A stretch of 64,000 nucleotides of DNA from Sphingobacteriaceae bacterium. GTDB lineage: Bacteria; Bacteroidota; Bacteroidia; Sphingobacteriales; Sphingobacteriaceae. Location of the stretch: the NCBI GenBank assembly GCA_024645045.1, contig JAHEGO010000068.1:62001-126000 (forward strand), in the 5' to 3' direction. The translations under genes were made by a program, and so were the position numbers. Below, in pieces: positions 1 to 64,000 of the stretch; position 1 is the stretch's first letter, and every line of letters starts with the position of its first letter. Under the pieces are notes generated by a model, which was not told where the DNA came from, did not search any database, and worked only from the letters and a program-made list of their open reading frames with translations.

Positions 1-1008
1 TTGTTCATCTAAACAAACAACTTTGCAACCCGTTCTAAACCCAGGATCTATAGCCATTACAGACTTTTCGCCAAGGGGTGCCGCTAATAAAAGTTGTCTT
101 GCATTTTCTGCGAATACACGAATGGCTTCTTCGTCGGCTTTGTTTTTTGTAAATACCCTTGTTTCAGTTTCCATCGATGGAGCCAACAATCTTTTGTATC
201 CGTCTTTGATTGCTAGTGCTACTTGTTCTGCAGCGTTGTTATTTGCAATTAAAAATTGTTTGTTTAACAACTCAATTGCTTCTTCTTCGTCAGGTGCTAA
301 TTCTAACGAAACAAATAATTCTTTTTCTGCTCTTCTCATGGCAAGTATACGGTGAGACGGAGCGTCTTTAACTGGTTCAGACCAGTCGTAGTAATCTTTA
401 TATTTAATAGCTTGTTCTTCTTTGCCTTTGATTAGCTTGCTCCTGAAAAATCCTTTTTTCAAAAACAATTCCCTAAGATGAGCCCTTGCTTCCGCATTTT
501 CAGAAATACTTTCGGCCATGATATCTCTTGCGCCTTGTAAAGCTTCTTCTATATTATTGACTCCTTTTTCTGCATCGATGTATTTAGTTGCTTCTGCTAT
601 GAGATCAATTGCGTTTTGTTCAAAAATCAATAATGCCAGTGGTTCTAGGCCTTTTTCTTTTGCAACACTTGCTTTAGTTTTACGTTTGGGTTTATATGGA
701 AGGTAAATATCTTCTAATGCAGACATTGTTTCAGCTGCATTAATTTTTTCAATTAATGCTGGTGTTAATTTTCCAAGCTCTTCTAACGATTTTAGAATTG
801 CTTCTCTTCTTTTGTCTAAATCTCTAAGTTGAGTAATTCGATCTCTGATTGCAGAAACCTGCACTTCGTCTAATGATCCAGTAACTTCTTTTCTATACCT
901 TGAAATAAAAGGGATGGTTGCTCCTTCGTCTAATAAATCGACGGTTGCGCTTACTTGTTTTTCAAGTACGCCTAATTCTTTGGCAATTTTATGTTGATGT
1001 AAATTCAT
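1..1008 (-). CDS. tex: Tex family transcription accessory/RNA-binding protein, N-terminal part (runs off window)
   Basis: The reading frame is open from an ATG at 1008 to the window edge, giving 336 residues of a protein that is usually about 750 to 780 residues long. It begins MNLHQHKIAKELGV. It shows the N-terminal Tex hallmarks: FISRYRKEVTGSLDE near residue 35, LEDIYLPYKPKRKTKA, GYKRLLAPSMETE, and the start of the YqgF-like nuclease-fold domain (DPGFRTGCKV) close to the window edge. Tex proteins bind nucleic acid through helix-hairpin-helix and S1 domains, which would lie beyond the window, and affect transcription. The gene lies downstream of pdhB on the same strand, separated from it by a terminator hairpin. 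Family assignment is firm; cellular role in this organism is inferred. Confidence 0.93.
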   Translation of the reverse strand, partial: MNLHQHKIAKELGVLEKQVSATVDLLDEGATIPFISRYRKEVTGSLDEVQVSAIRDRITQLRDLDKRREAILKSLEELGKLTPALIEKINAAETMSALEDIYLPYKPKRKTKASVAKEKGLEPLALLIFEQNAIDLIAEATKYIDAEKGVNNIEEALQGARDIMAESISENAEARAHLRELFLKKGFFRSKLIKGKEEQAIKYKDYYDWSEPVKDAPSHRILAMRRAEKELFVSLELAPDEEEAIELLNKQFLIANNNAAEQVALAIKDGYKRLLAPSMETETRVFTKNKADEEAIRVFAENARQLLLAAPLGEKSVMAIDPGFRTGCKVVCLDEQ

Positions 1009-1046
1009 ATATGAGGACTAATGCTTAGGGGAAGCAAATTAAATAA

Positions 1047-1074
1047 AAAAAGAGTGACTACAAGCCACTCTTTT
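1047..1074 (-). terminator. Intrinsic terminator of pdhB
   Basis: A 9-bp stem AAAAGAGTG/CACTCTTTT lies just after the pdhB stop. Read on the minus strand it is followed by a T-rich run. It separates pdhB from tex. Confidence 0.75.
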
Positions 1075-1098
1075 GTATTTAATCTGTAAATTATTTTT

Positions 1099-2082
1099 TT
1101 ATTTTCTTGCGTACATTACTTCTTTTACCGCAGCAATAATTTTACTTGGGTTCGGTAAATATTCTTCAATTAAAGTTGGTGCGTAAGGCAATGGAACGTC
1201 TCCACCCATTACTCTTAAAATAGGAGCATCCAAATAATCGAAAGCATCTTTTTGAACTTTAAAAGTTACCTCTGTTGCAATAGAACCTAATGGCCAAGAC
1301 TCTTCTATGAATACCATTCTATTGGTTTTCTTTACAGAATTAATAACGGTATCGTAATCAATTGGACGAACACTTCTTAAGTCAATTACTTCTGCGCTAA
1401 TTCCTTCTTTTGCTAATTCTTCAGCTGCAGCCATTACTACTTTAACCATTTTTCCAAAACTAACAAGCGTTACATCGCTTCCTAATTTTTTAATATCGGC
1501 TACACCAATTGGAATGTAATATTCTTCTTCCGGAACATGACCTTTGTCTCCATACATTTGTTCAGATTCCATAAAAATAACTGGATCTGGATCAATGATC
1601 GCAGACTTTAAAAGTCCTTTTGCATCGTATGGGTTAGAAGGTACGACTACTTTTAATCCTGGACAATTTGCATACCAGTTTTCAAAACACTGTGAATGTT
1701 GTGAACTTAACATACCAGCACTACCTGTTGGTCCACGAAAAACAATTGGAACTGGAAATTGACCACCACTCATTGACATCATTTTTGCAGCTGCATTGAT
1801 GACTTGATCAATTGCAACCAACGAAAAGTTAAATGTCATGAATTCAATGACTGGGATTAATCCATTCATGGCAGCACCGACACCAATACCGGCAAACCCT
1901 AATTCTGAAATTGGGGTATCAATGACCCTTTTTGCACCAAATTCGTCAAGCATGCCTTGACTCACTTTGTACGCACCATTATATTCAGCTACTTCTTCTC
2001 CCATTAAGAAAATGCGTTCATCTTTACGCATTTCTTCATTCATGGCTTCTCTTAGCGCTTCTCTGAATTGTATTTCTCTCAT
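1099..2082 (-). CDS. pdhB: Pyruvate dehydrogenase E1 component, beta subunit
   Basis: This 327-residue protein is the beta half of the alpha2beta2 E1 enzyme, which decarboxylates pyruvate and reductively acetylates the lipoyl arm of E2. The start MREIQFREALREAMNEEM is the usual one for the family; upstream in-frame codons offer only a GTG at 2103. Visible features include the E1-beta segments GEEVAEYNGAYKVSQG and RVIDTPISELGFAGIG, and the C-terminal transketolase domain (EGISAEVIDLRSVRPID). The alpha subunit and E2 lie together about 25 kb away on the other strand, so the complex is encoded at two loci. A -7 element at 2121-2128 predicts its own transcript, and a terminator follows the stop. 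Branched-chain 2-oxoacid E1-beta is an alternative, but the pairing with pdhA/pdhC in the window favours pyruvate. Confidence 0.92.
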   Translation of the reverse strand: MREIQFREALREAMNEEMRKDERIFLMGEEVAEYNGAYKVSQGMLDEFGAKRVIDTPISELGFAGIGVGAAMNGLIPVIEFMTFNFSLVAIDQVINAAAKMMSMSGGQFPVPIVFRGPTGSAGMLSSQHSQCFENWYANCPGLKVVVPSNPYDAKGLLKSAIIDPDPVIFMESEQMYGDKGHVPEEEYYIPIGVADIKKLGSDVTLVSFGKMVKVVMAAAEELAKEGISAEVIDLRSVRPIDYDTVINSVKKTNRMVFIEESWPLGSIATEVTFKVQKDAFDYLDAPILRVMGGDVPLPYAPTLIEEYLPNPSKIIAAVKEVMYARK

Positions 2083-2120
2083 AATCAGTAATTTATATGT
2101 CACTTTTAAAAAGCGACATG

Positions 2121-2128
2121 CAAATATA
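2121..2128 (-). promoter_or_regulatory. -7 element of pdhB promoter
   Basis: Minus-strand TATATTTG is a perfect match to the Bacteroidota -7 consensus TAnnTTTG, and predicts a leader of about 35 bases. I see no TTTG at the right -33 distance. Confidence 0.45.
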
Positions 2129-2168
2129 ATATTAATGATAAACTAAATGAAAAATCAATATGAATAGT

Positions 2169-5100
2169 TTATTCTTCCTCTTCAGCAGCTGGAATTTCAA
2201 ATTGTGCATCCTTAAAATTGTTTTTAACAAAGTTGCACCAATTGCAATCTTTCTTACCACAACCAGTGGTAAATTCTTGATTTTTTATTTTAGCATAAAC
2301 TGTTTCAATTTGCTTAGATACGATTTGAACATCGTCTGGTCTTATCATAATTTTTGATTTTTTGTATTCCTCTTTAACAGGTTCTACAAAATCAAATTCG
2401 GTGCTAATTACATTCCAATCGTTAACTTTAAAATTATCAATTAGAATTTTATAAAATACCGCTTGTCTCCAATAGTCTCCACCATTTGGATCTTTGTCTG
2501 AAGGTCCATCCATTTTCTTTTTAGCGTTTTCGTAGGAGCCCGTTTTGTAGTCAACCACATTGACATCTCTTCCGAAAAATTCTAACTTATCGATTTTCCC
2601 TTTAATTGGAATACCATTGAGTTCTACATTTTTAATTTCTTTTTCTAATGCGACAATTTTATGCCACTGATTAATGTATCTTTTGTAATAGGCAGGAATT
2701 ATTTTATGACCATATTCTGTTCTGCGTTCAAATTGTTCTTTAGTAAAGGCCTCTCTATTCTTTACCATATACCAGTCAAAGTCTCTAATTAACTGGCTTT
2801 GATCCGGGAACTCATTTCCTTCTGAAAGCGGTCTAAAGTATTTTTCTAATGCCCAATGTATGGCAGAACCAAAGGTCATGGTTTCATTTTTACCACTTGG
2901 TACTTGTACTAAATTTTGGAAATAAAATTTAAGTGGACAGCTTAAATAATTATTTAAATGCGTTACACTTAAACTATAGTTCTCTAATTTACTGCTCACC
3001 CATGCACGGTCTATGGCACTGGTTGTAACAGGTGCATCTTCGTTGTTAAAGTTCAATGCAAAGAAATCCATAAGTTGATCCGCAGCTACAATTTTATTTT
3101 GCTCTTTTAGGTTTGCACTACTAATAATTTCACTTACAAATAGACTGCGCTCTATAGGTTTGTTTTTTAGGTCTTGCGTAACATATGAAATTTGTAAATG
3201 TGATTTAGCTCTAGTAATGGCAACATAAAATAACCTTCTTAATTCTTCTTGGTCGCTTCCCTCCGTATTGCTTTGAAATAGGGTATTTGGAAGTTTATAC
3301 GTATTGCTTTTCTTGCGTTTACCTTCCCAAACATTTTTATTTGCGCCAATTAAAAATACATATTCGAACTCTAAACCTTTTGAACCATGGCAAGTAAGAA
3401 AATTGACACCATTTTCATTGAATAATATTTTATTTAGTTCTAAAGAAAGGTCATTCTCTTTTAATAAATCTATTTTTTCAATAAAATCTTTTAATCCTAA
3501 ATCTGGATTTTTTCTGGACTCTTCTTTTAAGAAATTAAATAAGGAAGACAGCACTTGCATGTACCATGTCTTTTCATTTGATTTTAAAACATAAGCAAGA
3601 ATACCACCTTTGGTAATGATTTTTTCAAATAAATTTTGCAAAGTGATATTGACCGATTCTTTAATGTAGTATTCTAAATCTGCACTCAATGTCCTCATTG
3701 CGGCAATAGATGAAGGTTCAAACATGTCGGCCTGCTTGCTGTTCAGCTCGTTTAGTAATCTTCTGATTGAAGTTTTATCTTTGCTATTTCTGAAATTATA
3801 TTGATTTGCTGTAATGGTAATTTTTGCAATATCAATAGGGTTGATATCAAAAAAGTCGTAATGTAATATTTGAAATAATATTTCATCACCGCTATAGGGG
3901 ATGTCTGTTTCTGCAGCAATATATCTTAATAGATTTAAAATCTTTTGTGCAAAAGGTATATGTAAAATATTTACTTTCTTTTTTGTGGTAACAGGAATAT
4001 TTTTTTCTTGAAAGAAGCGTGCCAAGTCTTCACCAGATTGATGCTCTTTATAAATAATTGCAATTTCTTTTGGCGCAATATTTTTGTTTTGAATTAAATC
4101 GGCAACTTGGGCAGTGATGTCTGCGAACTCTGCAATTGGATTTTGATATTCAATAATTTCAGGTGCAATATTTAAATTTTTATAATCTTCATGACTGGAT
4201 ATCAACTCTTTAGATAAGCCAGGCATTTGTATGCGTTCAGTGTTGAAGCCTATTAAATTTTTAGATACATCTAAAATGTTCTGAGTAGAACGGTAGTTGT
4301 TTTCCAACATAATGGTGCAAAGTGTTTTCGGATACCATTGCGTATAATTAATTAGGTTTTCAATATTAGCACCCTGAAATCTAAAAATGGATTGATCATC
4401 ATCACCAACTACAAAAACATTCGGTTCATCCCAATAGTTAACTAAAAGTTTAATTAATTCATTTTGTGAACCACTCGTATCTTGAAATTCATCTATTAAG
4501 AAATAATGAAATCTTTCTTGGTAGTTTAATAAAAAGTTTTCATCTGTTTGAAATGCTTTTAGAATCCAAGTGATCATGTCATCAAAGTCATAGCGTGCAG
4601 CTTGTTTCATCAGTTCGGTATAATTATCAAACTCTGCAGCAGCAGCTTTTAGCAAATCAATTTTTTCAATTTCTTCTTGAAAGGCGGGCTTAAAATCACC
4701 TTTTTTATTTTCTTTACGATTAGTTTGGTAGCGAAATTTTTTATATAATTCTGAATCTTCTTCTGCAAACTTTATTAATTCAATGTATTCGTCTGCTTTT
4801 TCTTTAATTAATTGTGCCGTCCAATTTTCTCTTTTCATGATAGAAAATAATTCCATCAATCGTTTTATTTCATAATAAACATCACCTCTGTAACGCTTGA
4901 GGGGGTTGCCTTCTTTGAGTTTATGAATGAGTTTTCTAAACAGGTCAATTTTTTCTAAATCTGAAATCGCTTCTAAATTTAATTTTCCAAATCGCGTTAA
5001 ATTTTCTTGAATAATATCATTACAAAAAGAATGAAAAGTATGAATGTTAACTCGATAAGCATCTGGACCAATAAATTCGAATAATCTTTTGCGCATGGCA

Positions 5101-5330
5101 ATAGCGCCCGCATCTGTATAGGTTAAGCACAAAATATTATGGGCTTGCGTGTCGGTATTTAATAAGATAGTACCAATACGGGCTGCTAAAATTTGTGTTT
5201 TTCCTGTACCTGGTCCGGCAATCACCAAAACAGGACCATCAATTTGCTCCACCGCTTTCTTTTGCGAAGGATTTAAATCTGCTAATGCTTTTAAAAATTG
5301 TGTATTGTTTTTAATAGTGTCCTTATTCAT
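2169..5330 (-). CDS. SF1 (UvrD/Rep-type) helicase fused to an Fe-S PD-(D/E)XK nuclease
   Basis: This 1053-residue protein combines a motor and a nuclease. The N-terminus has a UvrD-type helicase: Walker A GPGTGKT at residues 39-45, LCLTYTDAGAIAMRKR (motif Ia), LIDEFQDTSG (motif II), VVGDDDQSIFRFQGA (motif III), LTCHGSKGLEFEYVF (motif V) and RRLFYVAITRAKSHL (motif VI). The C-terminus has a RecB/AddB-type nuclease: YLSCPLKFYF supplies a first cysteine, VNVVDYKTG the nuclease core, and CGKKDCNWC three further cysteines, the four-cysteine pattern of Fe-S cluster nucleases. Proteins of this build process DNA ends, as AddA/AdnA-like enzymes do. The start ATG is at 5330, with a perfect -7 element upstream. 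No partner subunit is encoded beside it. Calling it pcrA or uvrD would ignore the nuclease domain. Confidence 0.88.
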   Translation of the reverse strand: MNKDTIKNNTQFLKALADLNPSQKKAVEQIDGPVLVIAGPGTGKTQILAARIGTILLNTDTQAHNILCLTYTDAGAIAMRKRLFEFIGPDAYRVNIHTFHSFCNDIIQENLTRFGKLNLEAISDLEKIDLFRKLIHKLKEGNPLKRYRGDVYYEIKRLMELFSIMKRENWTAQLIKEKADEYIELIKFAEEDSELYKKFRYQTNRKENKKGDFKPAFQEEIEKIDLLKAAAAEFDNYTELMKQAARYDFDDMITWILKAFQTDENFLLNYQERFHYFLIDEFQDTSGSQNELIKLLVNYWDEPNVFVVGDDDQSIFRFQGANIENLINYTQWYPKTLCTIMLENNYRSTQNILDVSKNLIGFNTERIQMPGLSKELISSHEDYKNLNIAPEIIEYQNPIAEFADITAQVADLIQNKNIAPKEIAIIYKEHQSGEDLARFFQEKNIPVTTKKKVNILHIPFAQKILNLLRYIAAETDIPYSGDEILFQILHYDFFDINPIDIAKITITANQYNFRNSKDKTSIRRLLNELNSKQADMFEPSSIAAMRTLSADLEYYIKESVNITLQNLFEKIITKGGILAYVLKSNEKTWYMQVLSSLFNFLKEESRKNPDLGLKDFIEKIDLLKENDLSLELNKILFNENGVNFLTCHGSKGLEFEYVFLIGANKNVWEGKRKKSNTYKLPNTLFQSNTEGSDQEELRRLFYVAITRAKSHLQISYVTQDLKNKPIERSLFVSEIISSANLKEQNKIVAADQLMDFFALNFNNEDAPVTTSAIDRAWVSSKLENYSLSVTHLNNYLSCPLKFYFQNLVQVPSGKNETMTFGSAIHWALEKYFRPLSEGNEFPDQSQLIRDFDWYMVKNREAFTKEQFERRTEYGHKIIPAYYKRYINQWHKIVALEKEIKNVELNGIPIKGKIDKLEFFGRDVNVVDYKTGSYENAKKKMDGPSDKDPNGGDYWRQAVFYKILIDNFKVNDWNVISTEFDFVEPVKEEYKKSKIMIRPDDVQIVSKQIETVYAKIKNQEFTTGCGKKDCNWCNFVKNNFKDAQFEIPAAEEEE

Positions 5331-5368
5331 GGGTATTGATCGCTTTTTATTAATATATTAATAATTAT

Positions 5369-5376
5369 CAAATTTA
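5369..5376 (-). promoter_or_regulatory. -7 element of the helicase-nuclease promoter
   Basis: Minus-strand TAAATTTG matches TAnnTTTG perfectly and sits about 40 bases upstream of the start codon. A TTTG at 5401-5404 lies 24 bases further upstream, slightly beyond the usual spacing. Confidence 0.45.
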
Positions 5377-5420
5377 ACAAAGCGCTTTGTCAATTTAAGT
5401 CAAAACAAAATAAGGCATAA

Positions 5421-5448
5421 AAAAAGTCCTACCGAAGTAGGACTTTTT
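5421..5448 (-). terminator. Intrinsic terminator of nrdJ
   Basis: A perfect 12-bp stem AAAAAGTCCTAC/GTAGGACTTTTT closes on a CGAA tetraloop, with T runs on both strands. It follows the nrdJ stop at 5484 on the minus strand. Confidence 0.88.
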
Positions 5449-5483
5449 AGCAATCAATATAACGGATATTGAAGGTAATTTGA

Positions 5484-8400
5484 TTAACTACAGCCTCCTT
5501 GCGTACCGCAGTTTAAGCATTTGTAGCAAGTTGCAGAACGAACCATGATGTGTCCGCAATTTCCACAAGCAGGAGCGTCAGACTGAACACCACCAGAGAT
5601 ATCAAATGCTGGTTTTGCATTAGCATATTCTGTGCTGCTTACTTCTGCTTTTGGTGCAGGTGTTTCTGCTTTTGGAGCCATTTGATTACTTGCATCAGGA
5701 TTTACATCTTCGTCAACTAGTTGAGGATTTCCTAATACCGCTTTTTGCTCATCTACAACGTGAACTAAATCAGCTCTATCCAAATATTCGTATCCTAATA
5801 AACGGAAAATATAATCGATGATAGAAGTTGCACTCTTAATATTTGCGTGGCCAGAAACCATACCAGAAGGCTCAAAGCGAGTGAATGTAAATTTCTCTAC
5901 GAATTCTTCCAATGGCACACCGTATTGTAAGCCAACAGATACCGCAATTGCAAAGCAGTTCATTAATGAACGGAAGGTTGCGCCTTCTTTGTGCATATCA
6001 ATGAAGATTTCTCCTAAGGTGTTATCTTCATACTCACCAGTTCTTACATAAATTGTTTGGCCACCAACAGCTGCTTTTTGTGTAAAGCCTCTGCGTTTAG
6101 TAGGCATGCTTTTCTTTTCTACAACACTTGACAATTGACGTTTAAATTTCGTGTCTTGTGAACGTTCTATGATTGCACGAGCTGCTTCTAATACTTGATC
6201 AGGTGTAAGATCGCTTAACCTAACATTTGCTGCTTCACCAAGCACTTCTTCAACAGTTTCTAATTTGTCTTCTGAAGATGCTTTAGTTGATAATGGTTGT
6301 GATAATTTACAGCCATCTCTGTAAAGTGCATTTGCTTTTAATCCTAATTCCCAACTTAATTGGTAGCAATCTTTCATTTCTTCTACACTTGCTTCGTTTG
6401 GCAAGTTGATCGTTTTTGAAATTGCACCTGATAAGAATGGTTGTGCAGCTGCCATCATTTTAATGTGACCGTGTGCATGGATGTATCTTTCACCAATAGA
6501 TCCGCAACGATTTGCGCAATCAAAAATTGGGTAGTGTTCTTCTTTTAAATAAGGAGCACCTTCAATGGTCATGGTTCCACATACATAAGTATTTGCTTCT
6601 GCAATTTGATTTTTGCTGAAACCCAATGCTTGTAATAAATTGAAGTTTGGAGAATTGTATTGTTCTGGTTTAAATCCTAAACGTTTGATACAATCTTCAC
6701 CTAAAGACCAAATGTTGAATCCAAAACTAATTTCGAAAGCAGAAACCATTCCTTTATCTACTCTTTCTAAGTCGTCTTGTGTAAATCCTTTTGCAGCTAA
6801 TGAATCAAAGTTAATGTGAGGTGCACCTTTGATGGTTGCATAACCTTTTGCATAATTTACAATGGTTTCGATTTGATGTTCGTCGTAACCTAAGTTTCTT
6901 AATGCAGCTGGTACTGCTAAGTTGATGATTTTAAAATATCCACCACCTGAAAGTTTTTTGAATTTCACTAATGCGAAATCTGGCTCAATACCGGTAGTAT
7001 CACAATCCATTACTAAACCAATTGTTCCAGTTGGAGCAATTACAGTTGTTTGTGCATTGCGGTAACCATGTTTCTCGCCTAATTCTACTGCTTTATCCCA
7101 AGCATTACATGCTGCAGATAATAAATAATCTGGGCAATATTTTGGATCAATTCCGATAGGTGCAATTTCTAAACCTTCGTAAGCATCGGCTGCATTGTAA
7201 GCAGCATAACGGTGGTTACGCATTACACGCATCATGTGATTTTTGTTTTCTTGGTATTTGCTGAATGTGCCTAATTCTCTAGCCATTTCTGCTGAAGTTG
7301 CATAAGCAACACCTGTCATGATTGCGGTAATTGCACCACCAATTGCACGACCTTTTTCGCTATCGTAAGGAATTCCTGCAACCATTAACATAGAACCTAA
7401 GTTTGCATAACCTAAACCTAAAGTTCTGTAGTCGTATGATAATTGTGCAACTTCTTTTGAAGGGAACTGCGCCATTAATACAGAAATCTCTAATACCATG
7501 GTCCAGATTCTGCAAATGTGTTCGAAACCTTTAACATCAAATTCTAATGTTTTTTCGTTGAAGAAATGACGAAGATTTACTGATGCTAAGTTACAAGCAG
7601 TATTATCTAAGAACATGTATTCTGAACATGGGTTAGATGCATTGATGCGTCCGCCTTCTGGACAAGTATGCCATTCGTTGATTGTAGTATCATATTGTAC
7701 TCCAGGATCTGCACAAGCCCAAGCAGCAAATGCGATGTCGTTCCATAATTTTTCTGATGGAATAGAACCGATTGGCTTTCCTGTTGTACGTGCAATTAAA
7801 TCCCAATTTGCGCCATCTTTTAATGCACGGAAAAATGTATTTGGAATACGTATTGAGTTGTTTGAGTTTTGTCCTGCAACGGTACGATATGCTTCGCCTT
7901 CGTAATCTGAAGAATAACCTGCTGCAATTAAAGCGGCTACTTTTTTCTCTTCTTCTACTTTCCAGTTTACAAAACTTTCAATTTCTGGATGGTCTAAGTC
8001 TAAGCAAACCATTTTAGCCGCACGACGAGTCGTACCACCTGATTTAATTGCACCGGCAGCGCGGTCTCCAATTTTCAAGAAAGATAATAATCCAGATGAA
8101 TGTCCACCACCTGATAATTTTTCACTTTCTCCTCTAATTTTTGAGAAGTTGGTACCAACACCTGATCCATATTTAAAAATTCTAGCTTCGCGAACCCAAA
8201 GGTCCATGATACCACCTTCATTTACCAAGTCGTCATCAACTGATAAAATAAAACAAGCATGTGGTTGTGGTCTTTCGTATGCCGAAGTAGATTTACTTAA
8301 TTTTTCTGTTTTAGGGTCTACGTAGTAGTGACCTTGTGGCTTACCTGTAATTTGGTAAGAAGTATGTAAACCTGTATTGAACCATTGTGGCGAGTTTGGT

Positions 8401-8795
8401 GCCGCTAATTGTCCAACTATGGTATAAACTAATTCATCGTAAAAAATTTGTGCGTCGTCGTTGGTTGCAAAGTAACCATAACGTTTACCCCAATCCATCC
8501 AGCAATTTGCCATTCGGTGTGCAACTTGTTTAATAGATCTTTCACCCCCTAAAGAACCATCAGCTTGTGGCACTCCAGCTTTACGGAAATATTTTTGAGC
8601 TAAAATATCCGTTGCTACCTGTGACCAAGAATTTGGCACTTCCACATCATTCATTTCAAATACCGCATCACCTGCAGGATTTCTAATAACAGATGTCCTT
8701 TTTTCGTAGGTAAATAAATCGTAAGCGCTAACGCCTTTTTTGGTGAAAAATCTGTCGACTTTCATTCCTTTTCCTGTTGTCTCTTTTTTGCTCAT
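5484..8795 (-). CDS. nrdJ: Class II (adenosylcobalamin-dependent) ribonucleoside-diphosphate reductase
   Basis: This 1103-residue enzyme reduces ribonucleotides to deoxyribonucleotides using adenosylcobalamin to generate the thiyl radical. Visible family features are [11 protein letters not shown] (an active-site cysteine region), the [21 protein letters not shown] segment with the catalytic cysteine, and [19 protein letters not shown] in the barrel. The long C-terminal part carries TSCPD-type sequence and ends in a zinc-ribbon pattern (CGNCG...CYKCLNCG) with a terminal GGCS cysteine, the redox tail. No radical-generating small subunit lies nearby, consistent with class II. The gene is monocistronic: it has a strong promoter (8853-8884), a terminator (5421-5448) and an unusual inverted repeat upstream (8891-8977). 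I looked for a cobalamin riboswitch in the leader and did not see one. Confidence 0.95.
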
Positions 8796-8852
8796 TTGGG
8801 GGTGTCTTGTAAAAATTAAAAATTATTAAAAAAAATTTTGGGGGTTTTTCAT

Positions 8853-8884
8853 CAAATTTAGCCTTTACAATAGCCGCTGTCAAA
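8853..8884 (-). promoter_or_regulatory. nrdJ promoter (TTTG-N20-TAAATTTG)
   Basis: On the minus strand, TTTG at 8884-8881 and TAAATTTG at 8860-8853 are 20 bases apart, matching the Bacteroidota -33/-7 consensus. The predicted leader is about 50 bases. It contains two copies of CCCCCAAA, one of them directly before the ATG. Confidence 0.7.
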
Positions 8885-8890
8885 AATGAG

Positions 8891-8977
8891 TTTTCCACAC
8901 TGCATCTAATAAAACAGCCCCTAATAAACGAATGCATGATAACATTCTGTTTATTAGGGGCTTATGTGTGTGGAAAA
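8891..8977. repeat. Long two-tier inverted repeat with DnaA-box-like outer arms upstream of nrdJ
   Basis: The outer arms TTTTCCACAC (8891-8900) and GTGTGGAAAA (8968-8977) pair over 10 bp. Each contains TTTTCCACA, which fits the relaxed DnaA-box pattern TTWTNCACA. The inner arms AGCCCCTAATAAAC (8916-8929) and GTTTATTAGGGGCT (8949-8962) pair over 14 bp, and a further 5 bp (GAATG/CATTC) close on an 8-base loop. It sits directly upstream of the nrdJ -33 element and downstream of the pyk stop. On the minus strand the inner hairpin is followed by TGTTTTATT, so it could also end pyk transcription. Confidence 0.75.
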
Positions 8978-9024
8978 GAATAAAAATGGTGCTGATTTTT
9001 GCTAAAAATCGACCCTTTTTCTAA

Positions 9025-10455
9025 CTACTTGATAACGCTCACTTTAATCGTATTTGTGCGCCCACTTCGACCAATTGGGGTACTAGCTGTATTGACAATT
9101 ACATTGCCTTTTTTCACCAATTTATGTTTTTTCAAAATTTCATTTACATCCAAAATGGTTTGGTCGGTACTGACAAATTTATCATAGTAATATCCTCTTA
9201 CTCCCCATACTAAACTCAGGGTGCACAATAATGATTGGTTGGTTGTAAAAATCAAAGTCAATGCTTTAGGTCTATGACTTGAAATTTTAAATGCAGTATA
9301 ACCAGAGTGAGTCATAGATGCAATGCCTACTGCATCGTTTTGTTGTGCAATAATACATGCTGTATAACAAACCGTGTCTGAAAGAAAAGTGGGAGAATTT
9401 TTTGCAGGACTGTGCATTTGTTCATATGGATAGCTAGTGCTTTCCACTTTATGAATAATTTGTTGCATAGCAGAAATTACTTCAACAGGATATGCTCCTA
9501 CCGAAGTCTCTCCGCTCAACATTACCGCATCGGCACCATCTAATACAGAGTTGGCCACATCATTTACTTCTGCACGAGTGGGTCTTGCATTGGTAATCAT
9601 GCTTTCCATCATTTGTGTAGCAATAATTACGGGCTTTGCTTGTTCCATGCATTTCTTAGCAATCATTTTTTGTATGATTGGTAAATCTTCCATTGGACAT
9701 TCCACCCCAAGATCTCCGCGGGCAACCATTACAGCATCTGTTGCGGCAATAATCGCGTCAATATTTTTTAATGCTTCTGGTTTCTCGATTTTAGCAATTA
9801 CCCTCGAAGTACTACCTCTTTTTTTGATAATTTCTTTTAGTTCGGTAATATCTTTCGTTTCTCTAACAAACGATAAGCCAATCCATTCAATATTGTGTTT
9901 TAATATAAAATCTAAATCTTTTAAATCTTTAGGTGTTAAGCTTGGAATAGAAACCTTGGTGTCTGGTAAATTCACTCCTTTGTTAGATGAAAGAATTCCA
10001 CCATAAATTACTTTCACTTTTACCGCATCTTTTTTATTTGTTTCTAAAACTTTGAATTGAAGTTTACCATCATCTAATAAAATAGTTTCGCCTGCTTTTA
10101 CATCTTTTGGGAATGCTTGGTAAGAAATATAAAGTTTCTCACCATTACCAATACAAGCTTTGGTGGTCATGGTTAAAATTTGGTTCTTTTTTAATAATAC
10201 CCCATTGTTTTCCATTTCACCCACTCTAATTTTTGGTCCTTGTAAATCTGCAAGGATTCCAACATGGGTTTTGTGTTTTTTATTTATCTCACGAATAGTT
10301 TGAATTAACTTTAAAAGATCTTCGTGTTTACCATGAGAAAAATTAATTCTGCAGATATCCATTCCAGCTTTGATCATTTTTAATAATACTTCTTTTGAAG
10401 AAGAAGCAGGACCAAGCGTTGCTACAATTTTTGTTCTGTTATGGTAATTTTTCAT
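9025..10455 (-). CDS. pyk: Pyruvate kinase
   Basis: This 476-residue enzyme makes pyruvate and ATP from phosphoenolpyruvate and ADP at the end of glycolysis. The start ATG at 10455 gives MKNYHNRTKIVATLGPASSS, the family's usual N-terminus; the frame extends upstream only to a TTG at 10470. Visible features are ICRINFSHG, the active-site stretch VIAKIEKPEALKNIDAI, VMVARGDLGVE, the PVIIATQMMESMI segment, ARPTRAEVNDVANSVLDGADAVMLSGETSVG, and a complete C-terminal domain ending GRSGRTNTIKVSVIK. Length is normal for the family. It has its own promoter, and its product feeds the pyruvate dehydrogenase encoded elsewhere in the window. Confidence 0.96.
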   Translation of the reverse strand: MKNYHNRTKIVATLGPASSSKEVLLKMIKAGMDICRINFSHGKHEDLLKLIQTIREINKKHKTHVGILADLQGPKIRVGEMENNGVLLKKNQILTMTTKACIGNGEKLYISYQAFPKDVKAGETILLDDGKLQFKVLETNKKDAVKVKVIYGGILSSNKGVNLPDTKVSIPSLTPKDLKDLDFILKHNIEWIGLSFVRETKDITELKEIIKKRGSTSRVIAKIEKPEALKNIDAIIAATDAVMVARGDLGVECPMEDLPIIQKMIAKKCMEQAKPVIIATQMMESMITNARPTRAEVNDVANSVLDGADAVMLSGETSVGAYPVEVISAMQQIIHKVESTSYPYEQMHSPAKNSPTFLSDTVCYTACIIAQQNDAVGIASMTHSGYTAFKISSHRPKALTLIFTTNQSLLCTLSLVWGVRGYYYDKFVSTDQTILDVNEILKKHKLVKKGNVIVNTASTPIGRSGRTNTIKVSVIK

Positions 10456-10501
10456 GTTCGATTTATTCAATTATTGGATGAATGTACGGCTAATTATTTT
10501 T

Positions 10502-10534
10502 CAAAATTAACTTTTTTATTTAAAAGTGTAGCAA
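10502..10534 (-). promoter_or_regulatory. pyk promoter
   Basis: Minus-strand TAATTTTG (10509-10502) is a perfect TAnnTTTG, with TTG at 10534-10532 22 bases upstream. The predicted leader is about 42 bases. It lies between pyk and the IPExxxVDY gene. Confidence 0.55.
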
Positions 10535-10540
10535 GTACAC

Positions 10541-10963
10541 TTAGAAAATCAAAAAGTTGTCTCTTGATTTTAAGCTATAGGGGTCAATAGCGTAAGCCGT
10601 TTGAATAATGTCTATTTGATTTAATGCTCTAATGAAATCTTTTTCATCTTGCGTATTCATCATTAAGGTTGAAAGTATGAAAAAATCAATTTCTTTTATT
10701 TCGGGAGCCAGGTAGCCACTGATGTTATTGTTGGGTAATAAATAAAGGCTGCTTTCTAATTCTTCAATAATATGCCTGTAAGAAGCAATTTCATAGCGTT
10801 CGCCCTGTTCATTAAAAATGGGCAAATCATTCTCTTCACGATGAAAATTAAGGCCTAAATACTTATTGATGAACCAACAAAGTCTATAATCTCTGCAATT
10901 TGCAGAGATGGCTATTAGATTAAAGTCATATTCAGGCTCAATTCTTAAGATTTTTTTGCTCAA
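10541..10963 (-). CDS. IPExxxVDY family protein (conserved Bacteroidota, unknown function)
   Basis: This is a protein of about 140 residues of the Bacteroidota family named for its IPExxxVDY-like motif, seen here as APEIKEIDFF. Other conserved stretches are FNLIAISANCRDYRLCWFINKYL near the N-terminus and IDIIQTAYAIDPYSLKSRDNFLIF at the C-terminus. No enzymatic or membrane signature is visible. No in-frame ATG exists at the N-terminus; the TTG at 10963 gives MSKKILRIEPEYDFNL, which best matches my recollection of where the family begins. A further upstream TTG at 11014 would add 17 residues. The position between pyk and divergent acpP is the same as I recall in other Bacteroidota. The function is unknown. 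Confidence 0.75.
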   Translation of the reverse strand: MSKKILRIEPEYDFNLIAISANCRDYRLCWFINKYLGLNFHREENDLPIFNEQGERYEIASYRHIIEELESSLYLLPNNNISGYLAPEIKEIDFFILSTLMMNTQDEKDFIRALNQIDIIQTAYAIDPYSLKSRDNFLIF

Positions 10964-11058
10964 CTTCTTGCTAATTAATTTGTCTAAAATATAAAAAAAC
11001 CATACTATTGACAAAATAAACGCTTAAAATAGCGCCTAAATCAAGGAAAAAATAAAAG

Positions 11059-11090
11059 TTTGATTATTTGTTATAATATTTTTTTCTTTG
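11059..11090 (+). promoter_or_regulatory. acpP promoter
   Basis: TTTG (11059-11062), then 20 bases, then TTTCTTTG (11083-11090), which matches TAnnTTTG at all but one position. The leader to the acpP ATG is about 30 bases. Confidence 0.55.
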
Positions 11091-11123
11091 CACTAAATTA
11101 GTAAAACCTTAAAAATTAAAATT

Positions 11124-11360
11124 ATGTCAGATATTGCATCAAGAGTAAAGGCAATTATTGTAGAAAAATTAGGTGTTGATGAAAGTGAAGTTACACCAGA
11201 AGCAAGTTTTACAAACGACTTAGGTGCCGATTCATTGGACACTGTAGAGTTAATCATGGAATTCGAAAAAGAATTTAACGTAGCTATTCCTGACGAACAA
11301 GCTGAAACTATCGGTACAGTTGGTCAAGCAGTTTCTTATTTAGAAAAAAACGTTAAGTAA
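11124..11360 (+). CDS. acpP: Acyl carrier protein
   Basis: This 78-residue acidic protein carries growing fatty acyl chains on a phosphopantetheine arm. The attachment motif [10 protein letters not shown] is present with the modified serine at residue 37. The protein is full length for the family (77 to 80 residues). It is followed after 8 bases by fabF, whose product elongates the chains it carries. The lipid A acyltransferases LpxA and LpxD, encoded 30 kb downstream, would also use it as acyl donor. Confidence 0.98.
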
Positions 11361-11368
11361 TCATCTTA

Positions 11369-12619
11369 ATGGAACTTAAAAGAGTAGTAGTTACAGGGTT
11401 AGGCGCATTAACTCCGATTGGAAATACTGTTCCAGAATTCTGGAATAATTTAATAGCCGGAGTTAGTGGAGCTGGCCCTATTACTCGTTTTGATGCTTCA
11501 AAATTCAAAACACGTTTTGCATGTGAGTTGAAAAATTTCAATCCAGAAGATTTCATGGATAGAAAAGAAGCTAGAAAACTAGATCCTTTTGTACAGTATG
11601 CTATGGCATCTGTTGATGAAGCGGTAAAAGATGCAAAGATTGATTTTACAACTTTAAATCCTGATAGAGCTGGAGTAATCTGGGGATCAGGTATTGGAGG
11701 TTTAAGAACTTTCATTGATGAAATTACCGATTTCAATAAAGGAGATGGTACTCCAAGATTTAATCCATTCTTTATTCCTAAAATGATTATAGATATTGCT
11801 CCAGGGCATATTTCTATAAAGTACGGGCTTAGAGGTCCAAATTTTGCAACCGTTTCGGCTTGTGCATCTTCTACCAATGCTATTATTGACGCTTATAATT
11901 ACATAAGATTAGGTATGGCAGATTTAATGGTTGCAGGTGGTTCCGAGGCAGGTGTTAACGAAGCATCTGTAGGCGGATTCAACGCGATGCATGCACTCTC
12001 AACCAGAAATGATTCACCAGAAACTGCTTCAAGACCATTTGATCTTGACAGAGAGGGTTTTGTTATTGGCGAAGGCGCTGGCGCATTAATTTTAGAAGAA
12101 TACCAACATGCCATTAACCGTGGTGCTACCATTTATGCAGAAATTGCAGGTGGTGGAATGTCGGCTGATGCAAATCATATTACTGCTCCACATCCAGAGG
12201 GCTTAGGTGCATTAAACGTAATGAAAAATGCATTGAATGATGCTAACATGACGCCTCAAGACATTGATTACATTAATGTTCACGGTACGTCTACTCCACT
12301 TGGTGATATCAGTGAAGCAACTGCAATTATCAGATTATTTGGTGAGCGTGCATTTGAAGTCAACATTAGCTCAACCAAATCGATGACGGGACATTTACTT
12401 GGTGCCGCGGGAGTTATAGAAACAATTGCTTCTATACTTTCTGTGAAAAACAATATTATTCCTCCAACCATCAATCACTTCACAGACGATCCTCAATTTG
12501 ATACACGATTGAATCTTACTTTTAACAAAGCGCAACACAGAGAAGTTCGTGCTGCATTGAGTAATACATTTGGATTCGGCGGTCATAACGCTTCTGTAAT
12601 TGTAAAAAAGTTTGACTAA
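11369..12619 (+). CDS. fabF: 3-oxoacyl-[acyl-carrier-protein] synthase II
   Basis: This 416-residue condensing enzyme extends acyl-ACP with malonyl-ACP in fatty acid synthesis. The Cys-His-His triad is visible: C165 in TVSACASSTN, H305 in VHGTSTPLGD and H342 in KSMTGHLLGAAG. The ends (MELKRVVVTGLGALTPIGNT and NTFGFGGHNASVIVKKFD) are typical, and the length is normal. It lies 8 bases after acpP and 72 bases before rnc, in the widely conserved order acpP-fabF-rnc, so co-transcription is likely. Confidence 0.97.
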   Translation: MELKRVVVTGLGALTPIGNTVPEFWNNLIAGVSGAGPITRFDASKFKTRFACELKNFNPEDFMDRKEARKLDPFVQYAMASVDEAVKDAKIDFTTLNPDRAGVIWGSGIGGLRTFIDEITDFNKGDGTPRFNPFFIPKMIIDIAPGHISIKYGLRGPNFATVSACASSTNAIIDAYNYIRLGMADLMVAGGSEAGVNEASVGGFNAMHALSTRNDSPETASRPFDLDREGFVIGEGAGALILEEYQHAINRGATIYAEIAGGGMSADANHITAPHPEGLGALNVMKNALNDANMTPQDIDYINVHGTSTPLGDISEATAIIRLFGERAFEVNISSTKSMTGHLLGAAGVIETIASILSVKNNIIPPTINHFTDDPQFDTRLNLTFNKAQHREVRAALSNTFGFGGHNASVIVKKFD

Positions 12620-12691
12620 TTTCTTTACATTAAATTCTTTAGCTTTTTTTACAAAGTCTAAACCTTCTATCAAGGTTCAATCAGTTTTTAT

Positions 12692-13420
12692 ATGCCAATA
12701 GGGTTTTTAAAACTATATACTTCACCAGACCGTAAAGAACTTCAAGCTCTCAGAAATATCCTCGGCTTTACCCCAGGAAATTATTCGCTTTATCGATTGG
12801 CATTAAGACATAAATCTGTTGCCAATGATATCAAAAACAAGGGAATTAAAAATAGTAATGAACGCCTAGAGTTTTTAGGAGATGCTATATTGGGCTCAGT
12901 TGTAGCCGAAGTGCTATTCAAAAAATTTCCTTATAAAGATGAAGGATTTTTAACTGAAATGCGTTCAAAGGTTGTAAACAGAACACACCTTAACCAGCTT
13001 TCTAAAAAAATGGGAATTGCAGATCTCATTGACTATGATGCTAAAATTACCAATCAAGGAAATAAAAATTCTTCCTTATTTGGTGATGCGTTTGAAGCAA
13101 TGATTGGTGCTATTTATTTAGATAAAGGATATCGTGTAACCCAACAATTTATCATCAACAGAATTTTAAATACGCATGTTGATATAGCACAACTCGAACA
13201 AACTGAATCTAATTACAAAAGCAGGTTGTTAGAGTGGGCGCAAAAAGAAAACAAAGAAGTCGTTTTTGAAGTTGTGGAAGATAAAGCACTTGGTCAATCA
13301 AGATTGTTTAGCGTAAGAGTCCTGATCGATGGCATTGACACCGGCTTGGGACAAGATTACAGTAAAAAGAATGCAGAAAAAAATGCTGCTGAAAAAGCAT
13401 GTTTATATTTAAATATTTAA
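12692..13420 (+). CDS. rnc: Ribonuclease III
   Basis: This 242-residue enzyme cleaves double-stranded RNA, including rRNA precursors. The RNase III signature NERLEFLGD spans residues 56-64 with catalytic E60 and D64. The second acidic pair is D132 and E135 in GDAFEAMIGAIYLDKG. A double-stranded RNA-binding domain fills the C-terminus from about residue 175 (NYKSRLLEWAQK) to the end (KKNAEKNAAEKACLYL). The start codon is the ATG at 12692. It is the third gene of the acpP-fabF-rnc block and sits 1 base before plsC. Confidence 0.96.
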   Translation: MPIGFLKLYTSPDRKELQALRNILGFTPGNYSLYRLALRHKSVANDIKNKGIKNSNERLEFLGDAILGSVVAEVLFKKFPYKDEGFLTEMRSKVVNRTHLNQLSKKMGIADLIDYDAKITNQGNKNSSLFGDAFEAMIGAIYLDKGYRVTQQFIINRILNTHVDIAQLEQTESNYKSRLLEWAQKENKEVVFEVVEDKALGQSRLFSVRVLIDGIDTGLGQDYSKKNAEKNAAEKACLYLNI

Positions 13421-13421
13421 G

Positions 13422-14174
13422 ATGAGAAAATTAGCAGGCGCCATATATTTAATTTATAGTCTGTCTGTTTTTTTTGCTGTCATGCTTTTATTATTACCTT
13501 TTATTATTCTTTTTACATTTTTTCCGAGTACAACTTCTTATAATTTAATATTTCAGACTATTCGTTTGTGGTCTTGGTTAGTCATGACCATTATTGGTAT
13601 TAAAATAAATACGGTTGAAAACCCAACTTGGGAAAAAAACCAATCATATATTTACATTGGTAACCATGGCTCTTATTTAGATGCACCTGCTGTAATCCTA
13701 TCTACACCTACTATTTTCAAGCCATTAGGGAAAATTGAGATGGCAAAATTTCCAATCTTTGGTTGGATATATAAGCAGGTTGTGATCATGGTTGATCGCA
13801 GCAATAAAGAAAGTAGAGCAGCTAGCGTTGCTGCATTAAAAGAACAAATAAATGCGGGCATGTCTATTTTGCTTTTTCCAGAAGGCACTATGAATACGAC
13901 AGATAATTTGTTGAAAGATTTTTATGATGGCGCTTTTAAAATTTCTATTGAAACGAGAACACCTATTGCTCCTATGTTATTATTGAACGCAAAAAAAATG
14001 CTTCCTCGAAAAAGCCCACTCATGGTGAATCCTGGCATTTTACATGTAATGTGCGCAGATATTATTTATCCAAAAAATTACACGTTGGATGATGTCGAGG
14101 AATATAAGAAAGAAGTATTCGAAGCAATGAAAAATCAACTCATTCAATTTCAAAACTATGGGAAAATCTACTAA
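13422..14174 (+). CDS. plsC: 1-acyl-sn-glycerol-3-phosphate acyltransferase
   Basis: This 250-residue membrane-bound enzyme adds the second acyl chain to lysophosphatidic acid to make phosphatidic acid. The acyltransferase motif HX4D is seen in GNHGSYLD, and the substrate motif in LLFPEGTMN. Two hydrophobic segments lie within the first 60 residues, consistent with membrane attachment. It starts 1 base after rnc and overlaps the next gene by 17 bases, so it belongs to the same operon as the fatty acid genes acpP and fabF. Confidence 0.9.
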   Translation: MRKLAGAIYLIYSLSVFFAVMLLLLPFIILFTFFPSTTSYNLIFQTIRLWSWLVMTIIGIKINTVENPTWEKNQSYIYIGNHGSYLDAPAVILSTPTIFKPLGKIEMAKFPIFGWIYKQVVIMVDRSNKESRAASVAALKEQINAGMSILLFPEGTMNTTDNLLKDFYDGAFKISIETRTPIAPMLLLNAKKMLPRKSPLMVNPGILHVMCADIIYPKNYTLDDVEEYKKEVFEAMKNQLIQFQNYGKIY

Positions 14175-15057
14175 GGTACATCTTGCTTTATTTCTTGTTG
14201 CGTTAATATATGCTGCAACTTTTTCCATAGCAAAAGAAGTTATGCCGCACTACATAAAGCCAATGGGGCTAATAACTATAAGGGTTTGGGGTGCTGTGTC
14301 TTTATTATGGGTAACACACGCATTGTTTATTAAAGAATCTATTCATGGTAAAAAAGATTTTTTAATGTTATTAAAGTGTGCAGTATTTGGAGTAGCAGCT
14401 AATATGTTATTGTTTTTTAAAGGACTTGCAATTACAACACCAATTAATGCAGCTATTTTAATGGTTACTACTCCATTGTTTGTAGCTTTTTTCTCCTTCT
14501 TTATACTAAACGAAAAAGCAACTAAATTAAAAATAATTGGATTGTGTTTTGGTGTAATAGGTGCAGTATTATTATTGGTTGGTCCGTCCCTATCCTTTAA
14601 TTCTAGTACGTTATGGGGCGATTTAATGGTAATGTCAAATGCCATTATCTACGCATACTATTTAATTATTGCGAAACCTTTATTACATAAATACACGCCA
14701 ATAACAGTTATCAAATGGACATTTTTCTTTGGCGGATTACTTGTTATCCCATTTGGATTTTCAGATTTAAATGAAGTACAATGGAATTTAATTCCTAATA
14801 CAATTTGGTCTGCTATTTTATTTTTAATTGTAGGAGCAACTTATATTACTTATGTTTTAAATGCTTGGGCTCTGAGAAATGCTAATTCAACATTGGTTGG
14901 CGCATACATTTATTTGCAACCTGTTTTGGCCACAATCATTGCAGTTGCGATAGGCAAAGACACCCTTACTATTCCAAAAGCACTGTTTTCACTATTGATT
15001 TTTATTGGGGTATATCTAGTAGGGATGCCTAGTGCAGCCAAAACTAGCGAAAAGTAA
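14158..15057 (+). CDS. EamA/DMT family transporter
   Basis: This 299-residue integral membrane protein has about ten hydrophobic segments arranged as two repeated EamA units of five helices, typical of the drug/metabolite transporter superfamily. Recognisable stretches include the GLITIRVWGAVSLLW helix of the first half and the conserved second-half pattern ANSTLVGAYIYLQPVLATIIA. The substrate cannot be told from sequence; relatives export amino acids or other metabolites. It overlaps plsC by 17 bases, which suggests translational coupling. The function assignment is limited to family. Confidence 0.85.
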   Translation: MGKSTKVHLALFLVALIYAATFSIAKEVMPHYIKPMGLITIRVWGAVSLLWVTHALFIKESIHGKKDFLMLLKCAVFGVAANMLLFFKGLAITTPINAAILMVTTPLFVAFFSFFILNEKATKLKIIGLCFGVIGAVLLLVGPSLSFNSSTLWGDLMVMSNAIIYAYYLIIAKPLLHKYTPITVIKWTFFFGGLLVIPFGFSDLNEVQWNLIPNTIWSAILFLIVGATYITYVLNAWALRNANSTLVGAYIYLQPVLATIIAVAIGKDTLTIPKALFSLLIFIGVYLVGMPSAAKTSEK

Positions 15058-15100
15058 AATTGATAAAACTTAAATTTCTATCTTTATAAAAAAAACAATA

Positions 15101-15979
15101 ATGATAAAGTCAATGACTGGCTATGGTTTAGCCACAACAGAATATCAAAATAAAAAAATCAATGTTGAAATAAGATCATTGAATAGTAAATTTTTAGAGT
15201 TGTTGGTTAAACTTCCTAAAATTTACAACGATAAGGAAAATGCAATTAGAACCATTTGTGGTAAGCAAATCGAAAGAGGTAAGGCTTCTGTAATTTTTGT
15301 AATTGAAAATACCAGTGAAGAAGTATCGCCAAATTCAACATTAAATATTCCTTTATTTCATGCATATTATAATCAGTTAAAAGAACTTGCAGATTCGTTA
15401 AATGCTGAAAATGCAAATATTTTTCACGAGACATTGGGAATTTCTGAAGTTTGGAATACCAGACAAGCGGAATTAAATGAAGACGAGTGGAATGCCATCA
15501 ATGATACGTTTTTAAAGGCTTTAGCGGCATTTAATACGTTTAGAGTAGATGAAGGACAAGTATTAGCTGCTGATATGTCAGTAAGAATTAAACTTATAAG
15601 TGATAGTATAAAAGAAATTGAACAATTAGCTAGTGCAAGAGTTCCTGCTATTAAGGAAAAATTGGAATTGATTTTAAAAGATGCGGTTGGGGCAAATAAT
15701 GTTGATCAAAATCGATTAGAGCAAGAGCTAATTTTTTATGCAGAAAAATACGATATCACAGAAGAAAAAATTAGATTGAAAAGCCATTGTGATTATTTTC
15801 TAAGCATAATGAAAGAACCAGAATCGAACGGTAAAAAATTAGGTTTTATTGCTCAAGAAATTGGCAGAGAAATAAACACCATGGGTTCAAAGGCAAACGA
15901 TGCGCAAATTCAAAAAATTGTGGTGGGGATGAAAGACGAATTAGAAAAAATTAAAGAGCAATTGTTAAACATATTATAA
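15101..15979 (+). CDS. yicC: YicC family endoribonuclease
   Basis: This 292-residue protein belongs to the YicC family, members of which have been shown to act as endoribonucleases. It opens with the characteristic MIKSMTGYGLATTEY and ISLNSKFLE-like segment (EIRSLNSKFLELLVKLP). It ends with the DUF1732 region: KSHCDYFLSIM, GKKLGFIAQEIGREINTMGSKANDAQIQKIVV in two adjoining parts. Length is normal. It begins a tight operon, 1 base before gmk, which is followed 1 base later by nadD. A near-consensus -7 element TATCTTTA is at 15079-15086. Confidence 0.93.
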   Translation: MIKSMTGYGLATTEYQNKKINVEIRSLNSKFLELLVKLPKIYNDKENAIRTICGKQIERGKASVIFVIENTSEEVSPNSTLNIPLFHAYYNQLKELADSLNAENANIFHETLGISEVWNTRQAELNEDEWNAINDTFLKALAAFNTFRVDEGQVLAADMSVRIKLISDSIKEIEQLASARVPAIKEKLELILKDAVGANNVDQNRLEQELIFYAEKYDITEEKIRLKSHCDYFLSIMKEPESNGKKLGFIAQEIGREINTMGSKANDAQIQKIVVGMKDELEKIKEQLLNIL

Positions 15980-15980
15980 A

Positions 15981-16550
15981 ATGAATTCTGGTAAATTGAT
16001 CATATTTTCTGCACCTTCTGGTGCCGGCAAAACAACTATAGTTAGGCATTTATTAGCAAAGTTTCCAAGTTTAAGCTTTTCTATATCTGCCACTACCAGA
16101 GCTAAAAGAGGCGCAGAAGTTGACGGTCACGATTATTATTTTATTTCAAAAGAAGACTTTTTGCATAAAGTGGCTAAACATGAATTTGCAGAATTTGAAG
16201 AAGTTTATGCAGGCACTTATTACGGAACATTAAAAAATGAAATTGAAAGAATTTGGGCAGCTGATAAACATGTTGTTTTTGATTTAGATGTTCAAGGTGG
16301 AATTAGGTTGAAAAAAAAATATAATGAAAATGCACTTTCAATTTTTGTAATGCCCCCATCTGTAGAGGTATTAGCTGAACGATTAAGCGATCGCGCAACC
16401 GATACCCCTGAAAAAATTGCAGAGCGTATCAATAAAGCAAAACATGAATTATCATTTTCATCTGAATTTGACATTATATTACCGAATGATGATTTAAGTG
16501 TTGCATGTGCTGCTGCGGAAAAAATAGTTGCAGATTTTATAAATTCGTAA
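15981..16550 (+). CDS. gmk: Guanylate kinase
   Basis: This 189-residue enzyme phosphorylates GMP to GDP. The P-loop SAPSGAGKTT is at residues 9-18. The GMP-binding segment FSISATTRAKRGAEVDGHDYYFISKEDF follows, and AEFEEVYAGTYYGT is the second substrate loop. VVFDLDVQGG and the lid region ERLSDRATDTPEKIAERI are also present. Length is normal. It is the middle gene of yicC-gmk-nadD, with 1-base gaps on both sides. Confidence 0.97.
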   Translation: MNSGKLIIFSAPSGAGKTTIVRHLLAKFPSLSFSISATTRAKRGAEVDGHDYYFISKEDFLHKVAKHEFAEFEEVYAGTYYGTLKNEIERIWAADKHVVFDLDVQGGIRLKKKYNENALSIFVMPPSVEVLAERLSDRATDTPEKIAERINKAKHELSFSSEFDIILPNDDLSVACAAAEKIVADFINS

Positions 16551-16551
16551 A

Positions 16552-17127
16552 ATGAGAGTTGGTCTATTTTTCGGTTCTTTTAATCCAATTCATATTGGAC
16601 ATCAAGTAATTGCTCAATATTTATTGAGTTTTACAGAATTAGAACAAATCTGGATCATTGTTTCGCCTCATAATCCCTTGAAGGATGCACAATCATTGAT
16701 TCACGCTTATGATCGATTGGAGATGTGCAAATTAGCCTTTGAGGATGAAGTGAATATTCAAGTAAAGGATATCGAATTACACTTACCACAGCCTTCCTAT
16801 ACTATTGATACACTAACTTATTTAGGTGAAAAATATCCACAGCATCAATTCTCATTAATTATGGGAGAAGACAATTTGTTGAATTTGTCTAAATGGAAAA
16901 ACTATGAATTGATTTTGCGTGATTATCAAATTTATGTTTATCCTAGAATCAATAGCAGTGGATCTCCGTTCTTAAGCCATCCTAATGTCAAGCTTACACA
17001 AACGCCAATTATGGAATTGTCTGCAAGCTTTATACGAAATGCTATTAAAGATAATAAAGCAATAAATTATTTTGTAGATAAAAAGGTTTTAACTTTTATA
17101 GCGTCTAAAAATCTATATAAACTATAG
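16552..17127 (+). CDS. nadD: Nicotinate-nucleotide adenylyltransferase
   Basis: This 191-residue enzyme transfers AMP to nicotinate mononucleotide in NAD synthesis. The nucleotidyltransferase motif GSFNPIHIGH lies at residues 8-17, and the C-terminal ELSASFIRNAI matches the ISSTxIR-type motif. The middle region MGEDNLLNLSKWKNYELI corresponds to the (G/M)xDN...WK segment of NadD. The 3' end overlaps the convergent glucosaminidase gene by 6 bases. Together with pnuC and the NadR-like kinase at 23-24 kb, it gives the window a de novo/Preiss-Handler step and a salvage step for NAD. Confidence 0.94.
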   Translation: MRVGLFFGSFNPIHIGHQVIAQYLLSFTELEQIWIIVSPHNPLKDAQSLIHAYDRLEMCKLAFEDEVNIQVKDIELHLPQPSYTIDTLTYLGEKYPQHQFSLIMGEDNLLNLSKWKNYELILRDYQIYVYPRINSSGSPFLSHPNVKLTQTPIMELSASFIRNAIKDNKAINYFVDKKVLTFIASKNLYKL

Positions 17128-17655
17128 ATCACCATTGGAGGTATCAATTGACATTTTATCGTACTGTTGTAAATTATACCTTTGAATGGTACTAATCAGT
17201 TGTTTTGCATAAGTCCTGCTAGATGCATAACCAGAGCGTTGTAGGCCTTTTGCCCAATGTATATAATCTTGTTTGCCGTACTTAAATAAAAAGCTGTATT
17301 TTTTATTATTAGTTAAAAAACTAGAGCGGTCTTTGTATGCTTCTTCTACTGTATTGTATTTTCTAAAGCAACGATTTCTTTTATTTCCATTTCTGTAGAA
17401 TCTTTTACCAGCCCAATTACTTGAACACCTTACACCAAAATGGTTATTTGCTTTCACTGCTAATTGACTAGTGCCATTAGCAGATTCGTGTAATGCTTGC
17501 GCTAAAGTAATACTTGCAGGTATTCCCGTTGATTCCATTTCTAAAATAGCTAGTTGGTGGTATTTAGCAATGTATTTTTCTGCAGCTGTAATTTTGGTTT
17601 GAGCCGCTGAAACTATTGGAAATAGTGCAATAAGAAGGAATAAATATTTTCTCAT
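17122..17655 (-). CDS. Secreted glucosaminidase-domain (peptidoglycan hydrolase) protein
   Basis: This 177-residue protein has a signal peptide (MRKYLFLLIALFPIVSAAQ) and a mannosyl-glycoprotein endo-beta-N-acetylglucosaminidase-like domain of the FlgJ/LytD type. The catalytic glutamate is probably that of ALHESANGTSQLA, followed by NNHFGVRC and a RKYNTVEEAYKDRSSFL segment. It probably cleaves peptidoglycan in the periplasm. The start ATG at 17655 abuts the stop of the O-methyltransferase gene upstream (17656), so the two are likely co-transcribed. The 3' end overlaps nadD. Confidence 0.88.
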   Translation of the reverse strand: MRKYLFLLIALFPIVSAAQTKITAAEKYIAKYHQLAILEMESTGIPASITLAQALHESANGTSQLAVKANNHFGVRCSSNWAGKRFYRNGNKRNRCFRKYNTVEEAYKDRSSFLTNNKKYSFLFKYGKQDYIHWAKGLQRSGYASSRTYAKQLISTIQRYNLQQYDKMSIDTSNGDL

Positions 17656-18297
17656 TTATTTTTTTCTAGCAATTAATAAACCATCTCTAATTGGGAATAA
17701 AACATTTTCAACTCTTTCATCTGATTGAACAAAAGCATTAAAATTTAAAATAGCTTGTGTGTCTTTATCTATTTTTTTTAGATCTGCAACTACTTTGCCA
17801 CTCCATAAAACATTGTCTGCAATGATATATCCACCTGGAGAAACGTGATCAAAAATCATATCATAATAATGTTGATAATTCTCTTTATCTGCATCTATGA
17901 ATACGATATCAAATTTTCCTTGAATTGTTTTTAAATAATTCATGGCATCGGCAATAACATATTCAATCTGATTTTTATAGATAGATTTATTAAAATATTT
18001 TCTTACTAGTTCTTCTAATTCCGCATTGATGTCTATGGTTAATAATTTACCTTCATTTGCCAATCCTTCAGCAAGACAAATTGCAGAATAACCCGTATAA
18101 GTGCCTATTTCTAATATATTTAACGGTCGAATCATTTTAGAAAGCATACTTAAAACCCTTCCTTGGAAATGACCAGAAATCATTCGAGGCATGAGTACTT
18201 TTAGGTTAGTTTCTCTATCGAGTTCTTGCAACAAAGTTGGTTCGTTGCTTGTGTGATCTGTTATGTAATTTGCAAGTTTTTGTTCTAAAAATTCCAT
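17656..18297 (-). CDS. Class I SAM-dependent O-methyltransferase
   Basis: This 213-residue protein is of the caffeoyl-CoA/catechol O-methyltransferase-like family. The SAM-binding motif I is ILEIGTYTGYSAICLAEGL, the acidic loop LLTIDINAELEEL, and the metal/catalytic region FDIVFIDADKENYQHYYD. A later metal-binding segment is GGYIIADNVLWSGKV. The substrate is unknown. It lies 2 bases after the M16 peptidase gene and directly before the glucosaminidase gene in a minus-strand run. Confidence 0.88.
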   Translation of the reverse strand: MEFLEQKLANYITDHTSNEPTLLQELDRETNLKVLMPRMISGHFQGRVLSMLSKMIRPLNILEIGTYTGYSAICLAEGLANEGKLLTIDINAELEELVRKYFNKSIYKNQIEYVIADAMNYLKTIQGKFDIVFIDADKENYQHYYDMIFDHVSPGGYIIADNVLWSGKVVADLKKIDKDTQAILNFNAFVQSDERVENVLFPIRDGLLIARKK

Positions 18298-18299
18298 GA

Positions 18300-19529
18300 T
18301 TATTCTGGTAAAAATGTAAGCGAACTTAATTTATCTAGCATTAAAATATCATTTGCTACGCTTAATATATCCGATGCTGTAACAAGGTTAATTTTCTTAT
18401 ATATTTCTACAAGAGAATCTGCTTTACCCTCTTCTAAAATATTTTTTGCTAAAGAAATTATAACAGACAATCTATTTTCTTCAGCTAAAGAAATTTGACC
18501 AATAAATTTTTGTTTTGCTTGATGTAAACTCGTTACACCTAATTTTTTATTCGATAATTTTTCCAATTCTTTTTTAACTAAACTTTGGCATTTCTCCATT
18601 TTATCTTTGTCGGTACCCATGTAAATACTAAATATTCCAGTATCTGAAAATGGGATATAATTAGATTCTATGGTATAGCAAATGCCATGTTTTTCTCTTA
18701 TCTCTAAATTTAATTTTGAGCTCATACCAGGGCCGCCTAAATAATTGTTTAACAACAACATAGCTGTTTTTTTAGGATGATCATTGCCATAACATTGACT
18801 TCCGATTATGGCATGAGATTGTATGATCGTCTTACTTTTTATAATTTGAACTGCTTTTGTTTTTTTAGATTTTTCGCGTTTTAATTTTCTAAAATTACTT
18901 TTAATATCACCAAAATATTTTTCAGCAATTGCAATAACTTTTTGAAAATCTGATCCTCCATCTACCGCAAATACAATTTCATCTGTGTGGTAATTTTTTT
19001 TTAAAAAATTTAGGATATCTTTTTTATTTATTTTTTTTACACTTTCAGTAGTTCCTAGAATGTTATTTCCTAAAGCATGTCCTCTAAAAATAATTCCTTC
19101 AAAATCATCTTGAATGGCTTCTTCTGGTAAATCCAAATAGGAATCTATTTCATCAAGTATCACTTCTCTTTCTTTTTTAATTTCTTTATCAGGAAATGTA
19201 GAATTAAAAAGTATATCGCTGATGAGTTCAGCAGCTCGGTCTAAATGTTGATTTAAAAAGGAAGCATGAATACATGTATGTTCTTTCGTAGTATAGGCAT
19301 TGATTTCACCACCAACCACTTCTAATCTATTTAAAATTTGATTGGTGTTTCTATGACTTGTTCCTTTGAAAAATAAATGTTCTAAAAAATGCGCTAATCC
19401 GATTTTATTTTGATCTTCTTCTCTTGATCCAGCATTGATAACTACACAGCAATGACTTATTTCATTGGTATTGCTATGCTTGTGCAATATCCTGATGCCA
19501 TTTTTTAAACTATGTAATTGATATTCCAT
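18300..19529 (-). CDS. M16 family zinc metallopeptidase (pitrilysin-like)
   Basis: This 409-residue protein has the inverted zinc motif HFLEH at residues 47-51 (GLAHFLEHLFFKGT), with the third ligand glutamate in EREVILDEID. The C-terminal half is the partner M16 domain (EIREKHGICYTIESNYIPFSDTG), as in small single-chain homologues related to mitochondrial processing peptidase. No signal peptide is visible, so the enzyme appears cytoplasmic. It is the first gene of a three-gene minus-strand run and is divergent from hpt, whose start lies 29 bases away. Confidence 0.9.
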   Translation of the reverse strand: MEYQLHSLKNGIRILHKHSNTNEISHCCVVINAGSREEDQNKIGLAHFLEHLFFKGTSHRNTNQILNRLEVVGGEINAYTTKEHTCIHASFLNQHLDRAAELISDILFNSTFPDKEIKKEREVILDEIDSYLDLPEEAIQDDFEGIIFRGHALGNNILGTTESVKKINKKDILNFLKKNYHTDEIVFAVDGGSDFQKVIAIAEKYFGDIKSNFRKLKREKSKKTKAVQIIKSKTIIQSHAIIGSQCYGNDHPKKTAMLLLNNYLGGPGMSSKLNLEIREKHGICYTIESNYIPFSDTGIFSIYMGTDKDKMEKCQSLVKKELEKLSNKKLGVTSLHQAKQKFIGQISLAEENRLSVIISLAKNILEEGKADSLVEIYKKINLVTASDILSVANDILMLDKLSSLTFLPE

Positions 19530-19558
19530 TTATTTAAATTTTAGAAGTATTTTAGCTT

Positions 19559-20089
19559 ATGATTAAAATTAAAGATAAAAACTTCCAGCCATTTATTTCG
19601 GAAGAAAGCATACAAAATAGCATTCACTCACTTGCATTGCAAATTTCTGCTGATTACGAAGGCAGAACCCCTATTTTGATCAGTGTTTTATCTGGTTCTT
19701 TATTTTTTACTGCAGATCTAATGCGTCAATTAACGATACCTTGTACCCTTGCATGTGTTAAAGTGAATTCATATGAAGGTGATTCTTCAACCGGTAAATG
19801 TGAATTGGCCTTAGATCTTTCCGTTTCAATTGAAGGGAAAGACATCATTATTCTAGAAGACATTATTGATACTGGAAATACGATTCAGTTTTTGATGAAT
19901 CATTTTCAAAATCAAAATCCTAAAAGTTTGACTGTTGCAACTTTACTTTTTAAACCCGCAGCATTAATACATCAAATTCAACCTAATTACGTTGGTTTTG
20001 AAATTGATCCATTATTTGTAGTAGGCTATGGATTAGACTACGATCAAATTGGACGTGGTTTACCAGCTATATATCAATTAGTAAAATAA
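19559..20089 (+). CDS. hpt: Hypoxanthine phosphoribosyltransferase
   Basis: This 176-residue enzyme salvages hypoxanthine (and probably guanine) with PRPP. The PRPP-binding motif IILEDIIDTGNT is clear, as are ISVLSGSLFFTADLMRQL near the N-terminus and FVVGYGLDYDQIGRGLPAIY at the C-terminus. Length is normal. It is divergent from the M16 peptidase gene and abuts carB, which is convergent, with no bases between the two stop codons. Confidence 0.95.
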   Translation: MIKIKDKNFQPFISEESIQNSIHSLALQISADYEGRTPILISVLSGSLFFTADLMRQLTIPCTLACVKVNSYEGDSSTGKCELALDLSVSIEGKDIIILEDIIDTGNTIQFLMNHFQNQNPKSLTVATLLFKPAALIHQIQPNYVGFEIDPLFVVGYGLDYDQIGRGLPAIYQLVK

Positions 20090-22903
20090 TTATTTAGATA
20101 AGTACATTGATTTCTCTTTGTACAGTTGTCTAAAATAAGGATCTTCTAAATCTTTAATAAATCGAATGGCTTCGCCGGTTGATCTCATTTCTGGACCCAG
20201 TTCTTTTTTAACTTCTGGGAATTTATGGAAAGAGAAAACAGGTTCTTTAATTGCATAACCAGTTAATTTTCTTTCAATTTTAAAGTCTTTCAATTTATTT
20301 TCACCATACATCACTTTCGCTGCAATATTAATGTAAGGAACATCATATGCCTTAGCGATGAAAGGTACAGTTCTAGAGGCTCTTGGGTTAGCTTCGATCA
20401 CAAAAACTTCTTCGTTTTTTATCGCAAATTGAATGTTTAATAATCCAATTACATTTAATGCTTTTGCAAGTTTAATGCTATAATCTTCCATTTTATCTAA
20501 CACGTTTTTAGATAAATTAAATGGCGGTAGCACAGCGCTTGAATCGCCAGAGTGAATACCTGCAGGTTCAATGTGTTCCATCATTCCAATGATGTGTACA
20601 TCTTGTCCGTCGCAAATTGAATCAGATTCGGCTTCTTCAGCTCTATCTAAAAAGTGGTCAATTAAAATTCTATTTCCAGGAATGTCTCTTAATAATTTAA
20701 CAACCGCTTTTTCTAATTCTTCGTCGTTAATAACAATGCTCATTCCTTGTCCACCTAACACGTAACTCGGTCTTACTAAAACAGGATATCCTACTTCGTT
20801 AGCTACAACCAATGCTTCGTCGGCACTTTCAGCCACTCCATATTTTGGATAAGGAATACCCATGTCTTTTAATAAATCAGAAAATCTACCACGATCTTCT
20901 GCGATGTCCATATTGTCGTATGAAGTACCTAATATTTTAATTCCTGCTGCATGAAGTTTTTCTGCCATTTTTAATGCAGTTTGTCCACCTAATTGAACAA
21001 CTACACCAACCGGTTTTTCTAATTCAATAATCTCTCTAACATGTTCCCAGAAAACAGGCTCGAAATATAATTTATCAGCCATATTAAAATCAGTTGAAAC
21101 CGTCTCAGGATTACAATTGATCATGATAGATTCGTATCCGCATTCTTTTGCAGCCATTAAACCATGAACACAAGAATAATCAAATTCAATTCCTTGACCA
21201 ATTCTGTTTGGTCCAGAACCTAGTACGATAATTTTTTTCTTATCAGAAACTTGAGATTCATTTTCACCCTCAAAAGTAGAGTAGTAGTATGGCGTTTGTG
21301 CAGGAAATTCAGCAGCGCAAGTGTCTACCATTTTATAAACACGATGCATGTTTAACGATTTTCTTTTATCGTAAACTTCATCTTCTGTAACACCTAATAA
21401 ATAAGCAATTTGAACATCTGAAAATCCTTTTTGTTTAGCGTTAAACAAAACTGCTTCTGGAATATTTGTGATAGAATATCTTTTGATTTCTAATTCAATA
21501 TTTACTAATTCGTTAATTTGCATTAAAAACCAACGATCAATTTTAGTAACTTTTTGTATTGAAGTAATTGGCACACCTAAACTAATGGCATCTCTTACAT
21601 GGAATAACCTATCCCAGCTTGGATGTTCTAAAGAGTGCATTATTTCTTCAAGGTTTCTACTTTCTCTGCCATCTGCACCTAAGCCGCTTCTATTGATTTC
21701 TAAAGATTGACAAGCTTTTTGTAAAGCTTCGTTGAAACTTCTTCCGATTCCCATTACCTCGCCTACAGATTTCATTTGCAAGCCAAGTTCTCTATTCGCT
21801 CCTTTGAATTTATCAAAATTCCAACGAGGTATTTTAACAATCACATAATCTAACGAAGGCTCAAAATAAGCTGATGTTGTTTTCGTAATTTGATTTTCAA
21901 TTTCATCTAGATTATAACCAATGGCTAATTTTGCTGCAATTTTTGCAATAGGATATCCTGTTGCTTTAGAAGCCAATGCAGATGAACGAGAAACCCTAGG
22001 GTTAATTTCAATTGCGATTATTGCTTCGGTTACTGGATCAACAGAGAATTGAACATTGCAACCACCAGCAAAGTCACCAATTGCGCGCATCATTTTAATC
22101 GCTTGGTTTCGCATGTCCTGATAACATTTGTCCGAAAGCGTCATTGCAGGAGCAACCGTAATGGAGTCGCCTGTATGAATTCCCATAGGATCAAAGTTCT
22201 CAATAGAACAAATGATGATGATGTTATTGTTATTATCTCTTAATAATTCTAATTCGTATTCTTTCCAACCTAGTACCGCTTGTTCAACTAATACTTCGTG
22301 TGTTGGTGATGCTTGTAATCCGTGGTTTAAAGCTGCATCTATTTCATCTTTCGTATGAACAAAACCTCCACCATAACCGCCTAATGTATAAGAAGGTCTA
22401 ATTACTAATGGATATCCAATTTCTTGTGCAGCTTCTTTTCCTTCTAAAAATGAGTTTGCGATTTTTGATTTCGCAACACCAATTCCTATATCAATCATTA
22501 GTTGACGAAATGCCTCTCTGTTTTCAGTTTTTTCGATGGCATCTAATGCAACACCAATAATTTTGACTCCGTGCTTTTCCCAAATCCCTCTTTCAGCAGC
22601 TTCAATACATAAATTCAAGGCTGTTTGACCTCCCATGGTTGGCAAAACTGCATCAATTTTACGCTCCATAAGGATTTGTTCAATTGACTCACAGTTTAAA
22701 GGCAATAGATATACATGGTCTGCAATGACTTTGTCAGTCATAATAGTTGCTGGATTACTGTTGATAATCGACACTTCTATTCCTTCTTCTTTTAAAGATA
22801 AGGATGCTTGAGATCCTGAATAGTCAAATTCACAGGCTTGACCAATAATAATAGGACCAGAACCAATGATTAAGACAGAACGTATATCGGTATTTTTAGG
22901 CAT
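20090..22903 (-). CDS. carB: Carbamoyl-phosphate synthase large subunit, lacking the C-terminal allosteric domain
   Basis: This 937-residue subunit makes carbamoyl phosphate for arginine and pyrimidine synthesis. Both ATP-grasp halves are present: the first from SVLIIGSGPIIIGQACEFDYSG, the second from IIVLGSGPNRIGQGIEFDYS near residue 560. Each half carries its own FAIEINPR-like metal site (IAIEINPRVSRSSALASKATG and FVIEANPRASRTVPFIAKA, each listed in parts). The protein stops at KELGPEMRSTGEAIRFIKDLEDPYFRQLYKEKS and so lacks the roughly 130-residue methylglyoxal-synthase-like domain that binds UMP and ornithine in E. coli CarB (1073 residues). I believe this short form is common in Bacteroidota. 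The glutaminase subunit carA is not in the window. A -7 element lies at 22926-22933. Confidence 0.95.
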   Translation of the reverse strand: MPKNTDIRSVLIIGSGPIIIGQACEFDYSGSQASLSLKEEGIEVSIINSNPATIMTDKVIADHVYLLPLNCESIEQILMERKIDAVLPTMGGQTALNLCIEAAERGIWEKHGVKIIGVALDAIEKTENREAFRQLMIDIGIGVAKSKIANSFLEGKEAAQEIGYPLVIRPSYTLGGYGGGFVHTKDEIDAALNHGLQASPTHEVLVEQAVLGWKEYELELLRDNNNNIIIICSIENFDPMGIHTGDSITVAPAMTLSDKCYQDMRNQAIKMMRAIGDFAGGCNVQFSVDPVTEAIIAIEINPRVSRSSALASKATGYPIAKIAAKLAIGYNLDEIENQITKTTSAYFEPSLDYVIVKIPRWNFDKFKGANRELGLQMKSVGEVMGIGRSFNEALQKACQSLEINRSGLGADGRESRNLEEIMHSLEHPSWDRLFHVRDAISLGVPITSIQKVTKIDRWFLMQINELVNIELEIKRYSITNIPEAVLFNAKQKGFSDVQIAYLLGVTEDEVYDKRKSLNMHRVYKMVDTCAAEFPAQTPYYYSTFEGENESQVSDKKKIIVLGSGPNRIGQGIEFDYSCVHGLMAAKECGYESIMINCNPETVSTDFNMADKLYFEPVFWEHVREIIELEKPVGVVVQLGGQTALKMAEKLHAAGIKILGTSYDNMDIAEDRGRFSDLLKDMGIPYPKYGVAESADEALVVANEVGYPVLVRPSYVLGGQGMSIVINDEELEKAVVKLLRDIPGNRILIDHFLDRAEEAESDSICDGQDVHIIGMMEHIEPAGIHSGDSSAVLPPFNLSKNVLDKMEDYSIKLAKALNVIGLLNIQFAIKNEEVFVIEANPRASRTVPFIAKAYDVPYINIAAKVMYGENKLKDFKIERKLTGYAIKEPVFSFHKFPEVKKELGPEMRSTGEAIRFIKDLEDPYFRQLYKEKSMYLSK

Positions 22904-22925
22904 GGAGGGATATATTTAAATTGGA

Positions 22926-22933
22926 CAAAGGTA
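22926..22933 (-). promoter_or_regulatory. -7 element of carB promoter
   Basis: Minus-strand TACCTTTG matches TAnnTTTG perfectly, and predicts a leader of about 18 bases. The -33 match is poor. Confidence 0.5.
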
Positions 22934-22985
22934 TATTTTTCAAGGCAGATTTCGAAAATTATCGTATAAAAAAATCCAATATTAA

Positions 22986-23021
22986 TTTGCCCCTGTTCCC
23001 TTAATTATTTTCCTACTTTTG
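22986..23021 (+). promoter_or_regulatory. pnuC-nadR promoter
   Basis: TACTTTTG (23014-23021) is a perfect -7 element, with TTTG at 22986-22989. The gap of 24 bases is a little long. The leader to the pnuC ATG is about 34 bases. Confidence 0.5.
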
Positions 23022-23059
23022 AAACCATTAACAGCAAATATTTTAACTAAGCAAAACCA

Positions 23060-23620
23060 ATGGGTAATTATTTAGAAATAAGCGGTTTTATTGCTGCTAT
23101 TTTATCAGTTTGGTTAACCATTCAAAAAAACAAGTGGTGTTGGTTTTGGAATGCTTTAAGTGCTTTTCTATATGCTATTTACTTTTCTCAAATTCAATTA
23201 GTAGCAGATTCTTTTTTGCAATATTTTTTTATCATCATTAGTATTTATGGATTTTATAGTTGGAATACAGAAATTAGTGTAAAAGAATTTGATATTAAAT
23301 ATTTAAGCAAAAACAATCGTATATTAATTGCAATAATTGTATTCTTATTTGCTGGCCTTATGGGTAGAATACTTGATTTGTATAGTTTTGCAAGTATTCC
23401 ATATGTAGATTGTTTTTGTTTTGCATTGAGTTTTTTTGCAACTATATTGGCTATAAAAAAATACATTGACAATTGGATTATTTGGATTTTTACAAATGCA
23501 ATTTATATTGCAATGTATATTTATAAAGGCGCCTATCTTACTGCATTTTTATATTTTATATTTTTCGGTTTAGCAATTCAAGGTTTAAATACATGGAAAA
23601 AGCAAGTAAAAGTAAAGTAA
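23060..23620 (+). CDS. pnuC: PnuC-family nicotinamide riboside transporter
   Basis: This 186-residue protein has about seven membrane segments and the PnuC pattern of aromatic residues: NKWCWFWNALSAFLYAIYF, and YGFYSWN in the third helix region. PnuC proteins take up nicotinamide riboside by facilitated diffusion, with trapping by phosphorylation. The next gene, overlapping by 28 bases, encodes a NadR-type ribosylnicotinamide kinase, which supports this substrate. Some Bacteroidota paralogues (PnuT) carry thiamine instead, but those usually lie under a TPP riboswitch, and none is present here. Confidence 0.88.
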   Translation: MGNYLEISGFIAAILSVWLTIQKNKWCWFWNALSAFLYAIYFSQIQLVADSFLQYFFIIISIYGFYSWNTEISVKEFDIKYLSKNNRILIAIIVFLFAGLMGRILDLYSFASIPYVDCFCFALSFFATILAIKKYIDNWIIWIFTNAIYIAMYIYKGAYLTAFLYFIFFGLAIQGLNTWKKQVKVK

Positions 23621-24159
23621 TAAAAATTGCAATTATTGGACCTGAATCAAGCGGTAAATCTACATTAGCGTCCTTTTTAGCAGCTCAATTTCAGACAATT
23701 TGGGTGAAAGAATATGCTAGGGCTTATTGTGAAAAACTTAATAGACCTTGTACCATAGAAGATGAACTTGCTATTTTTAATGGTCAAATTGAAGCTGAAG
23801 AAAATGCAATTAAATTGTTAAACGAATTGAATAATTCACCTTCAATTTTAATTTGTGATACCACTATATTAAATGTCAAAGTATGGTGCGATCATGTTTT
23901 TGGCTATTCTCCAAAGGAAGTAAATGATGCGTGTGATATAAGAATATACGATTTATATTTTTTGATGAAAGATGATATTCCTTGGGAAGATGACCCACTT
24001 CGTAACTTCCCAAATGAACGCGGTTATTTTTTTGAAGTCTATCAAAAAGAATTAATAAATAGGAATTTGAGCTATCAAATTATTGATGGAGATTTTGAAC
24101 AAAGAAACATTTTGGCTACAAAATACTTATCAGATTATATTTCGACACTTCCGCTATAA
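23593..24159 (+). CDS. NadR-type ATPase, probable ribosylnicotinamide kinase
   Basis: This 188-residue protein has the P-loop GPESSGKST (IAIIGPESSGKSTLASFLA), then VKEYARAYCEKL, DTTILNVKVWCDHVFG and the DIPWEDDPLRNFPNER region. This matches the C-terminal kinase domain of NadR, without the N-terminal adenylyltransferase or repressor domains. The probable reaction is phosphorylation of nicotinamide riboside to NMN. It overlaps pnuC by 28 bases, pointing to coupled translation and direct metabolic trapping of imported substrate. Its 3' end overlaps the convergent dapF gene by 25 bases. Confidence 0.88.
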   Translation: MEKASKSKVIKIAIIGPESSGKSTLASFLAAQFQTIWVKEYARAYCEKLNRPCTIEDELAIFNGQIEAEENAIKLLNELNNSPSILICDTTILNVKVWCDHVFGYSPKEVNDACDIRIYDLYFLMKDDIPWEDDPLRNFPNERGYFFEVYQKELINRNLSYQIIDGDFEQRNILATKYLSDYISTLPL

Positions 24160-24914
24160 ACCATAACAGCTGGGCCTTTTAAGTATACTTCAGTAAAAGA
24201 TTCATTTGTTCTAAAAAACGAAACATTTAAGTTTCCGCCCAAAGTTTCAATTGCTATGTTTTGTTGATCATAAAGATTATTTAAATGTGCATAAGCAATT
24301 GCAGCTGCAGTAACACCAGTTCCGCAAGACAAAGTTTCATCTTCTACACCTCTTTCGTAAGTGCGAACTTTAATGCCATTATTTGTTTTGGCTACAAAGT
24401 TTACATTGATACCTTCCGCTTTAAAATCAACACTGTTTCTAATTTTTTTACCTTCTTCGTAAACTGGATAATTGGTTAAATCGTCTATAAATTTAATATA
24501 GTGTGGCGAGCCTGTATTTAAAATAAATTCGCAGTTTGAATTTTTGATGTCGGTTACATCTATCATTTTTAATGAAACTAAATCATCTGAAAATTTGGCA
24601 TTGTGGTGACCGTCAACTGCCAAAAAATTAGTTTCGGTGTCAAATATATTTAATGATTGAGCAAATTTCACCAAGCATCTTCCTCCATTACCACACATGG
24701 TGCTTTCGGCTCCATCTGCATTGAAATAAACCATTTTAAAGTCTAATTTGCTGTCATCTTCGAGCAGCATTAAGCCATCTGCACCAATTCCAAACCTTCT
24801 GTCACAGAGCATTTTAACCTGATCTTTACTTAAAAAATCAAGTTCATGCTTGCGGTTATCAAAAATGATAAAATCGTTTCCGGCACCTTGGTATTTATAA
24901 AAAATATAATTCAT
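24135..24914 (-). CDS. dapF: Diaminopimelate epimerase
   Basis: This 259-residue enzyme converts LL- to meso-diaminopimelate for lysine and peptidoglycan synthesis. The two active-site cysteines are seen in ESTMCGNGGRC and ETLSCGTGVTA. The N-terminus FYKYQGAGNDFIIFDNR and the segment RRFGIGADGLMLL are diagnostic. The C-terminus VYLKGPAVMVYSGSVEI is complete. It has its own -7 element at 24949-24956 and is convergent with the NadR-like gene. Confidence 0.96.
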   Translation of the reverse strand: MNYIFYKYQGAGNDFIIFDNRKHELDFLSKDQVKMLCDRRFGIGADGLMLLEDDSKLDFKMVYFNADGAESTMCGNGGRCLVKFAQSLNIFDTETNFLAVDGHHNAKFSDDLVSLKMIDVTDIKNSNCEFILNTGSPHYIKFIDDLTNYPVYEEGKKIRNSVDFKAEGINVNFVAKTNNGIKVRTYERGVEDETLSCGTGVTAAAIAYAHLNNLYDQQNIAIETLGGNLNVSFFRTNESFTEVYLKGPAVMVYSGSVEI

Positions 24915-24948
24915 GGTTTATATCAATTACAATGTAAAATAGTTTTTA

Positions 24949-24956
24949 CAAAACTA
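24949..24956 (-). promoter_or_regulatory. -7 element of dapF promoter
   Basis: Minus-strand TAGTTTTG is a perfect TAnnTTTG about 35 bases upstream of the dapF ATG. The nearest TTTG (24985-24988) lies 28 bases away, too far for a normal -33. Confidence 0.45.
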
Positions 24957-25037
24957 CTGCAATTTAATGAATAATATTGGCGTTCAAATGGCATTGATTT
25001 TGATAAGACCATTAGAAGATTCTAAATTAAATTTAAA

Positions 25038-26519
25038 ATGAAAACAAAAGTAATTTATTTATTATCAGCTGCCTTTTTAGGCGGTTTAGTTGCTTTAGGA
25101 GCTAATAGATTATATAGCGAAGATAAGCCCTATAGCATTATAGAAAAGCAACAAGCACAATTTGCTAGTTTGCCAAATTATTCATCTGCCGCAGACGGGA
25201 ATACCAATTTTACAATTGCTGCAGCTAAAACAGTTCCAGCGGTAGTTCACATTAAAGTAACACAAAACCAGCAAGCAGATGCAAACTACTTTGATCCTTT
25301 CAGAGATTTTTTTGGTGATGGATATGGTGGTTTCCCATTTGGTCAAAGGGGCCCATCTGTTGGATCAGGCTCTGGGGTAATAATTTCTTCGGATGGATAT
25401 ATAGTCACCAATAATCATGTGGTAAAAGGTGCCGATAAAATTGAAGTTGTATTAAATGACCGTAGGTCTTTTAAAGGAAAAATTATCGGTGTTGATCCTA
25501 ACACAGATTTGGCTTTAATCAAAATAGATGCAAATAATTTGCAATTCGTAGGTTATGGAAATTCAGATGATGTAAAAATTGGAGAATGGGTTTTAGCAGT
25601 AGGAAACCCTTTTAATTTAACGTCGACTGTAACTGCAGGAATTGTATCCGCAAAAGGTAGAAATATAAATATAATTGGAGAGAATGGAAGTTCAACTGCA
25701 TTTCCAATTGAATCATTTATTCAAACAGATGCTGCAGTAAATCCTGGAAATAGTGGCGGCGCTTTGGTTAACACAAATGGTGAGTTAATAGGAATCAATA
25801 CAGCAATTGCTTCTCAAACTGGATCTTATGCAGGCTATGCATTTGCAGTGCCAGTAAATTTGGTAAAAAAAGTAATGGATGATTTACTTGAATTTGGTAA
25901 AGTTCAACGTGCATTTTTAGGAGTACAAATCACAGAGATTAATTCTGAAGTTGCCAAAGAAAAAGGATTGAGTTCTACCAATGGCGTTTATGTTGCAAAG
26001 GTTAACGAAGAAAGCGCAGCAGAAGCAGCAGGAATAAAAGAAGGAGATGTAATTATTTCTGTTGCTGATGTGGAAGTGAATACGACATCAGAGTTAACAG
26101 AACAAGTAGGAAGACATAGACCTGGTGATAAAATTAATATCGAAGTAATTCGTTCAGAAAAGAAAAAAACAATTGCAGTAATTTTAAGAGGTGCTGATAA
26201 TACCACCAGTGCAAGTAAAAAAGAAGTTGTAAATGTTCAAGGAGTTTTAGGTGCGGAGTTCGCAGAATTATCTGCTACTGAAAAGAAAAATTTGAAAATT
26301 AGTAATGGCGTAAAAATTCAAAGTATTAAAGCTGGAAAGTTTGCTGCTAGCGGCATTCGTCAAGGCTTTGTTATTACTCGCCTTAATAATAAAGCAGTTG
26401 ATAGCGCAGATGATATTGAAAATATAATTAATTCATCAGAAAACAACATGTTAACGGTTGAAGGTTTTTACGGCCAAAATCCGAATAGCCGATACGTTTA
26501 TTCATTTTATATTAAATAA
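25038..26519 (+). CDS. degP: Do-family periplasmic serine protease (HtrA/DegP) with two PDZ-like regions
   Basis: This 493-residue envelope protease degrades or refolds damaged exported proteins. An N-terminal hydrophobic segment (residues 4-24) is a signal or anchor. The catalytic triad is visible as H127 (TNNHVV), D157 (PNTDLAL) and S239 (NPGNSGG). The first PDZ domain starts near residue 295 (RAFLGVQITEI) and contains AAEAAGIKEGDVIISV. The second, from about residue 395, is less conserved (KFAASGIRQGFVITRLNN). A glycine- and phenylalanine-rich stretch at 86-112 precedes the protease core, like the LA loop of DegP. It is monocistronic, ending at a strong terminator. Confidence 0.94.
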   Translation: MKTKVIYLLSAAFLGGLVALGANRLYSEDKPYSIIEKQQAQFASLPNYSSAADGNTNFTIAAAKTVPAVVHIKVTQNQQADANYFDPFRDFFGDGYGGFPFGQRGPSVGSGSGVIISSDGYIVTNNHVVKGADKIEVVLNDRRSFKGKIIGVDPNTDLALIKIDANNLQFVGYGNSDDVKIGEWVLAVGNPFNLTSTVTAGIVSAKGRNINIIGENGSSTAFPIESFIQTDAAVNPGNSGGALVNTNGELIGINTAIASQTGSYAGYAFAVPVNLVKKVMDDLLEFGKVQRAFLGVQITEINSEVAKEKGLSSTNGVYVAKVNEESAAEAAGIKEGDVIISVADVEVNTTSELTEQVGRHRPGDKINIEVIRSEKKKTIAVILRGADNTTSASKKEVVNVQGVLGAEFAELSATEKKNLKISNGVKIQSIKAGKFAASGIRQGFVITRLNNKAVDSADDIENIINSSENNMLTVEGFYGQNPNSRYVYSFYIK

Positions 26520-26540
26520 GAAGATTACATTAAAACAGAA

Positions 26541-26565
26541 AAAGGCTATCGAGAGATAGCCTTTT
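26541..26565. terminator. Bidirectional terminator between degP and NlpC/P60 gene
   Basis: The stem AAAGGCTATC/GATAGCCTTT has a GAGA loop and is flanked by A and T runs. It serves two convergent genes. Confidence 0.9.
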
Positions 26566-27156
26566 TTATTTGATAGCGTTCGGTATTAAACGACCTCCTT
26601 TATAAAAATATCTTTTATAATATCCCTCTCGAAGGTCACTCATGATAACTCCTTTTTGTGTGGAGGAATGAATAAATTTATTGTTTCCTAGATAAACACC
26701 AACATGAGAAATTTGTCCACGGGAAATATTAAAGAACACCAAATCGCCTTCTTTTAAATCAGATTTTGATACAGGATTACATTGTTTATACATACTTCTA
26801 GAATCTCTAGTCAAAGAGATTTTATAAATTTCCTCAACAAGCATTTTAGTAAATCCGGAACAATCAATGCCATTTTTAGTACTACCTCCAAACTGATATG
26901 GAGTCCCAACCCAATTATACATTAAATAGTATAAGTTTAAATTGCTACTAGTGTCTAGGTCAATTCCTGTTTTTTGTGAATGGAATTCAAATCTTAAGGT
27001 GTCTGGATCCAAAACATCTTGGTCCTTCTCTATTTTACGATGGATAATGCTGGTGCTTCTTCTAACATGTTTTTTACGCGAATGCCTATGCTTTTTTCGA
27101 GCTTGAGCCGAAAAGCACAGGGAAATTAAGAGTAAAAATGTTAAACAGTACTTCAT
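26566..27156 (-). CDS. Secreted NlpC/P60 (C40) cell-wall peptidase
   Basis: This 196-residue protein has a signal peptide (MKYCLTFLLLISLCFSAQA), a short Lys/His/Arg-rich stretch (KKHRHSRKKHVRR), and a C-terminal NlpC/P60 domain. The catalytic cysteine is in GIDCSGFTKML and the histidine in ISHVGVYLG. It probably cleaves peptide crosslinks in peptidoglycan. The ATG at 27156 is chosen over the preceding TTG at 27159. A perfect -7 element lies about 35 bases upstream, and the terminator is shared with degP. Confidence 0.92.
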   Translation of the reverse strand: MKYCLTFLLLISLCFSAQARKKHRHSRKKHVRRSTSIIHRKIEKDQDVLDPDTLRFEFHSQKTGIDLDTSSNLNLYYLMYNWVGTPYQFGGSTKNGIDCSGFTKMLVEEIYKISLTRDSRSMYKQCNPVSKSDLKEGDLVFFNISRGQISHVGVYLGNNKFIHSSTQKGVIMSDLREGYYKRYFYKGGRLIPNAIK

Positions 27157-27190
27157 CAATCCAATCTTGAAAAATCAACTTATCTGGCCC

Positions 27191-27198
27191 CAAAAATA
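27191..27198 (-). promoter_or_regulatory. -7 element of NlpC/P60 gene promoter
   Basis: Minus-strand TATTTTTG is a perfect TAnnTTTG 34 bases before the ATG; no good -33 partner is seen. The rest of the 271-base divergent gap (27157-27427) shows only this and the pdhA element. Confidence 0.4.
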
Positions 27199-27393
27199 CG
27201 CATTCCAAATAAATTAGGCCTTTTATTGCATTTTTGATAGGATTAACGCCATATTTAAACAAAAAGTTGTTGTAAAATTCTCACTAAGTGTAAAAAGTAC
27301 AGTTTTATTCAAAATCCCCTGTTTTTTAGCCTTTAAGAACCTAAATTTCTCTATAAATAAATGGCTATTTCTACGCTTTTTCAATTTTATTGA

Positions 27394-27401
27394 TAGATTT
27401 G
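27394..27401 (+). promoter_or_regulatory. -7 element of pdhA-pdhC promoter
   Basis: TAGATTTG is a perfect TAnnTTTG 27 bases before the pdhA ATG. No TTTG lies at -33. Confidence 0.45.
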
Positions 27402-27427
27402 TGTTCTATTTTGAATTGATAAGAAAT

Positions 27428-28420
27428 ATGGCAACTAAAATTACAAAAGATACTTATTTAGAGTGGTATGAATCCATGTTATTGATGCGCAAATTTGAAG
27501 AAAGAGCGGGTCAATTATATGGTCAACAAAAAATCAGAGGATTTTGCCATTTATATATTGGACAAGAAGCAGTTGTTGCCGGAGCAATGTCTGTTTTACG
27601 CAAAGAAGACGGTATGATTACTGCATACAGAGATCATGCGCATGCGATTGCAAAAGGTGTTTCAGCTGATGCTGTAATGGCAGAGTTATATGGAAAAATT
27701 ACTGGTTGTTCTAAGGGGAAAGGTGGTTCGATGCATATGTTTTCTAAAGAGCATAATTTTTATGGCGGACACGGAATTGTTGGTGGTCAAATGCCATTAG
27801 GTGCTGGTATTGCTTTCGCTGAAAAATATAACGGAACAGATAATGTATGTGTTTGTTACATGGGTGATGGTGCAGTTCGTCAAGGAGCATTAAATGAAAC
27901 ATTCAACATGGCGATGCTATGGAAATTGCCGGTAATTTTTGTTTGTGAAAACAATGGTTATGCAATGGGAACATCTGTAGGTCGTACTACAAACCTTTCT
28001 GATATTTATAAAATTGGTTTAGGTTTTGATATGCCTTCTGAACCAGTTGACGGAATGAGTTGCGAAGCTGTTCATGAAGCAATGGATAAGGCTGTAGACC
28101 GCGCCCGTAAAGGTGATGGCCCTACTTTTTTAGATATTAGAACCTATCGTTTTAAAGGACATTCAATGTCAGACCCTGCAAAATACCGTAGCAAAGAAGA
28201 AGTAGAAGAATATAAAGCTAAAGATCCTTTAGAACAAGTACGCGCTACAATTGTTGCTAAGAAATATGCAGATCAAAAATGGTTTGATAGCATTGAAGAA
28301 AAAATAAAAGAAATAGTTGAACATTCGGTAACTTTTGCAGAAGAGTCGCCATATCCATCGGCATCAGAATTATATACCGATGTTTATGTGCAAACCGATT
28401 ACCCATATATTCGTGACTAA
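27428..28420 (+). CDS. pdhA: Pyruvate dehydrogenase E1 component, alpha subunit
   Basis: This 330-residue subunit binds thiamine diphosphate and decarboxylates pyruvate with PdhB. The start MATKITKDTYLEWYESMLLMRKFEER is used because an upstream in-frame GTG at 27401 lies on the -7 element itself. The thiamine-binding motif GDGAVRQGALNETFNMAMLWKLP is present in adjoining parts and ends with VCENNGYAMGTS. The phosphorylation-loop-like segment YRFKGHSMSDPAKYRSKEE is also seen. It is followed 39 bases later by the E2 gene. The dependence on thiamine diphosphate links it to the TPP-controlled receptor at 36.8 kb. Confidence 0.95.
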   Translation: MATKITKDTYLEWYESMLLMRKFEERAGQLYGQQKIRGFCHLYIGQEAVVAGAMSVLRKEDGMITAYRDHAHAIAKGVSADAVMAELYGKITGCSKGKGGSMHMFSKEHNFYGGHGIVGGQMPLGAGIAFAEKYNGTDNVCVCYMGDGAVRQGALNETFNMAMLWKLPVIFVCENNGYAMGTSVGRTTNLSDIYKIGLGFDMPSEPVDGMSCEAVHEAMDKAVDRARKGDGPTFLDIRTYRFKGHSMSDPAKYRSKEEVEEYKAKDPLEQVRATIVAKKYADQKWFDSIEEKIKEIVEHSVTFAEESPYPSASELYTDVYVQTDYPYIRD

Positions 28421-28459
28421 ATTATTATAATTAATAATTACAATACAAAAAATAAGCAT

Positions 28460-29701
28460 ATGGCTGAAGTAGTAAGAATGCCCAAAATGAGCGATACCAT
28501 GACCGAAGGGGTATTGGCTAAATGGCATAAAAAAGTTGGAGATAAAGTTAAGTCTGGAGATTTAGTTGCGGAAGTGGAAACAGATAAAGCCACCATGGAC
28601 TTTGAATCATTCCAAGAAGGAACTATTTTATATATTGGAGTTGAAGAAGGGAAAGCAGTTCCTGTTGATGCTATTATTGCAGTATTAGGAAAAGAAGGCG
28701 AAGATTTTAAATCTTTACTTACTGAAACTCCGGCTGCAAGTGCAGCACCTGCTGCTAAAGCAGAAAAGCCTGCAGAAACAATTGCAGCAACACCAACTCC
28801 AACTGCACCAGTTGCAACTGCAGCTCCTGTAGCTGTTGCTTCTACTGATGCTAGAATAAAAGCATCACCACTTGCTAAGAAAATTGCACAAGAAAAGGGA
28901 ATAAATTTGAATCAAATTGCTGGTTCAGCTGAAAATGGTCGCATCACTAAAAAAGATGTAGAGAACTTTAAAGGTGGTGCAAGTATGCCAGCTTTTGTTG
29001 GTGTTGAAAAATATACTGAAGTTCCAGTTTCTCAAATGCGCAAAACAATTGCCAAAAGACTTTCAGAAAGTTTATTTACTGCTCCTCATTTTTATTTGAA
29101 AATGAATATTGAAATGAGCAATGCAATTGAAGCAAGAAAAATTATCAATGATGTTGCTCCAGTTAAAATTTCATTTAACGATTTAGTTTTAAAAGCAGTT
29201 GCATTGTCTTTGAAACAACATCCAAAAGTAAACTCATCTTGGTTAGGAGATAAAATTAGATACAACGAACACGTTAACATAGGCGTTGCTGTTGCAGTTG
29301 AAGACGGACTGCTTGTTCCTGTTGTTAGATTTGCAGATGGGAAAGCATTGTCACAAATTTCTTCAGAAGTAAAAACTTTTGCTCAAAAAGCAAAAGATAA
29401 AAAATTACAACCTGCAGATTGGGAAGGATCAACATTTACAATTTCTAATTTAGGAATGTTCGGTATCGATGATTTTACTGCTATTATTAATCCACCTGAT
29501 GCTTGTATTTTAGCAGTTGGTGGAATTCAAGAAGAACCAATTGTAAAAAATGGAATGGTTGTTCCAGGAAATGTAATGAAAGTAACTTTATCTTGTGACC
29601 ATCGAGTTGTTGATGGCGCAACAGGTGCCGCTTTCTTACAAACATTGAAGCAATATTTGGAAGAACCTATGCGAATGCTCTTACAAGCAAATAATATTTA
29701 A
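28460..29701 (+). CDS. pdhC: Pyruvate dehydrogenase E2 (dihydrolipoamide acetyltransferase)
   Basis: This 413-residue core protein transfers acetyl groups to CoA. It has one lipoyl domain with the modified lysine K43 in VETDKATMDFES, an Ala/Pro/Thr-rich flexible linker (about residues 92-127), a peripheral subunit-binding domain (KASPLAKKIAQEKGINLNQI, residues 132-170), and a catalytic domain ending in the active-site segment SCDHRVVDGATGAAFL. Residue spacing and length are normal for a single-lipoyl E2. It is in an operon with pdhA and is followed by a strong terminator. The E3 subunit (lipoamide dehydrogenase) is not in this window. Confidence 0.95.
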   Translation: MAEVVRMPKMSDTMTEGVLAKWHKKVGDKVKSGDLVAEVETDKATMDFESFQEGTILYIGVEEGKAVPVDAIIAVLGKEGEDFKSLLTETPAASAAPAAKAEKPAETIAATPTPTAPVATAAPVAVASTDARIKASPLAKKIAQEKGINLNQIAGSAENGRITKKDVENFKGGASMPAFVGVEKYTEVPVSQMRKTIAKRLSESLFTAPHFYLKMNIEMSNAIEARKIINDVAPVKISFNDLVLKAVALSLKQHPKVNSSWLGDKIRYNEHVNIGVAVAVEDGLLVPVVRFADGKALSQISSEVKTFAQKAKDKKLQPADWEGSTFTISNLGMFGIDDFTAIINPPDACILAVGGIQEEPIVKNGMVVPGNVMKVTLSCDHRVVDGATGAAFLQTLKQYLEEPMRMLLQANNI

Positions 29702-29704
29702 ATA

Positions 29705-29733
29705 AAAAAGGCGCTTAATTAGCGCCTTTTTTT
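29705..29733. terminator. Terminator between pdhC and the amidohydrolase gene
   Basis: The stem AAAAAGGCGCT/AGCGCCTTTTT has a TAATT loop and A/T tails, and lies between convergent genes. Confidence 0.9.
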
Positions 29734-30919
29734 ATGCAGATAAATGTTTGATTGCGGCATAAGCCATAAGTCCAGGCCCAATAGACAATGCATGTTCGTC
29801 TATATCAAAATTTGGAGTGTGAACAGATGCTGTTATTCCTTTGGCCTCATTTCTTGTTCCTAATCTATAAAAGCAAGCTGGAATTATTTGCGAGTAATAT
29901 GCAAAATCTTCAGCAGCCATCCAGATATCCAAATCAACTACATTTTCTTTCCCTAAATATTCTTCAGCAGCTAATCGAGTAATATCAGTTGTTTCTTCAT
30001 CATTTATTAAATACGGATAACCATTTTTAATTTCAATATCGCAGCTGCCTCCCATGCTTTTTGCAATGCCTTGTGCAATTTCTTGAATTTTAATTTTTGC
30101 TTCAGCACGCCATTTTTCGTCTAGGGTTCTGAAGGTGCCTTCCATTTTTACTTCGTTTGGAATAACATTGGTTGCGCCATTTGCAATAACTTTCCCAATC
30201 GATAACACAGATGGGGTTTTAGGGTCTGCTACTCTGCTAACAACTTGCTGTAAAGCAATGATAATTTGTGCTGAAATTAATACAGGATCAATATTTAAAT
30301 GTGGCATTGCACCATGACCACCTTTACCTTTTACAGTAAAAAATAGTTCATCAGTAGAAGCCATGTATTTTCCTTTTCTAAATCCAACTTTGCCGCTTTC
30401 AATTAAAGGCATAACATGTTGTCCAATAATGCGAAGTGGTTTAGGATTTTCTAATACGCCTTCTTTAATTAATATACTTGCACCTCCAGGTAGTTTTTCT
30501 TCTGCAGGTTGAAAAATAAATTTGATGCTTCCTGCAAAATCATTTTTGCATTCATTCAATATTTTTATTGTTGTGAGTAATGATGCGGTATGTACATCGT
30601 GACCACAAGCATGCATTACGCCATTAACAGTTGATTGATATGCCTTGTCGCTGATCTCTTGAATGGGTAAAGCATCTATGTCTGCTCTTAAGGCTATAAC
30701 TTTATCAGATGTCGCTTGTGTACCTGTAAGCAAAACAACAACACCGGTGGTCCCCATTATTTGATAGGGGATATTCCAGTTATTAAGTTGAGCTTGAATA
30801 TATTTTGATGTTTCAAATTCTTCAAATGAAAGTTCAGGATTAGCGTGAATATGTTCACGGTATTTAATCGTTTCCGAAAAATAATCGGCCGTTAACTTTT
30901 TGATTTTTGAAATAAGCAT
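29732..30919 (-). CDS. M20 family amidohydrolase (N-acyl-amino-acid hydrolase type)
   Basis: This 395-residue metal-dependent hydrolase belongs to the M20D amidohydrolase group, which cleaves N-acyl or N-aminoacyl amide bonds (hippurate or N-acetyl amino acids). Metal ligands are seen in MHACGHDVHTASLL and the FIFQPAEEKLPGGA glutamate pair. The dimerisation domain segment KGKGGHGAMPHLNIDPV is typical, and VDLDIWMAAEDFAYY supplies late conserved residues. The start ATG at 30919 is preferred over a TTG at 30925. It is the last gene of the secA-SPOR-amidohydrolase minus-strand run. The specific substrate is not determinable. Confidence 0.9.
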   Translation of the reverse strand: MLISKIKKLTADYFSETIKYREHIHANPELSFEEFETSKYIQAQLNNWNIPYQIMGTTGVVVLLTGTQATSDKVIALRADIDALPIQEISDKAYQSTVNGVMHACGHDVHTASLLTTIKILNECKNDFAGSIKFIFQPAEEKLPGGASILIKEGVLENPKPLRIIGQHVMPLIESGKVGFRKGKYMASTDELFFTVKGKGGHGAMPHLNIDPVLISAQIIIALQQVVSRVADPKTPSVLSIGKVIANGATNVIPNEVKMEGTFRTLDEKWRAEAKIKIQEIAQGIAKSMGGSCDIEIKNGYPYLINDEETTDITRLAAEEYLGKENVVDLDIWMAAEDFAYYSQIIPACFYRLGTRNEAKGITASVHTPNFDIDEHALSIGPGLMAYAAIKHLSA

Positions 30920-30930
30920 AAGCAAAATAA

Positions 30931-31314
30931 TTATTTAGGAAAAGCAATATCGTCTCTTACAATAAATACCGCTGGAAAATCTTTTAACAATATTTTTTGA
31001 AAGTTATCTGCAGCTAATCTGCTTCTAAAATCTCCAACTCTCAGTTTAAAATAAGGCTGTTGATAAATTAAGTAAGCGCTGTAATCACTATAAATACTAG
31101 TAAATTTAGCTTTTATTTCTGCAGCTTCATTTCTGTTACTTCCAAAATACAATTGTAATCTATAACCCGGTATTAATGGTTTTTCTTTGTCTAGTTCTGT
31201 TTTTTTATTTAATAGTAGTTCTAGTTTTGGATTCATATTAATTTTCACTGTGGCTTGTTGTGCAACCACAATGTTGGAAACCAATAAAAATAAAATCAAA
31301 TAAAATATTCTCAT
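30931..31314 (-). CDS. Short exported SPOR-domain protein
   Basis: This 127-residue protein has a signal peptide (MRIFYLILFLLVSNIVVAQ) and a C-terminal SPOR-like domain: YRLQLYFGSNRNEAAEIKA, then YFKLRVGDFRSRLAADNF. SPOR domains bind denuded peptidoglycan, often at division sites. The start lies directly beside the secA stop (31315), so it is probably co-transcribed with secA. A role in envelope biology is inferred from the domain only. Confidence 0.82.
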   Translation of the reverse strand: MRIFYLILFLLVSNIVVAQQATVKINMNPKLELLLNKKTELDKEKPLIPGYRLQLYFGSNRNEAAEIKAKFTSIYSDYSAYLIYQQPYFKLRVGDFRSRLAADNFQKILLKDFPAVFIVRDDIAFPK

Positions 31315-34300
31315 TTATTGCGCATTAATCCCATGACAGCTTTTGTATTTTTTACCACTACCACATGGACACAAATCATTTCTGCCAATTTTCTGTTCTA
31401 CTCTCACCGGCTGTGCTTTTGGAGCATCTGCTTCTAATTCATTGCCTGCACTGCTGTTTGAAGTATAATTTGGCTTGCTAACCTTTAATTTACTTAAGTC
31501 TGCTTTAGGAGCCGGTCTTGCTTCTTTTACTTCTTCTGCATTGGTTTGAGAAGGAATGCTACCACGATAAATAAAGCTCATTACTTCTTTATTTACAGTT
31601 GAAATCATTTGCTTAAATAATTCAAACGACTCAAATTTATAAATAAGCAATGGATCTTTTTGTTCGTAAACTGCGTTTTGCACAGATTGTTTTAACTCAT
31701 CCATTTCACGTAAATGTTCTTTCCAAGCTTCATCAATTAAGGCAAGAGAAACAGATCTCTCAAAATCTTTCACTAGTTCTTTGCCTTTTGTTTCAAACGC
31801 TTTTTTCAAATTACTGGTAATTTGAATTTGCTTACTTCCATCTGAAAAAGGAACAACAATATTTTCTATTGTTTGACCTCTGCTTTCATAAATATCTTTT
31901 AATACAGGCAAAGTGCTTTCTGCAAGTCTGCTTGACTTGCGTTTATAAAATGTAGAAAGTTCTTGATATAATTCCTCTGCTATATCTGCTGATTTTTTAT
32001 TTAAAAAGTCATCTTCTGAAATACTAATATCTGCAGAGAATAAACGAATAATCTCTAAACGGAACCCTTCGTAATTTCTTTCTTCTTGATATTGAATGCT
32101 CAACTCTTCGCATAAGTCAACAATCATATCATCTAAATCAACATCTAATCTTTCGCCAAATAATGCATTTAATCTTTTCTTATAAATTACAGTTCTTTGC
32201 GAATTCATAACATCGTCATATTCCAGTAAACGCTTACGAATACCAAAGTTGTTTTCTTCCACTTTCATTTGTGCGCGTTCAATAGATTTAGTAATCATAG
32301 AATGTTGGATTACTTCACCTTCTTCTAAGCCCATTCTATCCATTAAAGAAGCAATTCTTTGAGAGCCGAACATGCGCATCAAATCATCTTCTAATGACAC
32401 AAAGAATTGCGTAGTACCTGGATCACCTTGTCTACCTGCTCTACCTCTTAGCTGTCTGTCAACACGTCTAGATTCGTGTCTTTCGGTACCAATAATAGCT
32501 AAACCGCCTGCGTCTTTCACGCCTGGGCCTAATTTAATATCCGTTCCCCTACCAGCCATATTGGTTGCAATAGTTACCGTTCCTGCTAAACCTGCTTCTG
32601 CAACAATGTCTGCTTCTCGTTGGTGTAACTTCGCATTTAACACATTGTGTTTAATACCTCTAAGCTTTAGCATTCTACTTAGCAATTCAGAAATTTCAAC
32701 TGATGTGGTACCCACTAAAACAGGTCTTCCATTTCCAGTTAGTGTAACAATTTCTTCTACAACTGCATTGTATTTTTCTCTTTTAGTTTTGTATACTTTG
32801 TCTTCGCTGTCTTTTCTTGCAATTGCTCTATTGGTTGGAATTTCAACTACGTCTAATTTATAAATCTCCCAGAACTCACCAGATTCAGTTGTTGCAGTAC
32901 CTGTCATACCACAAAGTTTATGGTACATTCTGAAATAGTTTTGTAAAGTAATGGTTGCAAATGTTTGAGTTGCATCTTCAACTTTTACATTTTCTTTTGC
33001 TTCAATTGCTTGGTGTAATCCATCTGAATAACGGCGGCCTTCCATAATACGGCCTGTTTGTTCGTCAACAATTTTAATTTTTCCACCATCTATAATATAC
33101 TCAACGTCTTTTTCGAAAAGGGTATATGCTTTTAATAGTTGATTTACTGAATGAATACGTTCAGACTTAATAGAGAAGTCGCGCATCAATTCATCTTTGC
33201 GTGTTATTTTCTCCGCATCGGATAAATTGGTTTTTTCTAATTCTGCTAATTCACTCCCTACATCTGGTAGAATAAAGAAATTCGCATCTTCGCCACTTGC
33301 AGTAATTAATTCAATTCCTTTTTCTGTTAATTCAATTGAATTATTTTTTTCATCAATCACAAAGAAAAGCTCGGCATCTACCTTTACCATTTCTTTTTGT
33401 TGATCTTGCATGTAGTAGTTTTCCGTTTTTGTTAGGATTTGTTTATTACCCGTTTCACTTAAAAATTTAATAAGTGCTTTACTTTTTGGTAAACCTCTGT
33501 AACATCTTAACAATGCCAATCCGCCTTGTTCAGTTTTATTTTCAGCAATTAACTTTTTAGCTTCAAGTATAGCGGTATTAATGAAAATTTTCTGTGCATT
33601 AACTAAACGTTCAATTCTTGGTTTTAAGTCGTAGAACTCATGTTCATTACCTCTAGGAATTGGACCTGAAATAATTAAAGGAGTTCTAGCGTCATCTATT
33701 AATACAGAGTCAACCTCATCAACCATTGCAAAATGTAATTTCCTTTGCACTAATTCTTCTGGCGTTCTAGCCATGTTATCTCTTAAATAATCAAAACCAA
33801 ATTCATTGTTTGTTCCAAAAGTAATATCAGCTTGATATGCTTTTCTACGTTCTTCTGAATTTGGCTGGTGTTTATCAATACAATCTACACTGATACCATG
33901 GAACTCGTACAATGGTCCCATCCATTCACTATCACGTCGTGCTAAATAATCATTGACAGTTACAATGTGTACGCCTTTTCCTGCTAAGGCATTTAAATAT
34001 GCTGGCAAAGTAGCAACCAATGTTTTTCCTTCACCTGTTCCCATCTCAGAAATTTTTCCTTGATGTAAAACAATACCACCAATTATTTGCACATCGTAAT
34101 GAACCATGTCCCAAGTCATTGGGTTGCCTGCAGCAATCCATGTTCTATTGTGTCTTGCTTTATCTCCAACAATTTCTACATTACCTTTTATCGCTGCAAG
34201 GTTTCTATCCATTTCGGAAGCCGTAACTTCAATAAATTCATTGCTTGAAAATCTTTTTGCTGTTTCTTTAACTACTGCATATGCAGTAGGTAATATTTCC

Positions 34301-34626
34301 AATAGGACTTCTTCAATTAATTTATTTTCATCTTTTTCAAGTTTATCAATGCTATCATATAAGGCTACTTTTTCAGACATCTCCATTTCAGCATCGTTTT
34401 CAATGCGTAATTTTATTTCAGCAATTTCCGAAGAGACCTCTTTAATATGATTTTGAATTTGACTTCTGAAATTTGTAGTATATGCTCTTAATTCATCATT
34501 GCTGATGCCTTGGATTTTTTCAAATTCAATTTTAGCTTTTTCTAAAAGCGGTGTTATTTCTTTAATATCTCTTGCAGATTTACTTCCAAAAATTTTTGAT
34601 ATTAAAGCGCTTACAATATTTGACAT
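31315..34626 (-). CDS. secA: Preprotein translocase ATPase SecA (long Bacteroidota form)
   Basis: This 1103-residue motor drives proteins through SecYEG. The Walker A box GTGEGKT is at residues 196-202, with [13 protein letters not shown] and [19 protein letters not shown] following. Helicase-like motifs in the second half include [15 protein letters not shown] and [15 protein letters not shown], then [14 protein letters not shown]. The C-terminus has the zinc-binding tail [14 protein letters not shown]. Compared with E. coli SecA (901 residues), there are insertions near residues 60-100 and 345-415, which I recall as typical of Bacteroidota. A -7 element lies at 34705-34712, inside a palindrome. 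SecA supplies substrates to the type IX system implied by porX. Confidence 0.97.
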
Positions 34627-34688
34627 ATAATTATTTTAAGATTCATTCATGTTTTACCAAAACGATGCCATTTATAAATAATAGACAG

Positions 34689-34712
34689 TTTGGCATGTAA
34701 ATGCCAAAAATA
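34689..34712 (-). promoter_or_regulatory. secA -7 element overlapped by a palindrome
   Basis: Minus-strand TATTTTTG (34712-34705) is a perfect TAnnTTTG. It overlaps the 8-bp perfect inverted repeat TTTGGCAT-GTAA-ATGCCAAA (34689-34708). This placement suggests an operator or a structured site, but it could be chance. The opposite-strand purD promoter is likely TATTTTTA at 34781-34788. Confidence 0.45.
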
Positions 34713-34802
34713 CTACATATTAGCCATTTTTTGATAGAAAATACCAATAATTTCTCCTAAAAATAAACGCTATAATTTTCTATTTTTACAAAAAATTAAA
34801 GC

Positions 34803-36086
34803 ATGAACATTTTATTATTAGGCTCTGGTGGTAGGGAATCGGCATTTGCAATGAAATTAGCAGAGAGCAAGTCTTGTGAAAAGCTATTTATTGCACCCGG
34901 AAATGCAGGTACTAGTGCGTTTGGAACGAATGTAAATATTTCTGTAAATGATTTTGCTGCAATCAAAAGCCTATGTATAGCTCAAGATATCAATTTAGTA
35001 TTAGTAGGTCCTGAAGATCCATTGGTAAATGGTATTGTTGATTTTTTTGCTGATGATGAAGAATTGGTTCACATTCCAGTAATTGGTCCATCTAAAGAAG
35101 GTGCACAATTAGAAGGCAGCAAAGATTTTTCTAAGCGATTTATGCAACGCCATGCTATACCAACTGCAGCATACGAAACATTTACAAAAGAAGACTTAGA
35201 CAAAGGTTTAGCCTATTTAGAAAATCATTCATTGCCGATTGTATTAAAAGCAGACGGATTAGCAGCAGGTAAAGGTGTTTTAATTTGTAATTCAACTGAA
35301 GAAGCAAAACAAGAACTTACACTCATGTTAGCGGAAGCTAAATTTGGGCAAGCAAGCCAAAAAGTAGTAATCGAAGAGTTTTTAGCAGGCATTGAATTAT
35401 CTGTATTTGTTTTAACAGATGGATTTAGTTATAAAATACTTCCTTCTGCAAAAGATTATAAAAGAATTGGCGAAGCAGATACTGGGCTCAATACCGGTGG
35501 CATGGGATCTATTTCTCCTGTTCCATTTGCAGATGAAACATTTCTACAAAAAGTGGAAGAAAGAATTGTTATTCCAAGTATGGAAGGTTTAGCAGCTGAA
35601 AATATTGACTATAAAGGATTTTTATTTATTGGCTTGATGAATGTAGCAGGGGAGCCGATGGTAATTGAATACAATGTGCGTATGGGGGATCCAGAAACAG
35701 AGAGTGTGATTTCAAGAATTCAAAATGATTTCGTGGAACTTATGCATGCAGTTGCTGATGAAAGATTAGAAAGCCAAAAATTACTAATAGACCCAAGACA
35801 TGCAGCTACAGTGATGTTGGTGGCAGGTGGATATCCAGGTGATTATGAAAAAGGAAAGGTGATTACACATTTAACACCGATGGAAGATGCTTTTATTTTT
35901 CATGCTGGAACCAAGTTAGAAAATGAAAATGTAGTCACCAATGGTGGTCGAGTAATTGCTGTTACTGCATTAGATCACGATCCAAAAATTGCTTTAGAGA
36001 ATGCCAATGCATTGGCAAATCAGATTCAATTTGAAGGAAAATATTTCAGAACAGATATTGGAAAAGATTTAGCTATTTATAGATAA
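34803..36086 (+). CDS. purD: Phosphoribosylamine--glycine ligase
   Basis: This 427-residue ATP-grasp enzyme joins glycine to phosphoribosylamine, the second step of purine synthesis. It starts MNILLLGSGGRESAFAMKL. The ATP-grasp region contains LPIVLKADGLAAGKGVLIC, the carboxylate segments SLVFVLTDG-like ELSVFVLTDG, and TGLNTGGMGSISPVPF and YNVRMGDPETES. Length is normal. No other pur genes lie nearby. It begins a short operon with a 50-residue membrane protein and ridA. Confidence 0.96.
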   Translation: MNILLLGSGGRESAFAMKLAESKSCEKLFIAPGNAGTSAFGTNVNISVNDFAAIKSLCIAQDINLVLVGPEDPLVNGIVDFFADDEELVHIPVIGPSKEGAQLEGSKDFSKRFMQRHAIPTAAYETFTKEDLDKGLAYLENHSLPIVLKADGLAAGKGVLICNSTEEAKQELTLMLAEAKFGQASQKVVIEEFLAGIELSVFVLTDGFSYKILPSAKDYKRIGEADTGLNTGGMGSISPVPFADETFLQKVEERIVIPSMEGLAAENIDYKGFLFIGLMNVAGEPMVIEYNVRMGDPETESVISRIQNDFVELMHAVADERLESQKLLIDPRHAATVMLVAGGYPGDYEKGKVITHLTPMEDAFIFHAGTKLENENVVTNGGRVIAVTALDHDPKIALENANALANQIQFEGKYFRTDIGKDLAIYR

Positions 36087-36090
36087 TTAT

Positions 36091-36243
36091 ATGAATCAAT
36101 TTTTAGGATATTTTTTTAGAAAAAAAGACGCATCACGACCAACTAATTTCAATATTAGAGCGATGCATTTTATCAATAAAATGAGCATTGTAATTTTTAT
36201 TGTTGGTTTGTTGATATATATCATCAAGAAGTTTTCATCATAA
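36091..36243 (+). CDS. Small (50-residue) single-span membrane protein
   Basis: An ATG at 36091 opens a 50-codon frame, 4 bases after the purD stop and ending 4 bases before the ridA ATG. It reads MNQFLGYFFRKKDASRPTNF, then NIRAMHFINKMSIVIFIVGL and LIYIIKKFSS. The first half is basic and polar (RKKDASRPTN); the second is one hydrophobic segment of about 16 residues ending in lysines. It resembles, from memory, the Bacteroidota DUF6728 family (small proteins with an F/YFRKKD...PTN...MHxIN pattern), but I could not check this. The tight spacing in the operon supports real coding. The function is unknown. Confidence 0.72.
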   Translation: MNQFLGYFFRKKDASRPTNFNIRAMHFINKMSIVIFIVGLLIYIIKKFSS

Positions 36244-36247
36244 GCAT

Positions 36248-36625
36248 ATGAAAAAAATAATCATCACAAACGAAGCGCCAGCTCCTATTGGACCCTATAA
36301 TCAAGCAGTTCAGACAGGTGACATGTTATTTATATCAGGCCAAATTGCCATCAATCCAGAAAATGGGCAGCTGTTAGCAGGTGATATTTCAATAGAAACC
36401 TATCAGGTTATGGCTAATTTGAAAGCAATTTTAAAAGAAGCCGGCATGGACTTTTCAAATGTGGTTAAAACAAGTATTTTCTTGTCTGATATGTCACATT
36501 TTGTTCAAGTGAATGAGATTTATCAAAAATATTTTGATGGAGATTATCCTGCCAGAGAGACTGTTGCAGTGCTTGGTTTGCCAAGAAATGTCAACGTTGA
36601 AATTTCGATGATTGCATCAAAGTAG
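36248..36625 (+). CDS. ridA: RidA family enamine/imine deaminase
   Basis: This 125-residue protein hydrolyses reactive enamines and imines made by PLP enzymes. The pattern APAPIGPYNQAVQTGDMLFISGQIA (two parts) and the C-terminal YPARETVAVLGLPRNVNVEISMIA contain the conserved arginine (in PARET) that binds the substrate carboxylate. Length is normal. It follows the small membrane protein by 4 bases and precedes the TPP riboswitch. Confidence 0.95.
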   Translation: MKKIIITNEAPAPIGPYNQAVQTGDMLFISGQIAINPENGQLLAGDISIETYQVMANLKAILKEAGMDFSNVVKTSIFLSDMSHFVQVNEIYQKYFDGDYPARETVAVLGLPRNVNVEISMIASK

Positions 36626-36660
36626 GAATTCTCAAAATAAATTATATACCTTTACATTTC

Positions 36661-36737
36661 TCACGGGGGTGGCATTAAAATGTCTGAGATTATACCCATT
36701 GAACCTGATCTGGATAATGCCAGCGAAGGGAAGAGGC
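36661..36737 (+). ncRNA. TPP riboswitch (THI element)
   Basis: The aptamer core matches the THI box. CACGGGGGTGGC is followed by GTCTGAGA and TATACCCATTGAACCTGATC, then TGGATAATGCCAGCGAAGGG and AAGAG. The conserved CTGAGA, ACCTGATCTGG and GCGAAGGGAA blocks are intact. It lies 58 bases upstream of the TonB receptor start, so thiamine diphosphate should repress that gene. The likely promoter is TACCTTTA at 36647-36654, one mismatch from the -7 consensus. Confidence 0.96.
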
Positions 36738-36749
36738 ATAAAACATTTA

Positions 36750-36773
36750 CTAATTAGTTCCCCGTCTAATTAG
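36750..36773 (+). promoter_or_regulatory. Expression-platform hairpin of the TPP riboswitch
   Basis: Two copies of CTAATTAG (36750-36757, 36766-36773) form an 8-bp stem around the loop TTCCCCGT. The loop bases CCCCGT (36760-36765) are complementary to ACGGGG (36663-36668) at the 5' side of the aptamer. This gives a simple way to switch between alternative folds. Whether it acts on termination or translation is not clear; the T-rich run after it is weak. Confidence 0.55.
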
Positions 36774-36794
36774 GGTTTTATAAAAAAATAAAAA

Positions 36795-39179
36795 ATGAAA
36801 TTTCAAAAATTATTATTTGCAATACTGCTAGTATTAATTAGCAATGCATTCACTTTTGCACAAAATTTTATAGGAATTGTAAACGATCAAGAAGGCCGTG
36901 TGTTAGCAGGAGCAACAATTGTAGCAGACAATGCTGTTCTATTAACAAATAGCAAAGGTGTATTTCTAATAAATAAGAAGCCCAACGAAGTTGTAAGTTT
37001 AAAAATCTCCATGCTTGGATTTCAACCTTTAGTTCAACAAATTAAAGATGAAAAGGAGTTAACTTTTCAATTGAAGTCATCAATTAAAGACGTAGAACAG
37101 GTACTTGTTAGTGCGCAAAAACTACAAGAGAATTCAGCAGCAACCTACGATAATATTCAGCAAAAAGATATTGCAAAAAACAATTTAGGACAAGATTTAC
37201 CTTACCTTTTAAATCAAATTCCGTCAACAGTTATTACATCTGATGCGGGCACAGGTATAGGTTATACGGGTATTAGAATAAGAGGAAGCGATGCCACAAG
37301 AACGAATGTGACCATTAATGGTATTCCATTAAATGATGCCGAATCGCAGGGTACATTTTTAGTGAACTTACCAGATTTAGCTTCTTCGATTGACAACATG
37401 CAAATTCAAAGAGGAGTTGGCAGTTCTACTAATGGTGCAGGTGCTTTTGGAGCAAGTATAAATATTCAAACAGAAAAAATAAACGATACTGCTGGTGCGG
37501 AAATTACCAGAGGAGTTGGCAGCTTTGGTACTAAAAGATTAGTGGGAAAATTCAGTACCGGTCAATTAAAAAATAATTGGAGTTTTTCTGGAAGAGCATC
37601 TACTATTGAATCTAAAGGATATATAGATAATAGTGCTGCTAAATTAAATTCTTATTTTGCTACAGCTAATTATGTTGGAAAAAAATCGATTTTAAAATTA
37701 AATTATATTTCTGGTGCTGAAAAAACATTCCTTGCATGGGAAGGCGTTCCAACTGATTCTATTAAAACTAATCGGACTTTCAATCCAATTGCCGAAAGCT
37801 ATAAAGATCAATATGATAGTTATACACAATCACATTATCAACTTTTTTATACTCGAATAATTAATTCGCATTCGAGTTATAATTTCGGTTTACATGTTAC
37901 TAAAGGCAAAGGGTTTTTTCAGGAATTTAAATTCGATCAAGCTTTTTCAAGTATTGGCTTCGATACTTTATTTACCGGTCAAGACACTATTAACAGTACT
38001 AATTTATTGAGAAGAAGATGGCTAGATAATACTTTCAAAGGATTTGTATTTTCATATCAAAACAGGATCAACGAGAAATTAAACTTACAAATAGGTGCAT
38101 CTGCAAATACTTATAATGGCAATCATTTCGCAGAAGTAGTATGGGCTCAGTTTGCTTCGCAAAGCCTTCCTAATCATCATATTTTCGATGGCACAGGTTT
38201 GAAAAAAGAAGCCAATGTATATTTCAAATTAGATTATCAATTAAAGCATAACTTAAATGCATTTGTAGATCTGCAAACACGTGCCATTCGATACCAACTT
38301 GGAGGCGCTAATATTAATTTAATAGATGTTTCGCAAAAGCATCGTTATTTATTCTTCAATCCTAAAATTGGTTTATCGTTTAGTCCTACTATACACGATG
38401 TTTTATATTTATCATATAGTATTGCAAATAAAGAACCCAATAGAGATGATTTAATTGGAAATTTATATAGGACACAAAAAGCAAAATCAGAAAATTTAGC
38501 TGACTTAGAATTGGGATGGAAATATCAAGATAACAGATTGAATTCTGCTTTGAATCTTTTTTATATGAACTATCGTGACCAGTTGATCCCTACAGGCAGA
38601 TTGAATGATGTTGGAGAATCTATAAGAGAAAATTGTGCAAAGAGCTTCCGCTTAGGTATAGAATGGTCAAGTGTTTGGGCGGTTAGTACTAGATTTAATA
38701 TTGCCGCAAATATTGCACTCAGTGCAAATAAAATTAAAGAATATACCGAGGTGTTATATGATTATGATGCTAATACTTTTGCAGTTATTGATACCATAGA
38801 ACAAAAATTTCAAAAATCAAATATTGCATATTCTCCTAATGTTATTTTGGGAGCTGCTTTTACTTATCGTTTAACAAATCAAATAGGTTTAAGCTTACAA
38901 AATAAATATGTTGGTAAACAGTATTTAGATAATACATCGTCAACAGATAAAATGATTAAGGCATTTTTGGTTAACGATTTAATTTTAAATTATCAAAAAC
39001 CACTTCGAAACAATACCACATTAGCAATTGATTTTAAAGTAGCTAATGTGTTAAATAGAAAATATGTAGCAAACGGTTATACCTATTCTTATTTAGTTGG
39101 TGGCGAAAAAACAACTGCTGTTTATTATTACCCACAGGCAACTAGGTCAATTTTATTAGCTTTGAGCTTAAGATTTTAA
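36795..39179 (+). CDS. TonB-dependent outer-membrane receptor under TPP control (probable thiamine-compound importer)
   Basis: This 794-residue outer-membrane protein has a signal peptide (MKFQKLLFAILLVLISNAF, cleaved near FAQ at 23), a carboxypeptidase-regulatory-like domain (about residues 24-100), a plug (about 115-225, with RGSDATRTNVTINGIPLND and GAGAFGASINIQTEK), and a long beta-barrel ending in the aromatic terminus SLRF. The upstream TPP riboswitch indicates that it imports thiamine, thiamine diphosphate or a precursor. That inference comes from regulation, not from the barrel. Homologues under such control occur in Bacteroidota. No inner-membrane thiamine transporter or thiamine pyrophosphokinase is adjacent. 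Confidence 0.9.
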   Translation: MKFQKLLFAILLVLISNAFTFAQNFIGIVNDQEGRVLAGATIVADNAVLLTNSKGVFLINKKPNEVVSLKISMLGFQPLVQQIKDEKELTFQLKSSIKDVEQVLVSAQKLQENSAATYDNIQQKDIAKNNLGQDLPYLLNQIPSTVITSDAGTGIGYTGIRIRGSDATRTNVTINGIPLNDAESQGTFLVNLPDLASSIDNMQIQRGVGSSTNGAGAFGASINIQTEKINDTAGAEITRGVGSFGTKRLVGKFSTGQLKNNWSFSGRASTIESKGYIDNSAAKLNSYFATANYVGKKSILKLNYISGAEKTFLAWEGVPTDSIKTNRTFNPIAESYKDQYDSYTQSHYQLFYTRIINSHSSYNFGLHVTKGKGFFQEFKFDQAFSSIGFDTLFTGQDTINSTNLLRRRWLDNTFKGFVFSYQNRINEKLNLQIGASANTYNGNHFAEVVWAQFASQSLPNHHIFDGTGLKKEANVYFKLDYQLKHNLNAFVDLQTRAIRYQLGGANINLIDVSQKHRYLFFNPKIGLSFSPTIHDVLYLSYSIANKEPNRDDLIGNLYRTQKAKSENLADLELGWKYQDNRLNSALNLFYMNYRDQLIPTGRLNDVGESIRENCAKSFRLGIEWSSVWAVSTRFNIAANIALSANKIKEYTEVLYDYDANTFAVIDTIEQKFQKSNIAYSPNVILGAAFTYRLTNQIGLSLQNKYVGKQYLDNTSSTDKMIKAFLVNDLILNYQKPLRNNTTLAIDFKVANVLNRKYVANGYTYSYLVGGEKTTAVYYYPQATRSILLALSLRF

Positions 39180-39204
39180 TGTAGAGAACTTAGTTCTCTA
39201 CATT
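39178..39204. terminator. Hairpin terminator between TonB receptor and porX
   Basis: The 12-bp stem AATGTAGAGAAC/GTTCTCTACATT closes on a TTA loop, followed by TTAG. It overlaps the receptor stop codon, and the porX stop codon (39198-39200) lies within its right arm. It is usable by both convergent genes; the T run is short. Confidence 0.65.
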
Positions 39205-40751
39205 TTAGAAGTATAACTTGCAAACGGAATTAACATTTCTTCTAATGATATTCCTCCATGCTGAAAAGTGTTAGCAAAGAAATTCGCAAAATGATTATAG
39301 TTGTTTTGGTAAACAAAATAAGTATCATTTTTAGCGAAAATATAAGTCTGACTCATGTTTACTTTTGGCAAAAATGCATCGGAAGGATTTTTAATTTCTA
39401 ATACATCTTTAGATATGTAATTTAAGTTTTTCCCTTGTTTATACCTCAGATTACTGTTAACTGATCTGTCTCCAATAACTTTGCTAGGTGTTTTTACCCT
39501 TATGGTTCCGTGATCTGTTGTAATCACTAACCTTGCATTTTTCTGTGCTATTTTTTTTATTATTTCTAACAAGGGAGAATGTTCAAACCAAGAATAGGTG
39601 AGTGACCTATAGGCTGATTCATCTGGAGCTAGTTCCTTGATCATGTCCATCTCTGTTCTTGCATGAGATAGCATATCAACAAAATTATATACGATGACAT
39701 TCAAATCATGTTTAAATAATCGATGTAAATTTTCCGCTAAATCTTTACCCTGTTCGTTTGTAGTAATTTTATGATAACTACTTTTGATTTCTTTTCTAGC
39801 TCTTTGTAAGTGATCAACTAAAAATTCTTCTTCGTGTAAATTTTTTCCTCCTTCATCTTCATCATTTTTCCAAAGTTTTGGATAGCGTTTTTCCATTTCA
39901 CTTGGCAGCATGCCAGAGAATATGGCATTTCTAGCATATTGTGTAGCTGTAGGTAAAATACTTACATATAGTTCTTCTTCTTCCAGTCTAAAATGTTCAT
40001 TTACCAATGGTGAAATTATTTTCCATTGGTCGTATCTTAAATTATCTATTAGTATAAAAAAAGTAGGTTGAGATTCAGATAAATTAGGTAGTACTTTTTT
40101 GCGAAGAACGCTGTGTGACATAACAGGCGCCTTGTCTGGGTTTTGTAACCATGACAAATAGTTTTTCTCTACAAATTTTGAAAACATTGCATTGGCTTCC
40201 GACTTTTGTAAAGTTAAAATCTCATGCATGCCCGCATCTTCTAATTGCTCTAATTCTAATTCCCAAAAAACAAGTTTTCGATAGGCATCCATCCATTCGC
40301 TCATATTTTGAACATCATTGAGCTGCATGCCTAAATTTCTAAATTCTTGTTGATAGGCCGAAGTCGTTTTTTCGGTAACTAATCTTTTATTATCTAATAT
40401 TTTCTTAATTGTTAATAGAATTTGTTTTGGGTTTACTGGTTTAATTAAATAATCAGCAATTTTTTTCCCAATGGCATCTTCCATTAAGTATTCCTCTTCG
40501 TTTTTTGTAATGAGTACTACTGGAATATCAGTATTGAAATTTTTTATTTCAACTAGAGTTTCTAAGCCTGTTAATCCTGGCATGTTTTCATCTAAGAAAA
40601 CCAAATCATAATAATTATTCTTAATAAGGTCGATGGCATCCGATCCATTTGTTACTGTTTTAACTTGGTAACCTTTCTCATTTAGAAATAAAATATGGGG
40701 CTTTAAAAGATCTATTTCGTCATCTGCCCATAATATCATCGTTTCTTGCAT
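39198..40751 (-). CDS. porX: PorX-type response regulator with PglZ phosphatase domain
   Basis: This 517-residue protein combines a receiver domain (residues 1-120; phospho-acceptor D54 in VFLDENMPGL, conserved K104 in DYLIKPVNP) with a C-terminal PglZ domain of the alkaline phosphatase superfamily. The latter shows FFILIDNLRYDQWKII, the TATQYARNAIFSGMLPSEM nucleophile region, YNFVDMLSHARTEM and LVITTDHGTIRVKTPS. PorX is the response regulator needed for type IX secretion in Porphyromonas and relatives, so this organism probably has that system, although no por or gld structural genes lie here. It is divergent from the HD gene across a 61-base region with a 16-bp palindrome. Confidence 0.93.
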   Translation of the reverse strand: MQETMILWADDEIDLLKPHILFLNEKGYQVKTVTNGSDAIDLIKNNYYDLVFLDENMPGLTGLETLVEIKNFNTDIPVVLITKNEEEYLMEDAIGKKIADYLIKPVNPKQILLTIKKILDNKRLVTEKTTSAYQQEFRNLGMQLNDVQNMSEWMDAYRKLVFWELELEQLEDAGMHEILTLQKSEANAMFSKFVEKNYLSWLQNPDKAPVMSHSVLRKKVLPNLSESQPTFFILIDNLRYDQWKIISPLVNEHFRLEEEELYVSILPTATQYARNAIFSGMLPSEMEKRYPKLWKNDEDEGGKNLHEEEFLVDHLQRARKEIKSSYHKITTNEQGKDLAENLHRLFKHDLNVIVYNFVDMLSHARTEMDMIKELAPDESAYRSLTYSWFEHSPLLEIIKKIAQKNARLVITTDHGTIRVKTPSKVIGDRSVNSNLRYKQGKNLNYISKDVLEIKNPSDAFLPKVNMSQTYIFAKNDTYFVYQNNYNHFANFFANTFQHGGISLEEMLIPFASYTSKM

Positions 40752-40766
40752 CTTTCTTTTTTCTTA

Positions 40767-40782
40767 TTGTTAAATTTAACAA
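40767..40782. repeat. 16-bp perfect palindrome in porX/HD-gene divergent region
   Basis: TTGTTAAATTTAACAA lies in the 61-base gap between divergent start codons. A near-consensus minus-strand -7 element for porX (TAAAGTTG, 40787-40780) overlaps its right end. An operator is possible; AT-rich chance is not excluded. Confidence 0.4.
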
Positions 40783-40812
40783 CTTTACATTCATTTTATT
40801 ATCCTATTTCCA

Positions 40813-42030
40813 TTGAACAAGAAGAAATTATTTAACGACCCGGTTTATGGCTTTGTAAGCATTTCTTACGAAAGCTTATTTGACTTAATAGAACATCCTT
40901 ATTTTCAGCGTTTAAGAAATATAAAGCAGCTCGGTTTAACTCATTTAGTCTATCCGGGTGCATTACATACTCGTTTCCATCATGCTTTAGGTGCTATGCA
41001 CTTAATGGGAATTGCATTAGAGACTTTAAAAAACAAAGGAATTGCAATAACCGATCAAGAGGCAGAAGCAGTTACCATTGCAATTTTGTTACATGATATT
41101 GGTCATGGGCCTTTTTCACATGCTTTAGAAAGTTGTATTGTTCCTGGTGTTGAACACGAAGCATTATCTGTTTTGATCATGAACAGATTAAATATACAAT
41201 TCAACGGAAAACTAACATTAGCGATTGCAATTTTTGAAAACAAATACGAAAAGAAATTTTTACATCAATTGGTATCTAGTCAATTAGACATGGATCGATT
41301 AGACTATTTGAATAGAGATAGTTTTTACACAGGTGTATCAGAAGGTGTTATCGGATTTGATCGTATTTTGAAAATGTTGAATGTGGTAAATGATGAATTA
41401 GTAGTGGAAGAAAAAGGAATCTATTCTATTGAAAAGTTTTTGATTTCAAGACGATTAATGTATTGGCAAGTATATTTGCATAAAACAGTTATAGCTGCAG
41501 AGCAATTATTAGTTAAAATTTTCAAACGTGCTAAAACATTAGCTAACAATGGGGTTTCTTTGTTTGCAAGTCCAGCTTTCAGTTTATTATTATCCAATAA
41601 TATCAGCACCAAAGAATTCTATCAAAACGAATTGTATTTAGATGCTTTTATGAAATTAGATGATAGCGATTTATTTTCTGCTATTAAAGTTTGGTCAGAA
41701 CATGAAGACCCTATCTTAGCAAAACTTTGCAAACTTTTAATTGATAGAAAATTATTTGCAATAGAATTACAAAATGAACCATTTGAAAAAGCTAAAATTA
41801 GCACACATCAAGAAAAAATAGCTTTTGATTTTCCTTTATCCGATGTAGAAAAAGAGTATTTTGTTTTTTCCGGAAAGATTACCAATAATGCATACAATAT
41901 GGAAGTTGGAAAAATTAATATATTAAAAAAATCTACTGGTTTAATAGACATCGCGGATGCATCAGATAATTTGAATCTTTCTGCATTGAGCAAAACAGTT
42001 GAAAAGTATTTCATTTGCTATCCAAAATAA
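40813..42030 (+). CDS. HD-domain phosphohydrolase (dGTPase-like, YdhJ type)
   Basis: This 405-residue protein has the metal-binding HD pattern: H56 in HTRFHHALGAMHL, H94-D95 in LLHDIGHGPFSHALE, and a downstream aspartate in SSQLDMDRLDYLNRDSF. Such proteins hydrolyse nucleotides, including dNTPs. The N-terminus MNKKKLFNDPVYGFVSISYE fits relatives, and its start codon is TTG at 40813, with no nearby in-frame ATG. The C-terminal region from about residue 290 is less conserved. It is divergent from porX and precedes the lpx cluster, which has its own promoter. Confidence 0.88.
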   Translation: MNKKKLFNDPVYGFVSISYESLFDLIEHPYFQRLRNIKQLGLTHLVYPGALHTRFHHALGAMHLMGIALETLKNKGIAITDQEAEAVTIAILLHDIGHGPFSHALESCIVPGVEHEALSVLIMNRLNIQFNGKLTLAIAIFENKYEKKFLHQLVSSQLDMDRLDYLNRDSFYTGVSEGVIGFDRILKMLNVVNDELVVEEKGIYSIEKFLISRRLMYWQVYLHKTVIAAEQLLVKIFKRAKTLANNGVSLFASPAFSLLLSNNISTKEFYQNELYLDAFMKLDDSDLFSAIKVWSEHEDPILAKLCKLLIDRKLFAIELQNEPFEKAKISTHQEKIAFDFPLSDVEKEYFVFSGKITNNAYNMEVGKINILKKSTGLIDIADASDNLNLSALSKTVEKYFICYPK

Positions 42031-42049
42031 GCATTTCATTCCTTTCATA

Positions 42050-42080
42050 TTTGTAACTTTAATGGATAATTTTATCTTTG
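42050..42080 (+). promoter_or_regulatory. lpxD promoter (TTTG-N19-TATCTTTG), predicts leaderless mRNA
   Basis: TTTG (42050-42053) and TATCTTTG (42073-42080) are perfect -33 and -7 elements with the preferred 19-base spacing. The lpxD ATG begins at 42085, only 4 bases after the -7 element, so transcription should start at or next to the start codon. Confidence 0.75.
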
Positions 42081-42084
42081 TATA

Positions 42085-43119
42085 ATGCAATTTACGGCTC
42101 AAGATATTTGTTTAATGCTCCATGGAGAGTTGGATGGCAATCCAGCTGAGGTAGTGAGTGCGTTATCAAAAATTGAAGAAGGAAAAAAAGGAACACTTTC
42201 TTTTCTTTCGAATCCTAAATATGAACATTTCCTTTATACTACAGATGCCTCTGTTGTTATTGTAAATAAAGCGCTAAAATTAGAAAAGCCAGTAAAAGCA
42301 ACTTTGGTGAAAGTAGATAATGCATATACAGCATTCTCTGTACTTCTAGATAAATACAATACCATCAAATTAAACAAGTCTGGAATTGAACAACCAAGTT
42401 TCATTAGTGATTCCGCTACAATTGGCTCTAACTGCTATGTTGGGGCTTTTGCTTATATTGGTAACAATGTTAGCATAGGCAATAATGTTAAAATTTATCC
42501 TCAAGTTTTTGTAGGTGATAATGTAACCATTGCAGACGATTCTACTTTGTTTGCAGGGGTGAAAGTATATTCAGATTGTGTATTGGGAAAAGGTGTAATC
42601 ATTCATGCTGGTTCTGTAATTGGAAGTGATGGTTTCGGATTTGCACCTCAAGCAGATGGTACATATCAGAAAATTGCTCAAATTGGCAATGTTATTATAG
42701 AAGATATGGTAGAAATTGGTTCCAATACCAGTATCGACCGAGCAACTATGGGTTCTACCATAATAAGATCAGGGGTTAAACTTGACAACCTGATTCAAGT
42801 TGCACATAACGTAGAAATCGGGAAAAACACTGTTATCGCATCACAAACAGGTATTTCGGGAAGTACACATATTGCCGAAAACGTTGTTTTGGGCGGCCAA
42901 GTGGGTGTTGCAGGACATATTCATGTTGCTAAAGGTTCTCAAATAGCAGCACAATCAGGAATTACAAAAACAGTAACAATTGAAAACAAGCAATGGGGAG
43001 GCTCTCCACTAGCTCTTTTCCGCGATTCTCTTAAAAATCAAGCGGTTTATCGTCGACTTCCAGACCTTGAAAAACGCATTGAGGAGCTAGAACAGCAGCT
43101 CAAACAAAAGCAATCATAA
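42085..43119 (+). CDS. lpxD: UDP-3-O-acylglucosamine N-acyltransferase
   Basis: This 344-residue enzyme adds the second acyl chain in lipid A synthesis, using acyl-ACP. The N-terminal domain (MQFTAQDICLMLHGELDGNP) is standard, followed by a left-handed beta-helix of hexapeptide repeats (SNCYVGAFAYIGNNVSIGNN). The catalytic histidine is probably in LDNLIQVAHNVEIG, and GSDGFGFAPQADGTYQKIAQ is conserved. A C-terminal helix ends the protein. The start is fixed by homology, making the very short leader notable. It opens the lipid A cluster lpxD-lpxC/fabZ-lpxA. Confidence 0.96.
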   Translation: MQFTAQDICLMLHGELDGNPAEVVSALSKIEEGKKGTLSFLSNPKYEHFLYTTDASVVIVNKALKLEKPVKATLVKVDNAYTAFSVLLDKYNTIKLNKSGIEQPSFISDSATIGSNCYVGAFAYIGNNVSIGNNVKIYPQVFVGDNVTIADDSTLFAGVKVYSDCVLGKGVIIHAGSVIGSDGFGFAPQADGTYQKIAQIGNVIIEDMVEIGSNTSIDRATMGSTIIRSGVKLDNLIQVAHNVEIGKNTVIASQTGISGSTHIAENVVLGGQVGVAGHIHVAKGSQIAAQSGITKTVTIENKQWGGSPLALFRDSLKNQAVYRRLPDLEKRIEELEQQLKQKQS

Positions 43120-43136
43120 TTTAATCGTTCAAACAT

Positions 43137-43167
43137 TTTGTATAAAGGCAGTTTCTAGATACATTTG
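43137..43167 (+). promoter_or_regulatory. lpxC/fabZ promoter (TTTG-N19-TACATTTG)
   Basis: TTTG (43137-43140) and TACATTTG (43160-43167) are perfect and 19 bases apart. The predicted leader is about 14 bases to the ATG at 43186, so lpxC/fabZ can be transcribed separately from lpxD. Confidence 0.72.
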
Positions 43168-43185
43168 CCAGTATAATTCTTGCTG

Positions 43186-44583
43186 ATGAATCTAAAACAA
43201 ACTACCATTAAGGCTCCTGTAACTGTAAAAGGAGTTGGTTTACATACGGGTAAAGAAGTTACCATGACTTTTAAACCTGCAGCCGAAAATCATGGTTATA
43301 AGTTTCAACGCGTTGATTTACCTGGTGCGCCAATTATTGATGCAGATGTAGACAATGTAACTGATACCTCTAGGGGAACAACCATTACTCAAAATGGGGC
43401 AAGTGTTTCAACTGTAGAACATACCTTAGCTGCCTTAGCTGGTTTAGAATTAGATAATATTTTGATCGAAATAAATGCACCAGAAACTCCAATTATGGAT
43501 GGTAGCTCGATCATCTTTATAGAAGAACTAGAAAAAGTTGGATTTGAAATTCAGGATGCAGATAGAGAATATTTTGTCATCCCATCTAATATTACCTATT
43601 CAGAATCAGATCGACAAGTAGATATGGTAGCAATGCCATACATTGACGACTATCGTATAACTGTTATGGTTGATTATAATTCTCCAGTTTTAGGAAGTCA
43701 ACATGCAGGCTTATCTGGAATTGCACAGTTTAAAAAAGAAATTGCTTCGTGCAGAACATTTTGTTTCTTGCACGAATTAGAAATGCTTTTGAAAAATAAT
43801 TTAATCAAAGGCGGAGATTTAAACAATGCAATTGTAGTTGTCGACAAGGTGGTGAGTGATGAAGAATTAGAACACCTTGCAAAATTATTTAATAGAGAAA
43901 AAATTGCGGTTGCAAGAGAAGGCATTTTAAACAATGTGGAATTGCGTCATCAAAATGAACCTGCACGTCATAAATTATTAGATGTGATTGGTGATTTAGC
44001 ATTAATTGGTATGCCTTTGAAAGGCCATGTAATGGCAGCAAGACCAGGGCATGCAGCCAATGTTGCATTTGCGAAAAAAATCAAAGCATTAATTAAAAAA
44101 GATAAAGCGAAAAAAAATATTCCAGTATACAATCCGAATGTGCCGCCTATTTATGACACATTAGGTATCATGAATATATTGCCTCACCGTCAACCGTTTT
44201 TATTGATTGATAAAATTATTGAATTGTCAAGCAAGCACGTTGTTGGCGTAAAAAATGTAACGATGAATGAAGAATTTTTCAAAGGACATTTTCCAGGCAA
44301 TCCAGTAATGCCAGGTGTTTTACAAGTTGAAGCAATGGCGCAAACAGGAGGCATTTTAGTATTAAATACAGTTCCTGATCCTGAAAATTACTGGACCTAC
44401 TTTATGAAAATTGAAAATGCAAGATTCAAAGACAAAGTAGTTCCGGGCGACACCATACTTTTTAGATGCGATTTAACCGCACCAATACGTAGGGGAATTT
44501 GTCAGATGAAAGGCACTGCTTTCGTTGGAGATAAAATAGTGATGGAAGCGGAATTAATGGCACAAATTGTAAGAAGAAGTTAA
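43186..44583 (+). CDS. lpxC/fabZ: Bifunctional LpxC deacetylase / FabZ dehydratase
   Basis: This 465-residue fusion joins two enzymes. Residues 1 to about 300 are the zinc UDP-3-O-acyl-GlcNAc deacetylase that commits to lipid A synthesis (H79 in STVEHTLAALAG; LRHQNEPARHKLLDVIGDLAL supplies later zinc ligands). Residues about 310-465 are the (3R)-hydroxyacyl-ACP dehydratase of fatty acid synthesis (LPHRQPFLLIDKI, GHFPGNPVMPGVLQVEAMAQ). The two compete for the same hydroxyacyl-ACP pool. The fusion is characteristic of Bacteroidota. The ATG at 43186 is preferred over a TTG at 43180. lpxA follows after 9 bases. Confidence 0.97.
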   Translation: MNLKQTTIKAPVTVKGVGLHTGKEVTMTFKPAAENHGYKFQRVDLPGAPIIDADVDNVTDTSRGTTITQNGASVSTVEHTLAALAGLELDNILIEINAPETPIMDGSSIIFIEELEKVGFEIQDADREYFVIPSNITYSESDRQVDMVAMPYIDDYRITVMVDYNSPVLGSQHAGLSGIAQFKKEIASCRTFCFLHELEMLLKNNLIKGGDLNNAIVVVDKVVSDEELEHLAKLFNREKIAVAREGILNNVELRHQNEPARHKLLDVIGDLALIGMPLKGHVMAARPGHAANVAFAKKIKALIKKDKAKKNIPVYNPNVPPIYDTLGIMNILPHRQPFLLIDKIIELSSKHVVGVKNVTMNEEFFKGHFPGNPVMPGVLQVEAMAQTGGILVLNTVPDPENYWTYFMKIENARFKDKVVPGDTILFRCDLTAPIRRGICQMKGTAFVGDKIVMEAELMAQIVRRS

Positions 44584-44592
44584 ATTAACAAC

Positions 44593-45378
44593 ATGAATCA
44601 ACCACTTTCATATATTCATCCAGAAGCAATCATTGGCGAAAATGTTACCATTGATCCATTTGTTTCTATTCAGAAAAATGTAACCATTGGTGATGGTACT
44701 TGGATAGGATCCAATGTAACTATTATGGAAGGTGCAAGAATTGGAAAGAATTGTAAAATATTTCCAGGCGCAGTAATTTCTGCAATACCTCAAGATTTAA
44801 AATATAATGGGGAAGATACTACAGCAGAAATTGGTGACAATACAACCATTAGAGAATTTGTTTCAATCAATAGGGGAACAACTGAAAAATACAAAACAGT
44901 AGTTGGTAAGAATTGCTTAATTATGGCATATGCCCATGTTGCTCACGATTGTATTTTAGGTGACAATATTATTTTAGCAAATAGCGTAAACCTAGCAGGA
45001 CATGTAACCATAGAGGACTATGCAATATTAGAAGGTATGGCTGCAGTAGGTCAATTTTTAACCATCGGCGCACATAGTTTTATTGCAGGAGGAACATTGG
45101 TTAGAAAAAATGTACCACCATTTACTAAAGCAGCAAGAGAGCCGATCAGTTATGTTGGTATCAATTCTGTAGGTTTAAGAAGAAGAGGATTCACCGAGGA
45201 AAATATTCGTCAAATTGAAGACATCTATAGAATTTTATTTGTGAGAGGTTTAAGCATCAGCAATGCATTAACACAAATCGAAACAGAAATTCAAGCATCA
45301 CCAATTAAAGATCAAATTTTAACTTTCGTAAGAAACTCTAAAGAGGGTATTATGAAAGGCATAGGTCGCAATGTATGA
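44593..45378 (+). CDS. lpxA: Acyl-[ACP]--UDP-N-acetylglucosamine O-acyltransferase
   Basis: This 261-residue enzyme makes the first acylation in lipid A synthesis. Hexapeptide repeats begin at SYIHPEAIIGENVTIDPFVS. The catalytic histidine is in AYAHVAHDCILGDN, and the segment FTKAAREPISYVGINSVGLRRRGF and the C-terminal helices follow. Length is normal (255-265). The stop overlaps the start of the following ABC ATPase gene by 4 bases (ATGA), implying coupled translation. Confidence 0.96.
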   Translation: MNQPLSYIHPEAIIGENVTIDPFVSIQKNVTIGDGTWIGSNVTIMEGARIGKNCKIFPGAVISAIPQDLKYNGEDTTAEIGDNTTIREFVSINRGTTEKYKTVVGKNCLIMAYAHVAHDCILGDNIILANSVNLAGHVTIEDYAILEGMAAVGQFLTIGAHSFIAGGTLVRKNVPPFTKAAREPISYVGINSVGLRRRGFTEENIRQIEDIYRILFVRGLSISNALTQIETEIQASPIKDQILTFVRNSKEGIMKGIGRNV

Positions 45379-45998
45379 GAATCGAATTAACCGGTCTTGG
45401 AAAAAAATTTAATAGAGATTGGATTTTTAAAGGCATTGATTTAACAATCGCTACTTCAGACCGTGTTGCAATTATTGGTCCAAATGGATCTGGAAAGTCA
45501 ACTTTATTACAAGTCATTTCTGGTGTATTAAGCCCTAATGCAGGAACAATAACATTTGAAAATGCAGGTGTAGCAATTTCGGTAGAAAACATTTATAAAT
45601 ACATCAGCATTGCAGCACCTTATTTAGAACTTCCGGAAGAAATGACATTAATGGAATTAATTCAATTTCATTTTTCATTCAAAAAGCAATTGGGTTTTAC
45701 TTCAGCTGATGAAATCATCAATTCAATGGGGTTGCAAAAAGCTAAAAACAAAGAAATTCGTTATTACTCTTCAGGGATGAAACAAAGAGTGAAATTAGCA
45801 CTTGCATTATATAGTAAAGTCGATTGTATATTATTAGATGAGCCGACCACAAACTTAGATGAGCAAGGCATTGCATGGTATTTAAATTTAATTGATACAA
45901 TGCTTGGGAATAGAACTATTTTTGTTTCTTCAAATCAAGCACATGAATATGCTTTTTGCAACAAGCAAATTTTAATCGCAGATTATAAAAAGAATTAA
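45375..45998 (+). CDS. ABC transporter ATP-binding protein (orphan)
   Basis: This 207-residue protein is a single nucleotide-binding domain. Walker A is GPNGSGKST, the signature YSSGMKQRVKLALAL, and Walker B CILLDEPTTNLDEQG, with a switch-like VSSNQAHEYAF. It lacks a permease domain, and no membrane partner is beside it. The size and signature resemble CcmA-type ATPases. It overlaps lpxA by 4 bases and precedes efp by 33 bases. The neighbourhood tempts one to guess envelope lipid transport, but nothing in the sequence shows it. Confidence 0.9.
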   Translation: MRIELTGLGKKFNRDWIFKGIDLTIATSDRVAIIGPNGSGKSTLLQVISGVLSPNAGTITFENAGVAISVENIYKYISIAAPYLELPEEMTLMELIQFHFSFKKQLGFTSADEIINSMGLQKAKNKEIRYYSSGMKQRVKLALALYSKVDCILLDEPTTNLDEQGIAWYLNLIDTMLGNRTIFVSSNQAHEYAFCNKQILIADYKKN

Positions 45999-46031
45999 GA
46001 CATTAAATTATAAATTGAAAAAATAAAAATT

Positions 46032-46592
46032 ATGGCTAAAGCGTCAGAAATAAAAAACGGATCCATTCTACGATTCAATGGAAACTTAATTGCAGTTGAA
46101 GAAATCATTCACCGTACGCCAGGAAATTTACGTGCATTCTATCAAGCAAGAATGAGAAATGTAAAAACTGGAAAATTAGTAGAATACAGATTCCGTACAG
46201 ATGAAGAAGTAGAAATTTGTAGAGTAGAAACAAAAGACTATCAATATTTATATGAAGACGGAGATTTCTTTGTGGTGATGGATAATGAAACTTTTGAGCA
46301 ATTCAATATTCCTAAGTTTTTATTAGGAGATTCAGCAAAGTTTGTAACTGAGGGAATGAATTTGATTGTTGCATTTGAAAGCGAAGAGCCAATCACCGCT
46401 CAAGCGCCTACACATGTTGAGTTATTGGTTACTTATACAGAGCCTGCAGTCAAAGGAGATACAGCAACCAACGTTACTAAAGCAGCGACTGTTTCTAACG
46501 GTGCAGAAATAAGGGTTCCATTATTTATTAACGAAGGCGACAAAGTTAAAATAGATACTAGAACAGGCGATTATGTGGAGCGTGTAAAGTAA
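46032..46592 (+). CDS. efp: Elongation factor P with atypical tip loop
   Basis: This 186-residue factor relieves ribosome stalling at polyproline. All three beta-barrel domains are present, and the C-terminus GDKVKIDTRTGDYVERVK is typical. The domain I loop that reaches the peptidyl-transferase centre reads TPGNLRAFYQ, where E. coli has PGKGQAF. The modified lysine position is therefore asparagine (N32), with an arginine two residues later (R34). A minority of EF-P lineages lack Lys or Arg at this position. The gene follows the lpx-ABC run and ends at a terminator. Confidence 0.95.
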   Translation: MAKASEIKNGSILRFNGNLIAVEEIIHRTPGNLRAFYQARMRNVKTGKLVEYRFRTDEEVEICRVETKDYQYLYEDGDFFVVMDNETFEQFNIPKFLLGDSAKFVTEGMNLIVAFESEEPITAQAPTHVELLVTYTEPAVKGDTATNVTKAATVSNGAEIRVPLFINEGDKVKIDTRTGDYVERVK

Positions 46593-46605
46593 TAACACAT
46601 TTAAT

Positions 46606-46633
46606 AAAAATCCTCGCAATAGCGGGGATTTTT
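46606..46633 (+). terminator. Terminator of efp
   Basis: The stem AAAAATCCTCGC/GCGGGGATTTTT (one G-T pair) has an AATA loop and is followed by further T residues. Confidence 0.88.
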
Positions 46634-46654
46634 ATTTTCATTAAACTTATTTTC

Positions 46655-47230
46655 ATGTTAAAATCTCAGGTACGTACTATTTATCTTGAAAAAAGAAAAA
46701 ATATTTCTTCGGAAGAGAAATTAAAACTTGACGATGCAATTTTAACAGAGTTTAAAAAACTAGATTTTTCTCTGGTAAAATGCATTCATCTCTTTTTGCC
46801 AATTTTACAAAAACAAGAATTTAATACAATCATTCTACTGGATTTTATTCGTGCTACCTATCCTCATATTGAAATTGTAATTCCAAAAACTAATATGGAA
46901 AATGAAACCATGGAAGGAGTTCGATTTACAACGCTATCGGATTTGGTTAAAAATAAGTGGGGAATATTGGAACCAATTAGCCATGAAACAATAGATCCGC
47001 AAATGATTGATTTGATGATAATCCCATTATTAGCCTTTGATCAACAGGGGAATAGAGTTGGTTATGGAAAAGGTTTTTATGACCGCTATTTAACAAAATG
47101 CAAGAAAGATGTGATCAAAATTGGCATCAGTTATTTTGAGCCCGTTATGGCCATTTCAGATTGCAATGAACAAGATCAAAAGTTAACCATGTGCATTAGC
47201 CCAACACAAAATTATTTTTTTGGAGTATAG
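46655..47230 (+). CDS. 5-formyltetrahydrofolate cyclo-ligase
   Basis: This 191-residue enzyme converts 5-formyl-THF to 5,10-methenyl-THF with ATP. The signature GNRVGYGKGFYDRYL is clear, preceded by MIDLMIIPLLAFDQQ. The N-terminal SQVRTIYLEKRKNIS is the usual first helix, and length is normal. It begins 22 bases after the efp terminator. Its 3' end overlaps the convergent hutG gene by 19 bases. One-carbon folate units link it loosely to histidine degradation by the neighbours, but this may be coincidental. Confidence 0.93.
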   Translation: MLKSQVRTIYLEKRKNISSEEKLKLDDAILTEFKKLDFSLVKCIHLFLPILQKQEFNTIILLDFIRATYPHIEIVIPKTNMENETMEGVRFTTLSDLVKNKWGILEPISHETIDPQMIDLMIIPLLAFDQQGNRVGYGKGFYDRYLTKCKKDVIKIGISYFEPVMAISDCNEQDQKLTMCISPTQNYFFGV

Positions 47231-48231
47231 GAATTTCTTGCCTTTATATAATCGCTAATCAAATACGCATTTAATTTTCCTACTGTATTAATTTTTGAAT
47301 TTAATTCAGCAGCGCCTTCCGCTAAATGTAAATAAGCGACTTCAAGTCTCGCAGCGCTATGGTGTAACATGCTTCTTATTTCAGCAGTGCTCCAACCACA
47401 CGGAGTTTGTGCACTAGCTGGTATATTTTCAATGCCATCTAAATCTATTTCAATGCCACACAATTCATCATTGATAAATTCAATTGCAGAGTCTAATGCA
47501 TTGTGCATCGTATATTTATTTCTAATTTTAATTTCTTCGTAAGTAAAACACCTGATGTTTTTATCTTGAATCAATTCCTCTGTAACACTAGCAGGGCTAT
47601 AGCTTTCATGTAATCCTAAAATCGAATAATTATGTAGGTAACCTTCTACTTTAGCATATCGAAATCCATTTCCACTGTGTCTTCCTTCCTGTATTCTAAA
47701 ATCAGAATGAGGGTCTATATTAATTACATTAATGGGTGTGTTTTTTGCTTTTGAAATTCCTTTTATTAAACCATAAGCATTATTATGTCCGCCACCAATG
47801 ACAATCAGTTCTTTGTTGTTTTGATAAATAGTCTGTATAAATGAGAAAATGATTTCATCTATTTCAGCTGTAATAGTTCTAAGTTCTTCAATACTTTTAT
47901 TTTCAATATTATTTAATAAGCTACTGAAATCAAAATAACCCAATACTAAAACATCTTCGCCATTTAAGTATTGATTAGATTGCATTGATAAAAATGCAGC
48001 GAGTGTTTGCTCCCAAGCAGTTGTTGCGCCTGGCTTTCCGAAATTAGCTCTAATACCTATATCTTCAGGTATGCCTAATAAAATATATTTTGCTGTAGTG
48101 TTTTTAATTGCATTGATAGGATCTTTCGAATCAATTGTTTTTACACACTCGCCTATTTTTTGTTCCCCGTTTCTAATAGTATAGAATTTTGATAAATCGG
48201 ATGCACTGTAATAATGAAAGTTATTATTCAT
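47212..48231 (-). CDS. hutG: Formimidoylglutamase (arginase/ureohydrolase family)
   Basis: This 339-residue protein has the binuclear manganese site of ureohydrolases: GGGHNNAYG, NIDPHSDFR, and EIDLDGIEN. Assignment as formimidoylglutamase, which splits N-formimidoyl-glutamate to glutamate and formamide, rests on its neighbour hutI. By sequence alone another ureohydrolase would be possible. The ATG at 48231 overlaps the hutI stop by 8 bases (coupled translation); in-frame codons further upstream (ATG 48243, TTG 48261) are less likely. The 3' end overlaps the folate gene. Confidence 0.85.
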   Translation of the reverse strand: MNNNFHYYSASDLSKFYTIRNGEQKIGECVKTIDSKDPINAIKNTTAKYILLGIPEDIGIRANFGKPGATTAWEQTLAAFLSMQSNQYLNGEDVLVLGYFDFSSLLNNIENKSIEELRTITAEIDEIIFSFIQTIYQNNKELIVIGGGHNNAYGLIKGISKAKNTPINVINIDPHSDFRIQEGRHSGNGFRYAKVEGYLHNYSILGLHESYSPASVTEELIQDKNIRCFTYEEIKIRNKYTMHNALDSAIEFINDELCGIEIDLDGIENIPASAQTPCGWSTAEIRSMLHHSAARLEVAYLHLAEGAAELNSKINTVGKLNAYLISDYIKARNSYTPKK

Positions 48232-49474
48232 ATTTTTTACCATTAATAAAAACCTGATCAATTAAATTTGATCCAAAAGAGTAAGGTATAAATGCCAATG
48301 ATGGAATTTTCTTTGTGATAATGATATTCGCTTTTTTACCAATGGTAATACTTCCCATTTCCTTTCCGAGTTCCATAGCATGAGCGCCGTTGTGGGTTAC
48401 CGCATTAAATGCTTCTTCTGGAGTCATTTTAAGTTGTGTACAAGCAAGCGCAAATACAAAAGACATATTCCCGCTAGGAGATGAGCCAGGGTTGAAATCT
48501 GAGGCCAATGCAATTGCAATACCTTCGTCAATCATTTTTCTTGCTGGTTGATAGGAAATGCCAAGGAAAAACGCAGCCGACGGCAATATAGTTCCAATGG
48601 TATTACTGTTTTTTAAAGTTTCGATTTCTGCATCACCTACACATTCTAAATGATCAACTGAAACAGCATTGTATGCTACTCCAACTTGTATGCCTCCAGA
48701 ATAATTGAGTTGGTTGGCATGAATTTTTGCTTTTAATCCGTATTTTTTTCCAGCGGATAAAATTTCTGCGGTTTGATCGGCATTAAAAAATCCATTTTCA
48801 CAAAATACATCTATGTAGTCTGCTAAATTTTCTTTTTGGATAGCAGGTAACATTTCATTGATGATAAGATCAATATATGCTTGTTGGTTATTTTTAAATT
48901 CTGCTGGGAATGCATGTGCCCCTAAGAATGTCGATTTTATTGGTATTTCGAAGCTTTCTTTCAATCTTTTAATTACCCTTAGCATCTTTATTTCACCTGC
49001 TAGAGATAATCCATATCCGCTTTTTATTTCTATCGCACCAGTTCCCATTTTTATCAAAGAGCGTAACCTAGCACTTGCACTTATATATAAATCATCTTCT
49101 GACGTGTCATTTAATTTTTTCGCAGAATTTAAAATTCCTCCACCATTTTTTGCAATAGTTTCATAAGAAACACCTTTTATTCTACTTACAAATTCGTCTT
49201 CTCGGCTACCTGCAAAAACTATATGGGTATGAGAATCGCACCAAGTGGGTAAAATTAATTGATCGTTTACGCTAATCACTTCTTTAAAACTTGACACATC
49301 AATTTGAGTTGACATAGTTTGCATTTCTCCAAAACCACTGATCAAGCCATCATGAATACTCAACCATGCATTATTTATTTGAGCAACTACACCTAGCTGA
49401 CTACCTTTTAATACAGTGCTTTCAGCAGATTGTATGCCATATAAAGTTCTGATATTGGTAAATAATAAACTCAT
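48224..49474 (-). CDS. hutI: Imidazolonepropionase
   Basis: This 416-residue metal-dependent amidohydrolase hydrolyses imidazolone propionate, the third step of histidine degradation. The metal ligands are in WCDSHTHIVFAGSREDE. KIHANQLNYSGG, VDHLECVGDAE and LASDFNPGSSPSGNM give the later ligands and substrate residues. Length is normal. It is co-transcribed with hutG. The earlier genes hutH and hutU are not in the window. Confidence 0.94.
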   Translation of the reverse strand: MSLLFTNIRTLYGIQSAESTVLKGSQLGVVAQINNAWLSIHDGLISGFGEMQTMSTQIDVSSFKEVISVNDQLILPTWCDSHTHIVFAGSREDEFVSRIKGVSYETIAKNGGGILNSAKKLNDTSEDDLYISASARLRSLIKMGTGAIEIKSGYGLSLAGEIKMLRVIKRLKESFEIPIKSTFLGAHAFPAEFKNNQQAYIDLIINEMLPAIQKENLADYIDVFCENGFFNADQTAEILSAGKKYGLKAKIHANQLNYSGGIQVGVAYNAVSVDHLECVGDAEIETLKNSNTIGTILPSAAFFLGISYQPARKMIDEGIAIALASDFNPGSSPSGNMSFVFALACTQLKMTPEEAFNAVTHNGAHAMELGKEMGSITIGKKANIIITKKIPSLAFIPYSFGSNLIDQVFINGKKYE

Positions 49475-49475
49475 A

Positions 49476-50243
49476 TTATGTTAATTCAATTAATATTGGA
49501 CAGTGATCTGAATGTTTGGCATCTGCTAATATTGCAGCTCTTTTTAACCTAGGTTTTAGCGTTTCGGTAACTAAATGATAATCGATTCTCCATCCTAAAT
49601 TTTTCATTCTTGCTCCAGCTCTATAACTCCACCATGAATATTGATGTGGTTCAGAATTAAAATGTCTGAATGAATCAACAAAACCATCATTGATAAAATT
49701 TTCCATCCACTCTCTCTCTTCTGGAAGAAACCCAGAAGAATTTGCATTTGATTTTGGATTATGAATATCTATTGGACGATGACAAATATTATAATCTCCA
49801 GAAATTATTAGGGAGGGGTATTTCCACTTTAATTCATGAATGTATTTTTCAAAGAAGTCTAAAAATTCAAATTTCACTTGTTGTCTTTCTTCTCCACTTG
49901 ACCCAGAAGGTATATATACACTCATAATAGAGAAGTCTTCAAAATCTGCTCTGATAATTCTTCCTTCGCTGTCATATAGTTCATGGCCACAACCGTAACT
50001 TATATTTTGTGGTTTTATTTTCGAAAAAATGGCAACACCACTGTAGCCTTTTTTTACTGCAGGATACCAATAATGAAAATAGCCCATATCTTCCAACATT
50101 TTTATTTCTGCAGGAATAACATCTGGCGTAGCTTTTATTTCTTGTAAGCATATGATATCAGCATTGCTAGCTTGTAACCATGCTAACCAATTTTTATTCA
50201 TTGCTGCTCTAATGCCATTAACATTATAGGATATGATGTTCAT
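49476..50243 (-). CDS. xth: Exodeoxyribonuclease III (AP endonuclease)
   Basis: This 255-residue enzyme cuts DNA at abasic sites. MNIISYNVNGIRAAM, the metal-binding glutamate in ICLQEIKATPD, DYNICHRPIDIHNP and the C-terminal AKHSDHCPILIEL (catalytic histidine) are all present. Length is normal. It sits 1 base upstream of the hutI start and 1 base after the cyclophilin gene, in a minus-strand run. Confidence 0.96.
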   Translation of the reverse strand: MNIISYNVNGIRAAMNKNWLAWLQASNADIICLQEIKATPDVIPAEIKMLEDMGYFHYWYPAVKKGYSGVAIFSKIKPQNISYGCGHELYDSEGRIIRADFEDFSIMSVYIPSGSSGEERQQVKFEFLDFFEKYIHELKWKYPSLIISGDYNICHRPIDIHNPKSNANSSGFLPEEREWMENFINDGFVDSFRHFNSEPHQYSWWSYRAGARMKNLGWRIDYHLVTETLKPRLKRAAILADAKHSDHCPILIELT

Positions 50244-50244
50244 A

Positions 50245-50952
50245 TTAAAAATTGAAAAATAAGCATTTGCTTTTTTTAGTTTTATATTTTTTCAAAACTA
50301 CTGCTTTTGTAATTCTTACGTCTTGTTCAGGTCTATCAGCTGCACCAGTTTTAACACTTGCAATGGCATCCAACACTTCAAATCCATTCACTAATTCTCC
50401 GTAAACAGTGTAGTTGTTATCTAGGTGTGGCGTACCTCCTATTGTCTTGTATGCATTTCTTTGTTCTGCAGTATATTTCCATCCGCTTCTTTGCTCCATC
50501 ATATCTAAATCTGTATCCTTGAAGGTTCTACCTTGAACAATATAAAATTGACAATTACTACTTGATTTTGCGGGGTTGTTGTCTCTCGCAGCAGCAAGCA
50601 CTCCTTTTCTGTGAATTAAATTTGGATTGAATTCTGCAGGAATTAGATTTCTATTTGGCGCTTCACCATTACCCAATGTTTGTTGTGCATTTGCTTTTTT
50701 AGATTCAGGATCTCCTCCTTGTATCATAAAATTCTTGATAACTCTGTGAAACAATATACTATCATAAAATCCACCTTTCACTAATTCAATCATATTGTCT
50801 CTGTGTTTCGGTGTTTCATTATAAAGTTTTAAAATTAAATCACCTTTGGTTGTTTGAAACTTTACGTATGTATTTTTTTCTTTTTTAGGTTTAGCAATTG
50901 CAATGCTAAAGCAAAGTGTCATTAACACGAATATGCTGGTTATTTTTTTCAT
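50245..50952 (-). CDS. Exported peptidyl-prolyl cis-trans isomerase (cyclophilin type)
   Basis: This 235-residue protein has a signal peptide (MKKITSIFVLMTLCFSIAIA) and a cyclophilin domain: FHRVIKNFMIQGGDPE, RKGVLAAARDNNPAKSSSNCQFYIV and VYGELVNGFEVLDAIASV. It probably helps proteins fold in the periplasm. An insertion around FKDTDLDMMEQRSGWKYTAEQ enlarges the fold, as seen in other Bacteroidota cyclophilins. It lies in a run with xth, hutI and hutG and downstream of a small conserved gene. Confidence 0.93.
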   Translation of the reverse strand: MKKITSIFVLMTLCFSIAIAKPKKEKNTYVKFQTTKGDLILKLYNETPKHRDNMIELVKGGFYDSILFHRVIKNFMIQGGDPESKKANAQQTLGNGEAPNRNLIPAEFNPNLIHRKGVLAAARDNNPAKSSSNCQFYIVQGRTFKDTDLDMMEQRSGWKYTAEQRNAYKTIGGTPHLDNNYTVYGELVNGFEVLDAIASVKTGAADRPEQDVRITKAVVLKKYKTKKSKCLFFNF

Positions 50953-50978
50953 AGGTCTTTAATTATCTGCTAATTTAA

Positions 50979-51323
50979 CTATTCTGTAACTTCTTCGAAA
51001 TAGTGAATGATGAGTTGTTTTAATAAAAATTCTTGTTCCAAGAGCGTATATGCTGGAATTGGCTTCGTTGCTTTCCAATGTGGCCATCCATCTTGGTCTA
51101 ATCCTTCTAATTCATAAAAGCCCATTTCGCTCAATAACCTGCAATTGGCTATGTGCATTAATTCTTCTTTTTGTCTTTTGCTAAATTTTTTGGGACCCTG
51201 ACCTAATTCTTGTACCCCAATTAAAAATAATATTGTTTTGATATCAGGTGTTTCGGTATCAAAATCTCTGGCAATTTTTTCTGTAAGTATTGCCCATTTT
51301 TGATTGATAATTTTTACATCCAT
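50979..51323 (-). CDS. Small conserved protein of unknown function
   Basis: This 114-residue soluble protein has no signal or membrane segment. It carries distinctive stretches: LFLIGVQELGQGPKKFSKRQ, ELMHIANCRLLSEMGFYEL and DQDGWPHW. I recall similar proteins near mfd in related Bacteroidota, but cannot name a family. It lies 7 bases after mfd, so the two are probably transcribed together. No functional motif is visible. Confidence 0.78.
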   Translation of the reverse strand: MDVKIINQKWAILTEKIARDFDTETPDIKTILFLIGVQELGQGPKKFSKRQKEELMHIANCRLLSEMGFYELEGLDQDGWPHWKATKPIPAYTLLEQEFLLKQLIIHYFEEVTE

Positions 51324-51330
51324 TTTAATA

Positions 51331-54300
51331 TTATTGATTAATTCTTTCTAATGTTTGAATTGCTTTGCTTAAAGAATGTATTTGATCTAATTGCAATATT
51401 AGCACTGATTTATTTTCTTTCAATTTAATTCCAAATGGATGCGTTTGCACATAATTGATAATTGATTGAAACTTTTCGGATTCATAAAATCCAGAACTTG
51501 GATTAGCTGGGAAATACCCCCTTAGTACATTGTTTTTTAAAGTGATTTTTTCAAAGCATAAATCAATTGCAATCCATTGAAGTCTAATAGCATTCAATAG
51601 TTCAGCTACAGGAGCTGGTATTGGTCCAAATCGATCTATTAAATTTTTTTCAAATAATTTCAATTCATTTTCGTTGGTAATTTTATTTAATTCAGTATAT
51701 AAATTTAATCTTTCTGAAATTGCATTAACGTATTCATCTGGAATTAATAAAGATAAATCGGTATCCAATTGACAAAATGTTACATGAGGGCGCGGTGCTT
51801 CATCTGTAAATAAATCTTTAAACTCTGCATCTTTTAATTCTTGTATGGCTTCATCTAAAATTTTATGATAAAGTTCAAAACCAATTTCAGCAATGAAACC
51901 GCTTTGTTCAGAGCCTAATAAATTTCCAGCTCCACGAATATCTAAATCTCGCATGGCAACATTAAACCCACTGCCTAAATCTGAAAATTCTTCAATTGCA
52001 CTTAATCTTTTTCTTGCTTCTGGTGTTAAAACAGATAAAGGCGGGCTCAATAAATAACAAAATGCTTTTTTGTTTGATCTGCCAACACGACCACGCATTT
52101 GATGCAAATCACTTAATCCAAAGTAGTGAGCATTATTTATAATCATGGTGTTGGCATTTGAAATATCTAATCCAGATTCAATAATGGTAGTTGCAATCAA
52201 TACATCGTATTCGTTTGTCATGAATTTAAGCATCACATCTTCGAGTTGATCGCCTTCTAATTGACCATGTCCAACACCTATTCTTGCTGAAGGACATAGT
52301 TTTTGAATCATTCCTGCAACATGCATGATGTCTTGTACTCTATTATGAATGAAAAATACTTGACCACCACGATCTATTTCATATTCAATTGCTTCTTGAA
52401 TAATTTTTTCGTTGAATACATGAAGCTCAGTTGTTACGGGCTGTCTGTTAGGTGGAGGCGTATTGATAATTGATAAATCTCTTGCACCCATCAAAGAGAA
52501 ATGCAGCGTTCTAGGAATAGGTGTAGCCGTTAATGTTAGCGTATCAACATTTGCTCTAAATTGTTTTAATTTTTCCTTAGTACTCACGCCAAATTTTTGT
52601 TCCTCATCAATAATTAATAATCCAAGGTCTTTGAATTTAATATCTTTACTAACAATTCTGTGTGTTCCAATTAAAATATCAACTTTTCCTTCGGCGGTTC
52701 TAGCTAAGGTTTCTTTAATTTCTTTAGCAGTTCTGAACCTCGAAACATATTCAATGTTGCATGGAAAATCTCTTAACCTATCTTTAAATGTTTTGTGATG
52801 TTGCATTGCCAAAATGGTTGTTGGAACTAATATGGCAACTTGTTTACTATCTGAAACAGCCTTAAATGCAGCACGAACAGCTATTTCAGTCTTACCAAAA
52901 CCAACATCTCCACATATTAATCTGTCCATAGGATGCGGAGATTCCATGTCTTTTTTAAAGTCTATTGTCGCCTTAATTTGATCAGGTGTATCCTCGTACA
53001 TGAACGAAGCTTCTAATTCGTTTTGTAAGTAAGTATCAGGTGAGAACGCATTGCCTTTTTGTGCTTTTCTAATTGCATATAATTTAATTAAATCTCGCGC
53101 AATATCTTTTACTTTTTTCTTCGTACTTTTTTTAAGTTTTTCCCAAGCTTCAGTACCAAGTTTATGTGTTTTTGGAACGGTTCCATCCTTGCCACTGTAT
53201 TTAGAAATTCTATTTAAAGAATTTATGTTTACATATAAAAGATCACCGTCTGCATAAATCAATCGAATGGCTTCTTGTGTTTTACCATTTACATCAATTT
53301 TCTCTAGTCCTGCATACTTCCCAATACCATGATCTATATGGACTACAAAGTCTCCAGCTTTTAGTTCCCTTAGTTCTTTTAAAGTTAATGCTTGAGATTT
53401 GCTATAGTTTTTGTGTAATTTATATTTATAAAACCGATCAAAAATTTGGTGATCGGTATAACATGCAACATTAATATCAACATCTATGAATCCTTCTCTT
53501 ATACCAATGTTAATTGCTTCAAAGTTTATTTTTTTATTAGCACCGTTTACATTACTCGCAATATCTTCGAAAATACTATAAAGCCTTTCAATCTGTTTTT
53601 TTTGTTCTGCAAAAATAAAATTAGCCAATCCATCTGCCTCGTTCTTTCTAAGATGGTGTATTAATAAGTTAAAATCTTTATTAAAAGATGTTTGAGGTTT
53701 TATGTTAAAATTTATTGTATCTGTTGCTTTATAAAAGAATTGCTTTCCAAATTCAACAACATTAAACCTTTCAATGTCATTAATGAATGGTTTTTCTTGT
53801 TGGTAAACGTCAATAGGATCAAGGTATTCAGGATGCAATATTTTTTCTTCTGCACTTAGCTGGTCATAAATTACAATTGACTTTTCATAACCTGCTTTAA
53901 TAATATCTGTTGTAAATTGTAAATCTTTAAACCAAATATTTGAATGGTTATCTATGTAATTTAAAAATGTTACGGTATGTTTATTAATTAACTTAGATTG
54001 AATATTTGGAACTATCGTTAATGATTTAACATTGGCAATTGATAATTGATTCTCTGTTTCAAATGTTCGAATACTTTCAATGTGATCACCAAAGAATTCA
54101 ATTCTATAGGGTAATTCATTTGAATATGAGTAAATGTCTACAATGCCACCTCTGATTGCGAATTGGCCTGCTTCATAAACAAAATCTACTCTTTCAAATT
54201 CAAAGTCATATAAAAATTCGTTGATGCTCTCAATCGATATTTTATCTGCAACTTTTATTTCTAAAGTATTTTTCTCAAGAATTTCTTGGTCTACAACTTT

Positions 54301-54702
54301 CTCTGCTATAGCTTCAGGATAACTTACTATTAATTTCCCATTAGTAGTGCTATATTTTAATTCATTTAAAACTTCTGCTCTTTGAAGTACGGCACCTGTA
54401 TCGAGTAGTGTGATATCGAATGGTTTTTTATAAGAAGAAGGAAATAGTAATACACGTTTGCCAATTATATTTTCTAAATCATTTTGAAAATACATGGCTT
54501 CTTCTCGATCTGGAAGGACAAATAGATTCCCTTGCTTTTGTATTTCATACAAAGCCAATGCGATCATTGCATCCGACGAACCAATAAGGCCTTTTAAGTG
54601 AATTCTAGCGCTTTTAAAATTAGAAAGTGTACCAGAAAGCTTTAATATACGGTTGTCGGTTCTATAATATTGAAGTAAATCCTTACTTTCCAAACCCACC
54701 AA
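51331..54702 (-). CDS. mfd: Transcription-repair coupling factor Mfd
   Basis: This 1123-residue translocase removes stalled RNA polymerase and recruits UvrA. The N-terminal UvrB-like module (RIHLKGLIGSSDAMIAL) is followed by the RNA polymerase interaction domain (GDFVVHIDHGIGKYAGLE), a SF2 motor (GDVGFGKTE Walker A, IIDEEQKFGV DEXQ box, TLTLTATPIPRTLHFSLMGARD in two parts) and the TRG motif region. It starts at a TTG (54702), with GTG 54699 and TTG 54693 alternatives; no ATG occurs in the first 40 codons, and the frame is closed by a stop upstream. Its upstream region is shared with the divergent phosphate operon. Confidence 0.96.
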   Translation of the reverse strand: MVGLESKDLLQYYRTDNRILKLSGTLSNFKSARIHLKGLIGSSDAMIALALYEIQKQGNLFVLPDREEAMYFQNDLENIIGKRVLLFPSSYKKPFDITLLDTGAVLQRAEVLNELKYSTTNGKLIVSYPEAIAEKVVDQEILEKNTLEIKVADKISIESINEFLYDFEFERVDFVYEAGQFAIRGGIVDIYSYSNELPYRIEFFGDHIESIRTFETENQLSIANVKSLTIVPNIQSKLINKHTVTFLNYIDNHSNIWFKDLQFTTDIIKAGYEKSIVIYDQLSAEEKILHPEYLDPIDVYQQEKPFINDIERFNVVEFGKQFFYKATDTINFNIKPQTSFNKDFNLLIHHLRKNEADGLANFIFAEQKKQIERLYSIFEDIASNVNGANKKINFEAINIGIREGFIDVDINVACYTDHQIFDRFYKYKLHKNYSKSQALTLKELRELKAGDFVVHIDHGIGKYAGLEKIDVNGKTQEAIRLIYADGDLLYVNINSLNRISKYSGKDGTVPKTHKLGTEAWEKLKKSTKKKVKDIARDLIKLYAIRKAQKGNAFSPDTYLQNELEASFMYEDTPDQIKATIDFKKDMESPHPMDRLICGDVGFGKTEIAVRAAFKAVSDSKQVAILVPTTILAMQHHKTFKDRLRDFPCNIEYVSRFRTAKEIKETLARTAEGKVDILIGTHRIVSKDIKFKDLGLLIIDEEQKFGVSTKEKLKQFRANVDTLTLTATPIPRTLHFSLMGARDLSIINTPPPNRQPVTTELHVFNEKIIQEAIEYEIDRGGQVFFIHNRVQDIMHVAGMIQKLCPSARIGVGHGQLEGDQLEDVMLKFMTNEYDVLIATTIIESGLDISNANTMIINNAHYFGLSDLHQMRGRVGRSNKKAFCYLLSPPLSVLTPEARKRLSAIEEFSDLGSGFNVAMRDLDIRGAGNLLGSEQSGFIAEIGFELYHKILDEAIQELKDAEFKDLFTDEAPRPHVTFCQLDTDLSLLIPDEYVNAISERLNLYTELNKITNENELKLFEKNLIDRFGPIPAPVAELLNAIRLQWIAIDLCFEKITLKNNVLRGYFPANPSSGFYESEKFQSIINYVQTHPFGIKLKENKSVLILQLDQIHSLSKAIQTLERINQ

Positions 54703-54821
54703 ATTTGCGTAAAGGTATTATTTTTTTGACTTTTCTAACTATTAATACTGATTTGATATAAAACCTTTTATTTTAAAATAAATTGATATTCAGATAGTTG
54801 TGATTATTTTAATTTAAATAC

Positions 54822-54906
54822 TTAACATTAGCATAACATTAAAGACATATTTGTTTCTTATTTCTCTATTTCTTAACAATTCCTTAACATTGGCAATCTA
54901 TTTTAG
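54822..54906 (+). promoter_or_regulatory. Pho-box-like repeats and -7 element of DUF47-PiT operon
   Basis: TTAACAT (54822) and ATAACAT (54833) are spaced 11 bases apart. A second pair, TTAACAA (54873) and TTAACAT (54884), has the same 11-base spacing. The second pair ends 8 bases before TATTTTAG (54899-54906), one mismatch from TAnnTTTG, so it occupies the place of the -33 element. This is the layout of PhoB/PhoP activated promoters. The rest of the 224-base gap shows nothing further. Confidence 0.6.
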
Positions 54907-54926
54907 CACAAACAAATAAAGAAACA

Positions 54927-55574
54927 ATGTCATTAAACTCTATTTTCCAGTATTTCGTACCAAAGGATAAAAAGTTTTTCCCTTTATTCGAAGAAGCAAG
55001 TAATAACCTAATTTTAATTTCTGCTAAGTTGATTGAAGCGGTTAACACTACTGATTTAACTAAAAGACAAGAGATCATTAAAGAAATTGAAGTTTTTGAA
55101 CATGAAGGAGATAAAATCACACATGAAATCTTTCTTGAACTAAGTAAAAACTTTATCACTCCATTTGATAGAGAAGATATTCATGCATTGGCTTCAGCTA
55201 TTGATGATATTGCTGATTATATTCATGGATCTGCAAATAGAATCAATTTATATAATCTTACAAATATTACAGAGCCAATTAAAAAATTAGCTGAATTAAT
55301 TCACCAAGGTTGCAAAGATATTCATAAGGGTGTTGCTGAATTAAAAGATTTAAAAAACATTCGTAATGTAACTGATTCATGTGTGCGTATCAATAGCATG
55401 GAGAACCAAGCAGATTATATTTTTGACATGGCCGTTGCTGATTTATTTAAGAACGAAACGAATGCAATTGAGTTATTCAAAAATAAAGAAGTATTAAATG
55501 CATTAGAAACAGCTACAGATAAATGTGAAGATGTTGCGAATGTGATGGAGACAATTATCGTTAAACACGCTTAA
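54927..55574 (+). CDS. DUF47 (PhoU-like) phosphate transport accessory protein
   Basis: This 215-residue all-helical protein is of the DUF47/PhoU-like family found beside PiT transporters. Conserved stretches are EVFEHEGDKITHEIFLEL, TPFDREDIHALASAIDDIAD, and INSMENQADYIF. Such proteins are thought to modulate the activity of the adjacent transporter. It is 10 bases upstream of the PiT gene. The promoter has Pho-box-like repeats, suggesting induction by phosphate limitation. Confidence 0.92.
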   Translation: MSLNSIFQYFVPKDKKFFPLFEEASNNLILISAKLIEAVNTTDLTKRQEIIKEIEVFEHEGDKITHEIFLELSKNFITPFDREDIHALASAIDDIADYIHGSANRINLYNLTNITEPIKKLAELIHQGCKDIHKGVAELKDLKNIRNVTDSCVRINSMENQADYIFDMAVADLFKNETNAIELFKNKEVLNALETATDKCEDVANVMETIIVKHA

Positions 55575-55584
55575 TAATAAAAAA

Positions 55585-56643
55585 ATGAGTTTAACTCTTC
55601 TATTTACCGTAATTGCACTGGCATTAGTATTTGATTATATAAATGGTTTTCATGATGCAGCAAATTCAATAGCTACGGTAGTTTCCACTAAGGTATTGAC
55701 ACCAACTCAAGCAGTAATTTGGGCTGCATTTTTCAACTTTGTAGCATTTTTAATTTTTAAAGATCACAATGTAGCTAATACGGTAGCCAAAGCTGTAGAT
55801 ACTTCTCAAATTAATTTAGTTGTAATTTTAGCAGGTATTATTGCTGCAATATTCTGGAATTTATTAACATGGTGGCTGGGAATTCCATCAAGTTCATCTC
55901 ATACTTTAATTGGTGGTTTTGCAGGAGCAGCAATTGCTCACGGGGGTTTAACAATTGTAAATTTACAAGTAATTGGTAAAGTTGCTGCCTTTATTTTCCT
56001 TGCTCCTATTATTGGAATGGTGTTAGCATATATTATCACAATCATTATTATTCATATATGTAAATATGTTTTGCCTAGTAAAGCAGAATGGTGGTTCAGA
56101 AAATTACAATTAGTTTCATCGGCTGCATTTAGTATCGGGCATGGTGGAAATGATGCACAAAAAGTAATGGGAATTATTGCTGCAGCAATTGTAGTATACA
56201 CAGGTAGTGCAGGCGCAGATATGTCTCATGTTCCAACTTGGTTACATATTAATTTCCATGAAGTTAATGGTAAAAAAGTATTTGAATTACCAAATTGGAT
56301 ACCATTAGCATGTTACTCTGCAATTGCTTTAGGTACGATGTCTGGTGGATGGAAAATTGTAAAAACAATGGGCTCAAAAATTACAAAAGTTACACCATTA
56401 GAAGGTGTAGCTGCAGAAACAGCTGGAGCAATTACTTTATTTATGACCGAACATTTTAAAATTCCGGTATCTACTACTCATACAATTACAGGTTCAATTA
56501 TAGGCGTTGGATTGTCAAAAAGAATATCAGCTGTTAGATGGGGTGTAACTATTAATTTACTTTGGGCTTGGATATTAACTATTCCAGTTTCTGCTGCTCT
56601 AGCTGCTTTAACTTATTTTGTTATTTCCATATTTATAAAATAG
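55585..56643 (+). CDS. Inorganic phosphate transporter, PiT family
   Basis: This 352-residue membrane protein takes up phosphate with protons or cations. The two PiT signature repeats are visible as DYINGFHDAANSIATVVSTK (residues 18-37) and SIGHGGNDAQKVMG in the second half, with PSSSSHTLIGG and PVSTTHTITGSI as the paired serine/threonine motifs. About ten membrane segments are present. It forms an operon with the DUF47 gene and ends at a strong terminator. Confidence 0.95.
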   Translation: MSLTLLFTVIALALVFDYINGFHDAANSIATVVSTKVLTPTQAVIWAAFFNFVAFLIFKDHNVANTVAKAVDTSQINLVVILAGIIAAIFWNLLTWWLGIPSSSSHTLIGGFAGAAIAHGGLTIVNLQVIGKVAAFIFLAPIIGMVLAYIITIIIIHICKYVLPSKAEWWFRKLQLVSSAAFSIGHGGNDAQKVMGIIAAAIVVYTGSAGADMSHVPTWLHINFHEVNGKKVFELPNWIPLACYSAIALGTMSGGWKIVKTMGSKITKVTPLEGVAAETAGAITLFMTEHFKIPVSTTHTITGSIIGVGLSKRISAVRWGVTINLLWAWILTIPVSAALAALTYFVISIFIK

Positions 56644-56660
56644 CAATCAAAATATTATTT

Positions 56661-56695
56661 AAAAAAAGCTCAATTCAAAAAATTGAGCTTTTTTT
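56661..56695. terminator. Terminator between PiT gene and beta-barrel gene
   Basis: The stem AAAAAAGCTCAATT/AATTGAGCTTTTTT has a short CAAAA loop, and lies between convergent genes. It overlaps the last codon of the barrel gene. Confidence 0.9.
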
Positions 56696-57371
56696 AATTT
56701 TGTCCAGGACATTTATTTTGCTTTTTATATCGATAATCTTTTGTGCCAAAATTATAACTTAAACCTAAGCCAATAAATTGGTATTGATCCATGTTACCAT
56801 TCATTACTAGTCCATCGATGTCATCTGTAAACGTCCAATAATTTCGATAGAAAAAAGACAAATCAATTCTTTTGATTAATGGCTTTGTAAGATATATACC
56901 AATGGGAATTACCACATTTGCTTGATTTGTTGAATTGGTATCTACAATTGAATTTTGGATATGTGTTGATCTGTTTAAAATGCCCAAACCACTTGCAACA
57001 TAAAGCTTAGCAATTTGGTGGTCAATCAATAAATATTTAATGGAAGCATTTAAATCGTAGGAGTTTTGTAAATTATATTTACTTGCAAAACTTTCTCCAT
57101 AAAAATCACCTATTAATCTTGCGTCTAATAAAAGTGAAAAACGATAATTAATAGGTTTTTCAAAAAAGAGATCTAAGGCTAAATCGTTGTTTTCATTTGT
57201 AAAGTCAGATTTGGTCAATTGACTTTTGGTAATTTGCCCGATTACAAAACCTAAGCTATAAGGTGTCGTTTCTGCAGCAGCAGCGTATAAAAATTTTGAT
57301 TTTCGATAAGATTGAGATTGGCCTGCTAAGCAAATGGAGAATAGCAATGTCAATAGCAGTATTTTTTTCAT
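56694..57371 (-). CDS. Outer-membrane beta-barrel protein of unknown function
   Basis: This 225-residue protein has a signal peptide (MKKILLLTLLFSICLAGQSQ) and alternating hydrophobic beta-strands with aromatic girdles, for example FSLLLDARLIGDFYGESF, and YQFIGLGLSYNFGTKDY near the end. This fits a small outer-membrane barrel. The ATG at 57371 is chosen over TTG at 57395. It is divergent from radA across only 38 bases. No functional motif is seen; OprF/PorT-like barrels are possible relatives. Confidence 0.75.
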   Translation of the reverse strand: MKKILLLTLLFSICLAGQSQSYRKSKFLYAAAAETTPYSLGFVIGQITKSQLTKSDFTNENNDLALDLFFEKPINYRFSLLLDARLIGDFYGESFASKYNLQNSYDLNASIKYLLIDHQIAKLYVASGLGILNRSTHIQNSIVDTNSTNQANVVIPIGIYLTKPLIKRIDLSFFYRNYWTFTDDIDGLVMNGNMDQYQFIGLGLSYNFGTKDYRYKKQNKCPGQN

Positions 57372-57409
57372 TCCTAAAAGTAATTTATTTTTCAATATAT
57401 TTATCCATT

Positions 57410-58783
57410 ATGGCAAAGTCAAAAACAACCTATTTCTGTCAAAGTTGTGGTTATCAAGCTGCTAAATGGCTTGGTAATTGCCCTTCATGTAACCAATGGA
57501 ATACTTTTGTAGAAGAAGTAGTCGAAAAAAATTCGGCAAAAATTGAATGGAAGCAAAGTAGTTCAAATACGAGAAGTAATAAGCCAATATTAATTAATAC
57601 CATCGAAGATGCAGACGATCAAAGAATTGTTACGCATGATTTAGAATTGAATAGAGTGCTTGGTGGAGGAATTGTTCCCGGCTCATTGGTATTAATTGGA
57701 GGTGAACCTGGTATTGGAAAATCTACATTACTTTTACAACTCGCAGTTAGTTTAAAAAAATCAAAAGTATTATATGTTTCTGGTGAAGAAAGCGAGCATC
57801 AAATTAAAATGCGTGCAGCTAGAATAACAGAACGTGAAGCAAGCAATTGTTTTGTGTTAACAGAAACATCCACACAAAATATTTTCAAACAAATTGAAGA
57901 GTTGAATCCAGATATTGTCATCATCGATTCAATTCAAACTTTACATTCGGCTCATATAGAATCAACGCCAGGTAGTGTTTCACAGATTCGTGAATGTACA
58001 GCAGAATTATTAAGATTCGCAAAAGAAACATCGACACCAGTATTTTTAGTTGGACACATAACTAAAGATGGAGCGATAGCTGGTCCAAAAATATTAGAAC
58101 ACATGGTAGATACCGTGTTGCAATTTGAAGGTGATCAACACCATACTTATAGAATGTTGCGGTCTGTAAAAAACAGATTTGGATCTACTTCTGAATTGGG
58201 GATTTATGAAATGCAAAGTACAGGCTTAAGAGAAGTACACAATCCTTCTGAAATACTAATTTCACAACGTGCAGAAGATTTAAGTGGTATAGCAATTTCA
58301 GTGATGATTGAAGGTATGAGGCCAATGTTAATTGAGTCACAGGCTTTGGTGAGCACCGCTGCATATGGAACACCACAAAGATCAGCTAATGGTTTTGATG
58401 CAAAAAGAATGAACATGTTGCTAGCCGTTTTAGAAAAGCGTTGTGGATTTAGATTGGGAATTAAAGACGTTTTTTTAAATATTACAGGCGGTATTAAAGT
58501 GGAAGATCCTGCAATTGATTTGGGAATTATTGCTGCAATTATTTCCTCTCATGAAGATATTCCTATTTCCTCTAAAATATGTTTTGCAGCAGAAGTAGGT
58601 TTGTCCGGAGAGATTAGAAATGTGAATAGAGTAGAACAAAGAATTGCAGAAGCAGAGCGTTTAGGTTTTGAAAAGATTATTGTTTCCGCTTTCTCTTTAA
58701 AGGGAATAAATCAAAAGAAATTTAATTTAGAAATCGTTGCCGTTAACAGATTAGACGAATTATTTAAAGAACTTTTCGGTTAA
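57410..58783 (+). CDS. radA: DNA repair protein RadA
   Basis: This 457-residue protein is a RecA-related branch-migration helicase. The N-terminal zinc finger has C10, C13, C24 and C27 (CQSCGYQAAKWLGNCPSC). Walker A is GGEPGIGKST near residues 97-106, and the RadA-specific KNRFG motif is at 254-258. The C-terminal Lon-like domain ends FKELFG. The start MAKSKTTYFC at 57410 is fixed by homology; the frame stays open upstream, but that extension overlaps the divergent barrel gene. Confidence 0.96.
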   Translation: MAKSKTTYFCQSCGYQAAKWLGNCPSCNQWNTFVEEVVEKNSAKIEWKQSSSNTRSNKPILINTIEDADDQRIVTHDLELNRVLGGGIVPGSLVLIGGEPGIGKSTLLLQLAVSLKKSKVLYVSGEESEHQIKMRAARITEREASNCFVLTETSTQNIFKQIEELNPDIVIIDSIQTLHSAHIESTPGSVSQIRECTAELLRFAKETSTPVFLVGHITKDGAIAGPKILEHMVDTVLQFEGDQHHTYRMLRSVKNRFGSTSELGIYEMQSTGLREVHNPSEILISQRAEDLSGIAISVMIEGMRPMLIESQALVSTAAYGTPQRSANGFDAKRMNMLLAVLEKRCGFRLGIKDVFLNITGGIKVEDPAIDLGIIAAIISSHEDIPISSKICFAAEVGLSGEIRNVNRVEQRIAEAERLGFEKIIVSAFSLKGINQKKFNLEIVAVNRLDELFKELFG

Positions 58784-58822
58784 AATCTGCTAAATTATTA
58801 GCTATTTTAATAGACTAATGCT

Positions 58823-58830
58823 TAACTTTG
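58823..58830 (+). promoter_or_regulatory. -7 element of DUF4920 gene promoter
   Basis: TAACTTTG is a perfect TAnnTTTG 24 bases before the ATG at 58855. The -33 site is not clear. Confidence 0.5.
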
Positions 58831-58854
58831 TGTCAAATTAAAAATAGATATAAC

Positions 58855-59379
58855 ATGAAAAAATTGATATTATTTGCTGCAATTGCTATTTTCTTTGCAG
58901 CATGTTCTTCAGAAACTAAAAAAAGTAATGATGCAACAAGAGTAGAAACTGCAATGGGTAACTTTGATTCTTTTGGAGCAATGATTACACCCGATAGCAC
59001 AATTGATGTAACTACTTTACTAGCAGAAATTGGGAATGCGCCTACTTATGATGCAAAATTAAAAGCAAAAGTAGTAGAAGTTTGTCAGAAGAAAGGATGT
59101 TGGATGAATGTAGAATTAGGCAATGGTGAAGTAATGAAAGTTACTTTTAAAGATTATGCATTCTTCGTACCAAATGATAATACATTAATGGCAGGGAAAG
59201 AAGTGATTATGCAGGGTACTGCTAAATTTGCTACGATCTCTGTTGAAGACCAAAAACATTATGCAGAAGATGGTGGTGCAACTAAAGCAGAAATGGATGC
59301 TATTAGAGAACCAAAAAATGAAATTACATTTGAAGCAACAGGTGTATTAGTACCTGTTTCAGCCGAAACAACTAAATAA
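58855..59379 (+). CDS. DUF4920 lipoprotein
   Basis: This 174-residue protein has a lipoprotein signal: MKKLILFAAIAIFFAACSS, with the lipid-carrying cysteine at residue 17. The mature part carries DUF4920 features, including VVEVCQKKGCWMNVEL (a CxxxxCWM pattern), VTFKDYAFFVPND and KEVIMQGTAKFATISVED. The two cysteines could bind metal or form a disulfide; the role is unknown. It has its own promoter and terminator, so it is monocistronic. Confidence 0.88.
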   Translation: MKKLILFAAIAIFFAACSSETKKSNDATRVETAMGNFDSFGAMITPDSTIDVTTLLAEIGNAPTYDAKLKAKVVEVCQKKGCWMNVELGNGEVMKVTFKDYAFFVPNDNTLMAGKEVIMQGTAKFATISVEDQKHYAEDGGATKAEMDAIREPKNEITFEATGVLVPVSAETTK

Positions 59380-59398
59380 TTTTAAATTATAAATATTT

Positions 59399-59427
59399 AA
59401 AAGGCCTTGAATTTTCAAGGCCTTTTT
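59399..59427. terminator. Terminator between DUF4920 gene and methyltransferase gene
   Basis: The stem AAAAGGCCTTGA/TCAAGGCCTTTT has an ATTT loop and T/A tails, shared by convergent genes. Confidence 0.9.
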
Positions 59428-60213
59428 TTATTTATATAAAATAGTGAAATTTTCTTTTGCTTGGCCTTTTTTGAAAAAAACCAATCCAATAAAATACAAA
59501 TCAATTGTAATGGTTACTCTTGAGTTAGATTTAATTATTTTCCAAGCATCCATCATTTCTTCAGACCAATAAATGTCGTCAAAAATAAAAATACTATTTT
59601 CGTTTGCTTTTTCAAGTGCTAATTCAAAGTAACGCAGTGTTGCTTCTTTGGTATGGTTACCATCAAAATAAACAAAGTCAACAAAGTTGATTGTGTTTAA
59701 TAATGCAGGAAATTCAATGTCAAAATTTCCTTCTTTTGCGATGATATTTTTGAAGCCAAGTTTGTTGAATGTTTCCTGAGCAATAGCAAGGGTATTAGGG
59801 CAGCCTTCTAATGTATAAATCTTTTCCGTGCTTGCAGTAGCTAAATAACTTGTGGTAATTCCCAGAGAAGTACCTAATTCAATGATATTTTTAGGTTTTT
59901 TTGATTGAATGATTCGATAATAAAGGGCCGCGTATTTACTTGGCTTTAATGCATTTTTCGCAATGCTTTTAACTTCTTTTATGCGATTATTATTTTGTTG
60001 TGATCCAGCGCCTAAATCTTTTATTTCAATTTTTCTATCATCCAACAAAAGCTTTTTTCTGATATTTTCTATCTGAGCAATTTTTTCATTCGAAACCTTT
60101 TGATATAATATTTGTTCTAAAAATTGATATACAAATGGTGAATGTGTTCCGTGTAAAGTATTTGCACGAATGCTATATTTTAGAAAGAAATAGGCTTGTT
60201 TGAAAATATTCAT
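59428..60213 (-). CDS. Class I SAM-dependent methyltransferase
   Basis: This 261-residue protein has a Rossmann-type SAM site: KNIIELGTSLGITTSYLATA, then IYTLEGCPNTLAIAQETF and VDFVYFDGNHTKEATLRYF. The segment FIFDDIYWSEEMMDAW resembles motifs of O-methyltransferases acting on small molecules. The first 70 residues include an amphipathic SIRANTLHGTHSPFVYQFLEQ that I recall from related Bacteroidota proteins. The substrate is unknown. It is distinct from the O-methyltransferase at 17.7 kb, with little visible similarity beyond the fold. Confidence 0.85.
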   Translation of the reverse strand: MNIFKQAYFFLKYSIRANTLHGTHSPFVYQFLEQILYQKVSNEKIAQIENIRKKLLLDDRKIEIKDLGAGSQQNNNRIKEVKSIAKNALKPSKYAALYYRIIQSKKPKNIIELGTSLGITTSYLATASTEKIYTLEGCPNTLAIAQETFNKLGFKNIIAKEGNFDIEFPALLNTINFVDFVYFDGNHTKEATLRYFELALEKANENSIFIFDDIYWSEEMMDAWKIIKSNSRVTITIDLYFIGLVFFKKGQAKENFTILYK

Positions 60214-60251
60214 CGAATAAAAATAAGCTATTATATTTCTTTTGACAACAT

Positions 60252-60283
60252 TTTGAATATTAATTTATAATTCTTTAGTTTAG
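60252..60283 (+). promoter_or_regulatory. Promoter of the SirB1-like gene
   Basis: TTTG (60252-60255), 20 bases, TAGTTTAG (60276-60283; one mismatch to TAnnTTTG). The ATG at 60290 lies 6 bases after the element, so the mRNA may be leaderless or nearly so. Confidence 0.5.
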
Positions 60284-60289
60284 TGTGTA

Positions 60290-61183
60290 ATGAGCAATTC
60301 AAAAGAAATAGCAGCTATCATTTCCTTATTAGATGATCCAGATCCAATCATCTTTGAACAAATTTCAAAGAAAATTTTAAGTCTAGGAACAACTATCATT
60401 CCAATGCTTGAAAGCCAATGGGAGCAGTCATTAGATGCACTGCTACAAAATCGAATTGAGCAACTCATTCACCAAATTCAGTATAATACGGTGAAAGAAG
60501 AATTAAAGACATGGGCAAGTTCAGGTTCTTTTGATTTACTTACTGGCTTCATTACTATTGCAAGACTTCAGTACCCAGAGTTAGACGAACAAAAATTAAT
60601 TAATCAAATTGAAGCGATTAAAAGAGATGCTTGGATAGAATTAAGGTATGATACCAGTCCTTTGGAAAAGGTTAAAATTCTAAATCATGTATTTTATTCT
60701 ATAAATGGATTTACAGGGAATACCGCAAATTTTCACGACCCTCAAAATTCTTATATAAACAATGTATTGGAATCTAGAAGGGGAAATCAAATTTCTTTAG
60801 CTGTTATCTATTCTATTGTTGCACAGCGTTTAGATATTCCAATTTATGGCGTTAATTTGCCACAGCATTTTGTATTAGCATACTTAGACGAAAAGCAGGA
60901 ATATCCTCATATTTCAAGCGGAGAAGCGAATGGGATATTATTTTATATCAATGCATTTAATAAGGGTTCGGTTTTTAATCGAAGAGATGTTGATCATTTT
61001 TTAAAGCAATTGGAGATACAACCTGAACCGTACTTTTATAACCCATGTAGTAATATACAAATCATCAAAAGAATTTTAAGAAATTTGATCAGTGCTTATG
61101 AAAAACAAAGCAACATAGAAAAAGCGACGGAAATTGAGGAGCTCTTAACTATGTTGCTTAACATTGAACCAGATAAAAATTAA
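60290..61183 (+). CDS. SirB1-like transglutaminase-fold protein
   Basis: This 297-residue protein matches the Transglut_core2/SirB1 family through GFTGNTANFHDPQNSYINNV, LESRRGNQISLAVIYSIVAQ and YGVNLPQHFVLAYL. SirB1-like proteins share the transglutaminase fold, but the catalytic cysteine is not obvious here. The first 75 residues are helical and resemble HEAT-like packing (SNSKEIAAIISLLDDPDPI). The C-terminus ends in helices that may be TPR-like. The role is unknown. The 3' end is 1 base from convergent pepP. Confidence 0.82.
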   Translation: MSNSKEIAAIISLLDDPDPIIFEQISKKILSLGTTIIPMLESQWEQSLDALLQNRIEQLIHQIQYNTVKEELKTWASSGSFDLLTGFITIARLQYPELDEQKLINQIEAIKRDAWIELRYDTSPLEKVKILNHVFYSINGFTGNTANFHDPQNSYINNVLESRRGNQISLAVIYSIVAQRLDIPIYGVNLPQHFVLAYLDEKQEYPHISSGEANGILFYINAFNKGSVFNRRDVDHFLKQLEIQPEPYFYNPCSNIQIIKRILRNLISAYEKQSNIEKATEIEELLTMLLNIEPDKN

Positions 61184-61184
61184 T

Positions 61185-62474
61185 TTATTCGTTCATTAAA
61201 TTTTCAATTTCTTCTGCTGTAATTGGAATATTTTGCATCAAATCTATATTTCCATTTGTTGTAATTAAGATATCGTTTTCTAAACGAATACCAAGTCCTT
61301 CTTCAGGAATATAAATACCAGGCTCACATGTGAAAATCATTCCAGCCTTCATTTTTTCGTATCGATTACCGATATCATGAACGTCTAAACCTAAGAAGTG
61401 AGAAGTGCCATGCATAAAATATTTTTTATATAAAGGCATATTTGGATCCTGTTTTGCAACATCATGTTTATCAATTAAACCTAAATTGATTAATTCAGAT
61501 TGCATAATTAAACCAACTTCTTTGTGGTATTCATCTAAGATAGTGCCTTCCACGAGCATTTGCTTTGCATCAGTCATTACCTTCAGAACTGCATTATATA
61601 CTGCTTTTTGTCTTGCACTAAATCTTCCATTAACAGGAACTGACCTCGACAAATCTGCATTGTAATTTGCATACTCTGCACCAAAGTCAAATAAAATTAC
61701 ATCACCATCATTACATATTTGGTTGTTGTCATTATAATGTAAAACGCATGCATTTTTACCTGATGCAATGATTGGATTGTACGCATGTCCAGTTGCTCTA
61801 TTCTTGATAAACTCATGAATGATTTCCGCTTCAATTTCGTATTCTGTAACTCCAGGTTTTACAAATTTTAAAACTCTTCTAAATGCCTTTTCAGTAATGT
61901 CACATGCAATTTGTAAAAGTTCTACTTCATAACCAGATTTTACCGCTCTTAAAGTTCTAAAAATAGGAGCTGCTCTGTGGTATTGGTGTAGCGGATATTG
62001 TTCTTTAAGTTCTTTTGCAAAACGCAACTCTCTGTATGGGTTGCTATGAACATAGCGATCGTTTTCGTTGGTGTTAAGGTATACATTTTCACAATGGTGC
62101 ATTAACATTGGAAGAATAGTTTTGAACTCTTCAATCCAACATACTGTATGTATTCCTGAAGCAGCTGTTGCCTCTTCCTTTGTATATTTATGACCTTCCC
62201 AAACCGCAATGTGTTCATTGGTTTTTTTCAAAAACAATACTTCTTTATATGCTGGAATCGGGCAATCAGGGAATAATATTAAAACACTTTCTTCTTGATC
62301 AATTCCAGATAACCAAAATAAATCTGGATTTTGATGAAAAGGATATGCTTGGTCACCGCTTCTAGGAAATTCATCGTTAGAATGAATGATTACCATCGAG
62401 CTAGGTTTTAGTTTTTCTACAAATCTTTTTCTGTTTTCAAAAAAGAGTGCTGAGTCTATCGAATGATATTTCAT
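61185..62474 (-). CDS. pepP: Xaa-Pro aminopeptidase (M24B)
   Basis: This 429-residue enzyme removes N-terminal residues before proline. The metal ligands of the pita-bread fold are seen in LFDFGAEYANYNADLSRSVP, HGTSHFLGLDVHD, FTCEPGIYIPEEG and IRLENDILIT. The N-terminal domain (FENRKRFVEKLKPSSMVIIH) is that of aminopeptidase P. Length is normal. It lies 13 bases downstream of the TlpA-type lipoprotein gene in a minus-strand run. Confidence 0.95.
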   Translation of the reverse strand: MKYHSIDSALFFENRKRFVEKLKPSSMVIIHSNDEFPRSGDQAYPFHQNPDLFWLSGIDQEESVLILFPDCPIPAYKEVLFLKKTNEHIAVWEGHKYTKEEATAASGIHTVCWIEEFKTILPMLMHHCENVYLNTNENDRYVHSNPYRELRFAKELKEQYPLHQYHRAAPIFRTLRAVKSGYEVELLQIACDITEKAFRRVLKFVKPGVTEYEIEAEIIHEFIKNRATGHAYNPIIASGKNACVLHYNDNNQICNDGDVILFDFGAEYANYNADLSRSVPVNGRFSARQKAVYNAVLKVMTDAKQMLVEGTILDEYHKEVGLIMQSELINLGLIDKHDVAKQDPNMPLYKKYFMHGTSHFLGLDVHDIGNRYEKMKAGMIFTCEPGIYIPEEGLGIRLENDILITTNGNIDLMQNIPITAEEIENLMNE

Positions 62475-62487
62475 AATTAATAGTTAT

Positions 62488-63594
62488 TTATTTTAAACAA
62501 TTTGCCAATGCAATGGCTAATGCATTTCCGCGTAAGTCTTTAGCTACAATAGTTCCAGTGTTATCTATTAACAAATTTTGAGGAATTGCTGTAATGCCAT
62601 ATAGCTTTGCAGCAGGCTCATCAAAACCCTTCAATGAAGAAACATGAATCCAATTTAAATGGTCTTTTAAAACTGCTTCTTTCCAATCTTTAGCATTATC
62701 GTCTAGCGAAACGCTCACAATTTCTAATCCTTTTGAATGGTAACTTTCATATGCTTTAACAACGAAAGGATTTTCTGCTCTACATGGTCCGCACCAAGAT
62801 GCCCAGAAGTCTAATAAAATGTATTTGCTTTTTACATTAGCAAGTTGAAATTCTTTTTGGTGAATATCTGTACTTTTAAAGTCAATGTATTTTTGACCAA
62901 CCGCTGTTTTTTTAGCTTTATCTAATTTTTCTGAAATATTTTTACCCAAAGGGCTTAATAATAATTTAGCATCTAAACCAGACACCAATGGCTCTATAAC
63001 AGTTGGTTCTATTACTCCTCCTGCTAATTCATCGACAGCTAATAAACTCGCAAATGCTTTAGGATTATTTTTTATAAACGAACGGCTAATGCTATCAAAT
63101 ACTTTTCCTTCTATTTCCCATTCTGCATCAATGGCATTCATTTTTAATGTGTCCTTCACATCCGCAGCCTGATAATATGATTTTTGTAAAGTTTTAAATC
63201 TTGCTTCAATTGGACTTAATTGCTTTTTTAAGTCTAAATAGTATGCTTGTTCTTCAGCTCCTTCCACTTTTGCAAGTGAAATACTGTCTTCCGTTCCAGT
63301 TATTTGATAATCTGCATTTTCTAATACAAATGTAAGTCTTTGGTTTTCCGCTTCGTTTTTTTGCGTATATAAAAAAAATTGTGCTGGTGCATTTAATTTG
63401 CCTTTGAAATTAAATTTACCATTTACAATAATTGCAGAGTCTAGTCGAGGTTCTTCTGTTTGATAGCTTTTTAGATAAACTACTGTAGAGTCTTTAGCAA
63501 CAAGGCTTCCATCAATTTCATAGCTGCTCTTCTGGCCAAATTTTCCGCAAGCTGTTAATGAAATTACAGCCATGATAAATAATATTTTTTTCAT
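62488..63594 (-). CDS. TlpA-family thiol-disulfide lipoprotein with DUF4369 domain
   Basis: This 368-residue protein has a lipoprotein signal (MKKILFIMAVISLTACGKFG; cysteine in LTAC). A DUF4369-type N-terminal domain (YEIDGSLVAKDSTVVYLKSY) is followed by a helical linker, and then a thioredoxin-like domain with active-site WASWCGPCRAENPF and the cis-proline at YGITAIPQNLL. It probably reduces or exchanges disulfides in the periplasm, anchored to a membrane. The start ATG at 63594 places the signal correctly; the frame remains open to 63630, inside the upstream arginase-like gene. It begins 2 bases after that gene's stop. Confidence 0.93.
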   Translation of the reverse strand: MKKILFIMAVISLTACGKFGQKSSYEIDGSLVAKDSTVVYLKSYQTEEPRLDSAIIVNGKFNFKGKLNAPAQFFLYTQKNEAENQRLTFVLENADYQITGTEDSISLAKVEGAEEQAYYLDLKKQLSPIEARFKTLQKSYYQAADVKDTLKMNAIDAEWEIEGKVFDSISRSFIKNNPKAFASLLAVDELAGGVIEPTVIEPLVSGLDAKLLLSPLGKNISEKLDKAKKTAVGQKYIDFKSTDIHQKEFQLANVKSKYILLDFWASWCGPCRAENPFVVKAYESYHSKGLEIVSVSLDDNAKDWKEAVLKDHLNWIHVSSLKGFDEPAAKLYGITAIPQNLLIDNTGTIVAKDLRGNALAIALANCLK

Positions 63595-63596
63595 TT

Positions 63597-64000
63597 TTAT
63601 AGAATTAGTTTTTGATAATTTTTCCACCATCTATTTGGCACTTCACCATTACTTGCTTGAACATAGTCTTCATACGAACAAGGAACTAAAAGAAACCTTT
63701 CGTTTTTAGAAATCATGTTTGGATAAGGAATTTGCATCCACCATCGATCTGTTTTTTTACTTTTCAAAAATATTACTTCATGTTGTACATCTTGAAAAGT
63801 TGCACGGTATTTAATGTAATCACTTTTATTGCTACTTGGAAAATCATCTTTTCTAGCGTAGAAACCTTCAATGAAACACCAAATCATTTGTGCAATTAAT
63901 TCTGCAGTTTGATTTCGGTGATCATATTTCGGATTGAATTCGTAAAAACCTATGGAAGAACATTTATCGCTCATGCCTGCATAACGCATCATTTGACACA
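63597..64000 (-). CDS. Arginase/formiminoglutamase-family protein, C-terminal part (runs off window)
   Basis: The frame is open to the window edge, giving about 134 residues. It reads CQMMRYAGMSDKCSSIGFYE from the edge, then NQTAELIAQMIWCFIEGFYA, and ends PNRWWKNYQKLIL. This is the C-terminal region of the arginase-family proteins of Bacteroidota that I recall, with the metal-binding part outside the window. The paralogous hutG at 47.2 kb does not share this tail. An enzyme assignment (arginase, agmatinase or formimidoylglutamase) cannot be made from the part seen. It is upstream of, and probably co-transcribed with, the TlpA-type gene. Confidence 0.7.
   Translation of the reverse strand, partial: CQMMRYAGMSDKCSSIGFYEFNPKYDHRNQTAELIAQMIWCFIEGFYARKDDFPSSNKSDYIKYRATFQDVQHEVIFLKSKKTDRWWMQIPYPNMISKNERFLLVPCSYEDYVQASNGEVPNRWWKNYQKLIL

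Follow-up and report, generated by a model that had tools for sequence, protein, structure and literature searches.

The promoter of a phosphate transport operon in a Sphingobacteriaceae genome raises the question of whether this bacterial group has a Pho box of its own and, if so, in which direction the operon is regulated. The operon (DUF47-PiT) lies in a 64-kb stretch of DNA that was analysed as a whole (the window). An earlier note on this DNA had described four heptamers, arranged as two pairs at an exact spacing of 11 bases, upstream of DUF47-PiT. The coordinates of the heptamers were confirmed, and genes matching PF01865 and PF01384 are indeed located 3' of them. The features of the region are as follows.

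54822..54839, + strand: distal Pho box candidate, TTAACAT-N4-ATAACAT, 51 bp 5' of the proximal pair
54873..54890, + strand: probable proximal Pho box, TTAACAA-N4-TTAACAT, two direct repeats with an 11-bp period
54899..54906, + strand: -7 promoter element TATTTTAG, near-consensus, one mismatch to TAnnTTTG
54927..55574, + strand: DUF47 (PhoU_div, PF01865) phosphate transporter accessory gene, by family match
55585..56643, + strand: PiT-family inorganic phosphate transporter gene (PF01384), by family match

The proximal pair consists of TTAACAA (54873-54879) and TTAACAT (54884-54890), or TTAACA-N5-TTAACA in its hexamer form (54873-54889). The distal pair consists of TTAACAT (54822-54828) and ATAACAT (54833-54839), likewise at 11-base spacing. 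The element TATTTTAG starts 8 bases past the last heptamer, which is 9 nt past the last TTAACA, and the DUF47-PiT promoter has no -33 TTTG. The proposal that the second pair takes the place of the -33 element, 8 bases before a near-consensus -7 element, is thus borne out, and this geometry is kept in relatives. At the other end of the operon, directly 3' of the PiT gene, positions 56660-56697 of the window contain an A-tract, an inverted repeat (AAGCTCAATT/AATTGAGCTT) and a T-run; judging from the sequence, this is likely an intrinsic terminator that ends the DUF47-PiT operon.

The window contains two matches to the pattern WTAACA-N5-WTAACA; shuffled sequences contained 0.14 on average, and 1 shuffle in 100 reached a count of two. 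In the whole genome (1.83 Mb), the pattern had 6 matches and a reversed control pattern had 8. The genome-wide count was therefore rejected as uninformative: the pattern itself is not enriched, and it is the placement of the matches that carries the signal. Two of the 6 pairs are located at DUF47-PiT and two in the pst promoter. At the control rate, two pairs would fall within one given 150-nt region with a probability of about 5e-8.

Orthologues of DUF47-PiT were present in 41 of 60 relatives. The promoter sites of 24 relatives, one per near-identical group, were aligned without gaps (CTTAACATTAACTTAACATTG-N6-TANNTTTG); the TTAAC cores were nearly invariant, and the Bacteroidota consensus from this alignment was CTTAACAT-TAA-CTTAACAT. 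A search of named genomes yielded 80 Sphingobacteriaceae loci, mostly from Pedobacter, Mucilaginibacter and Sphingobacterium. A lack of conservation in orthologous promoters was one of the outcomes that, according to the earlier note, would refute its proposal, and the proposal withstood this check. With at most one mismatch, TTAACA-N5-TTAACA was found 5' of DUF47 in 79 of the 80 named genomes (exact in 74), against 27 (4%; exact in 8) of 662 control promoters of the same loci, the relatives being non-independent samples, though the remaining promoter sequence has diverged among them. As the control-promoter counts may contain genuine Pho boxes, the contrast is if anything understated. The reversed pattern was found in none of the 80 DUF47 upstream regions, and a pair in the opposite orientation at DUF47 was seen only once in 79 loci. 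Between the last TTAACA and TA(nn)TT(T/A)G, 61 of 77 named relatives have a gap of 9 nt, as does the 24-site alignment; in none of 60 sites with this geometry does TTTG stand at the -33 distance. Through this comparison with relatives the proximal pair is secure. No counterpart of the distal pair was found in the DUF47 upstream regions of 79 relatives among the named genomes, and this pair was rejected as part of a conserved operator. It appears to be species-specific so far and, taken alone, is possibly a product of chance. The reading of the heptamers as a Pho box was therefore upheld with one correction: conservation at DUF47-PiT, recurrence at pst and phoB and occurrence at other phosphate-uptake genes of the class support it for the proximal pair, and the distal pair drops out.

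To find further sites, we used a sequence profile built from the 24 relatives' DUF47-PiT sites, from which the window's own genome and every pst site had been left out. In the own genome, the profile ranked the promoter of porin-pstSCAB-phoU first (E 1.9e-4), the proximal pair second (E 0.0032) and the distal pair third (E 0.0048). The pst promoter has two pairs 75 bp apart, before an operon encoding a Porin_O_P protein, PstS, PstC, PstA, PstB and PhoU. It carries the box but lacks a good TAnnTTTG at the constant distance seen at DUF47-PiT, and its -7 geometry is less regular than that of DUF47-PiT. A weak match (E 0.77) was located directly 5' of the gene for a PhoB-like regulator, where three repeats (TTTACA, TTAACA and TTAACC) succeed one another at 11 bp. 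Two or three 11-bp-periodic TTAAC repeats were found in 21 of 22 phoB promoters of the family, L249 being the one without; the best pair matches 10-11 of 12 positions and lies between -52 and -78. The box is common to three phosphate loci of the own genome, namely DUF47-PiT, porin-pstSCAB-phoU and phoB.

Two peculiarities of the pst genes were observed. The PstC encoded at L007:9567-10775 (402 aa) matches PstS in its N-terminal part (TIGR02136, E 2e-8), which is followed by the permease domain, and PstCs of about 400 aa occur in many relatives. In five congeners (G001-G005), nothing closer to PstS than a distant match (E about 1e-9) was found. Therefore, the pst operon of the own genome may be a gain, or may have been lost in the congeners.

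A class-wide search of 149 genomes with the profile gave 63 sites at E<=0.01 against about 1.5 expected, a rough comparison based on nominal E-values. Of these sites, 23 precede DUF47 or pst, including four training sites and the three of the own genome. Among the 20 strongest other sites, three precede PF02690 Na/Pi cotransporter genes, and one each is located at or flanks a PiT gene, a Porin_O_P gene, a porin-DUF47-PiT operon and a secreted phosphodiesterase gene. One more lies in the gap between ppk1 and sixA and another in the gap between a phoB-like gene and a TonB-receptor gene; the remainder are at genes without a clear phosphate role. The match in the gap between ppk1 and the gene for a SixA-like phosphatase is found in L142 at about 3073-3099 (G087:C8:5572). 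In L116 (G005:C54:3534) and L148 (G017:C1:703488), a strong Pho-box plus TAnnTTTG site follows a DUF962/Mpo1-like gene. The gene 3' of it looks like an outer-membrane receptor and is a candidate phosphate-regulated receptor. Sites of similar score occur in two further congeners (G002:C82:3451 and G004:C203:3090).

The own genome encodes one close match to a pst-adjacent PhoB, at C21:127678-128358 (G000:C21:127678). At least one such match was present in 40 of 41 genomes, and within the family a genome usually has a single closely matching regulator. The protein is composed of a receiver domain (PF00072) and a winged-helix domain (Trans_reg_C, PF00486), and among NCBIfam models it matches PhoB (TIGR02154) and Bacteroides PhoB (NF053854) best. 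It scores under both equivalog cut-offs (230.7 vs 296.2 bits and 219.7 vs 270 bits, respectively) and is therefore called PhoB-like. The recognition helix of the protein, RTIDVHIRKIREK, varies little among lineages with the TTAACA box. The frame after the gene, presumed to be phoR, runs off the end of the contig, which leaves the kinase domain out of view. Directly 5' of DUF47-PiT and on the same strand, 70 of 79 loci have a gene for a PhoR-like histidine kinase that shares 53-77% identity with a PhoR-like reference. Within the genus to which the window belongs, mfd adjoins DUF47-PiT on the 5' side in place of the kinase gene, and the regulator gene is located elsewhere.

The PhoP box of Bacillus subtilis is made of TTAACA-like repeats with gaps of about 5 bp, so that hexamer and period are the same as here, whereas its promoters and regulator are those of Firmicutes and it often has more than two repeats. 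Pho boxes are generally 11-bp direct repeats, the sequence of which varies among bacteria (PMC4415409). The nearest in sequence is the box of cyanobacterial SphR, with repeats of the form CTTAACCT-N3 (PMC1906773); it likewise has 8-bp repeats, an 11-bp period and an identical CTTAAC core. However, each repeat departs from the SphR form by a single base (CTTAACAT here, CTTAACCT in SphR), so that the present sequence is not of the SphR type, and the SphR box has at least three repeats while the DUF47-PiT box has two, coupled to the Bacteroidota -7 element. The Proteobacterial precedent to which the earlier note had appealed, 11-base-periodic boxes in the position of the upstream promoter element, is documented for E. 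coli PhoB, whose two head-to-tail 7+4 bp repeats replace that element (PMC4415409, PMC1906773). The E. coli repeat is CTGTCAT, about 10 bp upstream of the -10 element (PMC1906773), whereas TTAACAT lies here 8 bp from TAnnTTTG.

Within the phylum, PhoB of Bacteroides fragilis is known to bind the pst promoter, and low-phosphate expression of pst and of the PiT gene BF3715 requires phoB (PMC3547664). It resembles the present case in phylum, regulator family and target operons, and no PhoB binding sequence was found in that paper. Riemerella anatipestifer PhoP was shown by DAP-seq to bind a motif, TTTAACA, which shares the heptamer core at the motif level (PMC9603813). However, that motif was described as ArcA-like and its regulator was tied to aerotolerance and virulence, and the accessible part of the report describes no tandem Pho box at phosphate genes. 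In a double deletion of the kinase and regulator, pstS rose and did not fall (PMC9603813, PMC5399024). Omics data on the phosphate response of Flavobacterium were presented without a box (PMC8115612). The author of the earlier note knew of no well-defined Pho box for the group. Our search agrees: no published phosphate Pho box for Bacteroidota was found in the searchable literature, outside of which lie subscription journals and regulon databases, and for this phylum only the Riemerella motif, which its authors did not present as a phosphate box (PMC9603813), and the Flavobacterium data came up.

Taken together, the proximal pair is very probably a Pho box, that is, a tandem operator through which a PhoB-like regulator activates DUF47-PiT at low phosphate. 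We infer PhoB as the binder, phosphate as the signal and activation as the direction, the last because of the promoter layout, the box common with pst and the B. fragilis precedent. Weighing against this reading are the scores of the regulator below the PhoB cut-offs, the pst promoter with its poor -7 element, the high-scoring sites of the class at genes without a clear phosphate role, and the interpretation and pstS result reported for Riemerella. When phosphate is scarce, the kinase would phosphorylate PhoB, which would bind as a head-to-tail dimer to the two 11-bp repeats, each made of TTAACAT and a 4-bp A/T-rich spacer. Since this promoter offers a -7 element and lacks the -33, PhoB may occupy the -33 position, recruit the sigma-RNA polymerase to TAnnTTTG and thereby turn DUF47-PiT on. 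The same regulon would include porin-pstSCAB-phoU and, through autoregulation, phoBR.

The main rival to activation accepts the PhoB site and has PhoB repress DUF47-PiT at low phosphate, so that the low-affinity PiT is exchanged for Pst. Such a case is known from Sinorhizobium meliloti, where orfA-pit is repressed on phosphate starvation and has a Pho box near the translation start (PMC3131613). In the DUF47-PiT promoter, by contrast, the box fills the place of the absent -33 element and keeps a constant distance to the -7, which is the layout of PhoB-activated promoters, and the same box precedes pst and Na/Pi cotransporter genes. In addition, the B. fragilis PiT gene loses its expression without phoB (PMC3547664), and the congeners, with only distant PstS-like matches, appear to be without a pst operon; PiT is therefore likely the inducible system there. 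Repression thus seems unlikely. Somewhat less likely still is an operator of some other member of the OmpR family, such as a global protein resembling ArcA or PhoP that does not sense phosphate and counts phosphate genes among many targets. Direct repeats of 11 bp are common to OmpR-family regulators, and the Riemerella 'PhoP' motif TTTAACA, likened to ArcA, came with 583 peaks (PMC9603813). However, the own genome has few exact pairs, four of the six being at DUF47-PiT and pst; phoB itself is preceded by the box, a PhoR-like kinase gene adjoins DUF47-PiT, and the family usually has a single closely matching regulator per genome.

Two further explanations dispense with a regulator. The TTAACA pair might be a constitutive core-promoter element, a mere substitute for the -33, as its fixed distance to the -7 and the absence of the -33 TTTG would allow. 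We consider this very improbable, since the pair is concentrated at phosphate genes, is exact in only 8 of 662 control promoters and stands at other distances at phoB and pst. Least probable of all, to the point of being negligible, is that the repeats arose by chance in intergenic DNA rich in A and T. The genome-wide pattern is admittedly no commoner than its reversed control, but the occurrence in 79 of 80 relatives against 4% of control promoters, which for the proximal pair already refutes chance, is accompanied by a fixed spacing, orientation and distance to the -7.

A different box was observed in the lineage with Bacteroides-type PhoB. Six genomes encode a PhoB above the cut-off of this family, and six of their phoB or pst promoter regions were examined (L250-L252 and L260-L262). 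None of the six contained a TTAAC-type pair. Instead, GTAAY-N6-GTAAY, again with an 11-bp period, was found in five of them (shuffle P 0.0005-0.001 each, for a pattern picked after inspection of the sequences). The Bacteroides-type PhoB genomes differ in this respect from those with TTAACA. The recognition helices of their PhoBs are RTIDVNITRLRKK or RTVDVHI(V/T)RLRKK. Lys versus Arg at a single helix position was considered as setting T versus G in the box and was rejected, because G039 and G103 carry Arg and yet have TTAACA-type boxes. Only the combined helix change correlates with the type of box. No structural paper dealing with the base contacts of PhoB turned up in a search of the literature.

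These comparisons lead to a broader proposition, which as a whole we favour slightly. The Bacteroidota would have their own Pho box, TTAACA-N5-TTAACA, set on the -7 promoter of the phylum; the form in the Bacteroides-type lineage, GTAAY-N6-GTAAY, would have arisen from it by drift, alongside a change of the PhoB helix from RTIDVHIRKLREK to RTIDVNITRLRKK; and DUF47-PiT, elsewhere usually a constitutive low-affinity system, would be a core phosphate-inducible operon adjoining the gene of the sensor kinase. Phosphate responses are already known from Flavobacterium and, with dependence on PhoB, from B. fragilis, while the phosphate operator of the phylum is absent from the searchable papers. A regulator helix and its operator that change together between sister lineages would offer a natural case of such a joint change. 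With a defined box, Pho regulons could be read directly from thousands of Bacteroidota genomes, and the box may thus provide a simple route to phosphate-starvation genes throughout an entire bacterial group.
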